Assembly (NCBI RefSeq): GCF_002812705.1
Contig: NZ_CP025030.1
Location: 6,014,001 to 6,078,000 of the forward strand
Direction: 5' to 3'
Source of the DNA: Achromobacter spanius
GTDB lineage: Bacteria > Pseudomonadota > Gammaproteobacteria > Burkholderiales > Burkholderiaceae_B
Length of the DNA: 64,000 nt
Within the stretch, counting starts at the first letter, position 1, and each line of letters begins with the position of its first letter. The notes below the pieces were generated by a model. The model saw only the letters and a list, made by a program, of their open reading frames with translations. It was not told where the DNA came from and made no database searches. Positions 1 to 64,000 of this stretch are shown here, piece after piece. The position numbers were made by a program, and so were the translations under genes.

Positions 1-355
1 TCGGCCTGTCGGCATCGAACTGGCGCGCTAACAGATTAGGCGCCACACGGCCCTCCTGGCCCCGATAGGAGCGATATTTCTTCGGTCGTACCACGGACCT
101 CAGTCCTAGCACTTGCATCAGTTTTTGTACCGTCTTGTGGTTCACATGCTGCCCGGCTTGGCACAGCGCGGCCGTGATGCGCCGGTAGCCATAGCGTCCC
201 TGGTGGTACACGTAGGTCTTGCCGATGCTGGCCTTGAGGGTGGCATGCCGATCAGCGACCTGGGCCATCTTCACTTGGTAGTAGTAAGTGCTCGATGCCA
301 GACCTGCCACTTGGAGCAAGGCTGACAGCGGATGTTGTTGCCTTAATCCAGTCAC
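1..355 (-). CDS. IS150-group transposase OrfB, N-terminal part (partial)
   Basis: The frame is open from the orfA overlap to the window edge. It encodes an IS3-type OrfB N-terminus with the HTH_21-like stretch GRYGYRRITAALCQ followed by the usual basic linker. The DDE catalytic core would lie to the left of base 1. It is in the -1 frame relative to OrfA. A GTG overlaps the OrfA stop (353-355), so it could start there. In this family it is normally made as an OrfAB fusion by -1 slippage. Two candidate slip sites exist: the A7 run in the OrfA codons near 410-416 and an A5G run about 40 bases downstream. Which one acts cannot be told by eye. Confidence 0.75.
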   Translation of the reverse strand, partial: MTGLRQQHPLSALLQVAGLASSTYYYQVKMAQVADRHATLKASIGKTYVYHQGRYGYRRITAALCQAGQHVNHKTVQKLMQVLGLRSVVRPKKYRSYRGQEGRVAPNLLARQFDADRP

Positions 356-882
356 GACTTGCGCTTTTTCTGCGCAGCCGCACGCTTTTCCTGGATCAAG
401 GCATCGAGTTTTTTTAAGTACGCGACCTCGGCGCGCAGCAGGATCAACTCCTTGTTCTGCCGAGCAATGATCTGCTTGTCGTCCAGTTCAGCGACCGAGG
501 AGGTAGGCTTGGGTGGCTTGTTGCTCATGGTCATGCGGGGCCCCTTTCGACGGGAACGCAGTGCGTCGATACCCCCTGCATCATACTGGCGTGCCCACTT
601 ACCGATGTGCGCCGCGCTGCGAATGTCGAACACCACCGCTGTCTTGGCCTGTGACCAGTGCTTCTGCCACATCCGCTTGAGCACCTTCAGCTTGAAGGCC
701 TGGTCATAGCTTGCGCCCTTGCGGCGCAAGCCCGAGACACCGTGCTCGCGATAGCCGTTCACCCACCGCTCAACGGTTGCGTGCCTAAGGCCGTGAACCG
801 CTGCCACAGCTTTGAAACCCAGTGAGCCTGACAGGTAGTCCTTGACCACCTTGACCTTAAAACGCTCGTCGTACTTCGCCAT
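352..882 (-). CDS. IS150-group transposase OrfA
   Basis: This 176-residue protein contains two helix-turn-helix blocks, KVKVVKDYLSG...AAVHGLRHATVERWV and a second repeat around residues 55-100. A Leu/Lys-rich coiled-coil-like C-terminus (ELILLRAEVAYLKKLDAL) follows and typically mediates OrfA/OrfAB multimerisation. I start it at the ATG giving MAKYDERFK. An upstream in-frame ATG would add 11 residues lying within the terminal inverted repeat and is unlikely. OrfA binds the IS ends and regulates transposition in IS3 elements; that is family knowledge, not something shown here. Confidence 0.85.
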   Translation of the reverse strand: MAKYDERFKVKVVKDYLSGSLGFKAVAAVHGLRHATVERWVNGYREHGVSGLRRKGASYDQAFKLKVLKRMWQKHWSQAKTAVVFDIRSAAHIGKWARQYDAGGIDALRSRRKGPRMTMSNKPPKPTSSVAELDDKQIIARQNKELILLRAEVAYLKKLDALIQEKRAAAQKKRKS

Positions 883-980
883 GTAAAAACCCCCGAAGGT
901 TGGATATATCTCCAACTTTCGGGGGTCAGTTCAGAAACGGCCGTCTTTTGTTTGCGTGATGGGGTTGCAAGCCGGGTTTG

Positions 981-1712
981 TCAGCCAGGCTGCAAGCCGT
1001 TGCGCAACAGGTGATAAAGATTGCGCAGCATGCCTGCGGTGGCGCCCCAAATGAAGTGCTTGCCGTAGGGCATGCCGTAATAATTGCGCACCCGACCGTC
1101 TTCCAGGCGGGCTTCATACAGCCGATGGTTGGCCGGGTCCATCAGAAAGGACAGCGGCACTTCGAACACTTCGGCCACCTCGAAGGCGTCGGGCGCCAGT
1201 TCAAAGCCCGGACGCACCAGCGAGACCACCGGAATGATCGAAAAACCGGTCGCCGTCAGATAAGGCGGCATGCTGCCCAACACTTCAACATGGTCGGCGG
1301 GCAAGCCCGTTTCCTCTTGTGCTTCGCGCAAGGCGGCGGCAACCGGCGTTGAATCACTGGTCTCGATGCGGCCACCCGGAAAGCTGATCTGCCCGGCATG
1401 GTCATGCAGGTGCGCCGCGCGCTGGGTCAGCATGATGTGCACGCCGTTGTCGCGGGTGACCAGCGGGATCAGCACGGCGGCAGGCACTGGCGTGCCTTCG
1501 CGCCCGGGATAGCGCAGGTCGTTGTCGCGAGAAAGCTCCAGCGTCCAGGTGGACGGCTGGGTCAGCGTGCCCCGCAAGCGATGCGGAGTCAGCAGGCTTG
1601 CGGGCACGGCCGGCAAGGACTCGTTGGCCACCACCCACGGTTGCGTCGCCGGATCGAAGCCGGGACGCGCGAGCGGCCGTCGGGGCCGCGCGGAATACGA
1701 GGAATCAGACAT
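981..1712 (-). CDS. NUDIX hydrolase, CoA pyrophosphatase type (NudL/YeaB-like)
   Basis: The 243-residue protein carries the UPF0035/CoA-type signature LTQRAAHLHDHAGQISFPGG (about residues 95-114) running into a Nudix box (residues 113-137) that ends in LREAQEETGL. Asp replaces the first conserved Glu of the box, as is common in this subfamily. Enzymes of this type hydrolyse the diphosphate of CoA and its derivatives to 3',5'-ADP and 4'-phosphopantetheine. The roughly 75-residue N-terminal extension before the Nudix fold is normal for betaproteobacterial members. It follows rplS on the same strand, but a terminator hairpin ends only 16 bases before its ATG and I see no good ribosome-binding site. 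Substrate is inferred from the family. Confidence 0.85.
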   Translation of the reverse strand: MSDSSYSARPRRPLARPGFDPATQPWVVANESLPAVPASLLTPHRLRGTLTQPSTWTLELSRDNDLRYPGREGTPVPAAVLIPLVTRDNGVHIMLTQRAAHLHDHAGQISFPGGRIETSDSTPVAAALREAQEETGLPADHVEVLGSMPPYLTATGFSIIPVVSLVRPGFELAPDAFEVAEVFEVPLSFLMDPANHRLYEARLEDGRVRNYYGMPYGKHFIWGATAGMLRNLYHLLRNGLQPG

Positions 1713-1728
1713 ACGGCTTTGTTAAAAG

Positions 1729-1756
1729 AAAAAGGCACCCTCGCAGGTGCCTTTTT
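1729..1756 (-). terminator. Intrinsic terminator between rplS and the NUDIX gene
   Basis: A perfect 11-bp inverted repeat has arms AAAAAGGCACC and GGTGCCTTTTT with a 6-base loop. It carries A/T tracts on both sides, so it can work in either orientation. It should end the rplS transcript. Confidence 0.85.
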
Positions 1757-1835
1757 AACCCGGAAACCTGTGCCGGACGGAAACGCTGAATGGCGCGAAC
1801 GTCCGACACTGGAAGGGCCGTGTGCCGATAAGCGA

Positions 1836-2216
1836 TCAAGCCGCCGAGGCTTGCTTGCTGACCAGCTTTTCCTTGATACGTGCCGACTTGCCCGAGCGGT
1901 TGCGCAGGTAGTACAGCTTGGCGCGGCGCACGTCGCCGCGGCGCTTGACTTCGATGCCGGCGATTTGCGGCGAGTACAGCTGGAACGTACGTTCCACGGC
2001 TTCACCCGACGAAATCTTGCGCACGGTGAACGCGGAGTTCAGGCCGCGATTGCGCTTGGCGATAACAACGCCTTCGAAGGCCTGCACGCGCTTGCGGGTG
2101 CCTTCAACGACGTTCACGCTCACGATGACGGTGTCACCAGGAGCAAATTCAGGCTTGGCTTGGCCGCCGGTCAGACGGGCAATTTCTTCCTGTTCCAGGA
2201 TAGCGATAAGGTTCAT
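1836..2216 (-). CDS. rplS: 50S ribosomal protein L19
   Basis: The 126-residue protein is a full-length match in character to bacterial L19. It opens [15 protein letters not shown], then has the central block [16 protein letters not shown], the signature [16 protein letters not shown], and the basic C-terminus [11 protein letters not shown]19 sits at the 30S-50S interface (bridges B6/B8). The start follows AGGAG at good spacing. The open frame continues upstream but that part has no L19 character. In most proteobacteria rplS ends the rpsP-rimM-trmD-rplS operon. Here the upstream neighbour is a divergent EamA transporter gene, so rplS must have its own promoter in 2217-2435. Confidence 0.97.
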
Positions 2217-2435
2217 GAGAACTCCTAGATCATCATGTCTTTGCGGGCTAAAAATTTTTGCCGTGCGATTTTTACCGATGTTGTTACTCGTGCCGCAAGC
2301 AGAGGATGAGATTTGGCAAACCAATGATTCTACACCAAAAGTTCTGTCAGCCGTCGAGTAGAATGGCGCCCTTCCCGTGGCTTGCTGTACCCTTGCCACT
2401 TCTGTAACAAACACGTCATCTGACGCTGTTCCCTC

Positions 2436-3308
2436 ATGTCGTATACGTCCCTGATATTGGTCGTCCTGGCGGCGATGGCCCACGCTACGTGGAACCTGCT
2501 TGCCAAGCGCGCGGCCATGGTGGGCGCGCCTTTCGTGTTTGCCTACGGGCTATGCGCATCGGTGCTCTATGCCCCATGGGTGATCTGGGTGCTGATACAC
2601 GACGGCATGAGCTGGACCTGGCCCGTCGTGGGCGCCATCCTGACATCCAGCCTGTTGCATCTGGGCTACAGCCTGTGCCTGCAACGCGGCTATCAGGTGG
2701 CTGACCTGTCCGTGGTGTACCCCATTGCACGGGGTACCGGCCCACTACTGTCCACGACCGGGGCCTTCCTGCTGCTGGGCGAACCCGCCACCAGCACCGG
2801 CATTATCGGCATGCTGTGCGTGGTCATCGGGGTGCTGCTGATCGCCACCCAGGGCCGGCTGACCATCTTCAAGCAGGCGCAGGCCTGGGTTGGCGTGCGC
2901 TGGGGCGTGGTGATCGGCCTGTTCATTGCCGCCTACACCGTGGTGGATGCCTATGGCGTGAAGGTGCTGCTGATCAGCCCCGTGCTGTTCGACTGGTTTA
3001 CCTGCGTTACCCGAACCGCGATGATGACGCCTCACATGCTGGGCCGGCGCGCTCAAGCCTGGGAATCCATGCGCGGGCACTGGCATCTGGCCTTGGCCGT
3101 GGGCCTGCTGTCTCCGCTGGGATACATCCTGGTGCTGTACGCCTTGCGCAACGGCGCGCCCTTGAGCCTGGTGGCGCCTGCCCGGGAAATGTCGATGATG
3201 CTTGGGACCCTGGCCGGCATGTTCCTGCTGCGCGAAAAGGTGGGCCCGGGCCGTTTGGCCGGCTGCCTTGCCATTCTGGTGGGTGTGGTCCTGCTGGGTT
3301 CCAGCTGA
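2436..3308 (+). CDS. EamA/DMT family inner-membrane transporter
   Basis: The 290-residue protein has about ten hydrophobic segments arranged as two EamA repeats. Typical features include the first-helix motif [15 protein letters not shown], the helix-4 end [13 protein letters not shown], and the second-repeat counterpart [29 protein letters not shown] proteins of this kind export amino acids or other small metabolites; the substrate cannot be read from the sequence. It is transcribed divergently from rplS across a 219-bp gap. No strong ribosome-binding site is visible before the ATG. Confidence 0.85.
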
Positions 3309-3357
3309 TTGCGCTTCGGCGAGGATCGGCGCAGTTGCAAGGGCGGGCGCCGACGGC

Positions 3358-3861
3358 TCAGAAGCCGGCGGCCGCACCCAGCCACATCAGGCCGGGGATG
3401 ATTGCGCCCCACGCCAGCACCATCACCACATCCAACACCATCGCCTTCATGGTCACTTGGGAAGTCACCGGCTCTACCGTGGCATTGCCCAGGCTGCGCT
3501 CGCGCTCAGCGGTCGGAGCCGCGGGGCCCGCTGCTGGCGCAGCCACGGGACGAATGACAGGTACCAGCACGGATGCGGGCGATGACACGGGCACCGACAT
3601 GGGAACCGACATGGGAACCGACACCGCCTGCCCCGCTAGCGAGCCCTCTTCAACCGGCGCGGGCGGAAACGGCCAGCGAGCCGGCGCGGTGCCCGACCGG
3701 CTGCGGTCGCGTCGTTCGCCCCCAGCCGATGCGGTCGTCCACGGCATGGCCAGACCCGTCAGCTTGGCGCAAACGGCACGGGCGCGATGAGCCCCGCGGC
3801 GCAGTGGGTTCAGCGAGACGACAAGCTCGTCGGACAAAACGGAAAAATCAGCGGTGTTCAT
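3358..3861 (-). CDS. Hypothetical protein with C-terminal membrane anchor
   Basis: I do not recognise a family. The 167-residue protein has a basic N-terminal half with many Arg residues, a Pro/Ser/Val low-complexity middle containing the repeat VPMSVPMSVPVS, and one hydrophobic C-terminal segment (AMVLDVVMVLAWGAIIPGLMWLGAAA) that should cross the membrane. The start is supported by AAGGAG seven bases upstream; the open frame extends further 5' without coding character. It lies 62 bases downstream of the radical SAM gene on the same strand and may share its transcript, which would make it damage-inducible. That link is inference. Confidence 0.6.
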   Translation of the reverse strand: MNTADFSVLSDELVVSLNPLRRGAHRARAVCAKLTGLAMPWTTASAGGERRDRSRSGTAPARWPFPPAPVEEGSLAGQAVSVPMSVPMSVPVSSPASVLVPVIRPVAAPAAGPAAPTAERERSLGNATVEPVTSQVTMKAMVLDVVMVLAWGAIIPGLMWLGAAAGF

Positions 3862-3923
3862 AAGAACTCCTTGAAGAAATGATTCCACGCCGCCGCAGCG
3901 GCCGACACGGCGACGAGCCGCGA

Positions 3924-5402
3924 TCAATCGAACAGCGACAACTGGCCAGCCGCCAACGCGCGCAATTGGCGCTCGCCGCGCCCATAGGCGCCGCTGACGG
4001 CGGGCAACCCGCCAGAATGGGGGACCCCTGAAGACGCTTGCGCGCCAACCGGGGATAGGAAATCGGAAGAAGAGGTGGCGCCTGAAGACTTGGCACTCAA
4101 AGAGGTGGCCCCGGAAGACGCCCCGCCCGAGCCGGCCGCAAGGCCCGCCGCGAACAGCGATGGCGTGCCGCCTGCCATCACCGGGGGCTGGAAGCGATCG
4201 CAATCCAGCGCCAGACGGTGGCGGTTCAGCCCCAGCTTGCGGGTGGCAACGGCAAAGCGCTGACGCAGCAAGTCTGCCCAGATGCCTGTACCGCGCATCC
4301 GCGAACCGAAGTTCGGGTCATTACGGCGGCCATTGCGCAGGTCTTCTATGCGATGCAACACGCGCTGGGCGCGGTCGGGGTAATGGGCGTTGAGCCAGTC
4401 TTCGAACAGGGTCTTGACCTCCCAGGGCAGGCGCAAGACGGTGTAGCTGGCGTAATGCGCGCCTGCCGCCTTGGACTCCTGGAGGATGTGTTCCATGGAT
4501 TCGTCGTTGATGAACGGAATGACCGGCGCCACCAGCACGCCCACCGGCACGCCGGCATCCGTCAGGCTGCGCACGGCTTCCAGCCGCCGCCAGGGCGCCG
4601 CGGCGCGCGGTTCCAGCGTGCGGGCCATGCCGGCGTCCAGCGTGGTGATGCTGATGTAGACCACCACCAGATTCTGTTCCGCCAACGCCGCCAGCAGGTC
4701 CAGGTCACGCGCCACCAGCGCGTTTTTGGTCACGATGGTTACGGGGTGGCGGGTTTCCAGCATCAGTTCCAGCATGCCGCGCGTCAGGCGCCAGTCGCGT
4801 TCGATGGGCTGGTAGGCATCGGTGGCCGAGCCGATATTGATGGGCGACGGCTTGTAGCCGGGGCGCGCGAGTTCGGCGCGCAAGGCCTCTACGGCGTTGG
4901 CCTTGGCCACCAGGCGGGTTTCAAAGTCCAGCCCGGGCGACATGCCCAGGTAGGAATGCGTGGGGCGCGCGTAGCAATACACGCAACCGTGCTCGCAACC
5001 CCGGTAAGGGTTGACCGCAACGTCGAAGGGAATATCGGGCGAATCATTGCGCGACAGCATCTTGCGGGCTTCTTCCGCGGTAACTGTCGTCTTGGGAGCG
5101 GGCGGCTCAAGGCGCGTATCAGGCAGGATCGGGATGACCGTCGCGCCGCGCAAAGAGCCAGAGCCGGCAGCGCAGGAATGGTCGGGCGTGCTTTCGGAAG
5201 CGTCGTCGGAGAAATTATCAGGGACGGATTCGACGAAATCCGCCGGCAGACCGGAACCGGACCAACCGTCATCGACCTGCACACGGTCATCGCGCTGAAA
5301 GCGATGCCGAACATTAGTAACCGCACCCCGACCGCGCAAGGCGGCGGGGGCGGCAGCCGGGGACCCAGAACCGGCGAGAAAAGAATGATCGGTGCGTGCC
5401 AT
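3924..5402 (-). CDS. PA0069-family radical SAM protein (spore photoproduct lyase-like)
   Basis: The 492-residue protein has the radical SAM cluster motif CEHGCVYC (Cys136, 140, 143) within NPYRGCEHGCVYCYARPTHSY, followed by GSATDAYQPIERDWRLTR, hallmarks of the PA0069/SplB-like group. The conserved family N-terminus begins near ALRGRGAVTN. After about residue 420 the protein continues into a Ser/Gly/Ala-rich tail of roughly 70 residues that looks unstructured and ends QLSLFD. SplB repairs thymine spore photoproduct; the biochemical role of the PA0069 branch is not established. The upstream region holds a LexA-type box overlapping a promoter whose predicted transcript start is at or next to the ATG, so translation may be leaderless. 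SOS control suggests a DNA-repair role (inference). Confidence 0.85.
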   Translation of the reverse strand: MARTDHSFLAGSGSPAAAPAALRGRGAVTNVRHRFQRDDRVQVDDGWSGSGLPADFVESVPDNFSDDASESTPDHSCAAGSGSLRGATVIPILPDTRLEPPAPKTTVTAEEARKMLSRNDSPDIPFDVAVNPYRGCEHGCVYCYARPTHSYLGMSPGLDFETRLVAKANAVEALRAELARPGYKPSPINIGSATDAYQPIERDWRLTRGMLELMLETRHPVTIVTKNALVARDLDLLAALAEQNLVVVYISITTLDAGMARTLEPRAAAPWRRLEAVRSLTDAGVPVGVLVAPVIPFINDESMEHILQESKAAGAHYASYTVLRLPWEVKTLFEDWLNAHYPDRAQRVLHRIEDLRNGRRNDPNFGSRMRGTGIWADLLRQRFAVATRKLGLNRHRLALDCDRFQPPVMAGGTPSLFAAGLAAGSGGASSGATSLSAKSSGATSSSDFLSPVGAQASSGVPHSGGLPAVSGAYGRGERQLRALAAGQLSLFD

Positions 5403-5408
5403 AAAAAC

Positions 5409-5438
5409 TACTGTACAAAAACACAGTGGTTTTGACAA
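5409..5438 (-). promoter_or_regulatory. LexA-type SOS box overlapping a sigma70 promoter
   Basis: The palindrome CTGT-N8-ACAG (5411-5426) with flanking TA/TG matches the proteobacterial LexA consensus. On the minus strand a -35-like TTGTCA (5433-5438) is spaced 17 bp from a -10-like TACAGT (5410-5415), so the box covers the -10 element. The ATG of the radical SAM gene follows at 5402, seven bases past the -10, implying a leaderless or nearly leaderless mRNA. LexA binding is predicted, not shown. Confidence 0.75.
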
Positions 5439-5571
5439 GCACCAAAAGCCTTTTCGTAAGACGGCCCCACTTTACCGCAAGACGCCAAGCGCGTCTGAAC
5501 AAATCGATTTCATCAGGCGATATCGCCTGGAAACCCGCACCAGTATTACGTTTGGAAGAAATACAACATCC

Positions 5572-5605
5572 AAAAAAGGGCTGGAAATCCGTTGTTTTCC
5601 AGCCC
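5572..5605 (-). terminator. Intrinsic terminator after cysN
   Basis: A 10-bp stem (GGGCTGGAAA with its complement) and short loop are followed on the minus strand by six T residues. It lies just past the cysN stop and should end the sulfate-assimilation transcript. Confidence 0.9.
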
Positions 5606-5614
5606 AATCGTGGC

Positions 5615-6913
5615 CTAGCGCAACATGCCCGCCGCCGCGGTCTGATGCGTGGTTTCGTCGATCAAAATAAAGGCCCCCGTGGCCGGAACATCGGCATAGC
5701 GATCCACTGCCAAGGCCTCGCGCGTGGTGAAGGTCACGCGACCAATGTCGTTCATCTGCAAGGTGCCTTCGGTGTTCTCGACTTCCTGCAATTCGTGGAT
5801 GTCGCGATGCGACAGCACCGCGCGAATCTTCGCCGACGTCAGTCGCGTGCCCGACTTCAACAGATACTTGCGTGCCGGATTCAAGGCTTGCGCATCCAGC
5901 CAGCAGAGCTCGGCTTCGAACTCGCGCGTCACTTGCGCGGGCGCGGCCGTGTGCACGATCACGTCGCCGCGCGACACGTCCACGTCACGGTCCAACACCA
6001 GCGTGACGGAATCGCCGGCCACCGCCTCATCCAACACGCGGTCAAACACGCGTACCTCGCGCACCACCGCGTTCACGCCCGACGGTTGCACCGTGACCGC
6101 ATCGCCGGCGCGCAGCACGCCGCTGGCCACGCGCCCCGCGTAGCCGCGAAAGTCGTCCTTCTGATCGCCACCGTGCCGCGCCACCCATTGCACCGGAAAA
6201 CGCAGCGGCAACGCGCGCCCGTCGCTGGCCAGGTCCAACGATTCCAGCAACGCCAGCAAGGGCTGGCCTTCGTACCACGGCGTCTTGGGCGACAGCGTCA
6301 CCACGTTGTCGCCATTGAGCGCCGACAGCGGCAGCACATCGAAATGCGCAATGCCCAGTTTGGTCGCCAAGTCCGCATACGCCTCGCGGATGCGGTCGAA
6401 CACGGCGCGGTCCCAATCCACCAGATCCATCTTGTTCACCGCCACCACAATGTGGCGGATGCCCAGCAGCCGCGCGATCGTGCTGTGCCGCTTGGTCTGC
6501 GGCAGCAGCTTGCCGTCGACCGCGCGCGTGGCGTCGATGAGTATCACCGCCACATCCGCCGTCGATGCGCCCGTCACCATATTGCGGGTGTACTGCTCGT
6601 GGCCCGGCGCGTCAGCGATGATGAACTTGCGCGCGGGCGTGGAGAAATAGCGGTAGGCAACGTCGATGGTGATGCCCTGCTCACGCTCGGCTTCCAGGCC
6701 GTCGGTCAGCAACGAGAAATCGATACCATCACCCGCGACCCGCTTGTGCTTGGCGCGCGAGATGGCATCCAACTGGTCGGCGAACACGCCCTTGCTGTCG
6801 TAGAGCAAACGGCCGATCAAGGTGGACTTGCCGTCATCGACGGAACCCGCCGTGATCAAGCGCAGCACGCCCGTGCCGGCGCCGGAAAGAAAAGAATCGT
6901 TCAGTGCATTCAT
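5615..6913 (-). CDS. cysN: Sulfate adenylyltransferase subunit 1 (GTPase subunit)
   Basis: The 432-residue protein is an EF-Tu-like GTPase with G1 GSVDDGKST (about residues 23-31), G3 DAPGHEQY, G4 NKMD and a switch region typical of CysN, followed by two beta-barrel domains. CysN couples GTP hydrolysis to adenylation of sulfate by CysD, giving APS. The length fits CysN alone, with no fused CysC kinase. That fits the APS-type reductase encoded upstream. I start at MNALNDSF; a frame extension upstream falls in the cysD-cysN gap. It is the last gene of the operon, 39 bases after cysD, and is followed by a terminator. Confidence 0.97.
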   Translation of the reverse strand: MNALNDSFLSGAGTGVLRLITAGSVDDGKSTLIGRLLYDSKGVFADQLDAISRAKHKRVAGDGIDFSLLTDGLEAEREQGITIDVAYRYFSTPARKFIIADAPGHEQYTRNMVTGASTADVAVILIDATRAVDGKLLPQTKRHSTIARLLGIRHIVVAVNKMDLVDWDRAVFDRIREAYADLATKLGIAHFDVLPLSALNGDNVVTLSPKTPWYEGQPLLALLESLDLASDGRALPLRFPVQWVARHGGDQKDDFRGYAGRVASGVLRAGDAVTVQPSGVNAVVREVRVFDRVLDEAVAGDSVTLVLDRDVDVSRGDVIVHTAAPAQVTREFEAELCWLDAQALNPARKYLLKSGTRLTSAKIRAVLSHRDIHELQEVENTEGTLQMNDIGRVTFTTREALAVDRYADVPATGAFILIDETTHQTAAAGMLR

Positions 6914-6952
6914 GTGCGTCCCCTGCCGCCGGCCGCAGCCGGCGTTGTGCAT

Positions 6953-7861
6953 TCAGAAATAGCCTTCCTTCTTGCGGCGCTCCATCGAGGCCTCGGAAGT
7001 CTGGTCGTCCATGCGCGTGGCGCCGCGCTCGGTGATGTCGGTGACCGCCGTCTCGGCGATGATGGCGTAGGTGTCGGCGGCGTCGGAGGCCACCGGGCAG
7101 GTGCACGAGATATCTCCCACCGTGCGAAAACGCACCGGCAAGCGCTCGACCTGTTCGCCTTCCTGCGGCGGTGTCAGGCGGGTGACGGGCACCAGCAAGC
7201 CCTTCCTGCGCACCACTTCGCGCTCATGGCTGTAGTAGATGGACGGCAGCGCCAATTGCTCGCGCTGGATGTATTGCCAGACGTCCAGCTCGGTCCAGTT
7301 CGAGATCGGGAACACGCGCATGTTCTCGCCGCGATGCACGCGGGTGTTGAACAGGTTCCACAGTTCGGGGCGCTGGGCCTTGGGATCCCATTGGCCGAAT
7401 TCGTCGCGGAAGGAAAAGATGCGTTCCTTGGCACGCGCCTTTTCTTCGTCGCGCCGCGCGCCGCCGATGCAGGCGTCAAAGCCGAATTCCTCGATCGCTT
7501 CCAGCAGCGTCACCGCCTGGGCCGCGTTGCGCGAATCCGTTTCGCGGCGCAACACCACGCTGCCGCGCTTGATCGAATCTTCCACGCTGCGCACGATCAG
7601 GGTCTCGCCCAGTTCCGCGGCGCGCTGGTCGCGAAAGGCGATGACTTCACCGAAGTTGTGGCCGGTATCGATATGCATGAGCGGGAACGGGAAGCGCCCC
7701 GGACGGAATGCCTTTTCAGCCAGGCGCAGCAGCACCACCGAATCTTTACCGCCCGAGAACAGCAGCACGGGCTTTTCGCTTTCGGCGGCCACCTCGCGCA
7801 TGATGAAAATGGCTTCGGATTCCAGCCAATCCAGGTGGCTGCGTTGGATCACAGCGGACAT
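6953..7861 (-). CDS. cysD: Sulfate adenylyltransferase subunit 2
   Basis: The 302-residue protein has the PP-loop motif SGGKDSVVLL near residue 36, the IDTGHNF block, and the C-terminal CysD hallmark MERRKKEGYF. It catalyses ATP plus sulfate to APS plus pyrophosphate together with CysN in the cytoplasm. It sits 41 bases downstream of cysH and 39 bases upstream of cysN on the same strand. Length and all core motifs are normal. Confidence 0.97.
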   Translation of the reverse strand: MSAVIQRSHLDWLESEAIFIMREVAAESEKPVLLFSGGKDSVVLLRLAEKAFRPGRFPFPLMHIDTGHNFGEVIAFRDQRAAELGETLIVRSVEDSIKRGSVVLRRETDSRNAAQAVTLLEAIEEFGFDACIGGARRDEEKARAKERIFSFRDEFGQWDPKAQRPELWNLFNTRVHRGENMRVFPISNWTELDVWQYIQREQLALPSIYYSHEREVVRRKGLLVPVTRLTPPQEGEQVERLPVRFRTVGDISCTCPVASDAADTYAIIAETAVTDITERGATRMDDQTSEASMERRKKEGYF

Positions 7862-7902
7862 AGGTTATTCCCCTAAAACAGATTGTGAATTCATGGATGG
7901 CG

Positions 7903-8649
7903 TCACTCGCCGCGCGCCACGATGCCGATGACGCGGTTACCCGCATGCAGGCCGCATTCCTTGGAGTCCGACGACTCCCACCACCAACGCCCCGCGCGCA
8001 CGTCCTCGCCCGGCCGGATGGCGCGCGTACAGGGCTCGCACCCGATGGACGGGTAGCCCTGGTCGTGCAAGGGGTTGTAGGGCACGCCCAGCGCGCGGAT
8101 CACGGCCCAGACCTCGTCCTCGCTCCACTCGGCCAGCGGGTTGAACTTGTAGAGGCCGAACACCGGGTCCTGCTCTTCCAGCGGTAATTCGCCACGGGTG
8201 GTGGATTGCTGGCGGCGCTGCCCGGTAATCCAGGCGCCGCGTCCGGCCAGCGCGCGCTTGAGCGGCTCGACCTTGCGGATCTGGCAACAGGCTTTGCGCA
8301 GGTCGACGCTTTCATAGAACGCATACGCGCCATGCGCCGCAACGTGTTGGTCCACCGCCGCCGCATCCGGCCGGTACACCGTGACATCGCGCCCATAGCG
8401 CGCGCGCACGGCGTCCAGCACGCCCAGCGTTTCGGCATGCAGGCGGCCGGTGTTTAACGTGAACACTTCCAGGTCCAGGCCCGAGTCGTAGATGGCGTGC
8501 GTCAGCAGCATGTCTTCGGCCGCCAGCGACGAGGCCAGCGCGGCGTCGGGATAGCGCCGCTGGACGTCGGCCAAGCGCTCGGTCAAGGTGTTCCAGCGTT
8601 CGGCCAGCGCCGCGTCCAGGTGGGAAGAAAGATCGGCAATAGTCGTCAT
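7903..8649 (-). CDS. cysH: Adenylyl-sulfate (APS) reductase
   Basis: The 248-residue reductase of the CysH family contains both halves of the 4Fe-4S cluster ligand set (KACC near residue 120 and GCEPC near residue 203) and the catalytic C-terminal motif ECGLH. Paired Cys motifs of this kind mark enzymes that use APS directly instead of PAPS, in line with the absence of a CysC kinase here. The product is sulfite. Its ATG overlaps the cysA stop by four bases, so the two are translationally coupled. No sulfite reductase gene is in this cluster. Confidence 0.93.
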
Positions 8650-9710
8650 GCTTGCACCGCAAAAATCTGGGCGCGCCGGGGACGCGCCAACAAGGTATCG
8701 CCATCGCGCAGATCCATCTGCCGGTACAGATGCTCGGGCACTTCCGCTTCGATGATGGCGTCGGAATCCTGGCGTGCCAGTTCCAGATAGGCGCTGGGGC
8801 CGGCAAGATAAGCGTGCGACAGACGCACGGCAATGCCCTCGCCGCCCGCGCGATAGCGCTCGATCTCGAACTCATGCGGACGCACGTACGCGGTGGCGCG
8901 CCACGCCTCGGCTTGCGCCAGGTCGGGCGCGGGCAAGGACAGCCCGGCCCCTTCCCAGATACCGCGCGCGGCCACGCCTTGCAGTTGGTTCACATCGCCC
9001 AGGAAGCCGTACACGAACGGCGTCGCCGGTGCTTCCCAGACCTCGCGCGGCGTGCCCACCTGCTCAATGCGGCCCGCGTTCATCAGCACCACGCGGTCGG
9101 CGACTTCAAGCGCTTCTTCCTGGTCATGCGTCACGAACACGCTAGCCACGTTCAGCTCGTCATGCAGGCGCCGCAGCCAGCGGCGCAGTTCCTTGCGCAC
9201 CTTGGCGTCCAGCGCGCCGAAGGGTTCGTCCAACAGCAGCACGCGCGGCTCCACGGCCAGCGCGCGCGCCAGGGCGATGCGCTGGCGCTGCCCGCCCGAC
9301 AACTGCGCGGGATAGCGGTCCGCCAGCCAGTCCAGTTGCACCAATGTCAGCAGGTCATGCACCTTGCGCTGGATCTGGTCTTCGGAAGGACGCTGCGACC
9401 GATGCTTCACGCGCAGCCCAAAGGCCACGTTTTCGAACACCGTCATATGCTTGAACAGGGCGTAGTGCTGGAACACGAAACCCACCTGACGCCGGCGCAC
9501 GTCAACGTCAGTCGCGTCTTCGCCCGCGAACAGCACGCTGCCGGTGTCGGGTGCTTCCAGGCCCGCGATGATGCGCAGCAGCGTCGTCTTGCCACAGCCC
9601 GAGGGGCCCAACAACGCCACCAGCTCGCCGGTTTCAATATGCAGCGACACATCATTCAGCGCGCGGAACTGCCCGAACCGCTTGGATAAATTGCGAACTT
9701 CAATACTCAT
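8646..9710 (-). CDS. cysA: Sulfate/thiosulfate ABC transporter ATP-binding protein
   Basis: The 354-residue ABC ATPase has Walker [10 protein letters not shown] (about residues 35-43), signature LSGGQRQR, Walker [13 protein letters not shown] and the switch histidine in [13 protein letters not shown]-terminal regulatory TOBE-like domain follows from about residue 240. It energises import of sulfate or thiosulfate through CysT and CysW. It overlaps cysH by ATGA and follows cysW by 27 bases. CysA identity comes from the motif set and operon context. Confidence 0.95.
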
Positions 9711-9737
9711 GCTTGTCTCCGTCTGAGCCGCCGCGCG

Positions 9738-10640
9738 TTACGCCACGGCCGGCTTGAGGGTTGCCGTCGCCGGCCCGGGATACTCGACCGGCAGGTCGGC
9801 GGCCCGCAGAAACCGGGCGTTTCGCCACTCGACCACGTTCTTCGCCACCAGCGTCACCAGCGCCAGCAAGGCCAGCAAGGACGCCACGGCGAATGCCGCG
9901 GAATACTGGTATTCGTTGTAGAGAATCTCGACATGCAGGGTCATCGTGTTGGTCAGCCCACGAACCTGCCCCGACACCACCGACACCGCGCCGAACTCAC
10001 CCATGGCGCGCGCATTGCACAGGATGGCGCCGTACAGCAGGCCCCACTTGATGTTGGGCAGCGTCACCCGCCAGAAGATCTGCCAGCCGCTGGCGCCCAG
10101 CGTCAGCGCGGCCTGCTCTTCTTCGCTGCCTTGCGCCTGCATCAACGGAATCAGCTCGCGCGCAACAAAGGGAAAGGTCACGAACAGGGTCGCAAGAACG
10201 ATGCCGGGCACGGCATAGACGATCTTCCAATCGTGGTCCTGCAACCAACCGCCCATCCAACCTTGGGTGCCGAACAGCAGGATGAAGACCAGCCCGGCCA
10301 CCACGGGTGAAACCGAAAACGGCAGGTCGATCAGCGTGATCAGGAACTGCTTGCCGCGAAACTGAAACTTGGTGATGGCCCACGCGGCGGCCACGCCGAA
10401 CACCAGGTTCACCGGCAGCGCAATCGCGGCCACCAACAAGGTCAGCCGGATGGCTGATAGCGCATCGGGTTCGACGATGGCGGCCAGGTAAAGCTGCCAG
10501 CCCTTCTTGAACGCCTCGGCAAACACCGCCGCCAGCGGCACCAGCAGGAACAAGGTCAAGAACGACAGCGCGATGAACAACAGGATGCCGCGCACCCAGC
10601 GCGGCTCGGTCAAATGGGCAGGACGATCCGCTGCGCTCAT
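9738..10640 (-). CDS. cysW: Sulfate ABC transporter permease CysW
   Basis: The 300-residue inner-membrane permease has about six hydrophobic segments and a typical EAA loop ([20 protein letters not shown]) that docks on CysA. It forms the translocation pore with CysT. The start codon overlaps the cysT stop by four bases (ATGA). The hydrophilic tail ending [11 protein letters not shown] is slightly extended but not unusual. Confidence 0.95.
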
Positions 10641-11527
10641 GCCAGCCTCCCGAGGTTGCGGCGGGCTTGCCAGCCTTGCAGCAGGTTGATGATCAGCAGC
10701 ATCACAAAGGACAGCACCAGCATCACGGTCGCGATGGCGGCAGCACCCGCGTAGTCGAACTGTTCCAGCTTGGAAATAATCAATAGCGGCGTGATCTCGG
10801 ACACCATCGGCATGTTGCCGGCAATGAACACCACCGACCCGTACTCACCGATCGCCCGCGCGAACGCCAGCGCAAAGCCCGTCAGCAAGGCCGGCAGGAT
10901 GGTCGGCAACAGCACGCGGCGGATGGTCTGCCAGCGGTTGGCGCCCAGGCTGGCGGCGGCCTCTTCGATCTCGCGTTCCACGTCTTCCAGCACGGGTTGC
11001 ACGGTACGCACCACGAAGGGCACGCCGATGAAGATCAGCGCAATCACGATGCCCACCGGCGTGAACGCCACCTTCCATCCAAACCACTCTGACAGCGGCC
11101 CGCCCAGCCAGCCCTTTTGCGAATACAGCGCGGTCAGCGCGATGCCCGCCACCGCCGTCGGCAACGCAAAGGGCAGATCCACCAGCGCGTCCAGAATCTT
11201 CTTGCCGGGAAAGCGGTAGCGCACCAGCACCCACGCCACGACCGAGCCGAACACCAGGTTCACCAGCGCGGCCAGCAACGACGCGCCAAAGGTCAATTGA
11301 TATGAGGCCATCACCCGGGGCGCCGTCACGGTATCCCAAAAGCCCTGCCATCCCAGTTCGGCGCTTTTGATGGGCAGCGCGGCCAGGGGGATGAGCACGA
11401 GCACGCTCAGGTACAGCACCGCGTACCCCATGGAAATACCGAATCCGGGCAGCACGCCCGGGCTGTTGCGCCGTCCGGCAAACAGCGCTTGCGCGCCATT
11501 GGCCGTCGGGTTGGAGGCTGTCGTCAT
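10637..11527 (-). CDS. cysT: Sulfate ABC transporter permease CysT (CysU)
   Basis: The 296-residue permease has six predicted membrane segments and the EAA loop [19 protein letters not shown]. The motif [17 protein letters not shown] before the last helices is characteristic of CysT. It partners with CysW and CysA to import sulfate delivered by Sbp. It lies 24 bases downstream of sbp and overlaps cysW by ATGA. Confidence 0.95.
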
Positions 11528-11551
11528 GGCCGTCGTTCCAGAACCTTGTCG

Positions 11552-12580
11552 TTATTTCTTCTGCGGCAGATAGATCTGGTCGAAGGTGCCGCCATCGCTG
11601 AAATGGTCCTTCTGCGCCTTGCGCCAGCCGCCGAAGATCTTGTCGTCGATGGTGACGAGCTTGACCTTGGGAAACTTGCTTTCGTACTTGGCGGCAACCG
11701 TCTTGTCGATGGGCCGGTAGTAATTCTTGGCGATGATCTCTTGCGCGGCCGGGGTGTACAGGAATTCCAGATAGGCCTGGGCAGCGGCCCGCGTGCCCTT
11801 CTTGTCCACGATCTTGTCGACCACGGCCACCGGCGGTTCAGCCAGGATGGACAGCGACGGCACCACGATGTCGAACTTGTCCGGACCCAGTTCTTCAAGC
11901 GCCAGGAAGGCTTCGTTTTCCCAGGCCAGCAGCACGTCGCCCACACCGCGTTCCACGAAGGTGGTGGTGGCCCCGCGTGCGCCGGTGTCCAGCACCGGTA
12001 CGTGCTTGAGCAGATCACCAACGTAGGCGCGCGCCTTGTCTTCGCTGCCGCCATTCTTTTCCAGCGCGTACGCCCACGCGGCCAGGTAGTTCCACCGCGC
12101 GCCGCCCGAGGTCTTCGGGTTGGGGGTGATGACCTGCACGCCGTCCTTGATCAGGTCGTCCCAGTCCTTGATGCCTTTGGGGTTGCCCTTGCGCACCAGG
12201 AACACGATGGTCGAGGTATAGGGCGAGCTGTTCTGCGGCAGGCGCGACTGCCAGTTCTCGGGGATCAAGCCGCGGTCGGCGATGGCGTCAATGTCATAAG
12301 CCAGCGCCAGCGTCACCACATCGGCTTCCAGCCCGTCGATGACCGAACGCGCCTGGCGGCCCGAACCGCCGTGCGACTGGCGGATGGTCAGGTCCACATT
12401 GGCCTTGTCCTTGTACTGCTTGATGAAGGCGTCATCGATGGCGCGATAGAGCTCGCGCGTGGGGTCGTAAGACACGTTCAACAACGTTTGCTTTTGCTGT
12501 GCCTGAGCCGGCGCCATGGCCGTCAGAGAAACCGCCGCCACCGCCAGCGCGGCCAACCAATTCGCTTTCCCGAACGCCAT
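11552..12580 (-). CDS. sbp: Periplasmic sulfate-binding protein
   Basis: The 342-residue protein begins with a classical signal peptide ([19 protein letters not shown] to AQA-Q). It contains the prokaryotic sulfate-binding signatures: [13 protein letters not shown] near the mature N-terminus, [25 protein letters not shown] ligand loop, and [18 protein letters not shown]. It captures sulfate in the periplasm for CysTWA. An AGGA ribosome-binding site supports this start; the frame continues upstream but without a signal-peptide start. As first gene of the operon it should carry the CysB-responsive promoter, probably in 12581-12700, which has an AT-rich patch. I could not define a CysB site. Confidence 0.95.
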
Positions 12581-12703
12581 ATGTCCTGCTCCCTGTGTTT
12601 GGCAATATGGAAGCAAGTGTGCGTGTTGGGCATCCTGAACGGAACGAATCATTATTTGATTGCTCATCGCTCGCAGGCATATAGGACCGCCGTCCCAACC
12701 AAG

Positions 12704-12742
12704 AAAAAACCGCCGCGTTTCCCTATGGGAAAGGCGGCGGTT
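12704..12742 (-). terminator. Intrinsic terminator after the peroxiredoxin gene
   Basis: A long inverted repeat (AACCGCCGC-GTTTCCC arm, 3-base loop, matching arm with a one-base bulge) is followed on the minus strand by a run of six T. It separates the peroxiredoxin transcript from sbp. Confidence 0.88.
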
Positions 12743-12796
12743 CGGGCGGCGGAAAACCGCCTGCGGAGCGCGGGGGCTACCCCCCGGAATCCGAAT

Positions 12797-13438
12797 TTAC
12801 TTATTCGGTTGCGGCGTAACGCGCAGGTACGGACGCACGGCCTTGTAGCCTTTGGGGAACTTCTCTTTGATGACGGCTTCGTCTTGCAGGGACGGGACGA
12901 TGATCACGTCGTCGCCATCTTCCCAGTTGACCGGCGTGGCCACGCTGTGGCTGTCGGTCAGTTGCAGCGAATCAATGACGCGCAGGATCTCGTTGAAGTT
13001 GCGACCCGTGCTGGCCGGGTACGTGATGATCAGGCGCACCTTCTTGTTCGGGTCCACGATGAACACGGAACGCACCGTCAGGGTGGCGTTGGCGTTCGGG
13101 TGGATCATGTCGTAGAGCTCGGAGACTTTACGGTCCTTGTCGGCCAGGATGGGGAAGTTGACCTGGGTGGACTGCGTGTCGTTGATGTCTTCGATCCACT
13201 TGGAATGGGAATCCGTGCCGTCAACCGACAGCGCCAGCACCTTCACGTTGCGCTTGGCGAATTCATCGGCAAGCTTGGCCGTGTAGCCCAGTTCTGTGGT
13301 GCACACCGGCGTGAAGTCGGCCGGATGCGAAAAGAGCACCCCCCAGCTATTGCCCAGATACTCGTGAAAGCGGATGGGACCGGCCGAGGAATCCTGTTCA
13401 AAATCAGGGGCGGTGTCGCCCAGACGTAGATGACTCAT
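12797..13438 (-). CDS. 1-Cys peroxiredoxin (Prx6 family)
   Basis: The 213-residue thioredoxin-fold peroxidase has the catalytic motif PADFTPVCTTE with the peroxidatic Cys at residue 46. No resolving Cys is visible in the C-terminal domain. Length and the C-terminal block ending YLRVTPQPNK are typical of the Prx6/1-Cys group. It reduces hydrogen peroxide and alkyl hydroperoxides. AGGAG lies before the start. It is next to the sulfate-uptake operon but has its own terminator, so it is transcribed separately. An association with sulfur-limitation responses is possible but only suggested by position. Confidence 0.93.
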   Translation of the reverse strand: MSHLRLGDTAPDFEQDSSAGPIRFHEYLGNSWGVLFSHPADFTPVCTTELGYTAKLADEFAKRNVKVLALSVDGTDSHSKWIEDINDTQSTQVNFPILADKDRKVSELYDMIHPNANATLTVRSVFIVDPNKKVRLIITYPASTGRNFNEILRVIDSLQLTDSHSVATPVNWEDGDDVIIVPSLQDEAVIKEKFPKGYKAVRPYLRVTPQPNK

Positions 13439-13589
13439 GGTGTCTCCTGTATGCGGATTGAGTGGGGAGGGATCTGGCCGCCCACCTTCGACGGGCAGCT
13501 CAGAATGGCGCTTGAATGTTCAGCTTAGCGCGTCAGAAACGATTCTTCCATCAAACCTTTGACCGACGAAATACGCAAGCCATATAACC

Positions 13590-15416
13590 TTATGCAATAT
13601 TCGCGTCCGCCCCGCAGGCGTCCGCCACCACCCCGGCACGCACCGCGGCGGACAAGGCCAGCGCGCGCGGCAGGATGTGCGCGGCGTAGAACAATCCTGT
13701 CGCGATCTTCGACTTGTGGAACGGGTCCGTCGACCCCGCCGCCAGATGCCGGCGACACGCCAGCACCGCGCGCGCCATCTGCCATCCACCGTGCACCACG
13801 CCGGCCAGCATCAGGTACGGCACGCTGCTGGAAAACACCGCGCGCACGTTCGCGGCCGACTGCTCAAGAATGAAGCCCACGCCCGCCTCGTAGGCCTGGA
13901 TGGCGCCATCCAGGTTGTCGCGCAAGAGGCGCAGCGCGTCGCGTTCGGGCGCGGCGGCGCGTCCCGACTCGGCCTCGACCGCGCGCAATGTCTCGCGCAT
14001 GGCGGCAATGGCCGCGTAGGCGGTGGCGCCGCCATCGCGTTGCGTCTTGCGGCCGACCAGATCGTTGGCCTGGATGGCGGTGGTGCCCTCGTAAATGGGC
14101 AGGATGCGCGCATCCCGGTAAAACTGCGCCGCGCCGGTTTCCTCGATAAAGCCCATGCCGCCATGCACCTGGATACCCAGCGACGCCACCTCCACCGCGG
14201 TCTCAGTCGAGTAGCCCTTCACAATGGGCACCATGTACTCATAGAACGCGCGGTTGCGCGAACGCTGTTCGGGGTCGGGGTGATGCGTGCCCTTGTCATG
14301 CGCCGCGGCCGTCACGTACGACACGGCTCGGGCCGCTTCCGTCAACGCCTTCATGGTCAGCAGCATGCGTTGCACATCGGGATGGCGCACGATGGCCACC
14401 GGTGCGGCGGACCCTTCCACCGCGCGCCCCTGCACCCGCTCGCGCGCATACGCCAGCGCATGCTGGTACGCCCGTTCAGACACGCCGATGCCCTGCTGGC
14501 CCACCGAAAAGCGCGCGGCGTTCATCATGATGAACATGTACTCAAGGCCGCGGTTCAGTTCGCCGACCTGGTATCCCACCGCGCCCTCGCCCACTTCACC
14601 CTTGCCCGAGCCATACAGCAACACCGCCGTCGGGCTGCCATGGATGCCCAGCTTGTGTTCCAGCGACGCGCACCAGACGTCGTTGCGCTTGCCCAGGCTG
14701 CCGTCCGCTTCGACCAGGAACTTGGGCACGATGAACAGCGAAATGCCCTTCACACCCGCCGGCGCGTCCGGCGTGCGGGCCAGCACCAAATGGATGATGT
14801 TTTCCGCCAGGTCGTGCTCACCGAAGGTGATGAAGATCTTTTGTCCGAACAGGCGGAAGCTGCCGTCATCCTGGCGCACGGCGCGCGTGGCGACCTGGGC
14901 CAGATCGGAACCCGCTTGCGGCTCGGTCAGGTTCATGGTGCCCGTCCACTTGCCCGCGATCAGGTTGGGCACGTATTCCTTGCGCTGCGCGTCAGAGCCC
15001 ACGGTCAACACCGCTTCGATGACCCCGTCGGTCAGCATCGGGCACAAGGAAAACGCCAGGCTGGCGGCCTGGATGTTCTCGGCCGGCGCGGCCGCAACCA
15101 GCTTGGGCAAGCCCTGCCCGCCCCAGGCTTGCGGGTGCTGCAAGCCTTGCCAGCCGCCCGCGGCGTAGTCCTTGAAGCCTTGGGCATAGCCAGGGGTAGT
15201 GGTGACCTGCCCATCGTTCCAGACGGGCGGATGCGTGTCGCCGGGCACGTTCAACGGCGCCACCGCCTGCTCCACGAAGCGGCCGTTTTCTTCCAGGATG
15301 GCGTCAACCAAGTCCGGCGTTACGTCGTCAAAGCCGGGCAATTTAAGGATGTCGTCCAGGCCGGCCAGTTCTTTCAGCGTGAAGCGGAAATCCTGTAGCG
15401 GGGTTACATAGGGCAT
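13590..15416 (-). CDS. Acyl-CoA dehydrogenase, large DmdC-type
   Basis: The 608-residue flavoprotein has an N-terminal helical domain, the FAD/substrate motif NLTEPQAGSDLAQV (about residue 160), the core motif GYSTETAVEVASLGIQVHGGMGF, and the active-site region ILPIYEGTTAIQANDLVGRK. A further C-terminal domain of about 120 residues follows, typical of the 3-methylmercaptopropionyl-CoA dehydrogenase/DmdC-like group. It should oxidise an acyl-CoA to enoyl-CoA and pass electrons to ETF, which is encoded 5.5 kb upstream on the same strand. The natural substrate cannot be deduced. Its start is preceded by a weak GGAGACACC. Confidence 0.9.
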   Translation of the reverse strand: MPYVTPLQDFRFTLKELAGLDDILKLPGFDDVTPDLVDAILEENGRFVEQAVAPLNVPGDTHPPVWNDGQVTTTPGYAQGFKDYAAGGWQGLQHPQAWGGQGLPKLVAAAPAENIQAASLAFSLCPMLTDGVIEAVLTVGSDAQRKEYVPNLIAGKWTGTMNLTEPQAGSDLAQVATRAVRQDDGSFRLFGQKIFITFGEHDLAENIIHLVLARTPDAPAGVKGISLFIVPKFLVEADGSLGKRNDVWCASLEHKLGIHGSPTAVLLYGSGKGEVGEGAVGYQVGELNRGLEYMFIMMNAARFSVGQQGIGVSERAYQHALAYARERVQGRAVEGSAAPVAIVRHPDVQRMLLTMKALTEAARAVSYVTAAAHDKGTHHPDPEQRSRNRAFYEYMVPIVKGYSTETAVEVASLGIQVHGGMGFIEETGAAQFYRDARILPIYEGTTAIQANDLVGRKTQRDGGATAYAAIAAMRETLRAVEAESGRAAAPERDALRLLRDNLDGAIQAYEAGVGFILEQSAANVRAVFSSSVPYLMLAGVVHGGWQMARAVLACRRHLAAGSTDPFHKSKIATGLFYAAHILPRALALSAAVRAGVVADACGADANIA

Positions 15417-15440
15417 GGTGTCTCCGGGTGCAAAACGACA

Positions 15441-15461
15441 GCGAGGCGCCTGGCGCCTCGC
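15441..15461 (-). terminator. Terminator-like hairpin after the second aspT
   Basis: A 9-bp GC-rich inverted repeat GCGAGGCGC with a 3-base loop lies between the aspT-like stop and the acyl-CoA dehydrogenase start. The T tract on the minus strand is short and displaced (GTTTTG), so termination efficiency is uncertain. Confidence 0.55.
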
Positions 15462-15488
15462 GTCTACTGCGTTTTTTGAATTCGCGTC

Positions 15489-17189
15489 TTAACTCAGATG
15501 GTACGCCAAGGACACAATGATCGGCCCCAGCACCGGCAACAGCACGTTGGCGATGGCATAGGTCACCGTGTAGCCCAAGAGCGGCACGGAGCTGCCGCTG
15601 GCATTCAAGATGGCGCTGATGGCGGGCGTGCTGACGTGCTGGCCCGCAATGGCCCCTACCAGCAAGGGGCCTTCGATCTTCAGAATCTTGTGGCCCACCC
15701 ACAGCGACAGGCAGGCGGGTCCCAGTGACACCAGCAAGCCGATCAACGGCAGCACGGCGCCATGCTCACGAATGAGCGACAAGGCCTCGGGCCCCGCCGA
15801 CAAGCCCACGCAGGCCACGAATACCGCCAGCCCAAGGTCTTTCAGCAGTTGCACGGCATGATCCGGCATATGGCCAATCGACGGGCGCTTGGCGTTGATC
15901 CATCCGCAGACCAGCCCGCTGACCAGCGCCCCGCCACCACTGCCCAGCGACACCGGAATGCCCCACAGGCGCGCGCTCAGGCTGCCGATCATCAGGCCGG
16001 CAAGAATGCCGAAGGCCAGGAACACCAGGTCGGTAATACCGCTGCGGCGCAGCTCATTGCCCAGCGCGGCGCCGGCTTCCGACAGCTCGGGCTCGGTACC
16101 CACCAGCGTCACCAGGTCGCCATATTGCACAACGGTGGCCGGCGTCAGCGGCAACAAGTGGCCCGACCGCATGATCGATTGCACGAAGACGCCCCGCGCG
16201 CGCTGGGCCCCCGGCCGTTTGGCCAGCTCACCCATCGTGGTCCCGTTGATCGCCTTTTTGTTGACGATCACGGCCAGCTCGCTCATCTGGAGATCTTCCG
16301 CATGCGCCTCGGGCAGCAGGATTTCAGGCCCGACGACCGTGCCCGCCCGCAGCGCGAAGCGGCGCAAGCCCAGCACCACCACCACGTCGCCGGTGACCAG
16401 GGTGTCTTCGGGTGTGGCGTTTACGGCTTCGCCATTGCGCAAGATGCGGCTGATCACCGTGCGCCCGCCCAACTGCGCCTCGACATCGCCCACCTTCATG
16501 CCGTCCGCATCCTTGACGACATGCGCGCGCCCCACCAGGCGCGGCAAGGTAGGCAGGTTCACGTCCTCGTCATCGCCCGAGGCTACGCCCAGCTTGGCTT
16601 CCAAGGCCTTGGACGCCTCGCGCAAGTTGATGCGCAGCAGCGCGGGCGCCACCTGGCTGGTGAAGAACACGATGCTGATCAGGCCCACCAGATAGGTCAG
16701 CGTGTAGGCCGTGGCGATGTTGGCCTCCATGCGCTGAACCTCGGCATCGGGCAAGCCCAGGTGCTTGAGCGCCTCGGCGGCCGTGCCCACCACCGCCGAT
16801 TCAGTCGCCGCCCCCGCTGCCAGGCCCGCCGCCGTGCCGGCGTCCAGGCCAAACAGCGGCACGGCCGCCAGCACGATGCTCAGCACCAGCAGCGCCTCGA
16901 TGATCGGCAAGGCGATGTAGCGCAGGCTGGAGCGGTTCAGGTTGGCGAAGAATTGCGGGCCGCCCGAATAGCCCATGGCAAAAATGAACAGCGCGAAAGC
17001 AACCTCTTTCAGGTCGCCGCGCATCTGGCAACCCGTCTGGCCGATCAGCAGGGCGACGATAAGCGTGCCGCACACGCCGCCCAACTGAATCGGCCCGACC
17101 TTCAACTTGCCGATCAGGTATCCCAAGCCCACTGTGACAAACAACACCGCAATGGGGACGCTGTTGAAAAACCCGACTGAGCAAGTCAT
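15489..17189 (-). CDS. Aspartate:alanine exchanger family transporter (second copy)
   Basis: The 566-residue membrane protein has the AspT architecture: about five N-terminal helices beginning VPIAVLFVTVGLGYLIGKLKVGPIQLGGV, a central cytosolic region with TrkA-C-like modules (about residues 200-370, e.g. NKKAINGTTMGELAKR), and a second membrane half with SGGGALVSGLVCGW. AspT exchanges aspartate for alanine and couples decarboxylation to proton-motive force. I start at MTCSVGFF because the upstream part of the frame is Arg/Gly-rich antisense-like sequence overlapping aspD. It follows aspD by 26 bases. It is clearly diverged from the AspT at 19068-20759, so the two may differ in substrate. Confidence 0.88.
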   Translation of the reverse strand: MTCSVGFFNSVPIAVLFVTVGLGYLIGKLKVGPIQLGGVCGTLIVALLIGQTGCQMRGDLKEVAFALFIFAMGYSGGPQFFANLNRSSLRYIALPIIEALLVLSIVLAAVPLFGLDAGTAAGLAAGAATESAVVGTAAEALKHLGLPDAEVQRMEANIATAYTLTYLVGLISIVFFTSQVAPALLRINLREASKALEAKLGVASGDDEDVNLPTLPRLVGRAHVVKDADGMKVGDVEAQLGGRTVISRILRNGEAVNATPEDTLVTGDVVVVLGLRRFALRAGTVVGPEILLPEAHAEDLQMSELAVIVNKKAINGTTMGELAKRPGAQRARGVFVQSIMRSGHLLPLTPATVVQYGDLVTLVGTEPELSEAGAALGNELRRSGITDLVFLAFGILAGLMIGSLSARLWGIPVSLGSGGGALVSGLVCGWINAKRPSIGHMPDHAVQLLKDLGLAVFVACVGLSAGPEALSLIREHGAVLPLIGLLVSLGPACLSLWVGHKILKIEGPLLVGAIAGQHVSTPAISAILNASGSSVPLLGYTVTYAIANVLLPVLGPIIVSLAYHLS

Positions 17190-17215
17190 GAGATCAGGTC
17201 GCCTGTGGTGGTTGC

Positions 17216-19042
17216 CTACTTGCGGGTCGTGGCCTTCTTGGCGGATTTGGCGGCGGTATCGGCCTGCTTCACCGCTTTCTTCACCGCCGTCTTGGCCACC
17301 TTCTTCGCGGCCTTCTTGGCCACGCGCTTGGCGGCGCCGGCCTTCAGGGTCTGCCCCTTGCCGGCGGTCGGACCCGAACGCACCAGCTCGGATGCCTTCC
17401 ATGCCTCGACGTACTCCGTCGCGGACTCGACCATGTACTTGCCGATCTTGGCGTAGTCCGCGTCGTCCAGATTGGCCAGCGAGATTCGGATCGACCACGG
17501 CGGCCCACCGAACCCACCGCCGTCCATCAGGACCACGCCGGTTTTTTCAGCCAAGCGGAACAGGAAGTCCACCGGCTCGTAGTTCGAGGTCATGTACTTG
17601 CAAAAGGCGTCGCCATACATGACCTTGGCCCACACCATGAAGTCCAATTCCACGTAATACCAGGCGCGCGCGGGGTCTTCCGGCGGCAGCGGTATGCCCA
17701 GCCCACTCCACAGCGCGTCGCGGCGGGCCCGCACGATTTCCATGGTCAGATGCTTGTAGGAGTCCTTCAGATCCAGCAGGTGCGACAGCGCGAAGAACCC
17801 CATTTGCACTTGTTGCGGCAGCGACAGGCCGGCCGTGTGGTTCAGCGCCACGTTGCGGCTGTCGGCCACCATGCGGTCAATGAACTTCAGTTTTTCGGGC
17901 TCCATCGTCATGGCGCCGTAGCGCTTGTTCAGCCGCTGCTTCCAGGCCGCGGGCAGCTCGGCAATACGCCGGTCCATGGTGTTCTTCTCGTGCGTGGCGA
18001 TCACGCCCAGACGCCAACCCGTGCAGCCGAAGTTCTTCGAGAAGGAATACACGCAGATGGTGTTGTGCGGCACCTCTGCCATCAGCGAGCGGAAGTTCGG
18101 CACAAAGGTGCCGTACACGTCGTCGGTCACCAGCACCAGGTCCGGATTCTTGCGGATCAAGCGCACGATCTGCTTCATCTCGACCGCGTTGAACGCCACC
18201 GATGGCGGGTTGCTCGGGTTCACCGTCACGGCAAGCTTGATCTTCGGATTTTCCAGCTTGGCGATTTCAGAGGCTGGGTAGTGCCAGTCATGCGTGCCGT
18301 CGGCGCGCACGCTGCTGGCGTTGATGGCGACAATCTTGAACTGGAAGCGCTCAAGGTGCGCAATCTCGATATAGGGCGTGAACGTCGGCAGGAACAGCGC
18401 GATGGTGTCGCCCTGCTTCAACAAGCCGTTCTGCATCAGCGAGTCAAAGATGTAGCACATGGCGGCGGTGCCGCCTTCGACCGGGAACAGGTCGAACTTG
18501 CCCTTCGGGGGGCGACCGTCGCACATTTCCTTGATCAGGTAGTCATGCACGATCTGTTCGATGTGCACCAGCGCGCGCGGCGGCACGGGATAGTTGTCGC
18601 CGATGATGCTGTCGGTGAGCTCGTGGATCCACTCGTCGGGGTCAAAGCTCTTGATCTTCACGCCGTACTCAAGCACGCCCATCAGGAAGTCGTAGCCGTC
18701 CTCGCCCTTGTGCTTGGACAGGAATTTACGCAGGCGGTCGGCGCAGCCCTTCTTGGCCGGCATGCCCGCCAAGATGGCGTCATCGCGCACGCGGCGCGCT
18801 TCCTTCATGGCGAATTGGCCCATCAGGAAAAATGCGTCGCGCGGTTCGGTGGCAATCCAATTCGGATTGCCACGTCCGGCGTTCAACATGGTCAAGGCAG
18901 CCGTGTGCTGGTTTTCCTTGGCCAGCGTAATCAGATAATCCTTCAATTCAAACGGAGACAACTGTTCCAGGTCGCGTTGGCGCGAACGGGTCGTTTTCAA
19001 AGCCGAGGCCAAACTGACAGTAAGAGGCGAGGTGGTAGCCAT
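17216..19042 (-). CDS. aspD: Aspartate 4-decarboxylase with lysine-rich C-terminal tail
   Basis: The 608-residue fold-type I PLP enzyme has the lysine motif SFSKNFGCTGWRLG (Lys336), the cofactor Asp in LVLVTDDVYG, and the carboxylate-binding Arg in PPWSIRISLANLDD (Arg519). Its length and N-terminal extension match bifunctional aspartate 4-decarboxylase/aminotransferases, which turn L-aspartate into L-alanine and CO2. The characterised enzymes end near residue 535-545. This one adds about 50 residues of Lys/Ala/Val repeats (AAKRVAKKAAKKVAKTAVKK), like a histone H1-type tail. It lies between two AspT-family antiporter genes in one apparent operon, the expected partners for a proton-motive decarboxylation cycle. 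Confidence 0.92.
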   Translation of the reverse strand: MATTSPLTVSLASALKTTRSRQRDLEQLSPFELKDYLITLAKENQHTAALTMLNAGRGNPNWIATEPRDAFFLMGQFAMKEARRVRDDAILAGMPAKKGCADRLRKFLSKHKGEDGYDFLMGVLEYGVKIKSFDPDEWIHELTDSIIGDNYPVPPRALVHIEQIVHDYLIKEMCDGRPPKGKFDLFPVEGGTAAMCYIFDSLMQNGLLKQGDTIALFLPTFTPYIEIAHLERFQFKIVAINASSVRADGTHDWHYPASEIAKLENPKIKLAVTVNPSNPPSVAFNAVEMKQIVRLIRKNPDLVLVTDDVYGTFVPNFRSLMAEVPHNTICVYSFSKNFGCTGWRLGVIATHEKNTMDRRIAELPAAWKQRLNKRYGAMTMEPEKLKFIDRMVADSRNVALNHTAGLSLPQQVQMGFFALSHLLDLKDSYKHLTMEIVRARRDALWSGLGIPLPPEDPARAWYYVELDFMVWAKVMYGDAFCKYMTSNYEPVDFLFRLAEKTGVVLMDGGGFGGPPWSIRISLANLDDADYAKIGKYMVESATEYVEAWKASELVRSGPTAGKGQTLKAGAAKRVAKKAAKKVAKTAVKKAVKQADTAAKSAKKATTRK

Positions 19043-19067
19043 TATTCAGTACTCCTGGTTTGGAACG

Positions 19068-20759
19068 CTAGGTCATGAGCATGACAATGACAATGCCCCA
19101 GATAATGAGCAGGGTATTGCCGATCGCATAAGGAACCGTGTAGCCCAGGGCGGGCACCTGGCTCTTCGCCGTTTCCGTGATTTGTCCGATTGCCGCCGTG
19201 GTAGTGCGGGCGCCGGCGCATACGCCCAGCACGATGGCGGGATGAAACTTGAAGACATAGCGGGCGATGAACACGCCCAAAATCATCGGCACGCTGGTGG
19301 CGATAATGCCGGCCACAAAAAGCTTGGCGCCCAATTGCTGGAAGCCCTGCACGAAGCCCGGCCCCGATGTGATGCCGACCACGGCCACGAACGCCGTCAG
19401 CCCGACTGATGTCAGGAACCAATGCACGGGTTCCGGCACCCGGCCGAAGGTTGGATGCACGGACCGCAGGTAGCCGAAGATCAAGCCGGAAATCAGCGCC
19501 CCGCCGGAGGTCGACAAGGTGATGGGAATACCGCTGACGGTCAGCACCAGCGAGCCAAAGAGCCCGCCCAGCAAAATGCCGAAGCCCACGAAGACCATGT
19601 CGGTCTGCTCGGTTGCCCGGTCCACATAGCCCAGCTTGCCCACGACCCGCTCAACGTCGCGTTTCGCACCCAATACGAAGAGGCGATCGCCCCGGTCCAG
19701 TTTCAGGCCCCAATTGACCGGCATCTCGTGGCCGCCACGCACAACCTTGCGCAGGAACACACCCCGGCCGAGTTGGCGCACGGTCTCGTTTTCCGCCAGT
19801 TCCTTGAGGGTCTTGCCGGCCACGTTCTTGTTGGTCAGCACCACTTCGACAATTTCGGCCGGCAGGTTGATCACGTCCCGGTCTTCGATTTCGTTACCGA
19901 TGATGGCGCCGGCCTGCAAGACCAGCGCGTCATGGCGGCCCGTCACGCCCAGCACATCACCGGCTTGCAGCACCGTGCTTGAGTCGTTGTCGATGATCTG
20001 ATCACCGCGGCGTATGCGTTCGACAAAGACGCGCGCATCGACAAAACGCGCTTCCAGGTCGGCGACCGTCTTGCCCACGAGTTCGGTGTGGTCCAGCTTG
20101 TAGGCGCGCGCCGTGAATTTGCGATAGCCCGACAGTTCCATGGAATCGCCGCCACCAGACATCTGGGCTTCGTATTCCTTGCACTCTTTGACGATGTCCA
20201 CGCGCATCAGCTTCGGGCCCAGCGAGGCCAGCAACCACGCGCTGCCGACGGTGCCGAAGATGTAGCAGACGGCGTAGGCCACCGGAATGCTGTCGATCCA
20301 CTGCTTCTTGGTCGCCGCGTCCACGCTAAGCCCGTTGATCGTGTCCGTGGCCACGCCCATCACGGCGGAGATGGTTTGCGCACCAGCCAGCAGCCCGGCG
20401 CCGGTACCGGCGTCAAAGCCGAATCCCACCGCCGTGGCCCAGGTCACCAGCAAGCAGATGACGCAAATGATGACCGCGAAAATGACCTGGGGAAGGCCAT
20501 CGCTTTTCATGCCGCGGAAAAATTGAGGGCCGACGCCGTAGCCTAGACCGAAGAGGAAAAGCAGGAAGAACACCTGCTTGAGAATCGGCGCGATGGTGAT
20601 ATCCAGTTGGCCGACCAGCACGCCCACCAGCAAAGTCCCCGTTACTGCGCCCAGATTAAATCCGAAGAGCTTTTTAGCTCCTATCCAATACCCCAAGCCC
20701 AAGGTAAGGAAAACCGCCAACTCTGGATACTTACGCAATGTCTCAAAGAACCAATCCAT
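19068..20759 (-). CDS. aspT: Aspartate:alanine antiporter
   Basis: The 563-residue AspT-family antiporter has an N-terminal membrane half (ELAVFLTLGLGYWIGAKKLFGFNLG), a cytosolic region of about 180 residues containing two TrkA-C-like modules, and a C-terminal membrane half with ITLSTSGGALISGLIFGYLRS. Electrogenic aspartate-in/alanine-out exchange plus AspD generates proton-motive force and consumes a proton in the cytoplasm. It is the first gene of aspT-aspD-aspT, with AGGAG before its start; upstream in-frame ATG at 20825 has no such site. Spacing to aspD is 25 bases. Confidence 0.9.
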   Translation of the reverse strand: MDWFFETLRKYPELAVFLTLGLGYWIGAKKLFGFNLGAVTGTLLVGVLVGQLDITIAPILKQVFFLLFLFGLGYGVGPQFFRGMKSDGLPQVIFAVIICVICLLVTWATAVGFGFDAGTGAGLLAGAQTISAVMGVATDTINGLSVDAATKKQWIDSIPVAYAVCYIFGTVGSAWLLASLGPKLMRVDIVKECKEYEAQMSGGGDSMELSGYRKFTARAYKLDHTELVGKTVADLEARFVDARVFVERIRRGDQIIDNDSSTVLQAGDVLGVTGRHDALVLQAGAIIGNEIEDRDVINLPAEIVEVVLTNKNVAGKTLKELAENETVRQLGRGVFLRKVVRGGHEMPVNWGLKLDRGDRLFVLGAKRDVERVVGKLGYVDRATEQTDMVFVGFGILLGGLFGSLVLTVSGIPITLSTSGGALISGLIFGYLRSVHPTFGRVPEPVHWFLTSVGLTAFVAVVGITSGPGFVQGFQQLGAKLFVAGIIATSVPMILGVFIARYVFKFHPAIVLGVCAGARTTTAAIGQITETAKSQVPALGYTVPYAIGNTLLIIWGIVIVMLMT

Positions 20760-20897
20760 CCCGAATCTCCTTCGTTCTGTACAGGTCGAGCACGTGCGCG
20801 AAAAATCCTGCTGCGCGCGAAGCACATTATCAGAATCTTTCAGAAAATCAAAAGAAATACTACAGGCATATCAAATAGTCGAAGAAGATTGCAGATC

Positions 20898-20933
20898 AAA
20901 AAAAGCCCCGCGGACCTGCGTCCGCGGGGCTTT
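20898..20933 (-). terminator. Intrinsic terminator after etfA
   Basis: A 14-bp stem (AAAGCCCCGCGGAC with complement) and CTGC loop run into seven T on the minus strand. It separates etfBA from the aspartate module. Confidence 0.93.
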
Positions 20934-20956
20934 CATACCAGTGAAGCTGCTGTGCG

Positions 20957-21886
20957 TTACAGCGCGCCGGTCAGTTCAGGCACGACCTGGAACAGGTCGC
21001 CCACCAGGCCATAATCCGCCACGCCAAAAATCGGCGCTTCGGGGTCTTTGTTGATGGCCACGATGACCTTCGAGTCCTTCATGCCGGCCAGATGCTGGAT
21101 GGCGCCCGAGATACCGACGGCCACGTACAACTGCGGCGCAACGATCTTGCCGGTCTGGCCAACCTGCCAGTCGTTCGGGGCATAGCCGGCGTCGACGGCG
21201 GCGCGCGACGCGCCAAGCGCCGCGCCCAGCTTGTCAGCCAGCGGGTCCAGGATCTTGAAGTTTTCAGCGCTGCCCAAGCCACGGCCACCCGAAACCACGA
21301 CGCGAGCGCCGGCCAGTTCGGGGCGGTCGCTCTTGGCCACTTCGCGGCCCACGAACGTGGACTTGCCCGAATCGGCAACGGCGGCGATCTCTTCCACGGC
21401 GGCCGAGCCACCTTGCGCGGCAACGGCGTCAAAGCCCGTCGTGCGCACGGTGATGACCTTCACGGCGTCAGCCGATTGCACGGTGGCAATGGCGTTACCC
21501 GCGTAGATGGGGCGCTGGAACGTATCGGCGGATTCCACGCCGATGATGTCCGAAATCTGCGCCACATCGAGCTTGGCGGCCACGCGCGGCGCCACATTCT
21601 TGCCCGACGCGGTGGCAGGGAACAGGATGTGGCTGTAGTTCGACGCCACGGCCAGCACCTGGGCAGCCACGTTTTCAGCCAGGCCGTCAGCCAGTTGCGG
21701 CGCATCGGCCAGCAGGACCTTGGCGACACCGGCGGCAGCAGCGGCTTGGTCAGCCACGGCGCGCGCATTGGCGCCGGCGACCAGCACATGCACGTCGCCC
21801 CCGATCTTGGCGGCGGCGGCGACGGCGTTCAGGGTTGCGCCCTTCAACTGGGCGTTATCGTGTTCGGCAATAACCAGCGTCGTCAT
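20957..21886 (-). CDS. etfA: Electron transfer flavoprotein subunit alpha
   Basis: The 309-residue protein has the C-terminal FAD-binding signature of ETF-alpha: [20 protein letters not shown] followed by [34 protein letters not shown]. It takes electrons from acyl-CoA dehydrogenases and passes them to ETF:ubiquinone oxidoreductase. Its ATG overlaps the etfB stop (TGATG), indicating coupled translation and the expected heterodimer. Confidence 0.97.
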
Positions 21887-22635
21887 CAGACCACCTTCGC
21901 TTCGTTCTTGAGTTTGTCCACCAGGGCCGCAACGTCGGCCACCTTGATGCCCGCCTTGCGGGCGGGCGGCTCGCTGACCTTCAGCGTCTTCAGGCGCGGC
22001 GCGGCATCAACACCCAGTTCTTCGGGCGTGACGGTGTCCAACTGCTTTTTCTTGGCCTTCATGATGTTCGGCAGCGTGACGTAACGCGGCTCGTTCAGGC
22101 GCAAGTCGGTGGTGACGATAGCCGGCAACGTCAGCGTCAACGTTTCCAGGCCGCCGTCCACTTCGCGAGTGACCGTGACTTTGCCGTCGGCCAGTTCAAC
22201 CTTGCTGGCGAACGTGGCTTGGGGCCAGTCCAGCAGCGCGGCCAGCATCTGGCCGGTTTGATTGGCGTCGTCGTCGATGGCTTGCTTGCCCAGGATCACC
22301 AGTTGCGGCTGCTCTTTGTCGACCAAGGCCTTCAACAGCTTGGCCACGGCCAGCGGCTGCAGTTCAGCGTCCGTCTGGACCAGCACGCCGCGATCGGCGC
22401 CAATGGCCATGGCGGTGCGCAGCGTCTCCTGGCATTGCGCGACGCCGCAAGAAACCGCCACGACTTCAGCGACGGCACCCTTCTCTTTGAGCCGGGTCGC
22501 TTCTTCGACGGCGATTTCGTCAAAGGGGTTCATGGACATCTTCACATTGGCGATATCCACGCCAGTCTGATCCGACTTGACGCGCACCTTGACGTTGTAG
22601 TCAACGACGCGCTTGACAGGTACCAACACCTTCAT
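21886..22635 (-). CDS. etfB: Electron transfer flavoprotein subunit beta
   Basis: The 249-residue protein has [17 protein letters not shown] at the start, the AMP-binding region and the beta-subunit signature [11 protein letters not shown]. The block [20 protein letters not shown] interacts with acyl-CoA dehydrogenases. GGAGG precedes the chosen start; the upstream frame extension is not conserved in character. It forms a heterodimer with EtfA. Confidence 0.97.
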
Positions 22636-22705
22636 CCCGCTGCCTCCAAATGGAAATAAATACCCGGCATGCGCCGGGATCGCATTGCACAATTTTTTCC
22701 TGATT

Positions 22706-23629
22706 CTACAGCTTCGCCAGCGCTCGTATATGCGCAACCACGCTGCGCCCTAGGGCAGATAAGTTGTAACCACCTTCAAGCGTGCTGACGATCCGGCCCT
22801 GACTATGCCGTTCGGCCACCTCCACGAGCTGCTCGGTGATCCAGGCGTAGTCGGCTTCCACCAACCCCATCTGGCCCATGTCGTCCTCTCGGTGGGCGTC
22901 GAAACCCGCCGACACCAGGATCAATTCCGGGCGGTGGGCCTCCAGCCTGGGCAGCCAGGTGTCGGTGACGATCGTCCTGACCGCGGCCCCCACCGTGTAG
23001 GCGGTCACGGGCACGTTCACCATGTTGGCCGCCGGCTGCTCGGTACCGCTGTTGGGAAAGAGCGGATGCTGGAAGAAACTGCACATCAGCACACGCTCAT
23101 CGCCCGCGAAGACGTCTTCGGTGCCGTTGCCATGGTGCACATCGAAATCAACGATGGCCACGCGCGACAGGCCGTGGAATTCCAGCGCATGGCGCGCCGC
23201 GATCGCCACGTTGTTCAAGAAGCAGAACCCCATGGCCTGCGAGCGGCAAGCATGGTGGCCGGGCGGACGCACCGCGCAGAACGCCGTGCGGGCCTCCCCG
23301 CCGATCACCGCGTCCACCGCCGCCACACCCGCGCCGGCCGCATACAGGGCGGCTTCATAGGTGTGGGGATTCATCAGCGTGTCCGGATCGATTGGGTAAT
23401 ACCCTTGGTCCGGCGTATGTTCGCGCAAACTGTCCAGATACTGGACGGTGTGCACGCGCAGAAGGTCGTGGCGCGACGCCTGGGGCGCCTGCCGATCGTC
23501 CAGATAAGGCATCAAGCCGCTGGCCAGCAACTGGTCGGAAATGGCGTCCAGCCTCTGCGGGCTTTCGGGGTGCCAACTGCCCATTTCATGCAAGCGGCAT
23601 GTCGGGTGGGTAAGATACATGGTCTCCAT
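22706..23629 (-). CDS. Histone deacetylase family protein (class II-like deacetylase)
   Basis: The protein of about 307 residues has a complete HDAC/acetylpolyamine amidohydrolase active site: RPPGHHA (121-127), FCFLNNVA, the zinc-binding [10 protein letters not shown] (161-170), GFDAHREDD and the terminal EGGYN. Bacterial members deacetylate small substrates such as acetylpolyamines or acetoin precursors, or act on proteins; the substrate is unknown here. I give the ATG at 23629. A second ATG three codons later (23620) is preceded by GGAG but at very short spacing. The start lies only 10 bases from the divergent mltB start, so its promoter must be inside mltB. It is 70 bases upstream of etfB and may be co-transcribed. 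Confidence 0.88.
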
Positions 23630-23639
23630 AAGGAAGATT

Positions 23640-24794
23640 ATGTTCATCTGTCGGCGATTACTGCAACTCGGAACGCTCTCCGCCCTGCTGGCGGGCTGCT
23701 CCACCACCGCTCCCACCGCTCCAAATTCGCTTTCGGCCCAACCCACGGCCGCCTCCGCCAACACCGCGATCCGCATCGGACCCACCACGCCGACACCAGG
23801 CTCCGAACTGCCGGATGACGCGCCCGCCACGCTGACCGCCACCGGTGCGCTACGCCCGGAAGTGCGCAGCTTTGTCGAAGAACTGGCGGCCGAGCGCCAA
23901 CTGCCGCTGGACCCGATGGTCAAGGCGCTTGAGAGCTCGCGCTACAACGCCACGGTGTCGCGCTTGATCGCTCCGTCACCACCGGGCAAGAAAATCTGGC
24001 GTAGCTGGCTGACCTACCGGTCGCGCTTTGTCGAGCCCAAGCGTATCGGCTGGGGCGTGGACTTCTATAACGAAAACCGCGACCTGCTCAACCAGGCGGC
24101 CCAGCGCTTCGGCGTGCCGGCGCCGATCATCGCGTCGATCATCGGCGTCGAAACGCTGTACGGCCGCAACATGGGCAATTTCCGGGTATTGGATGCGCTG
24201 GCCACGCTGGCCTTCGATTACCCCGACCCCAACAAACCCGAACGCGCCACGATGTTCCGTGGCCAACTGGCGGACTTCCTGACGCTGGTCATGAAAGACA
24301 AGCTGGAACTTGAAACGCGGGGATCGTATGCGGGCGCCATCGGCATGCCGCAATTCATGCCGACCAGCATCATGCATTACGCGGTGGACGGCGATGACAA
24401 TGGCCATATCAACCTGACGAGCAATACGCAGGACGCCATCATGTCGGTGGGCAGTTTCCTGGCCCAGCATGGCTGGCAGCGCGGTTTGCCGGTGTTTGCA
24501 CCCGTGGTGCTGCCGGCCGATCCCACCCCGTTGGTCGACGGCGGGCTGGAACCCAAGCAAAGCTGGACGACACTGTCGGCGGCCGGCGCGCGCTTGCAGC
24601 CGGGCGCATCCAGCGCGGGCTGGAGCGCCCAGCCCTTGGGGGTTGTGGACCTGGTCGAGGAAGCACGAGGCACAGCGCAATACCGCGTCGGCACGCCCAA
24701 CTTCTTCGCTTTGACCAAGTACAACCGCAGCTATTTCTACGCCACCTCGGTGGCGGATCTGGCCTACGAGATCGAAGCGCGGGTCACTCGCTGA
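23640..24794 (+). CDS. mltB: Membrane-bound lytic murein transglycosylase B
   Basis: The 384-residue protein has a lipoprotein signal ending LLAGC (lipobox, Cys near residue 20), so it should be anchored to the outer membrane. After a Pro/Ala/Thr linker comes the SLT_2 catalytic domain, with the catalytic Glu in SIIGVETLYGRNMGNFRVLDAL and the later GAIGMPQFMPTSIMHYAVD. It cleaves the MurNAc-GlcNAc bond to 1,6-anhydro products during wall turnover. Good AAGGAAG site before the ATG. A bidirectional terminator follows. Confidence 0.94.
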   Translation: MFICRRLLQLGTLSALLAGCSTTAPTAPNSLSAQPTAASANTAIRIGPTTPTPGSELPDDAPATLTATGALRPEVRSFVEELAAERQLPLDPMVKALESSRYNATVSRLIAPSPPGKKIWRSWLTYRSRFVEPKRIGWGVDFYNENRDLLNQAAQRFGVPAPIIASIIGVETLYGRNMGNFRVLDALATLAFDYPDPNKPERATMFRGQLADFLTLVMKDKLELETRGSYAGAIGMPQFMPTSIMHYAVDGDDNGHINLTSNTQDAIMSVGSFLAQHGWQRGLPVFAPVVLPADPTPLVDGGLEPKQSWTTLSAAGARLQPGASSAGWSAQPLGVVDLVEEARGTAQYRVGTPNFFALTKYNRSYFYATSVADLAYEIEARVTR

Positions 24795-24820
24795 TCAGCC
24801 GCCCGCTGATTTACGCGCCT

Positions 24821-24858
24821 GAAAAAAAATCGCCCCGTTCATGACGGGGCGATCTTTT
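24821..24858. terminator. Bidirectional terminator between mltB and cysM
   Basis: A 10-bp stem (ATCGCCCCGT and complement) with TCATG loop is flanked by an A8 run on one side and CTTTTT on the other. It serves the convergent mltB and cysM transcripts. Confidence 0.92.
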
Positions 24859-24887
24859 TGTGGGCTGCGCCCCGAGACAAAACAGGC

Positions 24888-25796
24888 TCAGTTGAAGACG
24901 CCCGTCGACAGGTAGCGGTCGCCACGGTCGCACACGATAAACACGATGGTCGCGTCGTTGACGCGCTCGGCCACGCGCAACGCGGCAACCAGCGCGCCCG
25001 CGGACGAGATGCCGCCAAAGATGCCCTCTTCCGCCGCCAGCCGACGGGCCATGGTTTCGGCTTCCGACTGCTCGATGGATTCGTACGCATCCACACGGCT
25101 GCGGTCGAAGATCTTGGGCAAATAGGCTTCGGGCCACTTGCGGATACCGGGTATCTGCGACCCTTCGGCCGGCTGCGCACCGACAATCTGTACGGCCGGA
25201 TTGCGCGACTTCAGGTAGGTCGACACCCCCATGATGGTGCCCGTGGTGCCCATGGCGCTGACGAAGTGGGTAATGCGCCCATCGGTTTGCGTCCAGAGTT
25301 CCGGACCGGTGGATTCCACGTGCGCACGCGGATTATCGGGGTTGGCGAATTGGTCCAGCACCACGCCCCTGCCGTCCGCCTGCATCTCGGTGGCCAGGTC
25401 GCGGGCATACTCCATGCCGCCCTTGTCGGCCGGCGTCAGGATCAGCTCGGCGCCATAAGCCGCCATGGCCGCGCGGCGTTCCACCGACAGGTTGTCGGGC
25501 ATGATCAAGATCATGCGGTAGCCCTTCATCGCGGCCGCCATGGCCAGGGCGATGCCGGTGTTGCCGCTGGTGGCTTCGATGAGGGTATCGCCCGGCTTGA
25601 TGTCACCGCGCGCTTCGGCGTGCTGGATCATCGACAAGGCTGGGCGGTCCTTCACGGAACCGGCGGGGTTGTTGCCTTCCAGCTTGGCCAGGATGACGTT
25701 GCCACGCGCGGCGCCCGCGGCACCGGGAATGCGCTGCAAACGCACCAAAGGCGTATTGCCGACGGTCTGCTCGATAGTGGGGTAGGTAGTAGTCAT
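24888..25796 (-). CDS. cysM: Cysteine synthase B (O-acetylserine sulfhydrylase)
   Basis: The 302-residue fold-type II PLP enzyme has the cofactor lysine in NPAGSVKDRPA (Lys49) and the phosphate/substrate loop EATSGNTGIALA. The CysM-type C-terminus is GIFGGISSAGALVAAL. It makes cysteine from O-acetylserine and sulfide, and CysM forms also accept thiosulfate. It is physically separate from the sulfate operon. I use the ATG giving MTTTYPTIEQ; an in-frame ATG four codons upstream (25808) sits two bases from a GGAG and is an alternative. Confidence 0.93.
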   Translation of the reverse strand: MTTTYPTIEQTVGNTPLVRLQRIPGAAGAARGNVILAKLEGNNPAGSVKDRPALSMIQHAEARGDIKPGDTLIEATSGNTGIALAMAAAMKGYRMILIMPDNLSVERRAAMAAYGAELILTPADKGGMEYARDLATEMQADGRGVVLDQFANPDNPRAHVESTGPELWTQTDGRITHFVSAMGTTGTIMGVSTYLKSRNPAVQIVGAQPAEGSQIPGIRKWPEAYLPKIFDRSRVDAYESIEQSEAETMARRLAAEEGIFGGISSAGALVAALRVAERVNDATIVFIVCDRGDRYLSTGVFN

Positions 25797-25823
25797 GCGA
25801 AAGATCATAACTCCGCCCGATAG

Positions 25824-25848
25824 CGAGCGCGGGCAAAAGCCGCGCTCG
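25824..25848 (-). terminator. Strong hairpin between the HhH gene and cysM
   Basis: A perfect 9-bp GC stem CGAGCGCGG/CCGCGCTCG has a 7-base loop and no T tract. It lies in the gap before cysM and could be a weak or Rho-assisted terminator, or a leader structure for cysM. Confidence 0.45.
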
Positions 25849-25878
25849 TGCCAGGGGTTCCCAGGCGGCCTGGTGCCG

Positions 25879-26409
25879 TCAGGGCCGGCTGGGCTGCGGG
25901 GGGGCAGCTTTGCCGGTGGCCGGCCGGTTGGCGGGTTTTCCGGCCGGTTTGGAAGCGGCTGAGCTGCTTGGCGCCGCGGCTGCGGCAGCCGGTGCCGAGG
26001 CGGCAGTCGCTGCGGCGGCTTGGGTTGCGGCATCCCCTTCACCCACCTGCAGGCCGGCCGCTTCCAGTGCCTTTGCCTTCTTCTCGCCGATACCGCGCAC
26101 CCGCTCAGCCAGGTCTTCGAACGAATCAAAGCGGCCGCCCCGTTCGCGTTCGTTGATGATGATCTCGGCCGTGCGAGGACCAATACCGCGGATGGTCTCC
26201 AATTGCTGCGCGCTGGCCTGGTTCACATCCAGCGCCCGCGCTTCGGGTGCGGCGAAACCAAGTCCGCCAATCAGCAGGATCGCACCCAGGGTGTGCTGCC
26301 ACAAGCGGCGCCCGCCCTGCGTGCCCCCAGCCACCTGACGCGCATGGCGTTTGTGCCAAGGCATGGTCAAGGAGCGCCGGGCGACGGCGGGTACGGAAAA
26401 AGCGTTCAT
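25879..26409 (-). CDS. ComEA-like helix-hairpin-helix DNA-binding protein
   Basis: The 176-residue protein has a basic N-terminus, a hydrophobic segment (HTLGAILLIGGLGFAAPEARA) that reads as a signal or anchor, and then one ComEA-type double HhH motif. The key stretches are LDVNQASAQQLETIRGIGP and VRGIGEKKAKALEAAGL. The last 50 residues are Ala/Pro/Lys low complexity. ComEA proteins bind incoming DNA in the periplasm during natural transformation, but short HhH proteins of this kind occur widely without proven competence roles. GGAG precedes the start. The IS407-type element is inserted about 115 bases upstream and may have altered its promoter. Confidence 0.8.
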   Translation of the reverse strand: MNAFSVPAVARRSLTMPWHKRHARQVAGGTQGGRRLWQHTLGAILLIGGLGFAAPEARALDVNQASAQQLETIRGIGPRTAEIIINERERGGRFDSFEDLAERVRGIGEKKAKALEAAGLQVGEGDAATQAAAATAASAPAAAAAAPSSSAASKPAGKPANRPATGKAAPPQPSRP

Positions 26410-26585
26410 GGGAAGTCTCCAGAAAGAATGGGCGCGGCAGGTGCCGAACCACACCCAGATCATGACTTTCCGCCCCGCTTTTGGGCCGGGCAGTGAATGG
26501 AATGATCCACCTCGGGAACTACGCGTGACCTGCTCCCCGTGATTAGTACGAAATCGATGTAGAGTCCGTTCCCAAAGGAATGGCA

Positions 26586-26846
26586 ATGAAGAAACGATTC
26601 ACGGAAGAACAAATCATCGGCGTGCTCAAGGAGGCCGATGCGGGTGCCAAGCCCGCAGAACTGTGCCGCAAGCACGGTATCTCCGAGGCAACGTACTACA
26701 ACTGGAAGGCGAAGTTCGGTGGCATGACGGTGTCGGACGCTCAGCGGCTCAAGGAGCTGGAGCAGGAGAACAACAGGCTCAAGAAGCTGTTGGCCGAGTC
26801 GATGCTGGACAAGGCGGCGCTTCAGGATCTGCTAAGCCGAAAGTAG
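26586..26846 (+). CDS. IS3 family transposase OrfA
   Basis: The 86-residue protein starts MKKRFTEEQIIGVLKEADAG, a standard IS3/IS407-type HTH_Tnp_1 protein with the leucine-zipper-like C-terminus LKELEQENNRLKKLLAESML. AAAGGA sits six bases before this ATG; an ATG two codons upstream is less well placed. It overlaps OrfB, which is in the -1 frame. Confidence 0.93.
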   Translation: MKKRFTEEQIIGVLKEADAGAKPAELCRKHGISEATYYNWKAKFGGMTVSDAQRLKELEQENNRLKKLLAESMLDKAALQDLLSRK

Positions 26847-27706
26847 TCAGCCCGCAGGCCAAGCGCGAGGCGGTCAGGACATTGATGGCCGAGCGCAGCA
26901 TGGGTGTTACCCGGGCCTGCGGGCTGGTAGGAATTTCGCGGTCGTTGTTTGCCTACGGGAGCACGCGCATAGGCGATGCTGCTCTGACCGAGCGCATGAA
27001 AGAGATGGCAGTGGCCAAACGACGCTATGGCTATCGGAGAATCCATGTGCTCTTACGTCGCGAAGGCTGGCAAGCAAATCACAAGCGAGTCTGGCGGCTG
27101 TACAGCCTGGCAGGGTTGAGCGTGCGCAAACGCAAGCGTAAGCGCATCGCGGCGACCGAGCGCGTGGTTCGCCCAGCGGCAACCGCGCCGAATCAAAGTT
27201 GGTCGATGGACTTTGTGGCCGACGGCCTAGCCTATGGCCGCCGGTTCCGTTGTTTGAATATCGTCGATGACTACACTCGCGAATGCCTGGCCATCGAGGT
27301 CGATACGTCGTTGCCGGGAGTGCGTGTTGCCACGGTGCTGCAACGGCTAGCTGAAATGCGTGGCCTGCCGCGATCTATTACTGTGGACAACGGTCCGGAA
27401 TTCGCCGGAAGAGCCTTGGATGCCTGGGCCTACCAAGCTGGCGTAAAGCTGTCGTTTATCCGGCCGGGTAAACCGGTGGAGAACGCTTATATCGAAAGTT
27501 TCAACGGCAAGTTCCGCGACGAATGCCTTAACGAGCACTGGTTCTTGTCCCTGCGACAGGCCAAAGACTTGATCGAAAACTGGCGGGTCGAGTACAACAC
27601 CGATCGGCCCCACAGTGCGCTCGGATATTTAACCCCGGCGCAATTCGTGCAGGCTCATCAGAAAGAAGGTCTTTTACCCCTGGACTCTATGTCGGTGCCG
27701 TACTAA
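26831..27706 (+). CDS. IS3 family transposase OrfB (integrase catalytic domain)
   Basis: The roughly 290-residue catalytic part has an HTH_21 region (RYGYRRIHVLLRREGW) and the rve-type DDE core. The first Asp is in WSMDFVADGL, the second in ITVDNGPEF, and the Glu in YIESFNGKFRDECLNE. Spacing is as in IS3. Expression is expected as an OrfAB fusion by -1 frameshifting in the overlap. The first in-frame ATG for independent initiation is at 26885. I give 26831 as the approximate start of the conserved part. Confidence 0.9.
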   Translation, partial: AKPKVVSPQAKREAVRTLMAERSMGVTRACGLVGISRSLFAYGSTRIGDAALTERMKEMAVAKRRYGYRRIHVLLRREGWQANHKRVWRLYSLAGLSVRKRKRKRIAATERVVRPAATAPNQSWSMDFVADGLAYGRRFRCLNIVDDYTRECLAIEVDTSLPGVRVATVLQRLAEMRGLPRSITVDNGPEFAGRALDAWAYQAGVKLSFIRPGKPVENAYIESFNGKFRDECLNEHWFLSLRQAKDLIENWRVEYNTDRPHSALGYLTPAQFVQAHQKEGLLPLDSMSVPY

Positions 27707-27746
27707 ATCTGGGGGCAGGTCACGCGGGCGAAGCCATGCGGAGACG

Positions 27747-27772
27747 AAAAAAAGCCACCTCAAGGGTGGCTT
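27747..27772 (-). terminator. Intrinsic terminator after hldD
   Basis: An 8-bp stem (AAGCCACC/GGTGGCTT) is followed on the minus strand by a T7 run. It ends the lapA-lapB-hldA-hldD transcript just before the IS insertion site. Confidence 0.88.
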
Positions 27773-27797
27773 CCTGTCATGGCGCCTTAGCGCGATA

Positions 27798-28787
27798 TCA
27801 ACGGCGAGCGCGCCAATACCGTACGTATTCGGCCACGCCCGTTTGCACATCGCGCATCGGCGCCTGAAAGCCGACCGCACGCAGTTGGGTGACGTCGGCC
27901 TGCGTATAGCTTTGATAGCGCCCTTTTAGGTCGTCGGGGAACGGGATATAGCGGATCAGGTCCAGTTCCACCAGTTGCGCCAAGGTCAAGTTGGCCTCTC
28001 CCCGTTCGGCGCGCAGCGTGTTCACGACCGCGGCGGCCACGTCATTGAACGGCTGCGCACGCCCCGTGCCGCAGTTGAAGATGCCGGATTGCTCGGGGTG
28101 ATCCAAAAAGTGCAGGTTGACCGCCACCACGTCTTCGACCGAGATGAAGTCGCGGCTTTGGCCACCATCCACATAGCCGTCCCAACCCGCGAACAGACGT
28201 ACGTGGCCGTGCTCCAGGAACTGGTTCATGTTGTGGAACGCCACCGAGGCCATGCGGCCCTTGTGCTGTTCGTGCGGACCATAGACGTTGAAATAGCGCA
28301 GGCCCACGACCTGTGCCGTCAGGCTGTCCATGCGCTTGCGCAACACCTGATCGAACAGCAGCTTGGAGTAGCCGTAGACGTTCAGCGGCCCTTCGTTGGC
28401 CGGGTCTTCCACATAGACCGAAGACGCGCCATAGACGGCGGCGGACGAGGCATACAGGAACGGAATGCGGCGCGCCTGGCAGAACTCGAACAGTTCCAGC
28501 GTGACGCGGTAATTGTTGTCCATCATGTAGCGGCCGTTGCGTTCGGTCGTGTCCGAACACGCGCCTTGATGCAGCACCGCACGCACCTCGGGCAGACTTC
28601 CGTCGGCCACACGGCGGCGGAAGTCGTCCTTGTCCATGTAGTCGGCGACCTGGCAATCGACCAAATTGACGAACTTGTCGCCCTCCGTCAAATCGTCAAC
28701 CGCGATGATGTCATGGATGCCGCGGCGGTTGAGCCCGCGCACCAGGTTGCTGCCTATGAAGCCCGCGGCTCCGGTTACGACGATCAT
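27798..28787 (-). CDS. hldD: ADP-L-glycero-D-manno-heptose 6-epimerase
   Basis: The 329-residue extended SDR has the NADP-binding GAAGFIGSN at the N-terminus, the catalytic YGYSK motif near residue 140, and HldD-specific blocks such as [22 protein letters not shown] and [10 protein letters not shown]. It makes ADP-L-glycero-D-manno-heptose for the LPS inner core. It overlaps hldA by ATGA and has AGGAG before the start; the upstream part of the open frame belongs to the hldA region. Confidence 0.96.
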
Positions 28788-29725
28788 GAGGATTCTCCTG
28801 CCAATTCCGCGGCGGTAACGACGGACGTGCCCAGCTTGCCCACGGCGATGCCGCCGGCCTTGTTGGCCCAGCCCATCGACTCGGTCCACGGCAAGCCGAT
28901 GGCGCGTGAAACCGCCAGGGTGGCCAGCACCGTGTCGCCTGCGCCTGACACATCGAACACTTCGTGCGCCTGCGCATCGATGTGGTCGCGTCCCGCATCG
29001 GTAAACAATGTCATGCCCTGCTCGGAACGGGTCACAAGCAGCGCTTCCAGGTCAAGATTGGCGCGCAGGCGCTGCGCGCGATCGGTCAATTCGGCTTCAG
29101 AATTCCAGCGGCCCACGGCCTGCTGCATTTCCGCCCGGTTGGGGGTGACCAGCGTCGCGCCACGATAGCGCGAATAGTCGTCGCCCTTGGGGTCCACCAG
29201 CACCGGAATGCCCGCATGGCGCGCCATGGCCACGAGCGATTCGACGCGCGTCAGCACGCCCTTGGCGTAGTCGGATAGCACCACGACATCATGATTGGCC
29301 AGATGCCGGGCCAGCGCGGCGTCCACGCTATCCAACGCGGCTTGTTCGGGAAGCTGTTCGAAGTCCACGCGCAGCAATTGCTGCTGGCGGCCCAGCACGC
29401 GCATCTTCAGCGTGGTGTGCAGGGACGGGTCGGCGATCAGGTCGGCATGGATGCCGGCTTCGGCGGACAGGCGGCGAATGCTGTCGCCAGCTTCGTCCGC
29501 ACCCAGCACGCCCACCAGCGTCACCTGGCCACCAAGCGCCGCGACGTTGCGCGCCACGTTGGCGGCGCCACCCAGACGGTCTTCGCGGCGCGCAACGCGC
29601 ACCACGGGCACAGGCGCCTCCGGCGAGATGCGTTCGACTTCACCGAACCAGTAGCGGTCCAGCATCACGTCGCCAACCACGAGGACGCGACCTTGTGAAA
29701 TGGCTTCGGCGGGGAAAGGCTTCAT
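28784..29725 (-). CDS. hldA: D-glycero-beta-D-manno-heptose-7-phosphate kinase (kinase-only)
   Basis: The 313-residue PfkB/ribokinase-family kinase has the N-terminal [28 protein letters not shown], the [15 protein letters not shown] sugar-binding block and the catalytic [16 protein letters not shown] (Asp base). It phosphorylates heptose-7-phosphate at C1. The length covers only the kinase half of E. coli HldE, so the adenylyltransferase (HldC) must be encoded elsewhere. It overlaps lapB and hldD by four bases each. Confidence 0.93.
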
Positions 29726-30936
29726 TCAAGTTCTTCCAGGCGGCGCGGCGCATAGGTTTCCCAGGCGTTGCAGCCGGGACATTGCCAGTAAAAACGACGC
29801 GCTTGAAAACCGCAACTGCGGCACGCATAGCGGTCCAGGCGTTGCGTATGCTTGTGGATCAGGCTGCGCAGCAGCGTCAGGTCGGCGCCGGGTACCGGCC
29901 CCTTTTCGGCGCCTCCTTCCGGATTGGCCAGTTCGGCTTCCAACAGGCGGTCCAGGCCCAGCAAGGACGGATGGCTGCGCAACGCGCCGCGCGCAAACGC
30001 CCAGGCGACTTCCGACCCTTGCTGCGCGCGCAGTTCGCGGAACACGACGTTGAAGAGGTCCAACGAGGCGTGGCGCTGATATTGCTTCATCAGGAAATCC
30101 AGGCCCGCCTCGATCTGATTGGCAGCGCGATAGTTGGCCAGCAGTGGCTCGGCCACCAGCCCCGCGAATTCGGGCGCGTCGGTCATTACCGATTCCAGAT
30201 AGAGCCGTTCGCGCTTCGGGTCCTGCTCCAGCAATGCCAGGCGGGCGCGCAGCATGGCGGTGCGCACCATGGCACCCTTGCCTACCGTGGCATCGGTGGT
30301 CGACAAGGCGTGGTCGGCGGCGTCAAGCGCCGTGTGTGCGGCATCCACGTCAGCGGGCTTGGCAGATAGCGCGGTTTGCGCCTGTTCGCAGTAGTAGTGC
30401 ACGATTTGCGGCACCGGCTCGTCGACCAGGCCCTGCAAGGTCTTGACCGCTTCAATCGCGCGCGGCCAGTCGTGCTCGGACTCAAAGATGCGGATCAGGG
30501 AACGCAGCGCGGGCAGCGCATAGCGCGTGTCCTTCAACTGCTCGAAACCGCTTTCGGCGCGGTCCAGCATGCCGGCTTTTAGAAAGTCCTGCGCCAGTTC
30601 ATGCTGGGCGTGCTCGCGCTCGGCATCGGGCAGGTCGGAACGGCTGAGCAGGCTTTGGTGCACGCGGATGGCGCGCTCCATTTCACCGCGCCGGCGGAAC
30701 AGGCTACCCAGCGCGAAGTGCAGCTCCGTGGTTTCCGGGTCCAGCTTGGCGACTTCGACAAAGGCGTCGATCGCGCGGTCCGGCTCTTCATTGAGCAGGA
30801 AATTCAGCCCCCGGAAATAGGAGTCGGGCAGGCTGCGGGTTTCCCGAAGCATCTGCCGGATATCGAAACGCGCGGCCAGCCAGCCCAGCGCGAACAACAC
30901 CGGCACGAAAATCAACCACCAAGGTTCAAAATCCAC
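29722..30936 (-). CDS. lapB: Lipopolysaccharide assembly protein B
   Basis: The 404-residue protein has an N-terminal membrane anchor (WWLIFVPVLFALGWLAARFDI), a long run of TPR repeats and a C-terminal rubredoxin-type metal site CRSCGFQ...WQCPGCNAW. This is the LapB/YciM plan. LapB, an inner-membrane scaffold, controls LpxC turnover through FtsH and so balances LPS synthesis. It sits 60 bases downstream of lapA and is translationally coupled to hldA. Confidence 0.95.
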   Translation of the reverse strand: MDFEPWWLIFVPVLFALGWLAARFDIRQMLRETRSLPDSYFRGLNFLLNEEPDRAIDAFVEVAKLDPETTELHFALGSLFRRRGEMERAIRVHQSLLSRSDLPDAEREHAQHELAQDFLKAGMLDRAESGFEQLKDTRYALPALRSLIRIFESEHDWPRAIEAVKTLQGLVDEPVPQIVHYYCEQAQTALSAKPADVDAAHTALDAADHALSTTDATVGKGAMVRTAMLRARLALLEQDPKRERLYLESVMTDAPEFAGLVAEPLLANYRAANQIEAGLDFLMKQYQRHASLDLFNVVFRELRAQQGSEVAWAFARGALRSHPSLLGLDRLLEAELANPEGGAEKGPVPGADLTLLRSLIHKHTQRLDRYACRSCGFQARRFYWQCPGCNAWETYAPRRLEELE

Positions 30937-30996
30937 GGTTCGGGCTCATGCGGTAATTCAGTGCGGTATGCGGGACGTGCGGTGATTGGCCCGCCA

Positions 30997-31311
30997 TCAG
31001 AGCGGCGACATCGGTGCAACGGCTTCGGGCGGCACGACGGGCGTGGTGCCGTTGGCGGCGGCCTGGACACGGTCCAGCTCGCGGCGCAAGCGGATCGCTT
31101 CGCGGCGGCGGCGCATGGCGGCGGGCACGGTCAACAACAGGCCGAACACGGCGCCGGCCACGAACACAACCAGCATCACGACGATCAGCGGCACATCTTG
31201 CACGACGTAGTCCGCATAGAACTTCACGGCAACCGGATCGGTGTTCTTCAAGGCGAACATCAATACGGCAATAAACACGAGCAATCGCAGGGCCCAGACG
31301 AGATAGCGCAT
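30997..31311 (-). CDS. lapA: LapA family inner-membrane protein (DUF1049)
   Basis: The 104-residue protein has two membrane segments (LVWALRLLVFIAVLMFAL and VPLIVVMLVVFVAGAVFGLLLTV) around the conserved ALKNTDPVAVKFYADYVV, followed by a basic helical tail. That is the LapA domain. It acts with LapB in LPS assembly. It begins the lapA-lapB-hldA-hldD operon, separated from ihfB by a terminator. Confidence 0.92.
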   Translation of the reverse strand: MRYLVWALRLLVFIAVLMFALKNTDPVAVKFYADYVVQDVPLIVVMLVVFVAGAVFGLLLTVPAAMRRRREAIRLRRELDRVQAAANGTTPVVPPEAVAPMSPL

Positions 31312-31370
31312 GACGCATGCTCCAGAGATTCAAGACTGTCAATTGTAAGCGGAGTCTTAACAGTCGAAGG

Positions 31371-31402
31371 AAAAAAACAAAGCCCCTTGATTTCTCAAGG
31401 GG
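31371..31402 (-). terminator. Intrinsic terminator after ihfB
   Basis: An 8-bp stem CCCCTTGA/TCAAGGGG is followed on the minus strand by a T-rich stretch with a 7-T run. It closes the gyrA-to-ihfB supraoperon. Confidence 0.88.
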
Positions 31403-31450
31403 CCTGTTCTCGGTCCGATCTGCCCGTAGGCAGCCTTACTAGCCGATCCG

Positions 31451-31810
31451 TCAGTGCATGGCGTGCAAGCTTGCCATTGACGTCATCGGTTCACCCGATC
31501 CAGAGGACTGGGCGTCCTCATCGTTGCCGCCGACCAGGTCAACCCGCTCGCGCAATTCCTTGCCTGCCTTGAAATGCGGCACCTGTTTACCAGGCACCAG
31601 CACTTGTTCGCCGGACTTCGGATTGCGGCCGATGCGGGGAGACCGCTGCGACAACGAGAAGCTGCCAAAGCCGCGGATCTCGATGCGCTGACCCGAGGCC
31701 AGGGCCTGGGTCATTGCATCCAACACGGTCTTGACGGCGTAATCGGTGTCGCGGGCGGCCAGCTGAGGATAGCGGGCCGCCAAGGCGGCGATCAGCTCCG
31801 ACTTGGTCAC
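31451..31810 (-). CDS. ihfB: Integration host factor subunit beta
   Basis: The 119-residue protein starts [17 protein letters not shown] and carries the IHF/HU DNA-bending arm [31 protein letters not shown]. About 25 residues after the usual end ([21 protein letters not shown]) form a flexible tail seen in related betaproteobacteria. IHF bends DNA in recombination, replication and transcription. It follows rpsA by three bases, the widespread rpsA-ihfB pairing. Confidence 0.96.
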
Positions 31811-31813
31811 GAA

Positions 31814-33526
31814 TTAACCGTCGTTGCGCTGTTGGTCCAGCTTGGCCTTCAGCAGCGCGCCGAGGTTGGTGGTGCCGGACGAAGCGCTGGCGTCGGACAT
31901 GCGCTGGATCGTATCGGCGGTTTCGGCGTTGTCACGAGCCTTGATCGACAGTTGGATCGAACGCGTCTTGCGGTCGATGTTGACGATCATGGCTTCGATG
32001 TTTTCGCCGGCGTTCAGCACGGTGGTGGCATCTTCAACGCGACCCGAGGAGATCTCGGAAGCGCGCAGGTAGCCTTCAACGTCCACGGACAGCGTAACCA
32101 CAGCGCCCTTGGCTTCGACGGACTTGATGGTGCCCGGAACAACCGCGCCCTTGTCAAACGTGGCGACGAAGTTGTTGAAGGGGTCGCCTTCCAGCTGCTT
32201 GATGCCCAGCGAGATGCGTTCCTTGTCGGTATCGATGCCCAGAACCACGGCTTCGATCTCGTCGCCCTTCTTGAAGTTGCGCACGGCTTCTTCGCCCGTT
32301 TCCGTCCACGACAGGTCGGACAGGTGAACCAGGCCGTCGATGCCGCCAGGCAGGCCGACGAACACGCCGAAGTCGGTGATCGACTTGATGGCGCCGCGGA
32401 CCTTGTCGCCGCGCTTGAAGTTCGTGGCGAACTCTTCCCACGGGTTCTGACGGCACTGCTTCATGCCCAGCGAGATACGACGACGGTCTTCGTCGATTTC
32501 CAGGACCATGACTTCGACTTCTTCGCCCAGGGTAACAACCTTGCGCGGGTCGACGTTCTTGTTGGTCCAGTCCATTTCGGAGACGTGAACCAGGCCTTCG
32601 ATGCCGGCTTCGACTTCAACGAACGCGCCGTAGTCGGTCAGGTTCGTGACCTTACCGAACAGGCGGGTGCCTTGCGGGTAGCGGCGAGCCAGGCCCACCC
32701 ACGGATCTTCGCCCAGTTGCTTGACGCCCAGCGAGACGCGGCTCTTTTCCTGGTCGAACTTGAGGACCTTGGCTTCGACTTCTTGACCCACTTGCAGGAC
32801 TTCGGACGGGTGACGCACACGACGCCATGCCATGTCGGTGATGTGCAGCAGGCCGTCGATGCCGCCCAGGTCAACGAACGCGCCGTAGTCGGTGATGTTC
32901 TTGACCACGCCCTTGACCACAGCACCTTCGTGCAGGGTTTCGAGCAGCTTTTGACGCTCTTCGCCCATGCTGGCTTCCAGCACCTGGCGACGCGACAGCA
33001 CAACGTTGTTGCGCTTGCGGTCAAGCTTGATGACCTTGAATTCGAGGGTCTTGCCTTCGTACGGGGTGGTGTCCTTGACCGGACGCAGATCCACCAGCGA
33101 ACCCGGCAGGAACGCGCGGATGCCGTTGGTCATGACGGTCAGGCCGCCCTTCACCTTGCCGGTGATGGTGCCGGTAACCAGTTCGCCGTTTTCCAGGGCC
33201 TTTTCCAGCTGCAGCCAGGCCGACAGGCGCTTGGCGCGGTCACGCGACAGGATGGTGTCGCCGTAGCCGTTTTCCAGGGAATCGATGGCCACCGAGACGA
33301 AATCGCCGGGTTGCACTTCGAGCTCGCCCTGGTCATTCAGGAACTCTTCCAGGGGGATCAGCGCTTCGGACTTCAGGCCGGCGTTGACGACGACGAAATT
33401 ATGGTCGACGCGCACGACTTCGGCGCTGATGACCTCGCCGGACTTCATGTCCTGGCTCTTGAGGCTTTGTGCGAAAAGGTCGGCGAAACTTTCGCCGCCG
33501 GTGGCGGTAGTGGAAACGGAAGACAT
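31814..33526 (-). CDS. rpsA: 30S ribosomal protein S1
   Basis: The 570-residue protein consists of six S1/OB repeats, the later ones near-identical in form (e.g. [24 protein letters not shown] and [25 protein letters not shown]). The first two repeats are diverged for ribosome binding. S1 recruits structured mRNAs to the 30S subunit. I start at [14 protein letters not shown]; an ATG five codons upstream is possible. Neither has a clear Shine-Dalgarno, which fits the autogenous control known for rpsA in enterobacteria. Upstream is a 260-base leader with repeats. Confidence 0.96.
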
Positions 33527-33737
33527 GGGGTTGAAATCCATTGGGCCGAAATGGCCGTTAAGAACACACCGCAGCGGATTGCCCGCCACAGTGGAGTCAA
33601 AATACCTGCCTGCCGGTTTGCCCTGCGGGGTGGCCCGTGGGGGTTGCGCCTGGCTAGGACAGGGCCTAATCAAGTAAAAAATCTTGGCCTGGATGGTTTG
33701 GCCTGGCTGCATTGGCTGAAACTTGCCAATGCCAGGG

Positions 33738-33780
33738 CGGGTTTCAGCCCATCAGGCTTAGCCCTTCGGGTTTCAGCCCA
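33738..33780. repeat. Direct repeat of 14 bp in the cmk-rpsA spacer
   Basis: CGGGTTTCAGCCCA occurs twice (33738-33751 and 33767-33780). The flanks contain further GGGTTT/AAACCC-like segments able to pair locally. It lies right after the cmk stop, at the start of the rpsA leader. Confidence 0.75.
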
Positions 33781-33786
33781 CCGGGT

Positions 33787-34482
33787 TTACAACCCACCCT
33801 TGCCTTTCTCTTGCTGCCAAAAATCCAGTATTGCCTGCACCGTTTCAGCAATCGTCAAATTGGACGAATCCAGCACGTGTGCGTCTGCTGCGGGAGCCAG
33901 CGGCGCCGTGGCGCGTTCGGTATCGCGGGCGTCTCGCTCGCGCATGTCTCGCAGAAGGTCGTCTAGATTAGCAGAAATTCCCTTTTCGATCAACTGCTTA
34001 CGCCGCCTCTCCGCCCGGGCCACCACGTCGGCAACCAGGAACACCTTCAGGGACGCATCGGGAAAGACCACCGTGCCCATATCGCGGCCGTCCGCGACAA
34101 GCCCCGGGGGCAGGCGGAAGGCACGCTGGCGCTCGAGCAAAGCGCGGCGCACACCGGGGTACGCCGCCACGCGGGACGCGAAATTACCCACTTCCTCGCG
34201 ACGTATGTCATGCCCGACATCCACCCCCGCCAGGTAGACGTGCGGGCCGTCAAACTGAACATCCAGGGTTTCCGCCACACGCGCCACGCCGGCTTCATCG
34301 TCGGCAGGCACACCCTGCTTGAGGGCGGCCAAGGCGGTCAGGCGGTACAGCGCACCACTATCCAGAACCGCCCAGCCCAGCGCCTTGGCGACGCGATGCG
34401 CCACCGTGCCCTTGCCGGACGCGGTGGGGCCATCGATGGTGATGACGGCGGCGGGGGAATCTGTCGATGAAATCAAAGTCAT
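33787..34482 (-). CDS. cmk: Cytidylate kinase
   Basis: The 231-residue NMP kinase has the P-loop [17 protein letters not shown] near residue 15, the CMP-binding [15 protein letters not shown] and [13 protein letters not shown], and the LID-region Arg residues in [15 protein letters not shown]. It makes CDP and dCDP. It lies 12 bases downstream of aroA in the supraoperon. Confidence 0.96.
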
Positions 34483-34494
34483 GTGGAAAGTGCG

Positions 34495-35817
34495 CTAGGC
34501 CGAGACCAAGCTTGCGTAAACATCAAAATAACCCGGGAACGTCTTGCTGACGCAACCGGGGTCCATGATCCGGACGGCCGCCGGCCCGAACGCCGCCAAT
34601 GAAAAGCACATTGCCATGCGGTGGTCATCCCAGGTGCCGATTTGCGCATCGCGCCAGGCATCCTGCGCGGGCGGGATGACACGCAGCCAATCCGGCCCCG
34701 ATTCCACCTGCGCGCCAAGCTTTTCAAGCTCGGTCTGCATGGCGTGGATGCGGTCGGTTTCCTTCACACGCCAACTGCCAATATTGCGCAACAGGCAAGG
34801 GCCGTCGGCATATAGCGCCAGCGCGGCGGCGGTCATGGCCGCGTCCGGGATCAGATTGAAATCCGTGTCGAAGGCTTTCAAGCGCGCACCGTCGGCCACA
34901 CGCACGCCGGAAACCTCGATCCAGTCGGGTCCGTACGCCACATTTGCGCCCATCTGCGCCAGCGTGTCGGCAAACGCGACGTCGCCCTGAATGCTGTCGG
35001 CGCCCACGCCCGTTACCCGCAAGGGGCCGCCACCAATCGCGCCAAGCGCCAAGAAGTAAGACGCTGTGGAGGCATCGCCTTCCACCGCGATCTGGCCCGG
35101 GCTGCGGTAGCCCGCGCCGCCATCGATCACAAAACGGGTCCAGCCATCGCGCCGCACCTGTACACCGAAGCGTGCCATCAGGTTCAGCGTGATCTCGATA
35201 TAGGGCTTGGAGATCAGCTCGCCGACCACTTCAATCGTTACCGGCTTACCGCTACGGCCTGCCTGCAAGGGCGCCGCCAGCAGCAAGGCGGTCAAGAACT
35301 GGCTGGACACCGAACCCTGCACGCGCGCCACCGCATCGTCCGAGATCTGACCCTGGCCAATATGCAGCGGGGGATAACCCGGCTGACCCAGGTAATCAAT
35401 ACGGGCGCCCAGTGCATTCAAGGCGTCGGCAAGATCACCGATGGGCCGTTCGTGCATGCGCGGCACGCCCGACAGGCGGTAATCACCCCCCATGAGCGCC
35501 AGCGCGGCCGTCAGCGGACGTATGGCCGTGCCGGCGTTGCCCATGAAAAGGTCGGCGCTTTCCACCGGAAAACGCCGCACGCCCTGGACCGTCACGCAAC
35601 CGGCATCCAATTCAGACACCTGCACGCCCAATTGGCGCAAGGCGCCCAGCATGACGCGCGTATCGTCGGAATCCAGCAGACCGGTAATGGTGGTGGTGCC
35701 CTCGGCAATCGCCGACAACAGCAGCACGCGATTGGAAATGCTCTTGGACCCCGGCAAGGCCATCACGCCCTGCGCCTGCCGCACGCGCGGCAGGTCCAGA
35801 TAAGGCAAAGCGCCCAT
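34495..35817 (-). CDS. aroA: 3-phosphoshikimate 1-carboxyvinyltransferase (EPSP synthase)
   Basis: The 440-residue enzyme has the shikimate-3-phosphate motif [17 protein letters not shown], the PEP-binding [16 protein letters not shown], and [17 protein letters not shown]. It condenses PEP with shikimate-3-phosphate in chorismate synthesis. The loop reads NAGTAIRPL as in class I, glyphosate-sensitive enzymes. It is five bases downstream of tyrA. Confidence 0.97.
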
Positions 35818-35822
35818 GTCAG

Positions 35823-36725
35823 CTACTCCTTCTGCCAGTTACGGCGCGCTTGCGCCGCCGTATCCAGCAATGCCAGCAACGCCGCGTCATCGCCATTGGC
35901 GATGGCGCGTTCGGCGCGATCCAACACGGCGCGCACGTCGGCAAGCTCGGCCAGCATCGCATCGCGATTGGATAAAAAGATATCGCGCCACATCTCCGGC
36001 GAACCCGCCGCAATGCGCGTGAAATCACGAAAACCGCTACCCGCGAGGTCAAGCCGGGTGCGGGCGTCAGCGGCCGTGGCCACCTGCTCCATATACACCG
36101 ACGACAGCAGGTGCGGCAGATGGCTGACCGACGCCAGCACGCGGTCGTGCGCGCCTGCGTCCATATCGATCACGCTTGAACCGCAGGCCTGCCACGCGCG
36201 GCGCACCAGGCTGATGGACGCGGCGCGGTTCTCGGCAAGCGGCGTCAGGATGACGGTGCGACCGGCGTAGAGCTTGGCATCGGCCGCCTCGGGGCCCGTG
36301 CGCTCTGCGCCTGCGATCGGATGGCCGGGCACGAAGCATCCGACCCGCTCGCCCAGGGCCTCACGCGCGGCATCGACGACTTCAGCCTTGGTGCTGCCCG
36401 CATCGGTCACCACGGTGGCCGCGCCCAGATGTGGCAGCATCCGCGACAACACGTTTTTCAAGCCGCCAACCGGTGTGGACAGCAGGACAAGATCAGACCG
36501 CGCCGCCGCGTCTTCCGCGCTGACGGCTTCGTCGATCAACCCGAGTTCAACCGCCCGCGCCAGCGACGATGCGCTACGCCCGACACCCAGCACGCGGCCG
36601 ACCTGACCCGCCCGGCGCAACGCCGCGGCGAACGACCCGCCGATGAGGCCAACGCCCACCACGGCCAATACAGGAATCAGGGGGCCAGCGGCCCCCTGAT
36701 CGGTAGAAGGTAACGCGTCGTTCAT
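35823..36725 (-). CDS. tyrA: Prephenate (arogenate) dehydrogenase
   Basis: The 300-residue protein has the NAD-binding [19 protein letters not shown] at the N-terminus, the catalytic-His region [13 protein letters not shown], and the substrate block [14 protein letters not shown]. It oxidatively decarboxylates prephenate to 4-hydroxyphenylpyruvate, or arogenate to tyrosine. No ACT domain or fused chorismate mutase is present. It overlaps hisC by four bases. Confidence 0.94.
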
Positions 36726-37843
36726 GTGGCCAGAATGTCGGTCAGGGCATCAATAAAGCGGGCGTTCTCTTCGGGCAGGCCGATCGACACGCGCAACCAT
36801 TCCGGCAAACCATCGCCCGCGACGGGGCGCACGATCACGCCGCGCTTGAGCAGTTCCAGATTGATGCGGGGCGCATCGCCCACATGCACCAGCACAAAAT
36901 TGCCATAGCTGGGCACGTAGCGAAGCGCAAGGCGGTCAAACGCGGCGCACAGTTGCGCCTTGCCCGACTTGTTCGACGCGTAGGCTTCTTCCAGATAGGC
37001 GGTGTCGCCCAACGCGGCAATCGCGGCGGCTTGCGCCAGCGTGTTGACGTTGAAGGGCTGACGCACGCGGTTCAGCAAGTCGGTCAGCGGCGGCTGCGAC
37101 ACCGAGAAGCCCACGCGCAGCCCCGCCAGCCCGTAGGCCTTGGAGAACGTGCGCGAGATGATCAGGTTCGGGAAACGACGCGCCAGCGCGGTGCTGTCGA
37201 AACGGTGTTCCGGATCCAGGTATTCGTTGTAGGCCTCGTCCAGAACGACGGTGACGCGGTCGCCGTGGGCGGCATGCACACGCTCCAGGAACGACGTGAC
37301 CTTGTCGCCCGACACAAAGGTGCCCGTGGGATTGTTGGGGTTGGCAATGAAAAGCAGGCGCGTGTCGTCGGCAATGGCCTCGAACATCGCATCCAGGTCA
37401 TGGCCATAGTCCTTGGCCGGCACCACGATGTGGCGCGCGCCGCGCGCTTGCGTGGCCAAGCGGTAGACCGCGAACGAATGCTGCGCGTACACCGCCGACG
37501 AACCCGGCTCCAGCAAGGCCAGCGCGGCGATCTCCAGGATATCGTTCGAGCCGTTGCCCAACGTGATCCAGTTCATCGGCACGCCGTAACGTTCGGCTAG
37601 CGCCGCCTTCAGGTCGAAACCATTGGGGTCCGGATAACGGGCCAGGGACTCGGCCGCGGCCAGCATGGCTGCGCGCGCCGACTTGGGCATGCCCAGCGGG
37701 TTTTCGTTGGAGGCCAGCTTGACGATGCCGGCCGGGTCCAGCCCGAATTCACGGGCCAGTTCTTCAATGGGCTTGCCCGCCTGATACGGCGCGATGGCGC
37801 TGACGTGCGCGGGGGCAACGAGGGGCTTGGATGCGGTGGTCAT
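36722..37843 (-). CDS. hisC: Histidinol-phosphate/aromatic aminotransferase
   Basis: The 373-residue fold-type I aminotransferase has KLASNENPLGMPKSA near the N-terminus, TLGNGSNDILEIAA, the cofactor Asp/Tyr region VVLDEAYNEYL and the PLP lysine in ISRTFSKAYGLAGLRVGF. In this operon position, between pheA and tyrA, HisC paralogues are thought to serve aromatic amino acid transamination (the hisHb type of Pseudomonas). It may work in tyrosine/phenylalanine synthesis as well as histidine; inference from context. Confidence 0.93.
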   Translation of the reverse strand: MTTASKPLVAPAHVSAIAPYQAGKPIEELAREFGLDPAGIVKLASNENPLGMPKSARAAMLAAAESLARYPDPNGFDLKAALAERYGVPMNWITLGNGSNDILEIAALALLEPGSSAVYAQHSFAVYRLATQARGARHIVVPAKDYGHDLDAMFEAIADDTRLLFIANPNNPTGTFVSGDKVTSFLERVHAAHGDRVTVVLDEAYNEYLDPEHRFDSTALARRFPNLIISRTFSKAYGLAGLRVGFSVSQPPLTDLLNRVRQPFNVNTLAQAAAIAALGDTAYLEEAYASNKSGKAQLCAAFDRLALRYVPSYGNFVLVHVGDAPRINLELLKRGVIVRPVAGDGLPEWLRVSIGLPEENARFIDALTDILAT

Positions 37844-37852
37844 GGTGTGGAC

Positions 37853-38938
37853 TCACGGCGCCGGGTAGGAACCCAGCACCTTCAGGTAGGCAACCTGCGC
37901 CTGCAACGTGGCAAGGGCGCGCTCAACGTTCGGATCATTACGGTGACCCAGGACGTCTACGTAGAAATAGTATTCCCACTGGCCGGTGCGCGCGGGACGC
38001 GACTCAAAGCGCGTCATCGACACGCCGTTGGCCGCCAGCGGCGCCAGCATTTCGTACACGGCGCCCGCGCGATTTGGCACGGCCAGGATCAGGCTCGTCT
38101 TGTCCTTGCCACTGACCAGCGGCTGGATGTTGCCGATGGCCAGGAAGCGGGTGCGATTGTGCGGATCGTCCTGGATGCCGGACGCAATCACCTGAAGATT
38201 CCAGGCGGGCGCGGCCACTTCGCCGGCGATTGCGGCAATGGTCGGGTCCCCCGCCGCGGCGCGCGCCGCTTCGGAATTGCTGGACGCCGCGACACGGTCC
38301 ACATCAGGATAATTGCGCGTCAGCCAGCCCTGGCACTGAGCCAGCGCCTGCGGATGCGCCGAGATGGTCTTGATGCCCTCCATGCCGCCCGATTGCGACA
38401 TCAGACAATGGCGGATCACCAGCGAGCGCTCGCCCAGAATCGTCAGCGGCGTGTTCAGCAACAGGTCCAGGCTGCGGTTGACCGCGCCTTCGGTGGAATT
38501 TTCCACCGGCACCATGCCCACATCCGCCTGGCCGGCCTCGACCGCGCGAAACACTTCATCGAACGATACGCACGGCAGCTTCTGCACGGCGTGGCCGAAA
38601 TGTTCCAGTGCCGCCTGCTCGGAAAACGAGCCTTGCGGGCCAAGGTAGGCAACGGTCATGCCGCGCTCCAGCCCACGGCAGGCCGAGATGATCTCGGTCC
38701 ACACCGACGCCACGCCCGCATTCGGGAAGGGGCCGGGGTTGATCTGCTGCAAACGGCGGATGACCTCGGCTTCGCGCTCGGGGCGCAACACCGGGCCATC
38801 GGCCTGCGCGGCATGCTTGGCCTCGCCCACTTCCAGGGCAGCGCTGGCGCGCTGCGACAAAAGGTCGAGAATTTGCGCGTCCAACGCATCAATGCGTTCA
38901 CGCAAGGGGCGCAGCTTGCGCTGCAGATCTTCATCCAT
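37853..38938 (-). CDS. pheA: Bifunctional chorismate mutase/prephenate dehydratase (P-protein)
   Basis: The 361-residue protein has an AroQ-type chorismate mutase domain (1-90, [20 protein letters not shown]), a prephenate dehydratase domain beginning [16 protein letters not shown] with [19 protein letters not shown], and a C-terminal ACT domain ([19 protein letters not shown]). It makes phenylpyruvate from chorismate, with feedback by phenylalanine via ACT. It overlaps serC by eight bases. Confidence 0.96.
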
Positions 38939-40061
38939 AGCGGCGCTCGAATTCCTTCAGGTACTCGACCAGCGCCGACACCCCGGCAAGGGGCACGGCG
39001 TTGTAAATGGACGCGCGCATGCCGCCCACGCTCTTGTGCCCTTTCAACTGGGTCAAACCCGCCGCATCGGCGCCTTGCAGGAAGGCGTCGTTCAGCGATT
39101 CATCGCGCAGTACGAACGGCACGTTCATGCGCGAACGCACGGGCGCATGAATGGGATTGCGATAGAAATTGCTGCTGTCCAGATAGCCGTACAGCAAATC
39201 GGCCTTGGCCTTGTTGGCGGCTTCCATGCCCGCCACGCCGCCATTGGCCTTGACCCACTTGAACACCAGGCCCGCAACGTAAATCGCGAAAGTTGGCGGC
39301 GTGTTGTAGCGCGAATGTTCGGCGGCCACGTTGGCGTAATCGAACGCCGACGGGCAGATCGGCAAGGCGTGGCCGATCAGGTCGCGGCGGGCGATGACCA
39401 TGGTAACGCCTGCCGGGCCGGCATTTTTCTGCGCGCCGGCGTACACCATGCCGCAGCGTGTCACGTCCATCGGACGCGACAGGAAATGCGACGACGCATC
39501 AACCACCAGAGGCACGTCCGGCGCGCCCAGCGCGGCGGTGTCGGGCCAGTCCATGAACTCGACGCCACCAATGGTTTCGTTGCTGCACAGGTGCAGGTAG
39601 GCCGATTCCTTGCGCACGCTCCAGGTATCGACCGGCGGCACCCAGGTCAGCGGCGCCTGCTCGCGGCCATCCAGTTGGATGGCCTGTTCGCTGCTTGCCG
39701 CCACATGGGTGCTGCCATAGCGGCCAGCTTCCTTGTACGAACGCTTGGACCAATGGCCCGTCACGACGAAGTCGGCGGCCGGCGTGCCGCGGCGCCCCAT
39801 GAGATTCATGGGAACGATGGCGTTTTCCCCGGAACCGCCGCCTTGCATGAACATGACCGCGTAATCGGCGGGCAAGCCCAAAAGATCGCGCAGATCGGAT
39901 TCCGCTTCGTCGCAGATCTGCACGAAGTGCTTGCCGCGATGAGACATTTCCATCACCGACATGCCACTGCCATGCCAATCCAGCATCTCAGCTGCTGCTT
40001 GCTGCAATACCACCTCGGGCAAGGCCGAGGGGCCTGCCGAGAAGTTCCAGGGGCGGGCCAT
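38931..40061 (-). CDS. serC: Phosphoserine aminotransferase
   Basis: The 376-residue class V aminotransferase starts [16 protein letters not shown] and has the PLP lysine in [21 protein letters not shown] and the substrate block [14 protein letters not shown]. It makes phosphoserine for serine synthesis and 4-phosphohydroxythreonine for pyridoxine. Its ATG overlaps the gyrA stop (TAATG), so it is coupled to gyrA. Confidence 0.97.
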
Positions 40062-42745
40062 TATTGCTCCGTAGGTTCCGTCGAATCCGTCGAGTCCGCT
40101 GCGCCGTTGCTGTCGTCGCCGCCTTCCGTCGCGCCGCCTTCAGCCTGGACGTCTTCGTCCAGTTCGCCGTCGTCGTCCGCATCGCTTTCCACAACACGAC
40201 GCACGCCGGACAGCGTGCTGCCGTCATCAACGTTGATCAGTGTGACGCCTTGGGTCGCGCGGCCCATTTCGCGGATTTCCGCGACTCGGGTACGCACCAG
40301 AACGCCGCCGGTGGTGATCAGCATGATTTCGTCGGTCGGGTTGACCAGCACCGCGCCCACGACCTTGCCATTACGCGAGGTGGTCTGGATGGCGATCATG
40401 CCCTTCGTGCCGCGGCCATGGCGCGTGTATTCACCGATGGGCGTGCGCTTGCCATAACCGTTTTCGGTGGCGGTCAGCACGGTTTGCGTTTCGTCGCCGG
40501 CAACCAGCAGCGCAATGACGGTCTGCGTTTCTTCCAGCATCATGCCGCGCACGCCGCGGGCGTTTCGGCCCATCGGACGCACGTCGTTTTCGTCGAAGCG
40601 CACGGCCTTGCCGGAATCCGAGAACAGCATGACATCGTGCTTGCCGTCGGTAAGGTCGGCGCCGATCAGGTAGTCGCCATCGTCAAGGTCGACGGCGATG
40701 ATGCCGGCCTTGCGCGGGTTGGAGAAGTCGGACAGCGGGGTCTTCTTGACCGTGCCGCGCGACGTCGCCATGAAGACGTAGTGATCTTCGCTGAATTCCT
40801 TGACCGGCAGCACCACGGTGATCTTCTCGCCGTCAGCCAGCGGGAACATGTTGACGATGGGCTTGCCGCGCGAGTTGCGCGTGCCTTGCGGCACTTCCCA
40901 GACCTTGAGCCAGTACACGCGGCCACGGTTCGAGAAGCACAGCAGGTAGTCGTGCGTGTTGGCGATGAACAACTGGTCGATCCAGTCGTTTTCCTTCATC
41001 GCCGTGGCCTGCTTGCCGCGTCCGCCACGCTTTTGCGAGCGGTATTCGGACAGCGGCTGGCTCTTGATGTAGCCGCCGTGCGACAGGGTCACGACCATGT
41101 CGGTCGGCGTGATCAGGTCTTCAGTGTCGAGCTCGGTGGCGTTCAGTTCGATTTCCGAACGGCGCGAGTCCTTCGTGTTCGTCGAGAACTCGGCCTTGAT
41201 GGCCTGGAGTTCGTCACTGATGATGGCCGTGATGCGTTCCGGGCGAGCCAGGATGTCGAGCAGGTCGGCGATGGTGGACATGATGTCCTTGTATTCGCCG
41301 ACGATTTTGTCCTGCTCCAGCCCGGTCAGGCGTTGCAGGCGCATGTTCAGGATTTCCTGAGCCTGCGTATCGCTCAAGCGGTACATGCCGTCGGCCTGCA
41401 GGCCGAACTCGGTGCCCAGGTCGTCCGGACGGAAGGCTGCGCGGCCTCCCGGCGTATCGCCGTCGGCGCGCGAAAGCATGTCGCGCACCAGCGACGAATC
41501 CCACGACTTCGCCATCAATTCCTGGCGTGCGACGGGAGGCGTCGGCGCGGCCTTGATGATGGTGATGAAATCATCGATGTTGGCCAGCGCAACGGCCAGG
41601 CCTTCCAGCACGTGGCCGCGTTCGCGGGCCTTTCGCAGTTGGAACACCGTGCGGCGCGTGACCACTTCGCGGCGATGCTGCAGGAAGTAATCGATCATCT
41701 GCTTCAGGTTGAGCAGGCGGGGCTGGCCATCGACCAACGCCACCAGGTTCATCCCGAAGGTGTCTTGCAACTGCGTATTCTTGTACAGGTTGTTCAGCAC
41801 AACCTCTGGCACCTCACCGCGCTTGAGCTCGATGACCAGGCGCATGCCGTCCTTGTCGGACTCGTCGCGAATATCGGAGATACCTTCGATCTTCTTGTCG
41901 TTGACGAGCTCGGCAATGCGTTCCTGCAGCGTCTTCTTGTTGACCTGGTAGGGAATGGCGTCGATGACGATGGCTTGGCGGTTGCCCTTTTCCATGTCTT
42001 CGAAGTGCGTCTTGGCGCGCATGATGACGCGGCCACGACCCGTGCGATAGCCTTCGCGCACGCCGGACATGCCATAGATGATGCCGCCCGTGGGGAAGTC
42101 CGGCGCCGGGATGATCTCGATGAGTTCATCGACCGTGCAGGCCGGATTGCGCAGGCAGTACAGGCAGCCGTCGACCACTTCCTGGAGGTTGTGCGGCGGA
42201 ATGTTGGTGGCCATGCCCACGGCAATACCCGAGCTGCCGTTGACCAGCAGGTTGGGCAGGCGCGACGGCAACAGCAGCGGTTCTTGTTCGCTGCCGTCGT
42301 AGTTGGGGCCGAAGTCCACCGTTTCCTGGTCGATGTCGGCCAGCAATTCATGGGCGATCTTCGCCAGGCGGATTTCGGTGTAACGCATCGCCGCGGCGTT
42401 GTCGCCGTCGATGGAGCCGAAGTTGCCCTGGCCATCGACAAGCATATAGCGCATGGAGAAATCCTGCGCCATGCGGACAATGGTGTCATAAACGGACTGG
42501 TCACCGTGGGGGTGGTACTTACCGATAACGTCCCCGACGATACGCGCTGACTTCTTGTAAGCGCGGTTCCAGTCGTTGTTAAGCTCATGCATCGCGTAGA
42601 GCACGCGCCGGTGGACGGGTTTGAGCCCGTCCCGCACATCCGGTAGCGCCCGCCCAACGATCACGCTCATCGCGTAATCGAGGTAACTGCGGCGCATCTC
42701 TTCTTCCAGCGAAACCGGAAGCGTCTCCTTGGCAAAGGAATCCAT
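40061..42745 (-). CDS. gyrA: DNA gyrase subunit A
   Basis: The 894-residue subunit has the breakage-reunion domain with catalytic Tyr in [15 protein letters not shown] (residue 122 region). The quinolone-resistance region reads [13 protein letters not shown], giving Gln83, Ser84 and Asp87. The C-terminal beta-pinwheel begins with the GyrA box [10 protein letters not shown], and an acidic Asp/Glu tail closes the protein. With GyrB it introduces negative supercoils. I start at [17 protein letters not shown]; the upstream extension of the frame has no GyrA character. The ATG follows ATAT sequence with no clear Shine-Dalgarno. It heads the supraoperon ending at ihfB. Confidence 0.97.
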
Positions 42746-43158
42746 ATATATAACGACAGAATCGTGTAAGGAGGAACCCGGGCCGGGTAAACAGGAAATT
42801 CTATCATTCGATTCCGTTCCCGTTTGCCGGGGTTGCCGCAGGAGCCCCGCCAGGCGTTCGCCCCGCCCATCGCTCAAGCCGCCTCGTTGGCCGCCCGATG
42901 GCGCCCCACGGCCCTGTTGTCAAAAACCAACATGGAAAACCGAACGAGCGCCGAAAACGTCGTATCCAGCATTAATGCGGCTCTCCAGGGAAGCCAAAGG
43001 CCCCCAAATGCCTTAAGATTGTTTCCAGCACGCAGGAAACCCAGTAGCTAATACTTTGAACCAGCTCTTGGCGTTGCTATACTGGCCCCGTTTTCCTGAT
43101 ATGCGGCGGGGGTTCGCTGCGAGTCACTTATCCAGCTTCAAGCTCAACGAGGAGAAAC
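42746..43158. other. Divergent gyrA-ompA intergenic region
   Basis: This 413-bp region has no gene. It must hold the gyrA promoter (minus) and ompA promoter (plus; one candidate is listed separately). A TAGAAT -10-like hexamer lies at 42798-42803 on the minus strand without a convincing -35. An inverted repeat GTTTCC-N8-GGAAAC is at 43021-43040, just upstream of the ompA promoter, and could be an operator. Confidence 0.6.
43056..43083 (+). promoter_or_regulatory. Candidate sigma70 promoter of ompA
   Basis: TTGAAC (43056-43061) and TATACT (43078-43083) are separated by 16 bp. They predict a leader of about 70 bases ending in a GAGGAG ribosome-binding site before the ATG, as expected for a highly expressed outer-membrane protein gene. 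Confidence 0.6.
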
Positions 43159-43740
43159 ATGAACAAACCCTCCAAATTCGCTCTGGCGCTCGCCTTCGCC
43201 GCCGTCACGGCCTCTGGTGTAGCTTCCGCGCAAACCGTGGACAACTGGCGCAACCCGTTCGGTGACGTTTGGAAAAACGGTACGAACGAACTGTGCTGGC
43301 GCGATGCTTTCTGGACCCCTGCCACCGGTATCCCCGGTTGCGACGGTGTCCCGGTTGCACAACAGAAGGCGAAGCCGGCCCCGATGGCGGCAAAGGTCGT
43401 GTTCAATGCTGACACGTTCTTCGACTTCGACAAGTCGACCCTGAAGCCCGAAGGTCGTCAGCTGCTGGACCAAGTCGCCCAGCAAGCTCGCGGTATCGAG
43501 CTGGAAACCATCATTGCTGTTGGCCACACCGACTCGATCGGTACTGACGCCTACAACCAGAAGCTGTCCGAGCGCCGCGCCGCTTCGGTCAAGACCTACC
43601 TGGTCAGCAAGGGTATCGACCCCAACCGTATCTACACGGAAGGCAAGGGCGAGTCGAACCCGATCGCTTCCAACAAGACGAAAGAGGGCCGTGCCCAAAA
43701 CCGTCGCGTTGAAATCGAAATCGTGGGTAGCCGCAAGTAA
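43159..43740 (+). CDS. ompA: OmpA family outer membrane protein (short form)
   Basis: The 193-residue protein has a signal peptide ending VASA-Q (about residue 24), a short linker region with a CWRDAFW...PGCDG Cys pair, and one OmpA/peptidoglycan-binding domain (FFDFDKSTLKPEG, GHTDSIGTDAYNQKLSERRA, NRRVEIEI). There is no N-terminal 8-strand barrel, as in Bordetella OmpA. It tethers the outer membrane to peptidoglycan. It is followed by a strong terminator. Confidence 0.93.
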   Translation: MNKPSKFALALAFAAVTASGVASAQTVDNWRNPFGDVWKNGTNELCWRDAFWTPATGIPGCDGVPVAQQKAKPAPMAAKVVFNADTFFDFDKSTLKPEGRQLLDQVAQQARGIELETIIAVGHTDSIGTDAYNQKLSERRAASVKTYLVSKGIDPNRIYTEGKGESNPIASNKTKEGRAQNRRVEIEIVGSRK

Positions 43741-43761
43741 TTGCCGGACTAGCTACAATAA

Positions 43762-43790
43762 GGGGCCTCGCATAGCGAGGCCCTTTTTTT
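43762..43790 (+). terminator. Intrinsic terminator of ompA
   Basis: A 9-bp GC-rich stem (GGGCCTCGC/GCGAGGCCC) with a 3-base loop is followed by T7. Confidence 0.95.
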
Positions 43791-43892
43791 CGTCCGCAGC
43801 GCACCAATCTGGTGCCCCGGCGCGTGGCCCTGCCCGGCAGCGCACGGCGGGCCCCTCTATATATATAGCGTCGCCTTTCGCTGGACCTTCCC

Positions 43893-44621
43893 ATGACCAC
43901 GCAAACTCACGACTCCGACCGCCCTGCCGTCAATGCTGATCAGGCTGAACTCGACAAGTTCAGCGCCTTGGCCAGCCGTTGGTGGGATCCTGAAAGCGAG
44001 TTCAAGCCGCTGCACGCCATCAATCCGTTGCGGTTGGAATGGATTCAGGAATGCGCGGGCAGCCTTGCCGGCAAAAAGGTGCTGGACGTCGGTTGCGGCG
44101 GCGGCATCCTGTCTGAATCGATGGCGCGCGGCGGCGCGGACGTAACCGGTATCGACCTGGCGGAAAAATCGCTCAAGGTGGCTCGCCTGCATGGCCTGGA
44201 GTCGGGCGTGAAGGTGGAATACCGCAAAGTGCCCGTGGAAGAACTCGCTACCGAGCAGCCCGGCCAGTACGACGTGGTCACTTGCATGGAAATGCTGGAA
44301 CACGTGCCCGACCCGGCGTCTATCGTGCGCGCCTGCTCCACGCTGGTGAAACCGGGCGGTTGGGTGTTCTTTTCCACACTGAACCGCAACGCCAAGGCCT
44401 TCCTGTTTGCCATCATTGGCGCGGAATACGTCCTGCGGCTGCTGCCGCGCGGCACCCACAGCTATGACCAGTTCATCAAGCCCAGCGAACTGTCCGCCGC
44501 GGCGCGGGCCGCCAGCCTGGAACCCGTGAGCATGCGCGGCATGGAATACAACCCGATTACGCAAATTTACTCGCTGTCGTCCGACACCTCGGTCAACTAC
44601 CTGATGGCTACCCGCAAATGA
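43893..44621 (+). CDS. ubiG: Ubiquinone biosynthesis O-methyltransferase
   Basis: The 242-residue SAM methyltransferase has the N-terminal UbiG block [23 protein letters not shown], motif [16 protein letters not shown], and [11 protein letters not shown]. It carries out both O-methylations in ubiquinone synthesis. It overlaps gph by ATGA, an ubiG-gph pairing common in proteobacteria. Confidence 0.96.
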
Positions 44622-45292
44622 GCGCCCTGATTCTGTTCGATTTTGACGGCACCCTGGCCGACACCGCCCCCGATCTGGCCGCCGCCGCCAATCAGCAGCG
44701 TACCCGCCGCGGCTTGGAACCCATGCCTTTCGAAGCCCTGCGCCCCGTCGCGTCGCAGGGCGCGCGCGGCCTGCTTCGGGTGGCCCTGGACCTGGCGCCG
44801 GGCGATCCGGACTATGAGCCGACGCGCTTGCAGTTTCTGGAAGACTACGCAGCCAACTCCACCGTGCACAGCAAGCTGTTTCCTGGCATTGAGGAATTGC
44901 TGGCGGATATCCGCCGGCGGGGCATGTCGTGGGGAATCGTCACCAATAAAGTCACCTACCTGACGCTGCCCATCGTCGAATTCCTGGACCTGACCCGCGA
45001 CAGCGCCGTGCTTGTCTGCGGTGACACCACGGCCCACGCCAAGCCGCACCCGCTGCCGCTGCAGCACGCCGCGCGCGAAGCCGGTTTTTCCACCGATCGT
45101 TGCGTTTACGTGGGCGACGACCTCCGCGACATTCAGGCTGCGCACGCCGCCGGCATGCCTGCCGTCGCGGCGGCGTATGGCTACGTGGGCGAAGACGACA
45201 ACATCATCAACTGGGAAGCGGAAACCTGCGCCAACACGCCCGAGGAACTGTGGGCGGCCATCCAGCCGTTGCTGCCCATCGACCTGCGTTGA
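44618..45292 (+). CDS. gph: Phosphoglycolate phosphatase (HAD family)
   Basis: The 224-residue HAD phosphatase has motif [18 protein letters not shown], motif II VTNK, motif III Lys in AKPHPLPL and motif [13 protein letters not shown]. It dephosphorylates 2-phosphoglycolate, which arises during repair of oxidised DNA ends. Coupled to ubiG by a four-base overlap. HAD substrate calls carry some uncertainty; the ubiG neighbour supports Gph. Confidence 0.9.
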
Positions 45293-45704
45293 AGGGGCCA
45301 GGCTTGGCGGACCGCAACGGTCCGCCGGCCCGCTTGCAATGCATCGTGCCGATTCGTCGAGCCGATTCCTCGCGCGAATAAGTTGCATCTAGCAGCTGCG
45401 CCCTGGTTGCGCCTGGTAGTTGGTTCCATTAGTTGTACCTTGCGAACAATCTTTCCGGAATTGCACGCTTTATCCGGATTTCCAAGTCCCTTAAAGTGTG
45501 ACCCTTGCAAGGCGCTCGGGTGCTTCCCGATTGCCGGTCCGGCAGACGCCGGTGTTGCGGAGCCTGCCTCTGCAACCACTCCCCTCCATGCCGACGGTTA
45601 GACACCCTCGTGCACCGTGCGCGGTCAATGCTTGCGCGCACCGACGACCTTTTCGCTGACAACGCCCTACCCCGCGCGACGCCTCTTGGCATCGCGCCAA
45701 TGGA
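45293..45704. other. Intergenic region between gph and the MFS gene
   Basis: This 412-bp region has no supported gene. It contains a perfect hairpin GGCGGACCG-CAA-CGGTCCGCC (45306-45326) just after gph, probably a terminator lacking a T tract. The rest should hold the MFS promoter; I see no clear operator. Confidence 0.5.
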
Positions 45705-46889
45705 ATGCCTATGCTTTTGCCCATCCTGCTACTTTCTGCCGCCGGTTTTACGATTCTGACCACCGAATTCCTTATCGTCGGACTGTTGCCCGCCCTGGCC
45801 CGCGACCTGCAGGTCACCGTGTCCCAGGCCGGCCTGCTTGTTTCGCTGTTCGCCTTCACGGTGGCGGCAACCGGCCCTTTGCTGACCGCCTTGATGGCCA
45901 ACGTCGAACGCAAGCGCCTGTTCATCGGCGTGCTGATATTGTTTGGCGTTTCAAACGCGGTTGCCGCCATGGCGCCGAACATCTGGGTCATGGCCGTGGC
46001 CCGCTTTGTGCCCGCGTTGGCCTTGCCCGTATTCTGGTCACTGGCCAGCGCTACCGCCGTCGAACTTGTTGGGCCCGCGCGCGCCGGCCGGGCGATTTCG
46101 ATGGTCGCTTTCGGCATCGTGGCCGCCACCGTGTTTGGCATCCCGATCGGGGTGCTGATCTCGGACGCATTCGGGTGGCGAGCGGCGTTCTGGGTGCTGT
46201 CGGCCGTGGCGTTCGCCAAGGCGCTGCTGCTGTTCCTGGCGTTTCCCAGCACCCGAATCCGCGCTGACAGCGTCAAATTGGTCACGCAACTGCGCATCCT
46301 GCGCAATCCCATCGTGCTGGGCCACGTGGTGCTGTCCCTGCTGGTGTTTACCGGCATGTTCACGGCCTACACCTATCTGGCGGACATGCTGGAACGTCTG
46401 GCGGGCTTTGACGGACAGATCGTTGGCTGGACGATGATGGCGTTCGGGGCGGTGGGCTTGATCGGCAACACGCTGGGCGGCCGCATGGTGGACCGTAGCC
46501 CCCTGGGCGCCACCGCGCTGTTTTCGTCGTTGATGGCGGCGGGTCTGGTATTTGTGGCGCCGGTGATGCAATCGCATGGCCTGTTGGCCGTGGCGCTGGG
46601 CCTGTGGGGCATCGCGCAAGCGGCGCTGTTCATCGTTTGCCACGTGCGCTTGATGAAGGCCGCCCCCGAGGCACCCGCCTTCGCGGCGTCGCTGAACATA
46701 TCGGGCGCCAACATCGGCATTGGCCTGGGCGCCGTGGTGGGCGGACACGTCATTGACCAGTACGGGTTGGCCTCGCTGGGTTGGGCCGCTGCCTTGATCG
46801 TGGCGATTTCAGTCGCCCTGGCGCTGGCGCTGATGGTCGCGTCGCGCACGCAGCCGTCGACCAAAACCGCTTGCGCGAATGCCGCCTGA
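45705..46889 (+). CDS. MFS transporter, DHA1-type efflux protein
   Basis: The 394-residue protein has twelve hydrophobic segments. Helices 1-2 read FTILTTEFLIVGLLPALARDLQVTVSQAGLLVSLF, helix 3 starts LTALMANVERKRLFIGV (motif A-like), and motif C-like stretches follow around FGIPIGVLISDAFGWRAAFW. This is the sugar-efflux/arabinose-efflux-like (AraJ) group of drug:H+ antiporters. The substrate is unknown. No regulator is adjacent. Confidence 0.85.
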   Translation: MPMLLPILLLSAAGFTILTTEFLIVGLLPALARDLQVTVSQAGLLVSLFAFTVAATGPLLTALMANVERKRLFIGVLILFGVSNAVAAMAPNIWVMAVARFVPALALPVFWSLASATAVELVGPARAGRAISMVAFGIVAATVFGIPIGVLISDAFGWRAAFWVLSAVAFAKALLLFLAFPSTRIRADSVKLVTQLRILRNPIVLGHVVLSLLVFTGMFTAYTYLADMLERLAGFDGQIVGWTMMAFGAVGLIGNTLGGRMVDRSPLGATALFSSLMAAGLVFVAPVMQSHGLLAVALGLWGIAQAALFIVCHVRLMKAAPEAPAFAASLNISGANIGIGLGAVVGGHVIDQYGLASLGWAAALIVAISVALALALMVASRTQPSTKTACANAA

Positions 46890-46980
46890 ACCCCGCTTGT
46901 GTCCGCCGCGCCACGCCTGGGCGACGGCCAGTGGACAGTACAGCAGGCTATGGCATTTACCAGTACAATAGAAAGTTCTT

Positions 46981-47370
46981 GGGGCCGATCCGGATTCGAC
47001 GTGGGTCGCGAAACAACTCAGGGCATGCCGAGCACCAGTTCGCTCGTTAAACCACTGGAAACACTACAAACGCCAACGACGAGCGTTTCGCTCTCGCCGC
47101 TTAAGCGGTGAGCCGCTGCACTGATCTGTCCTTGGGTCAGGCGGAGGAAGGCAACTTCCTAGGGGGGTAACCCTCGAACCGCAGCAGCGACATTCACAAG
47201 GAATCGGTCTGCGCTGGGGTCACACGGCTCAGATTTAAATTACGTGAATCGCTTTGGTCCGGCCTGTCGGTTGGCTAAGTCCAAAGTTAAAACTAAATAA
47301 ATCGACTACGCATGTAGAACTGATTGCAGAGGGCTTGCGGACGGGGGTTCAATTCCCCCCGGCTCCACCA
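46981..47370 (+). ncRNA. ssrA: Transfer-messenger RNA (tmRNA)
   Basis: The 5' end GGGGCCGATCCGGATTCGAC and the 3' end with T-arm GGTTCAATTCCCC, acceptor GGCTCC and encoded CCA form the tRNA-like domain of a one-piece tmRNA. The tag reading frame runs 47072-47104 and encodes ANDERFALAA then TAA, the usual betaproteobacterial degradation tag. tmRNA with SmpB rescues stalled ribosomes. A terminator follows at 47400. Confidence 0.97.
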
Positions 47371-47399
47371 AATTCCGCTTTATTGCACAGTGCTTAGCA

Positions 47400-47432
47400 A
47401 ATGGCCAACTCTTCGGGGTTGGCCATTTTTTT
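47400..47432 (+). terminator. Intrinsic terminator of ssrA
   Basis: A 10-bp stem AATGGCCAAC/GTTGGCCATT with loop is followed by a T run, 30 bases after the tmRNA CCA end. Confidence 0.93.
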
Positions 47433-47587
47433 GCCTAGGCGCAACACATGCCAGCTACCGGAAGTAACAAATGGGGGTATATCCCCAAGGTTCACCGGGA
47501 CCGAAATACTCCGTCACATATTACGAAAAATATCAAGACATAATCAACCCAAGAAAATGCCACCACGTCTGTGAGGTCATTCTTGTG

Positions 47588-48748
47588 ATGAAAGTCCTAT
47601 CCATCTTTGGGACCCGTCCCGAAGCGATCAAGATGGCGCCGCTTGTCACCGCCCTTTCCCAAGAGCCGGCGATTCAAAGCGTGGTGTGCGTCACCGGCCA
47701 ACATCGCGAGATGCTGGATCAGGTGCTGGCGCTGTTTGGGCTGCACGCCCAGCATGATCTGGACATCATGGTGCCGAACCAGACCTTGAATGGCCTGTAC
47801 TCACGCCTCATTGCCCGCGTGGACCAGGTTCTGGAAGCCGAACAGCCCGACTGCGTACTGGTGCATGGCGATACCAGCACCGCATCGGCCTGCGCATTGG
47901 CGTCGTTTCACCGACGCGTGCAGATCGGGCACGTCGAAGCCGGTTTGCGTACCGGCAACCTGGCGATGCCATTCCCCGAAGAAATGAACCGGCGTGTGGT
48001 CGATGCGATCGGCGACTGGTTGTTCGCCCCTACCGCGCAATCGCGCGGCAATCTGTCGCGCGAGAATTTGGCGGGGCGGATCACCGTCACCGGCAATACC
48101 GTGATCGACGCATTGGCGATGACGTGCGCCAAGCTGGATCCCTCGGGGCCGCTGGCACGACAGTTGGAGGCCCGTTACGGTTGGCTGGATACGACGCGGC
48201 GGCTACTGCTGGTGACGGGCCATCGGCGCGAGAGCTTTGGCGGCGGGTTCAAGAACATCTGCGCCGCGTTGGCGGAACTGGCGCACCGCGAAGATTTGCA
48301 GATCGTCTACCCGGTGCATTTGAATCCGCAGGTGCGCAATGTAGTGATGACGGATCTGGCCGGACTGTCGCATGTGCACCTGATTGATCCCCTGGATTAC
48401 CTGGATTTTGTCTGGTTCATGCAACGCGCGCATCTCATCCTTACCGATTCGGGCGGGGTGCAGGAAGAGGCGCCCTATCTGGGCAAGCCGGTGCTGGTCA
48501 TGCGCGATGTGACCGAGCGCCCCGAGGCGGTTGAAGCCGGCACGGTGGCGCTGGTCGGCACGGATGCCCGGCGCATTGTGACCGAGGTGAATCGCCTGCT
48601 GGACGACGCCGACCTGCATGCGTCGTTTTCAAGGCGCATCAACCCTTACGGCGACGGCCGCGCCAGCCAACGCATCGTGGATGCGCTATGCGGCCGCGCC
48701 GTCTCTGAATTTGATCCCTACGGGACCGCCATCACCCCATCCGCCTGA
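47588..48748 (+). CDS. wecB: UDP-N-acetylglucosamine 2-epimerase (non-hydrolysing)
   Basis: The 386-residue GT-B-fold epimerase opens MKVLSIFGTRPEAIKMAP. It has the catalytic and UDP-binding blocks VHGDTSTASA, HVEAGLRTGNLAMPFPEEMNRR, VTGHRRESFG and LTDSGGVQEEAPYLGKPVLVMRDVTERPE. It interconverts UDP-GlcNAc and UDP-ManNAc. An in-frame GTG one codon upstream has slightly better ribosome-binding-site spacing. It is first in an operon with a BcsB-like protein, an NfrB-type glycosyltransferase and an NfrA-like protein. It should supply UDP-ManNAc to that glycosyltransferase. The 150 bases before it are unusually AT-rich, and its stop overlaps an ATG of the next frame. Confidence 0.95.
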   Translation: MKVLSIFGTRPEAIKMAPLVTALSQEPAIQSVVCVTGQHREMLDQVLALFGLHAQHDLDIMVPNQTLNGLYSRLIARVDQVLEAEQPDCVLVHGDTSTASACALASFHRRVQIGHVEAGLRTGNLAMPFPEEMNRRVVDAIGDWLFAPTAQSRGNLSRENLAGRITVTGNTVIDALAMTCAKLDPSGPLARQLEARYGWLDTTRRLLLVTGHRRESFGGGFKNICAALAELAHREDLQIVYPVHLNPQVRNVVMTDLAGLSHVHLIDPLDYLDFVWFMQRAHLILTDSGGVQEEAPYLGKPVLVMRDVTERPEAVEAGTVALVGTDARRIVTEVNRLLDDADLHASFSRRINPYGDGRASQRIVDALCGRAVSEFDPYGTAITPSA

Positions 48749-48786
48749 TGCATCCCCCCGCGACGCATTCCTGCCCCGGAGTCCGC

Positions 48787-51000
48787 ATGCACCACCCCGC
48801 CCTGCACTTTCCTGTTGCCCGAACCCTAAGCCGCGCGCTGATGGCGGCGGGACTACTGCTTCCCTTGGCCACCCTGGCCAGCCCGGCCGGCGACGCGCTG
48901 CGGCGTTTGCAGGGCGACGACTGGGCAACGCGCAACATCACGCTGCAAGACCTGGGCATTACCGAGCCCGTCGTCCTGACCAACAGCGATGCGCACCACG
49001 AGTTCTTTTTGCCCGTGCCGCGCGGCGTGCCGATCCTGGACGCAACCCTGGATTTCGACGCCAAATACACCAAAGGTGAATCGGGCCGGACCAACATGGT
49101 GCTGTGGCTGGACGGCATCCCGCAGACCGCGCAACGCATTGCCGATGGCGACGGGTCGGTGGCGCGCAATCTGACGGTCGAGCAGCGCAACCGCCAGACC
49201 GGCTTCCTGCGGCTGGGTGTGGACTGGCAGTCGGAGATCGCGCTGCGCCACTGCGAAAGCAACCGCGCCACCGCCAACGCGCTGACCATTTCGCCGCAGA
49301 CCCGGTTGAGCTACCGCTACGACGCCTCGGCCATCAACAACCTGGATGACGCCTGGGGCACCCTGCCCGGCAAGCCCGTGTTGATGGTTGCGGGCGCCAA
49401 GCTCGACCAGCAGGCCTTCGATAGCGCCTGGCGTCTTGGCGTGGCGCTGGAACGCACGGGCAAGCGGGTCTCGGTCCGGGCGTTCCCGTCGGTGGGCGAC
49501 GAGATTGACACGCGCGGGCTGCAAGTACCGGCGGGCCTGGAACGGGTCACCGCCTTTGCCGCCATCGCCGGCAAGGAGAAGCACAAGCTGGCCAGCCCGG
49601 CGGAACTTGGCGCCTTGCTGGTGCTGGGCGCCCCCGCCGTCAGCGCTGACGTGGCGATTGTGGATGCCGCATTTCGCGCGCGCTACAACGAAGCGCTGGA
49701 TGCGTTGCAGGTGCAACTGGCCTCGGACAGCGACGCAGCCGACGCCTTCAAAGCGTGGCGCCAGGCGCGCATGCCGCTGGCCGGCGCCGACCTGCCCGCC
49801 AAGGACATCCGGCTGCTGCCGCTGGGCCGGCAAGCCGTGATCGCGGTGGCGGCCGATGCGGGCGCACAAGCCGCAGGCGCTTTCGACAGCGCATGGCGGC
49901 GCATCCTGGTGACCCGCCACGTCAACGTCAAGGCCGCGACGCCGCCACTGAGCGCGGATGGGGCATTGCGCCTGACCGCGTTGGGCGGCTCCGCCGACAG
50001 CTTCGATGTTGCGTCGCGCGGCGACTGGACCACCACGTTCCCACTGTCGGCCGTGTCCTCGGGCGGCCTCATGCCCGACGAACTGGTGATGGACCTGGCC
50101 GCGGCGCCCGGCGCCTCGTCCACGCGACCGGTGGCCTCCGTCTTCTGGAACGGCATCCTGCTGACGGCCAAGCAGATGGACGCGGATGGCAAACCCGAAC
50201 GCCTCAGGGCGCGCGTTCCGGGCTATGCCCTGGGCGTCAACAATGCCGTGCGCGTCACGTTCCAGCGGCAGCCCGTTTCGGTGGATTGCAATGAGATCCC
50301 GCAGGGCTACCCTGTCAACGTCCTGCCGACCAGCTATGTGCAGCCGGGCAAGGCGCAGCCGGACGGCAGCTTTGTCGGGCTGCTGCCCTTGATGGCGGGC
50401 AACCCGCAACTGATCATTCCCGACAGCTATCTGGCCGACGCGCCCGACAACATCAAACGCGTGATCGGCATTGCCTCGGCAAGCGGCGTATCGCCGACGC
50501 GCGCGGAACTGGCGGTGACGCCGGTTGGCCAGGCGGTGAAGCCCGGCCGCGCTTTCCTGGCGATGGAAGTGGCGGTGGATGGCGCCGAACCCATGGTCAC
50601 GGTCACGGACCGCAAGCAGTTGACGGTAGCCGGCAAGACCGCGACGTGGCTCGACATCTCCGGGCTGGAAAACCTGAGCACGGCGGAAGTCGTGCGCGGC
50701 AATGGCCAGGATGGGTTGCTGTGGCACACGCTGGGCCAGTACCCGGGCAGGTTGGACGCGCCTTTCGTGCTGAACCGGGGCAATGTCGCCGTCATCGGCG
50801 CCACGGGGCCGATTGCCTGGATAGACAGCGCCAACCCTGACGCCAGCCACCCACCGGGCGCGGGCGAAAGCGCCTTCTTCGAGTGGCGTCGCTACGTCTC
50901 CTGGAGCGTGCCGGCCATCAGCGTCGCGCTGCTTGTCCTGATCCTGGTCCTGATCCTTGCCCGACGGGTAAATCGCAGGAAGACCAGGGAAACGAAGTAA
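48787..51000 (+). CDS. BcsB-like periplasmic polysaccharide synthase subunit
   Basis: The 737-residue protein has a signal peptide (VARTLSRALMAAGLLLPLATLA-S), a large periplasmic region of alternating carbohydrate-binding and flavodoxin-like modules as in BcsB, and one C-terminal membrane anchor (VPAISVALLVLILVLILARRVNRRK). Blocks such as FEWRRYVSWSVP before the anchor and the early VLTNSDAHHEFFLPVPRGV are in the BcsB style. BcsB guides nascent cellulose from BcsA across the periplasm. Here no BcsA exists and the partner is NfrB-like. I choose the ATG at 48787 because GGAG precedes it; an ATG at 48748 overlaps the wecB stop but has no such site. Confidence 0.8.
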   Translation: MHHPALHFPVARTLSRALMAAGLLLPLATLASPAGDALRRLQGDDWATRNITLQDLGITEPVVLTNSDAHHEFFLPVPRGVPILDATLDFDAKYTKGESGRTNMVLWLDGIPQTAQRIADGDGSVARNLTVEQRNRQTGFLRLGVDWQSEIALRHCESNRATANALTISPQTRLSYRYDASAINNLDDAWGTLPGKPVLMVAGAKLDQQAFDSAWRLGVALERTGKRVSVRAFPSVGDEIDTRGLQVPAGLERVTAFAAIAGKEKHKLASPAELGALLVLGAPAVSADVAIVDAAFRARYNEALDALQVQLASDSDAADAFKAWRQARMPLAGADLPAKDIRLLPLGRQAVIAVAADAGAQAAGAFDSAWRRILVTRHVNVKAATPPLSADGALRLTALGGSADSFDVASRGDWTTTFPLSAVSSGGLMPDELVMDLAAAPGASSTRPVASVFWNGILLTAKQMDADGKPERLRARVPGYALGVNNAVRVTFQRQPVSVDCNEIPQGYPVNVLPTSYVQPGKAQPDGSFVGLLPLMAGNPQLIIPDSYLADAPDNIKRVIGIASASGVSPTRAELAVTPVGQAVKPGRAFLAMEVAVDGAEPMVTVTDRKQLTVAGKTATWLDISGLENLSTAEVVRGNGQDGLLWHTLGQYPGRLDAPFVLNRGNVAVIGATGPIAWIDSANPDASHPPGAGESAFFEWRRYVSWSVPAISVALLVLILVLILARRVNRRKTRETK

Positions 51001-51019
51001 GCCGGCCGGGTCTTCCCCC

Positions 51020-52714
51020 ATGTCTTCCCTCTACTGGCCCTACTTCTTCGCGGACTATTACCGCGGGCTGGAAGTGGTGACCGCCATCGTCGGCGTCGTC
51101 ATCCTGCTATCGAGCCTGGACGATCTGTTCATCGACGCCTGGTACTGGTTGCGGGAACTGCGGCGTTCGCTGACGGTCAAGCGCCGCTACACGCCCTTGT
51201 CCGCCGAAGACCTGCGCGCGAAAGCCGAGCAACCGCTGGCGATCATGGTGCCCGCCTGGCTGGAGTACGACGTGATCTCGTCGATGCTTGAGACCATGGT
51301 GTCGACGCTGGAATACAAGAACTACATGATCTTCGCCGGCACCTACCAGAACGATCAGCGCACGATCGACGAGGTAGAGCGGATGCGGCGCCGATACCGC
51401 AAGTTGATCCGCGTGGAAGTGCCGCATGACGGGCCGACCTGCAAGGCGGACTGTCTGAACTGGATCGTGCAGGCCATCTTTGCGCAGAACGCGAAGCAGC
51501 CCGAGCCCTTTGCCGGCGTCATCCTGCACGACAGCGAAGACGTGCTGCACCCGCTGGAACTGAAGTACTACAACTATCTGCTGCCGCGCATCGACTTCAT
51601 CCAGTTGCCCGTCACGTCGCTGGAACGCCATTGGCATGAGCTGGTCGCCGGCACCTACATGGACGAGTTCGCCGAGTGGCACACCAAGGACCTGGTGGTG
51701 CGCGAAAGCCTGTCGAAGATGGTGCCGTCGGCGGGCGTGGGCACCTGTTTTTCGCGCCGCGCGCTGGAACAACTGGCGGCGGAAACCAACAACCAGCCCT
51801 TCAATACCGACACGCTGACCGAGGACTACGACATCGGCGCGCGGCTGGCGCAACGCGGCATGAAGCAGATTTTTGGAAAGTTCCAGGTGGAATACGTGAC
51901 GCGCCGGCGTTCCTGGTTCGGCCTGGGACGCGAAAAGGTGTCCAGCATTCGCATGCCGCTGGGCGTGCGCGAATATTTTCCCAACACCTTTCGCACCGCG
52001 TACCGGCAAAAGGCGCGCTGGACGCTGGGCATCGGCCTGCAAGGCTGGCAGCAGGTGGGCTGGACGGGCTCGCTGGCCAACCGGTATCTGCTGTTCCGCG
52101 ATCGCAAGGGCCTGGTTACGTCGTTCATCGCGATTCTTGCCTACGTGCTGCTGGCCAACTTCTTCCTGTTCTTCCTGGCGGATAAATTTGGCTGGTGGAC
52201 GGTGTATTACCCGTCGTACTTCCGGCCCGGCGGCTGGTTGGTGACGCTGATGTGGCTCAATGCCGCCGCCCTGCTGCTGCGCGTGGTGCAACGGGCGTAC
52301 TTCGTGGGTCACATGTATGGGTGGGAACACGCGGTGCTGTCGATACCCCGCATGATCGTGGGCAACTTCATCAACGCCATGGCGGCGGCACGTGCCTGGC
52401 GCCTGTTCATCGTGCACCTGATCACCGGCAAGCGCCTGGCCTGGGACAAGACCATGCACGACTTCCCCAGCACGGACCAGTTGTCGCAGCAACGCAAGCG
52501 GCTGGGCGAACTGCTGCTGTCGTGGCAGGCCATCGACCAGGACACGCTGGCGCGCGCGCTTGAGATCCAGGCGCGCGACAAGAAGCCCTTGGGCCAGATC
52601 CTGACCGAACAAGGCTGGCTGGACGAGGGCACGCTGAACGAAGCCATCGACTTCCAACAATCGGGCCAGGTGGCGCCATCACCACACGCCAACGACAAAC
52701 CCGCGACGACATGA
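51020..52714 (+). CDS. nfrB: NfrB-type glycosyltransferase family 2 with C-terminal MshEN c-di-GMP-binding domain
   Basis: The 564-residue inner-membrane GT2 has an N-terminal membrane segment (19-45) and a catalytic domain with LHDSEDVLHP (DxD region, 170-174), TEDYD (267-271) and RQKARW (329-334, QxxRW-like). Two or more C-terminal helices follow, then an MshEN domain (about 485-550) with its two half-motifs RLGELLLSWQAI and PLGQILTEQGWL. This matches E. coli NfrB, a c-di-GMP-activated glycosyltransferase reported to make a ManNAc polymer with WecB and NfrA. It starts 20 bases after the BcsB-like gene and overlaps the nfrA-like gene by four bases. Confidence 0.88.
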   Translation: MSSLYWPYFFADYYRGLEVVTAIVGVVILLSSLDDLFIDAWYWLRELRRSLTVKRRYTPLSAEDLRAKAEQPLAIMVPAWLEYDVISSMLETMVSTLEYKNYMIFAGTYQNDQRTIDEVERMRRRYRKLIRVEVPHDGPTCKADCLNWIVQAIFAQNAKQPEPFAGVILHDSEDVLHPLELKYYNYLLPRIDFIQLPVTSLERHWHELVAGTYMDEFAEWHTKDLVVRESLSKMVPSAGVGTCFSRRALEQLAAETNNQPFNTDTLTEDYDIGARLAQRGMKQIFGKFQVEYVTRRRSWFGLGREKVSSIRMPLGVREYFPNTFRTAYRQKARWTLGIGLQGWQQVGWTGSLANRYLLFRDRKGLVTSFIAILAYVLLANFFLFFLADKFGWWTVYYPSYFRPGGWLVTLMWLNAAALLLRVVQRAYFVGHMYGWEHAVLSIPRMIVGNFINAMAAARAWRLFIVHLITGKRLAWDKTMHDFPSTDQLSQQRKRLGELLLSWQAIDQDTLARALEIQARDKKPLGQILTEQGWLDEGTLNEAIDFQQSGQVAPSPHANDKPATT

Positions 52715-55515
52715 TCCCGCTGACCCGTTCGCTCATTCTGTCCGCTGCACTGGCCTGCGTGTGGGCCGCCTCGCCCGCCACCGCACAAACCGCCGCAAAA
52801 ACGGAAGCCCCGCTGGAAGGCGCGGCGTACCGCTTTGCCGAAGAGGCCCACAAGAATTTTGACGCGGGCAAGTACGAACTTGCGGCGCAGCAGGCAGAGT
52901 CGGCCATCGTGTTGCGGCCCGACGTGGAACGGCTGCACCTGCTGCTGATCTACGCGCTGCAAAAGCAGGGAAAGTTGCAAGAGGCTGAACAGGCCGCCGC
53001 CAACGCCGTCAAGGAAGGGGTGGATACGCCCGCGTTGCGGCAGGCCCGCGCCAACCTGCGTCCCGCGCCCGGCCCGGCCGCCACGCCGGTGGCACCGACC
53101 GCCACATCCACCACACCCGCTGCCACGTCGACGGCAAAACCCACCGCAACGCCGCCCCCGCCCGCCCCCCGACCCGCCTCCGCCTACAGCCGCGCTTACC
53201 CCATCGCCACCCGCGCCTACGCCGACTACAAACGCGGCGACTATGCCGCTGCCGCGCGCGGCGCCGAGCAGGCCTTTCGCATGGACCCCAAGCAAGGTGC
53301 CTGGGCCATGTTGTGGCTGGACGCGCTGGAAGCCCAAAACCAATACGCACAGGCCGAAGCCGCCGCCGACAGGGCGATTGCGCTGGGTGCCCCCAACAAG
53401 AAAGACCTGGCCGCCCGCCGCCAGACGATGAATGCGCGCATGGCCGCCAAGCAGGCTGGTGCGGCCTACCAGGCGCTAAGCGCCAACCGCCCCGACGACG
53501 CCGTGCCGCTGGCGCGCCAAGCCGTGGCCCTGGCGCCCGACTCCGCCAGCCACCGCCTGCTGTTGATCAACGCCCTGATGCTGGACGACCAATTGGCCGC
53601 CGCCGAAGCGGCCGCCACCGATGCCATCACGCAAAATAACGGCAACACCACGGCGCTTGTCATGCGCGGCTATCTGCGTCAACGCCAAGGCAAGACCGAC
53701 CTGGCGAATGCGGACTTTGACGCCGCGCTCAGGCAAGATCCGCAAGACGATACCCAACGCCGCAACGTCCGCCTGCTTGCCGCCGATGCGGCGTTGGCGG
53801 CCGGCGAAAATGCGCGCGCGCTGGACTTGCTGGCGCCCTTGGGCCAACAGGACGACGCGGCCGATGCACGGATAAAACGCGCGCGCTCCCGCCCCGCCGT
53901 ACCCGCCACATTGACGCTGGGCAACTACCCCGCGCCGGTACAAGACTGCCGCGACACGCCTGCCGGCGCCGTTTGCCAATTGCTGCCGTCCGACACCGCC
54001 GGCAATGGCGGCCCTGCCACACTGGCCTATGCTGCCTACGCACGGGAAGACTACGCCGAAGCCATCGCCCAGGCCCGCAAGGCAGTCGAACAAGATCCCG
54101 ACAACCAGGACTATCAGCGCCTGTTGACGACCACGCTGGCAGCCGGCAAGGGTCCCGAATTGGTCGAGGCAGAGCAACGCATGAGCCAAGCGCTGGCGGC
54201 CCAGCCCGACGACCCCACGCTGCTGATGCAGCGGGGCTATCTGTACCAGCGCATGAGGCGGCCCGCGCTTGCGCTGCGGGATTTCGAGGCCGCGCGCGCC
54301 ACCGGCAAAGCGCCGCCCACCGTGATCCTGGACGAAGGCTACGCGCGGGCCGGCTCGGGCGACAAGCGCGGCGCGGTCAACAACCTGAAGCAGGCCATCG
54401 ACGAGGCCGATGCCGGCAAGCTGGCCCTGACGCCGCAACAGCGCTATGACACCCGCAGCGGTATCGGCGAGCTGTCTCGTGAATGGGGCGGCTACGTTTC
54501 AGCCGGCTATCGTGGCGCGCGACCAGCCTCGTCGGGCCTGGGTGGCGCGGCCATCACCGTGCCTGGCGACGCCATCTTCAGCACGGCCGAAATCTTCTGG
54601 CGCCCAGCTGATTTCATGAACTCCGCCACGCAGACCTTCGAACTGTATGGGCGCGTTTCCAACACGCTTTATGACAAGGGCGGCACAACGCCGGAACAGA
54701 CAGTCGCCAACCCTTGCCCGAAAGAGGGAGCTTTCGATATTGCCGAAAGCCAAAACCAAGGTGTCGCCGGCTTCCCTACAACAATCGGATCGCTGGGCAT
54801 GCGCTTCACGCCATCCACGGAGGTAGGACTCACGTTCGGCATCGAACGCCAGTTCAACCTGGGCACCGCCACCCGACGCGGCTCCTTCAGTCCGGCCTCT
54901 TCCGATCTTCGCTGCGATCTCAACAGACTCCAGGCAACCCCTCATTACGAAACCACCGCCGACAACGGCGCCTGGCTGGCCTACGTCACCTACGGCCTGT
55001 ACGAAGGCACGACGCTGCGCATCGACCGGCCCGACTGGTTCACGATGGAAGGCTATCTGCAGGCCGGCTATTCCTGGCAGGACATGCCCGCAAAATTCTG
55101 GTTGCGCGACAACGTCACGGGCGAAGACAGCGACAAGGTCTCGGGCCGCATGAAGCGCGACCAGGCGTTCGGGGCCGGCGAAGTGCGCGTGGGCCGCAGC
55201 TATCGCGTGGATGCCATCAGCGACCGGCTGGTGCTGTTTCCCTATGCAGTGGTGGGCGCCGACTGGCTCTGGAACAAGAACCGCGCAGCTTTCTCCTCCC
55301 AGGGCGAGTCGCTTACCGTCGACCAGCTAGGCAACGGCTCATCCTGGTCGCTGGGCGCCGGACCCGGTTTCAACGTGCGTTACTGGTTCCGCGAAGACCA
55401 CTACAACGCGCCACGGTCTTATCTGGACCTGACCACGCAGTACCGTTTCAACATCGGCGGCGGTTCGGCCGACCGGGCTCGTGGTCTGTTCATCAACCTG
55501 ACCCTTTCGTACTGA
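52711..55515 (+). CDS. NfrA/BcsC-like TPR and outer-membrane beta-barrel protein
   Basis: The 934-residue protein has a signal peptide ending ATA-Q, then TPR-like repeats, a Pro/Thr/Ala-rich linker (about 118-165), further TPR repeats to about residue 590, and a C-terminal barrel with alternating aromatic strands. The barrel ends LFINLTLSY, an outer-membrane-protein terminus. This is the NfrA/BcsC/PgaA plan: TPRs in the periplasm and a barrel that exports the glycan. NfrA of E. coli is the phage N4 receptor. Translation is coupled to the nfrB gene through ATGA. Confidence 0.83.
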   Translation: MIPLTRSLILSAALACVWAASPATAQTAAKTEAPLEGAAYRFAEEAHKNFDAGKYELAAQQAESAIVLRPDVERLHLLLIYALQKQGKLQEAEQAAANAVKEGVDTPALRQARANLRPAPGPAATPVAPTATSTTPAATSTAKPTATPPPPAPRPASAYSRAYPIATRAYADYKRGDYAAAARGAEQAFRMDPKQGAWAMLWLDALEAQNQYAQAEAAADRAIALGAPNKKDLAARRQTMNARMAAKQAGAAYQALSANRPDDAVPLARQAVALAPDSASHRLLLINALMLDDQLAAAEAAATDAITQNNGNTTALVMRGYLRQRQGKTDLANADFDAALRQDPQDDTQRRNVRLLAADAALAAGENARALDLLAPLGQQDDAADARIKRARSRPAVPATLTLGNYPAPVQDCRDTPAGAVCQLLPSDTAGNGGPATLAYAAYAREDYAEAIAQARKAVEQDPDNQDYQRLLTTTLAAGKGPELVEAEQRMSQALAAQPDDPTLLMQRGYLYQRMRRPALALRDFEAARATGKAPPTVILDEGYARAGSGDKRGAVNNLKQAIDEADAGKLALTPQQRYDTRSGIGELSREWGGYVSAGYRGARPASSGLGGAAITVPGDAIFSTAEIFWRPADFMNSATQTFELYGRVSNTLYDKGGTTPEQTVANPCPKEGAFDIAESQNQGVAGFPTTIGSLGMRFTPSTEVGLTFGIERQFNLGTATRRGSFSPASSDLRCDLNRLQATPHYETTADNGAWLAYVTYGLYEGTTLRIDRPDWFTMEGYLQAGYSWQDMPAKFWLRDNVTGEDSDKVSGRMKRDQAFGAGEVRVGRSYRVDAISDRLVLFPYAVVGADWLWNKNRAAFSSQGESLTVDQLGNGSSWSLGAGPGFNVRYWFREDHYNAPRSYLDLTTQYRFNIGGGSADRARGLFINLTLSY

Positions 55516-55573
55516 CGGCTGTACTGAACGCTGTACTAACGGCGCATGGGCGCTGCCGCCCTACGCCCAGGCA

Positions 55574-56563
55574 TCAAACGCGCGCCGCTAACCAGGCCTG
55601 CATCAATGCCCGCGCCTCGGGCGTGTTGTCGATCACCCAAGGGTCTATCGCAAACGCCACCACCCGCTTGGCGCCGTAGCCGCGAGCCACCTCCCATTGC
55701 TGTTTGACGCGATCGAAATCCGCCGAGCGCGCCTTGAAGGTGGACCCGTCCGTGCTGCCCGAAGGCAGTTCCTCGAACAGCTCCAGGATCAAGTCGAACG
55801 AGGCGCGCCGCGCCAGCAGCATGTCGTGCAAGGGGGCGAGCGACTGGTAGTTGGCCAAGCCGGCCACACCCACCCCGTCCTGGATCATGGGGTGAATGCG
55901 CACCCGGTCCAGGATGCCGCTCCACAGCTTCGTCAAAGAGCCCTCGCCGGGCAGGCGGGAATGGTAGGTGGATATGCAGGGCACGCCCGGGCTGGTGGCC
56001 TGCGCCGTGCGTGAGAAGGCGTCCAGCCAGGGCATCAACAGCGCCTGCCGTTCGGCGGATGCCCAGTTGTATTGCTCCAGCTCGTAAGGCACATACCAAC
56101 CGCGAAAGGTGCGGCGCTTGGGCCAGGACGCGGCCTGCATATACGCCACGCCCCGCGCCCGCGTCTGGTCCAGATAAGCGGTCAGCGCCGCTTGATCCGG
56201 CTTGGCCAGCACGTCCCACCAGCGCTGGTCGTAAGGCAGGCCCACATGCACGCCCAGGCCCTGGTGCTCGGCCTCGTCAAAGATCATGCGCAGGAGGGCG
56301 TCGGACGCCATCCAATCGTCAGGCCGGCCACCTTCCAGGCCCACCCATTGCAGGAAGATCTCGCGGCATCCCAAACGGCGATAGGCCGACAAGCGCACAC
56401 GCCAGTCGTCGGGGCCCAGGTCCAGGTGGCTGCGCCACAGTTGCAGGAAGGTGGCGTTCAAGGACAGGGGCGGCGCGCAGGCGACCAAGGGTGCCAATGC
56501 GCCAAGCGCCAGCGCCTGAAGCAGGCGCCGGCGCGAGAAGGAGGTAAGCAGACGGTGCGTCAG
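55574..56563 (-). CDS. DUF4434-type lipoprotein, putative glycosidase
   Basis: The mature part has a TIM-barrel-like protein character: ATFLQLWRSHLDLGPDDW, REIFLQWVGLEG, GWYVPYELEQYNW, LANYQSLAPLHDML, FAIDPWVIDNT. It resembles DUF4434 putative glycosidases. The frame upstream of the first usable TTG (56497) encodes a clear signal: twin-Arg SRRRLLQALALGALAPLVAC with a lipobox Cys. No ATG, GTG or TTG lies before this signal within the open frame (to 56626), so I place the start at a CTG (56563). A frameshift or an error could also explain it. It converges on the wecB-nfrA operon and might trim its glycan. Confidence 0.65.
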   Translation of the reverse strand: MTHRLLTSFSRRRLLQALALGALAPLVACAPPLSLNATFLQLWRSHLDLGPDDWRVRLSAYRRLGCREIFLQWVGLEGGRPDDWMASDALLRMIFDEAEHQGLGVHVGLPYDQRWWDVLAKPDQAALTAYLDQTRARGVAYMQAASWPKRRTFRGWYVPYELEQYNWASAERQALLMPWLDAFSRTAQATSPGVPCISTYHSRLPGEGSLTKLWSGILDRVRIHPMIQDGVGVAGLANYQSLAPLHDMLLARRASFDLILELFEELPSGSTDGSTFKARSADFDRVKQQWEVARGYGAKRVVAFAIDPWVIDNTPEARALMQAWLAARV

Positions 56564-56583
56564 GAAAAAGCCCCGTGCCGCCC

Positions 56584-56997
56584 TTAGCCGCGGTTGCCGA
56601 ACATGCCGGACAACGACGCCAGCAGATCAGTCGGGTTGAATTGTTGGCCGGGCTGCACTTCGCCTTCCGGCGTGGCCTTGTCCACCAATTGGGGCAGCAG
56701 CGAAGACAGTGAAGCCAGCACCGAATCGGTGTCCTGCCCGGTCTTGGCGGACAGCTCGTTGACAACGCCGGGGTCCAGCACGGAACCCAACTGGTCGGCG
56801 CTGACGGGCAAGTTCTGGCCCGGGCCGACCCACGACGCCACCACTTCGCTCAAGCCGCCTTTCTGGAAGCTGGCGATCAGGCCGCTGAGGCCGCCCGGGT
56901 ATTTGTTCAATTGCTCGATCAACGCCGGCAGCAACGACGCCGAACCTCCTTGCTGACCGCCGCCGGCCATCGAGGCCAAGGTATCCAACAGGCTCAT
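56584..56997 (-). CDS. YidB-like protein (DUF937)
   Basis: The 137-residue protein is rich in short helical repeats: LLPALIEQLNKYPGGLSGLIASFQKGGLSEVVASWVG followed by NLPVSADQLGSVLDPGVVNELSAKTGQD. This is the YidB/DUF937 family, of unknown function. AGGAG precedes the start. It is 20 bases upstream of the CTG proposed for the DUF4434 lipoprotein, so the two may form an operon. Confidence 0.85.
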   Translation of the reverse strand: MSLLDTLASMAGGGQQGGSASLLPALIEQLNKYPGGLSGLIASFQKGGLSEVVASWVGPGQNLPVSADQLGSVLDPGVVNELSAKTGQDTDSVLASLSSLLPQLVDKATPEGEVQPGQQFNPTDLLASLSGMFGNRG

Positions 56998-57117
56998 CGC
57001 AGTGCTCCTGAAAAGTGGGAAAACCAGTATAGGGCCCCGGTTGGCGTCGCGCATGTCAGGGTGGTTACCTGGCGCGGGATCTTTGCAAAACTTGTAAATC
57101 TGGCGACTGGGGGCCTA

Positions 57118-58389
57118 TCAACGTGGCGTGGCCGAGCTTGGTGCCGAGGCCGAAGCGCACAGCGCCTGTAGCGCCTTCTGCCCCGCCCGCCCGTCCGCGG
57201 GCAAGCCCAGCTCGCGCTGCGCGGCCTGCAAGGCCTGGCGCGTGCGGGTGCCCACCATGCCATCGGGTTCACCCAGCTCATAGCCTTTGGCGATCAAGAG
57301 GCGTTGCAATTCGCGCCGTTCCGCCCGGGACAGGCCCGGGTCGTCCGTCGGCCAGGCTTGTACCAATGGCCCACCGCCACGCAGCCGATCAGACAGATGA
57401 GCGATGGCCAGCGCGTAGCTTTCCGCTGCGTTGTAGGAATACAGCGCATCGAAATTGCGCGTGACCAAAAACGCCGGGCCTTTCCTGCCCGCCGGCAGCA
57501 ACAGGCCGGCCGGCGTCTCGCCCCCGGGCAAGGCCTGTCCGTCCACGCGCGTCACGCCCTGCTTGGCCCACGCCGACATCGGACGTTTGTTCTTGCGCCC
57601 CGCGCCCGCCGTATCCAGCCCGGAAGGAAGGCGCACCTCATAACCCCAGGCCAGTTGCGGATTCCAGCCCGCGCGCTTCAGGAAGTTGGCGGTGGACGCC
57701 AGCGCATCGGGCACGCTATCGACCAGGTCGCGGCGGCCATCGCCATCGAAATCAACCGCCAGCCGCAGATAGGTGGACGGCATGAACTGCGTTTGGCCGA
57801 AGGCGCCTGCCCAGGACCCCACCAGCCGTTCCGGTGCGATGTGCTCGTCCTGGATGATTTTCAAGGTGGCGAAGAATTCGCCCCGGAAATACGCTTGCCG
57901 GCGGCCAAAGCACGACAGCGTGGACAAGGACGTCAACAAGGGCCGGCCACCGAGTGTGCGGCCGAAATTGCTTTCCACGCCCCACACCGCCGCAATGGTG
58001 GCCGGGTCGACGTTGTAGCGCGATGCCGCGCGCGCCAGCTCCGCTTGCCAACGTGCCATGCCCGCCTGGCCGTCCGCCACCCGCTCGTCGTCCACCAAAC
58101 CTGCCATGTAGTCCCAGATGGGCGTCTTGAACTCGGGCTGCGCATCCAGCAGATCAATGACGGCCATATCAGGCGACAACCCGGCCGTGTGCGTATCGAA
58201 GGTGGACGGGGACACGCCCGCTTTCTGCGCCGGGCCGCGCAACTGCGACAGGCAGGCGGCGTAGGCGTCAGCGGCCTGAGACGCCACCGGCCATGCCAGC
58301 GCGGCGCTACAAAGCGCCAGGGCCAGGAACGGCATTCCGGCGCGATAGGGTTGCTTCATGCCTGGATGCTTCATGCGGGGATGCTTCAT
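57118..58389 (-). CDS. Lytic murein transglycosylase, MltB family, with peptidoglycan-binding domain
   Basis: The 423-residue protein has a signal peptide (AGMPFLALALCSAALAWPVASQA), an SLT_2 catalytic domain with the Glu in AAVWGVESNFGRTLGGRPLL and the block GAFGQTQFMPSTYLRLAVDFDGDG, and a C-terminal PG_binding_1 domain (SRAERRELQRLLIAKGYELG). No lipobox is seen, so it is likely a soluble periplasmic enzyme. The start region is a 15-bp tandem repeat encoding three Met-Lys-His/Gln-Pro units; the first ATG has AAGGAA upstream. The second MltB-type enzyme of the window is at 23640. Confidence 0.9.
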   Translation of the reverse strand: MKHPRMKHPGMKQPYRAGMPFLALALCSAALAWPVASQAADAYAACLSQLRGPAQKAGVSPSTFDTHTAGLSPDMAVIDLLDAQPEFKTPIWDYMAGLVDDERVADGQAGMARWQAELARAASRYNVDPATIAAVWGVESNFGRTLGGRPLLTSLSTLSCFGRRQAYFRGEFFATLKIIQDEHIAPERLVGSWAGAFGQTQFMPSTYLRLAVDFDGDGRRDLVDSVPDALASTANFLKRAGWNPQLAWGYEVRLPSGLDTAGAGRKNKRPMSAWAKQGVTRVDGQALPGGETPAGLLLPAGRKGPAFLVTRNFDALYSYNAAESYALAIAHLSDRLRGGGPLVQAWPTDDPGLSRAERRELQRLLIAKGYELGEPDGMVGTRTRQALQAAQRELGLPADGRAGQKALQALCASASAPSSATPR

Positions 58390-58391
58390 GT

Positions 58392-59105
58392 TCAACGTTC
58401 CTTGGGTGCTGAAAGCGCGGCGTCGCCTTCCAGCCGTCGGGTCCAATCTTCCACCTGCCCCGCCTGCGCGCGCTTCTCGAACAGCGCGCGCCAATTCGGC
58501 GACAGCTCGGGCATCGTCGCCAGGGCGTGCAGCACGTCCGCATCCAGCACGCGTCGGTTCAGGATGTCTTGCACGCGGGACAACGGCCATTGCGGCTGAG
58601 GCCGTTCACGCAGGGCCAGCGTATCGCCCGCACACAGCCAGCCTTCTTCAAGCACCCGGTAGTACCAGCCGGTCATGCCGCTTGCTTGCACGCGCGCCGC
58701 CATGCCACGGTGGCCGAATCGGTGGTCCAGCTTCCAGCACGGTTGGCGTGCCTGCGACACCTGGATCAGCGCCGTGCCGACGCCAAAGACGTCGCCCACG
58801 CAGACATCCGCCTCGGTCAGTCCGGTGGTGGAGATGTTCTCGCCGAACGCGCCCGGGGCATCCAGCACGGCACGCGCACCCAGCTCGGCGCGCCAGGTCG
58901 AATAGTGGTCGCGGGCGTAATGGTGCAGCGCTTTTTCCGGGCCGCCATGAAAGCGGCGGTCGGCTTGTTCGTCGCCGCGCAGACCTTCGGCGCCCAGCCA
59001 CAGACGCTCGGCCACGGGGTGCTTGTCGATACCGCTGTCTCGGCCGGAATCACCCAGCGGGCGCAAGGTGCCCGTCAGCAGCGCAGCAATGGTGATGGGT
59101 GTCAT
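58392..59105 (-). CDS. MOSC domain protein (YiiM-like)
   Basis: The 237-residue protein has the MOSC core with GLRGDEQADRRFHGGPEKALHHYARDHY and the conserved Cys in QARQPCWKLDHRFG, followed by the three-helix YiiM C-terminal domain (LSRVQDILNRRVLDADVLHALATMPEL). YiiM-type proteins bind molybdenum cofactor and reduce N-hydroxylated compounds. Its ATG overlaps the stop of the upstream ferritin-like gene. It ends two bases before the transglycosylase start, so the three are likely co-transcribed. Confidence 0.88.
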   Translation of the reverse strand: MTPITIAALLTGTLRPLGDSGRDSGIDKHPVAERLWLGAEGLRGDEQADRRFHGGPEKALHHYARDHYSTWRAELGARAVLDAPGAFGENISTTGLTEADVCVGDVFGVGTALIQVSQARQPCWKLDHRFGHRGMAARVQASGMTGWYYRVLEEGWLCAGDTLALRERPQPQWPLSRVQDILNRRVLDADVLHALATMPELSPNWRALFEKRAQAGQVEDWTRRLEGDAALSAPKER

Positions 59106-59947
59106 CGGGTATTCAGTTCCGGTTGGTCGGCTTGCAATGCGGCCAATTCAGCATCGTCGAATCCCGCGGCGCGGCGCGCTTCCAGGTTGAACGGGCCGCG
59201 CAGCCGGGGTGCGTCATAGCGTTGCGCCAATTCGGCGTAGCACGCCACGGGTTCCTTGCCCGCTAGCGCGCACAGGTGCTTGAACCATTGGTTGCCGATG
59301 GCGACATGACCGATTTCGTCGCGCAGGATGATGTCGACGATGGCCGCGCTTTCCGCGTCGCCCGCCCCCGCTAATTTATTGCGGATCATGGGCGAGGCAT
59401 CCAGCCCGCGCGCCTCCAGCGTGCGCGGCACCAGCGCCAGGCGCGCCAGCAGGTCGCTGCTGGTGCGCTCGGCCATATCCCACAAACCGTTGTGCGCCGG
59501 GAAGTCGCCATAGGCATGGCCCAGCGTCGCCAGCCGCTGGCGCAGCAGGTCGAAGTGGTAGGCCTCTTCGCGCGCAACACGCAGCCAGTCGCGATAGAAG
59601 GCGTCAGGCATGCCGGCAAAGCGCCACAGAATGTCCAGCGCCAGATTGACCGCGTTGAACTCAATGTGGGCCAGCGCGTGCAGCAATGCCGCGCGGCCCT
59701 CGACCGTGGCCATGGAACGGTGCTTGACCTGCGCGGGTACCACCAGTTCCGGGCGTTGCGGCCGGCCGGGCAAGCTGGCGGGGGCCACGAATTCGCGCTG
59801 GCGGTCCAGCACGGCGCTATCCTCGATACCTCGCACGGCTGCCATTTTCTCTGGCCATTCCCGCGCGGCCAGCGCCGCCAGCGCCTGTCCGCGCAAGCAG
59901 TCGTCGACGTGCCCGCTCGGCGCGGCGGACATGGTGTTGCTGTTCAT
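59102..59947 (-). CDS. Ferritin-like domain protein (DUF455)
   Basis: The 281-residue protein has a four-helix ferritin-like core with the metal-ligand Glu/His pattern ALAHIEFNAVNLALD, REEAYHFDLLRQRL and ILRDEIGHVAIGNQWF. Those carboxylates imply a di-metal site. It is the DUF455 family; its substrate is unknown. I start at MNSNTMSAAPS; the region upstream contains two palindromes and a divergent promoter. Confidence 0.85.
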   Translation of the reverse strand: MNSNTMSAAPSGHVDDCLRGQALAALAAREWPEKMAAVRGIEDSAVLDRQREFVAPASLPGRPQRPELVVPAQVKHRSMATVEGRAALLHALAHIEFNAVNLALDILWRFAGMPDAFYRDWLRVAREEAYHFDLLRQRLATLGHAYGDFPAHNGLWDMAERTSSDLLARLALVPRTLEARGLDASPMIRNKLAGAGDAESAAIVDIILRDEIGHVAIGNQWFKHLCALAGKEPVACYAELAQRYDAPRLRGPFNLEARRAAGFDDAELAALQADQPELNTR

Positions 59948-59963
59948 GGTGATTTCAATCCCA

Positions 59964-60015
59964 GGTGGCGCGTGCCACCGCAAACCCTGAAAAAGCCCAC
60001 GGTTTCAAACCCGTG
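59964..60015. promoter_or_regulatory. Two palindromes in a divergent promoter region
   Basis: GGTGGC-GCGT-GCCACC (59964-59979) and an 18-bp near-perfect palindrome CACGGTTTCAAACCCGTG (59998-60015, one mismatch) lie between the divergent DUF455 and FemAB-like genes. TATCAT (60031-60036) is a -10-like hexamer for the latter. They look like operators; no regulator can be named. Confidence 0.45.
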
Positions 60016-60042
60016 CGCTGTCGATGACTTTATCATTCACGG

Positions 60043-61173
60043 ATGGATTCCCTGCGCCTGACCATTGAAACCGACCTGTCCCGCATCGACGCCCACGCCT
60101 GGGACGCCTTGGCCGGTGATCAACCCTTTCTGCGGCATGCATTCCTGTGCGCGATGCACGAAACAGAATGCGCCGCGCCGGCATCGGGATGGGCGCCGCA
60201 TTACCTGGCGCTATGGCGCGATGATGCGCTGGCGGCGGCCGTGCCGCTTTACCTGAAGTCCCATTCGCGCGGCGAGTACGTGTTCGACTACGCCTGGGCC
60301 GACGCCTTTCAGCGCCACGGCATGCGCTATTACCCCAAGCTGCTGTCGGCCATTCCGTTTACGCCGGTCACGGGGCCGCGCCTGCTGGCGTCCAACGACG
60401 AAGACCGCGCCACGCTCGTGCGCGGCCTGGTTGCCTTCGCCGAGGAAATCAAGGTGTCGTCGCTGCACGTGTTGTTTCCGTCGGACGCCGACATGCGCGT
60501 GCTGCGCGAGGCGGGGTTCATGGTGCGCGAGAGCGTGCAGTTTCATTGGACCAACCCCGGCTACGCGGATTTCGACGCCTTCCTGGCGATGATGAGCCAC
60601 GACAAGCGCAAGAAGATCCGGCAAGACCGCAAGAAGGTCGCCGCCGCTGGCGTGTCCTTCCGCTGGCTGCGCGGCGCCGAGATCGGCCCCGCTGAACTCG
60701 GCTTCTTTTATGACTGCTATTGCCGCACGTACTTCCAACATGGCAACCCGCCGTATCTGAACCGCGATTTCTTCGAACGCGCGCATCGCGAACAGCCGGA
60801 TGCATTCGTGCTGGTGCTGGCCGAGCGTGATGGCGAACCCGTGGCGGCGGCCTTGAACCTGGCGGGTGGCGACGCGCTGTACGGCCGCTACTGGGGCGCG
60901 ACGGAATACGTGCCGGGGCTGCATTTCGAGACCTGCTACATGCAATCCATCGCGTATTGCATCGCGCATGACATCAAGCGCTTTGAAGGCGGGGCGCAAG
61001 GCGAACACAAGATGGCGCGCGGCTTGCTGCCCACGCCGACGTGGTCGGCGCATTGGGTGGCGCATCCGGGCTTTGCCGAAGCCATCCAGAACTTCCTGGA
61101 CGAAGAGACTTCGGCCGTCACGGACTACCTGGGCGAACTGGAATCCCATACGCCGTTCAAAGGGAGCGCGTAG
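60043..61173 (+). CDS. FemAB-like acyltransferase (GNAT/DUF482 family)
   Basis: The 376-residue protein has the PF04339-type features: HAFLCAMHETECAAPASGWAPHYLALW at the N-terminus, FDYAWADAFQRHGMRYYPKLLSAIPFTPVTGPRLL in the centre, and the C-terminal FETCYMQSIAYCI and FEGGAQGEHKMARGL. Members are FemAB/GNAT-like acyltransferases often listed as peptidoglycan biosynthesis proteins; the donor and acceptor are unknown. No ribosome-binding site is visible and a -10-like hexamer ends six bases before the ATG, so the mRNA could be leaderless. Confidence 0.87.
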   Translation: MDSLRLTIETDLSRIDAHAWDALAGDQPFLRHAFLCAMHETECAAPASGWAPHYLALWRDDALAAAVPLYLKSHSRGEYVFDYAWADAFQRHGMRYYPKLLSAIPFTPVTGPRLLASNDEDRATLVRGLVAFAEEIKVSSLHVLFPSDADMRVLREAGFMVRESVQFHWTNPGYADFDAFLAMMSHDKRKKIRQDRKKVAAAGVSFRWLRGAEIGPAELGFFYDCYCRTYFQHGNPPYLNRDFFERAHREQPDAFVLVLAERDGEPVAAALNLAGGDALYGRYWGATEYVPGLHFETCYMQSIAYCIAHDIKRFEGGAQGEHKMARGLLPTPTWSAHWVAHPGFAEAIQNFLDEETSAVTDYLGELESHTPFKGSA

Positions 61174-61212
61174 CGCGCTTGGATAGCGCTTGGGTAGCGC
61201 TTGGGCAGCGCG
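61171..61212. repeat. Short tandem repeat after the FemAB-like gene
   Basis: About three and a half copies of TAGCGCTTGGG (the first expanded to 13 bp). The first copy contains the stop codon of the acyltransferase. The GCGC-rich flanks can also pair with each other. Confidence 0.8.
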
Positions 61213-61243
61213 TAACGCGCGTACCCCTGCCCGCGCGAGCCAC

Positions 61244-61726
61244 TTACAGGAAGCGATCCAGCAGCTTGCGGCTGTGCTTGTCCAGGGACAGGATGTCGCG
61301 CACCAGATAGAAGATGCCGTGGCTGTCGGCAATCAACAGCGTCTGCGGGCTCAGGCGGCGGATGTCTTCCTCGCCGCGCAGCGTAAACGATGTCGGGCCG
61401 CGATCCGTTTCGACCTTCCAGGTGCTGGGCGTGGCGTAGGTGGACACGCTGCTCAGCTTTTGGATTTCGGGCATGAATTCGCGCCCGGCAAGCTCTTCCT
61501 CGATCAGGGCGCGCTGCGGCGCTGGGACGTCGGACAGGTGTTCGATCCACAACAGTTCATGGCCGTCGCTGGTCACCAGCGACAGGCCTCGGCCGGCTTC
61601 ACTGATCGGGAAAGCGCGCACGGGGATGACCCCTTCGTGCGTCTCGCCGTCGGCGGAGATGAATTCCAGACGCCCGAAGGCATTGCGGCGCAGATCAAAG
61701 AGAGGCAACGAGGAAGGCAAGGTCAT
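61244..61726 (-). CDS. DUF1854 protein, cyanophycin-associated
   Basis: The 160-residue protein has LFDLRRNAFGRLEFISADGETHEGV at the start, HELLWIEHLSDVP, and EEELAGREFMPEIQKLSSVSTYATPSTWKVETDRGPTSF. This is the DUF1854 family. In betaproteobacteria it is nearly always paired with the ABC transporter encoded just upstream and often with cyanophycin synthetases, so it is named as cyanophycin metabolism-associated. Its biochemical role is unknown. It ends the operon 21 bases after the transporter. Confidence 0.88.
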   Translation of the reverse strand: MTLPSSLPLFDLRRNAFGRLEFISADGETHEGVIPVRAFPISEAGRGLSLVTSDGHELLWIEHLSDVPAPQRALIEEELAGREFMPEIQKLSSVSTYATPSTWKVETDRGPTSFTLRGEEDIRRLSPQTLLIADSHGIFYLVRDILSLDKHSRKLLDRFL

Positions 61727-61747
61727 GAAGAGAATCCCGATTCCGCG

Positions 61748-64000
61748 TCAGGCCACGGCGGCCATGTCTTCGCTGCCCGACGCCTGTGCGTCGGCTTCGG
61801 CCTGGCGCGCCTGCGCCTGGTAGAGACGATAGTAGGCGCCCTCGTGGGCCATCAATTCTTCGTGCGGACCCTGCTCCACGATCTGGCCACGGTCCAGCAC
61901 GACCAGCCGGTCGGCCTTGCGCAGCGTGCTCAAGCGGTGCGCGATGGCGATGGTGGTGCGGCCCCGCACCAGGTTGTCGAGCGCCTTCTGGATTTCCTTT
62001 TCGGTGGTGGTGTCCACCGACGACGTGGCTTCGTCCAGGATCAGGATGCGCGGGTCGATCAGCAGCGCACGCGCGATCGAAATGCGCTGGCGTTCACCGC
62101 CCGACAAGGCCTGGCCGCGCTCGCCCACCAGCGAATCGTAGCCATGCGGCAGGCGCAGGATGAATTCATGTGCGTGCGCCGCGCGCGCCGCCGCCACGAT
62201 TTCGTCGCGGGTGGCATCGGGCTTGCCGTAAGCGATGTTCTCGGCAATGGTGCCGAAGAACAGGAAAGGCTCTTGCAGCACCAGCCCGATGTTGCGCCGA
62301 TAGTCGGCCACGCGCACGGAACGGATGTCGATGCCGTCCACCAGCACCGCGCCTTCGGACACATCGTAGAAGCGGCAGATCAGGTTGATCAGCGTGCTCT
62401 TGCCCGAACCGCTGTGCCCCACCAGGCCGATCATTTCGCCCGGCTCGATGCTCAGGTCCAGCCCCCGGATCACCTGGCGGTTGCCATAACGAAAGCCCAC
62501 GTCGCGCAGTTCAATGCGGCCATTGATGTGCGGCAGCGTGGCGGGCTTTTGCGGCTCGGGCACGCTGGACACATGGTCCAGCACATCGAAGATGCGCTTG
62601 GCGCCGGCGGCCGCTTTCTGCGTGACCGAGACGATGCGGCTCATCGAATCCAGGCGCATGTAAAAGCGCCCGATATACGCCAGGAACGCCGCCAGCACGC
62701 CCACCGTGATCTGGTTTTGCGACACCTGCCAGATACCGAATATCCACACCACCAGCAGACCCACTTCGGTCAGCAGCGTCACCGTGGGTGAGAACAGAGA
62801 CCACGTTGTGTTCACGCGGTCGTTGACTTCCAGGTTGCGGTTATTGGCTTCGCGAAACCGCGCAACCTCGCGCTTTTCCTGCGCAAACGCCTTGACCACG
62901 CGTATGCCGGGGATCGTGTCGGCCAGCACGTTGGTGATCTCGGACCAGATGCGGTCGACCTTTTCAAAGCCATGGCGCAAACGGTCGCGCACCGCGTGGA
63001 TCATCCAGATGATGAACGGCAGCGGCACCAGCGTGACCAGCGCCAGCCAGGGGTTGATCGTCACCAGGATCACCGCCGTCATGACAATCATCAGGATGTC
63101 GGTGGCGAAGTCCAGCAGATGCAGCGACAGGAACACGCAAATGCGATCGGTCTCGCTGCCAATGCGGGAGATCAGGTCGCCTGTGCGCTTGCCGCCAAAA
63201 TACTCCAGCGACAACTGCTGCAAGTGCTCATAGGTGGTGGTGCGCAGGTCGGCGCCGATGCGTTCGCTGACCCAGGCCAGGATGTAGGTCCGGGCCCAGC
63301 CCAGCCCCCATGCCAGCAAGGCGGACGCCAGCAAACCGCTTAAATACAGGCGGACCTTGTCGTAGTCGATCGGCGCGCCGTTCTGGAACGGAATCAGCAC
63401 CTCGTCCATCAACGGCATGGTCAGGTACGGCGGCACCAGGGTGGCGGCGGTGCCCAGCAAGGTCAGCAAAAACCCCGCCAGCAAGGGGCCGCGATACGGC
63501 CGGGCGAATCGCCACAGGCGCAACAGCGCCCAGGTGGACGACGGCGCGGCCAGTTCCTGGTTGCAGGTGGGGCATTCCTCTTCGCCTGCGGGAATGACGT
63601 TATTGCAGACGGTGCAGTTGCGCTCTTGCGGCGCTTCTTCCGGCTGGCCGGACAGCCGGATCGCCTGTTGCGATTCGAACTGGGCCAACAGGCGCAGCGC
63701 GGCCGGATTGCGGGCCAGAGTGAAGCGCCAGACCGCCAGGCGCGCGGCATCGTCGTGCAATTCCAGCACGGCGGCGCCCGCATGATCGGTGAGACTTAGC
63801 GACAGTTGCGGCCCATAGACCCAGGATTCCCAGCCGTTATCGGCGGAATTGCGGGCCAGCAGGCGGCGGTCGGTGGCTGCGACCAGCCCAGGCTGGAACT
63901 TCAGCCGCTGATCCAGGTCAATTTCAACCCAGGCCAATATGGTTTCGTCATCCGCGAGTTCAGCGCGGATTTCGTCCCGCCAGCGGGCAGGAAATGCATC
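61748..64000 (-). CDS. Cyanophycin-associated ABC transporter, fused permease-ATPase (5' partial)
   Basis: The frame is open to the right edge, so the true start lies beyond base 64000. The N-terminal domain contains DUF1854-like content and a zinc-ribbon pair CTVCNNVIPAGEEECPTC. Then follow a six-helix ABC exporter domain and an ATPase with Walker A GLVGHSGSGKST, signature LSGGERQR, Walker B RILILDEATSSVD and the H-loop His in IAIAHRLSTLR. It is an MsbA-like half-transporter that should form a homodimer. The export substrate is unknown. The pairing with the DUF1854 gene links it to cyanophycin (Asp-Arg polymer) metabolism, whose synthetase genes should lie past the right edge. Confidence 0.88.
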   Translation of the reverse strand, partial: DAFPARWRDEIRAELADDETILAWVEIDLDQRLKFQPGLVAATDRRLLARNSADNGWESWVYGPQLSLSLTDHAGAAVLELHDDAARLAVWRFTLARNPAALRLLAQFESQQAIRLSGQPEEAPQERNCTVCNNVIPAGEEECPTCNQELAAPSSTWALLRLWRFARPYRGPLLAGFLLTLLGTAATLVPPYLTMPLMDEVLIPFQNGAPIDYDKVRLYLSGLLASALLAWGLGWARTYILAWVSERIGADLRTTTYEHLQQLSLEYFGGKRTGDLISRIGSETDRICVFLSLHLLDFATDILMIVMTAVILVTINPWLALVTLVPLPFIIWMIHAVRDRLRHGFEKVDRIWSEITNVLADTIPGIRVVKAFAQEKREVARFREANNRNLEVNDRVNTTWSLFSPTVTLLTEVGLLVVWIFGIWQVSQNQITVGVLAAFLAYIGRFYMRLDSMSRIVSVTQKAAAGAKRIFDVLDHVSSVPEPQKPATLPHINGRIELRDVGFRYGNRQVIRGLDLSIEPGEMIGLVGHSGSGKSTLINLICRFYDVSEGAVLVDGIDIRSVRVADYRRNIGLVLQEPFLFFGTIAENIAYGKPDATRDEIVAAARAAHAHEFILRLPHGYDSLVGERGQALSGGERQRISIARALLIDPRILILDEATSSVDTTTEKEIQKALDNLVRGRTTIAIAHRLSTLRKADRLVVLDRGQIVEQGPHEELMAHEGAYYRLYQAQARQAEADAQASGSEDMAAVA

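What the first reader, a model, noticed from the sequence alone, without database searches (positions are those of the whole stretch)
47588..55515. Self-contained c-di-GMP-controlled glycan machine mixing Nfr and cellulose-type parts
The operon wecB, BcsB-like, NfrB-type GT2 with MshEN domain, NfrA-like TPR/barrel has touching or closely spaced genes. E. coli NfrB is reported as a c-di-GMP-activated glycosyltransferase that needs WecB (UDP-ManNAc) and NfrA to display a ManNAc polymer used by phage N4. Here the sugar-supply gene is in the same operon, and a BcsB-like periplasmic subunit, not part of the described E. coli set, is added. The result has the topology of Bcs (synthase, periplasmic guide, TPR-barrel exporter) with an Nfr synthase. 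I infer a secreted ManNAc-type polysaccharide, possibly a phage receptor and biofilm factor. Product, activation and BcsB role are inference.
Basis: partly seen in the sequence, partly recalled or inferred. Interest (0 to 1): 0.85.

Follow-up and report, generated by a model that had tools for sequence, protein, structure and literature searches.

The report
Bacterial sugar-polymer export operon (Nfr type)

Summary
WecB and NfrB match curated families; NfrB keeps the 53-residue c-di-GMP motif; the BcsB-like protein has the whole BcsB fold (Foldseek E 1.6e-23), although sequence similarity covers one domain only. The combination is in print: Sellner et al. 2021 name it in A. xylosoxidans, and a 2025 Acinetobacter paper shows that a BcsB homologue in such a locus is needed for phage adsorption.

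What I add: (1) a convergent fifth gene of the YbcH family (DUF4434): in 33 of 33 NfrB-bearing Achromobacter genomes, and among 399 genomes of the order over cut-off in 14 of 16 with NfrB and 0 of 383 without; conserved residues suggest a glycoside hydrolase. (2) The block sits behind ssrA and is absent as a whole in two of eight NfrB-lacking relatives examined. (3) In 14 of 21 named Achromobacter loci an acylation module, Dlt-like where tested, follows nfrA; this window lacks it. (4) Nearly all BcsB-like genes found go with one NfrB clade. Product and activation remain inference.

The parts
46981..47370 (+). ssrA (tmRNA), left border of the block; not part of the system
   Evidence: ARAGORN, tag ANDERFALAA; in two NfrB-lacking relatives ssrA lies directly beside the YidB gene
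47399..47428 (+). terminator-like hairpin with T run behind ssrA, so that the operon probably has its own start
   Evidence: consensus scan, 13-pair stem; 8 such sites were found in 46700-56700 against 8.4 in shuffles, so only its length and place speak for it
47588..48748 (+). wecB: non-hydrolysing UDP-GlcNAc 2-epimerase, expected to give UDP-ManNAc
   Evidence: TIGR00236 467 bits, model position 1 at the ATG at 47588; best solved relatives are UDP-GlcNAc 2-epimerases 1vgv and 1f6d; only match over cut-off in the genome
48748..51000 (+). bcsB-like: periplasmic subunit with signal-peptide-like start, beta-sandwich and alpha/beta domains in the BcsB order, C-terminal membrane helix
51020..52714 (+). 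nfrB: membrane GT2 synthase with C-terminal c-di-GMP motif (residues 494-546)
52711..55515 (+). nfrA: TPR plus outer-membrane barrel exporter
   Evidence: PF13283 NfrA_C 100.8 bits, several TPR families
55574..56497 (-). ybcH family (DUF4434), convergent with nfrA; probable exported glycoside hydrolase; start codon unsure
   Evidence: PF14488 205.5 bits; PRK09936 76.3 bits, below that model's cut-off of 344; E. coli ybcH is annotated DUF4434; co-occurrence with NfrB; N-terminal SRRRLLQ...LVAC
56584..57054 (-). YidB-like gene, right border of the block; not part of the system
   Evidence: PF20159; directly beside ssrA in relatives G036 and G009

Best explanation
This is an Nfr/NGR-type exopolysaccharide system. 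WecB makes UDP-ManNAc; NfrB, an inner-membrane GT2 synthase, polymerises it (or a related amino sugar) and threads the chain out when c-di-GMP binds its C-terminal tandem motif; the BcsB-type protein, held to the membrane by its C-terminal helix, receives and guides the chain through the periplasm; NfrA passes it through the outer membrane; the YbcH-family protein trims or clears chains as a periplasmic hydrolase. The five genes appear to come and go as one block behind ssrA. Shown here by computation: identity and fold of the parts, conserved catalytic and c-di-GMP-contact residues, linkage, co-occurrence, empty site in two relatives. Inferred: the sugar, the activation, the hydrolase activity, a surface role as a phage docking site.
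For: Family matches; the only WecB over cut-off and the only BcsB of the genome lie here; NfrB catalytic residues invariant over 28 NfrB proteins; the E. coli residues L490, G491 and G519, whose change lowered phage N4 infection (PMC8669469 and PMC8669472, passages), correspond to L495, G496 and G525 here; this NfrB alone matches the PilF c-di-GMP region at E 0.0013, residues 490-549, and the 28-sequence profile matches MshE 5htl at E 2e-15; BcsB fold; NfrB fold like BcsA and hyaluronan synthase; trees of 20 BcsB-like and 20 NfrB proteins broadly agree; DUF4434 with NfrB in 33 of 33 genus genomes and in 14 of 16 against 0 of 383 in the order.
Confidence: 0.8

Rival explanations
1. It is a divergent cellulose (Bcs) system that makes a glucan; wecB is a neighbour only.
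For: BcsB fold and BcsA-like synthase fold.
Against: No PilZ match in NfrB at E <= 1; NfrB scores 943 bits to the Nfr-type model; the exporter matches NfrA_C; a wecB lies in 34 of the 36 loci with a BcsB-like gene in my profile's reach (23 of the 36 were fetched by the BcsB-like protein).
Confidence: 0.08
2. The same machine, but not gated by c-di-GMP: the shortened C-terminus is a relic and NfrB is always on or controlled by expression.
For: The part behind the motif is missing in Achromobacter, Variovorax and near kin; no diguanylate cyclase among the 20 neighbouring ORFs scanned.
Against: Both half-motifs are found by my pattern in the 22 Achromobacter NfrB (L002-L019, L021-L023 and L077) and in the window; NF053729 scores over its cut-off; contact residues are conserved.
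Confidence: 0.12
3. The DUF4434 gene is a bystander of the locus, not a component.
For: Opposite strand; dispensable for N4 infection in E. coli (PMC8669469, passage); family also present outside Nfr genomes (controls); none within the loci L026, L029, L068, L069 and L074-L076, whose genomes were not searched for it.
Against: Co-occurrence in genus and order; [quoted passage not shown] coli (PMC8669469); absent together with NfrB from G036 and G009, where the block is missing; downstream of nfrB on the opposite strand in 32 of 33 genus genomes, the 33rd having it on another contig.
Confidence: 0.08

Closest known systems
E. coli NfrB-NfrA-YbcH-WecB (NGR) system, PMC8669469 and PMC8669472
   Same: Synthase, exporter, YbcH-family protein, WecB, c-di-GMP motif
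   Different: wecB is inside the locus; a BcsB-type subunit is added; NfrB is 564 instead of 745 residues and 41% identical; ybcH is convergent instead of in the operon
A. xylosoxidans nfr cluster named in Sellner et al. 2021 (PMC8669472, one passage; its Fig. S5 not seen)
   Same: nfrA, nfrB, wecB and a BcsB homologue in the same genus
   Different: That cluster also has O-acetyltransferase homologues; none were found beside this window's locus; ybcH is not named in the passage
Acinetobacter PGR locus pgrA-G (PMC12507263, section 11)
   Same: NfrB-like PgrC, BcsB-like PgrD, WecB-like PgrF, outer-membrane PgrG, and PgrE likened to the C-terminus of PgaB
   Different: Has PgrA, a cyclase-like protein without GGDEF; sequences were not compared here
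Bcs cellulose synthase BcsA-BcsB-BcsC-BcsZ (partly recalled)
   Same: BcsB fold, processive GT2 fold, TPR-barrel exporter; a hydrolase by analogy
   Different: MshEN-type motif instead of PilZ; linked to wecB; exporter is NfrA

Membership tests
Nfr/NGR exopolysaccharide system | NfrB-type GT2 with the catalytic D, TED and QxxRW residues | tested here: met
   NF012033 943 bits; D171, E173, D174, T267-D269, Q330, R333, W334 invariant in A2 and A4
Nfr/NGR exopolysaccharide system | c-di-GMP-binding MshEN-type motif on NfrB | tested here: met
   NF053729 52.4 bits over cut-off 38; binding itself not tested; Pfam MshEN PF05157 not matched
Nfr/NGR exopolysaccharide system | NfrA exporter, TPR plus NfrA_C | tested here: met
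   PF13283 100.8 bits
Nfr/NGR exopolysaccharide system | a WecB in the genome | tested here: met
   TIGR00236, one match over cut-off, in this operon
Nfr/NGR exopolysaccharide system | YbcH-family protein | tested here: met
   PF14488 205.5 bits; PRK09936 76.3 bits, under its equivalog cut-off 344, so same family but not the E. coli equivalog by that rule
Nfr/NGR exopolysaccharide system | ManNAc polymer at the surface, c-di-GMP dependent, phage receptor | not testable with these tools
   needs chemistry, mutants and phage adsorption
BcsB protein family | PF03170 over the curated cut-off | tested here: met
   24.3 bits against 21, residues 61-198 only
BcsB protein family | two carbohydrate-binding-type and two alpha/beta domains with C-terminal membrane anchor | tested here: met
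BcsB protein family | full-length sequence homology to BcsB | tested here: inconclusive
   profile of 18 finds no BcsB in the PDB at E <= 10; profile-profile covers residues 62-198 only
Bcs cellulose synthase system | PilZ domain on the synthase | tested here: not met
   no PilZ among Pfam matches at E <= 1 (HMMER's filters drop most weak matches)
Bcs cellulose synthase system | a canonical BcsB in the genome | tested here: not met
   the only PF03170 match of the genome at E <= 0.01 is this gene
Acinetobacter PGR locus | homology of each part to PgrA-G | not tested
   sequences not at hand; compared by description only
glycoside hydrolase (for the DUF4434 protein) | TIM barrel with two catalytic acids | tested here: inconclusive
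   E139, D207 and E239 invariant in 20 members; best solved relative of the profile is 4h41, a putative alpha-L-fucosidase, E 4.4e-4; no model made

The most novel reading that the evidence does not exclude
YbcH/DUF4434 is the dedicated glycoside hydrolase of the NfrB glycan and a standing component of Nfr systems in this order, and in most Achromobacter the glycan is decorated by a Dlt-like module (adenylation enzyme, carrier protein, MBOAT, two AlgX-like SGNH proteins), giving an aminoacylated rather than merely acetylated ManNAc polymer; the window's strain carries the bare form. Exchange of the whole block behind ssrA, and gain or loss of the decoration, would change a phage docking site at one stroke.
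Probability: 0.4. Interest if true: 0.65.

Novelty: new member of a known kind. Interest (0 to 1): 0.42.

Why it matters
The Nfr glycan is a phage receptor whose structure the papers I saw leave open. A compact locus with its own sugar supply, a BcsB-type subunit of known fold and a probable matching hydrolase gives a practical route to purify, cut and identify the polymer, and to ask why some Nfr synthases have a BcsB partner and others do not.

Tried and rejected
Idea that a short NfrB C-terminus goes with a BcsB partner: rejected. Short NfrB (about 562-575 aa; L007's ORF is 608 from an upstream start) occurs in BcsB-bearing Achromobacter, L020, L024, L025, L052 and L053, but BcsB-bearing L026-L028, L054-L056, L066 and L067 have long NfrB (ORFs of 707-752 aa).

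Idea that a BcsB-like gene replaces ybcH: rejected. Both occur together in the window, L007, L011, L017, L018, L022, L023, L025, L066 and L067 and, with a divergent DUF4434 (64-75 bits in my profile), in L027, L028, L054 and L055.

Idea that the BcsB-like gene was borrowed from a cellulose operon of the same genome: no second BcsB match in G000.

Searches that led nowhere: PDB sequence search with the BcsB-like profile found nothing relevant at E <= 10; PDB search with the single YbcH sequence found nothing at E <= 1; no sigma-70-like promoter in 46700-56700; a paper search for DUF4434 gave 0 papers. NfrB with BcsB gave four papers, of which two bear on the question. For a Dlt-like decoration of an Nfr glycan one search was made (terms D-alanylation, exopolysaccharide, DltB, c-di-GMP, at least three of four); 38 papers, 20 listed, none of the listed titles on this; the library lacks most subscription papers.

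Against the co-occurrence reading: 15 NfrB-like hits of family f85 in the phylum sample (ORFs of 441-544 aa, whose match to this NfrB ends at residues 481-497, at or before the start of the motif) had no DUF4434 and no BcsB-like gene in their 16.6-20 kb loci; one (L036) has WecB and a weak NfrA, two (L044, L045) a very weak NfrA. They may be another GT branch. My motif pattern misses E. coli NfrB too, so its silence means nothing. No DUF4434 lies within loci L026, L029, L068, L069 and L074-L076; those genomes were not searched for it. G329 has a DUF4434 match below the cut-off without NfrB. G028 and G034 have DUF4434 without NfrB but are 78% and 57% complete. In G180 DUF4434 is on another contig than nfrB. 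Controls show the family outside Nfr genomes. L023, named A. xylosoxidans, has no acylation genes in its 22 kb locus by my tblastn, unlike the strain of Sellner et al.
Full report
WHAT IS THERE. The window lies in a 6.43 Mb single-contig genome. Of the 23 loci found with its BcsB-like protein in named genomes, 21 are Achromobacter, and the NfrB tree puts the window beside A. piechaudii (support 92/66), so the host is an Achromobacter. The wecB ORF opens at 47471, but the family match begins at the ATG at 47588. Upstream are ssrA (46981-47370) and a terminator-like hairpin of 13 pairs (47399-47428). Behind nfrA, on the other strand, lies a DUF4434 gene, then YidB-like, lytic transglycosylase, MOSC and DUF455 genes.

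HOW WIDELY THE SET IS LINKED. Searches annotated 76 loci plus the window with profiles built here. L002-L024 were fetched through the BcsB-like protein and cannot count as a test of linkage. The 53 loci L025-L077 were collected through NfrB: 8 of 27 plasmid records with an NfrB match, 44 genome places, and L077 from the genus. Of these 53, 12 have a BcsB-like gene in my profile's reach, 11 of them with wecB and nfrA too; a 13th, L076, has a divergent one (Pfam BcsB 140 bits) with wecB, nfrA and nfrB. In a tree of 62 NfrB proteins (15 near-identical Achromobacter rows left out beforehand) the 21 BcsB-linked ones lie in one clade of 22 (support 100/100); the other member, L057, ends at its contig end just upstream of nfrB and cannot be judged. 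L076 is in a distant clade. Trees of 20 BcsB-like and 20 NfrB proteins agree broadly, with L028 and L052 placed differently (L005, L026 and L066 left out as split, other near-identical rows left out too). So the BcsB partner was joined to, or kept by, one NfrB lineage that reaches beta-, gamma- and alphaproteobacteria, and at least one other lineage has its own.

THE FIFTH GENE. E. coli ybcH is a DUF4434 gene. In the genus, NfrB is found in 33 of 43 genomes and DUF4434 in 35 of 43; the 33 NfrB genomes all have it, and the two extra ones are incomplete assemblies (78% and 57%); Fisher p = 3e-7 over all 43, not corrected for relatedness. In the order, DUF4434 over its cut-off occurs in 14 of 399 genomes, all among the 16 with NfrB (the same sample by the handles shown; p = 5e-24, same caveat). 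The other two, G141 and G161, have a divergent DUF4434 beside nfrA by my profile (64 and 73 bits); a relative of that kind, L027's, scores 26.1 bits in Pfam, under the cut-off of 30. In 32 of 33 genus genomes the gene lies downstream of nfrB on the opposite strand; in one it is on another contig. The family is wider than Nfr: it rings in 3 of 14 control genomes. Twenty members share Q19, Q50, W51, G86, L87, Y135, E139, S176, Q206, D207, G208, G210, E239 and F241. E139 in GWYxPxE and E239 in LELF, 100 residues apart, look like the acid/base and nucleophile of a clan-A hydrolase (a recalled pattern); the profile's best solved relative is a putative alpha-L-fucosidase (E 4.4e-4) and, not significantly, an endoglucanase. 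The window's copy begins with a twin-arginine-like stretch and a possible lipobox (recalled patterns), start codon unsure. I therefore predict a periplasmic hydrolase of the NfrB glycan. The E. coli authors call YbcH a putative scaffold, dispensable for N4 infection and partly needed for the motility effect (passages).

A BLOCK BEHIND ssrA. Eight NfrB-lacking Achromobacter genomes were examined; MFS lies left of ssrA in all eight. In two, G036 (ssrA identical to the window's) and G009, YidB follows ssrA at once: about 0.13-0.16 kb, from match starts and gene length, instead of 9.2 kb. In the other six no YidB match lies within the 1.5 kb held on that side. Of the 21 named Achromobacter loci, 14 have ssrA in the locus and 7 do not (L009, L011, L017, L018, L021, L022, L023); L077 does not either. 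So the left flank differs in part of the genus.

DECORATION MODULE IN RELATIVES. In 19 of 33 Achromobacter genomes NfrB and DUF4434 are 9.4-10.3 kb apart, in 12 (with the window) 2.4-3.0 kb, in one 24 kb, in one on different contigs; what fills the longer gap was read only in named loci and L077. In L020 (Oxalicibacterium) the stretch holds two AlgX-type SGNH proteins, an MBOAT protein, a 79-residue carrier protein and an adenylation enzyme nearest to DltA (346 bits, below the cut-off of 476). By tblastn the SGNH, MBOAT and adenylation genes are in 14 of 21 named Achromobacter loci, in L015 without the last because its contig ends; the carrier was looked for, and found, in L002. The MBOAT is below the DltB cut-off (180 against 375). 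L024, L027 and L077 have MBOAT and SGNH genes without the adenylation enzyme beside them. Sellner et al. mention periplasmic O-acetyltransferase homologues; the adenylation enzyme and carrier point to an activated amino acid or other acyl group instead. The window has none of this beside the operon; two MBOAT genes lie elsewhere in its genome and were not studied.

LITERATURE. Seen: abstracts and outlines of PMC8669469 and PMC8669472; passages of both; sections 11 and 15 of the first; passages and section 11 of PMC12507263. PMC8669472 states in one passage that nfrA, nfrB and wecB of A. xylosoxidans cluster with a BcsB homologue and O-acetyltransferases. PMC12507263 reports that deletion of the BcsB homologue pgrD abolishes adsorption of phage StAb3 and gives resistance that complementation reverses, and that a mutant in the wecB homologue is resistant, again reversed. 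Supplementary figures were not seen. Other papers were seen as search listings only.

VERDICT. A correct reading of a real locus, of a kind already in print for the same genus. What I did not find in those papers' passages is the tight co-occurrence of the fifth gene and its likely hydrolase residues, the block behind ssrA with empty sites, the NfrB clade that carries BcsB, the whole-chain BcsB fold, and the Dlt-like module in relatives. On rechecking, one argument against c-di-GMP binding (Q at position 10) fell, since E. coli NfrB has it too; the second rival was lowered from 0.15 to 0.12, and the bystander rival raised from 0.07 to 0.08 for the controls and the loci without DUF4434.

Noticed in passing
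L020:16684-22091 and L002:16826-22259 (behind nfrA): Dlt-like module: two AlgX-type SGNH proteins, MBOAT, 79-aa carrier protein, DltA-like adenylation enzyme; suggests aminoacyl or other acyl decoration of the Nfr glycan.
   Followed up: partly
L005 (wecB, bcsB-like, nfrA), L022 and L023 (wecB), L026 and L066 (bcsB-like), L007 (nfrA): ORFs of the system appear split in some assemblies; could be sequencing error or inactivation. Not examined at base level.
   Followed up: no
window 46981-47428: ssrA with a terminator-like hairpin is the left border of a block that is present or absent among species, a typical insertion site (recalled).
   Followed up: partly
L076:8951-15957: A second, distant NfrB lineage with its own divergent BcsB-like gene in the order bcsB-wecB-nfrA-nfrB.
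   Followed up: partly
L027:1-4392 (Paraburkholderia dioscoreae plasmid pII): Integrase genes lie just upstream of a wecB-bcsB-nfrB-nfrA cluster with AlgF- and MBOAT-type genes, hinting at mobility.
   Followed up: no
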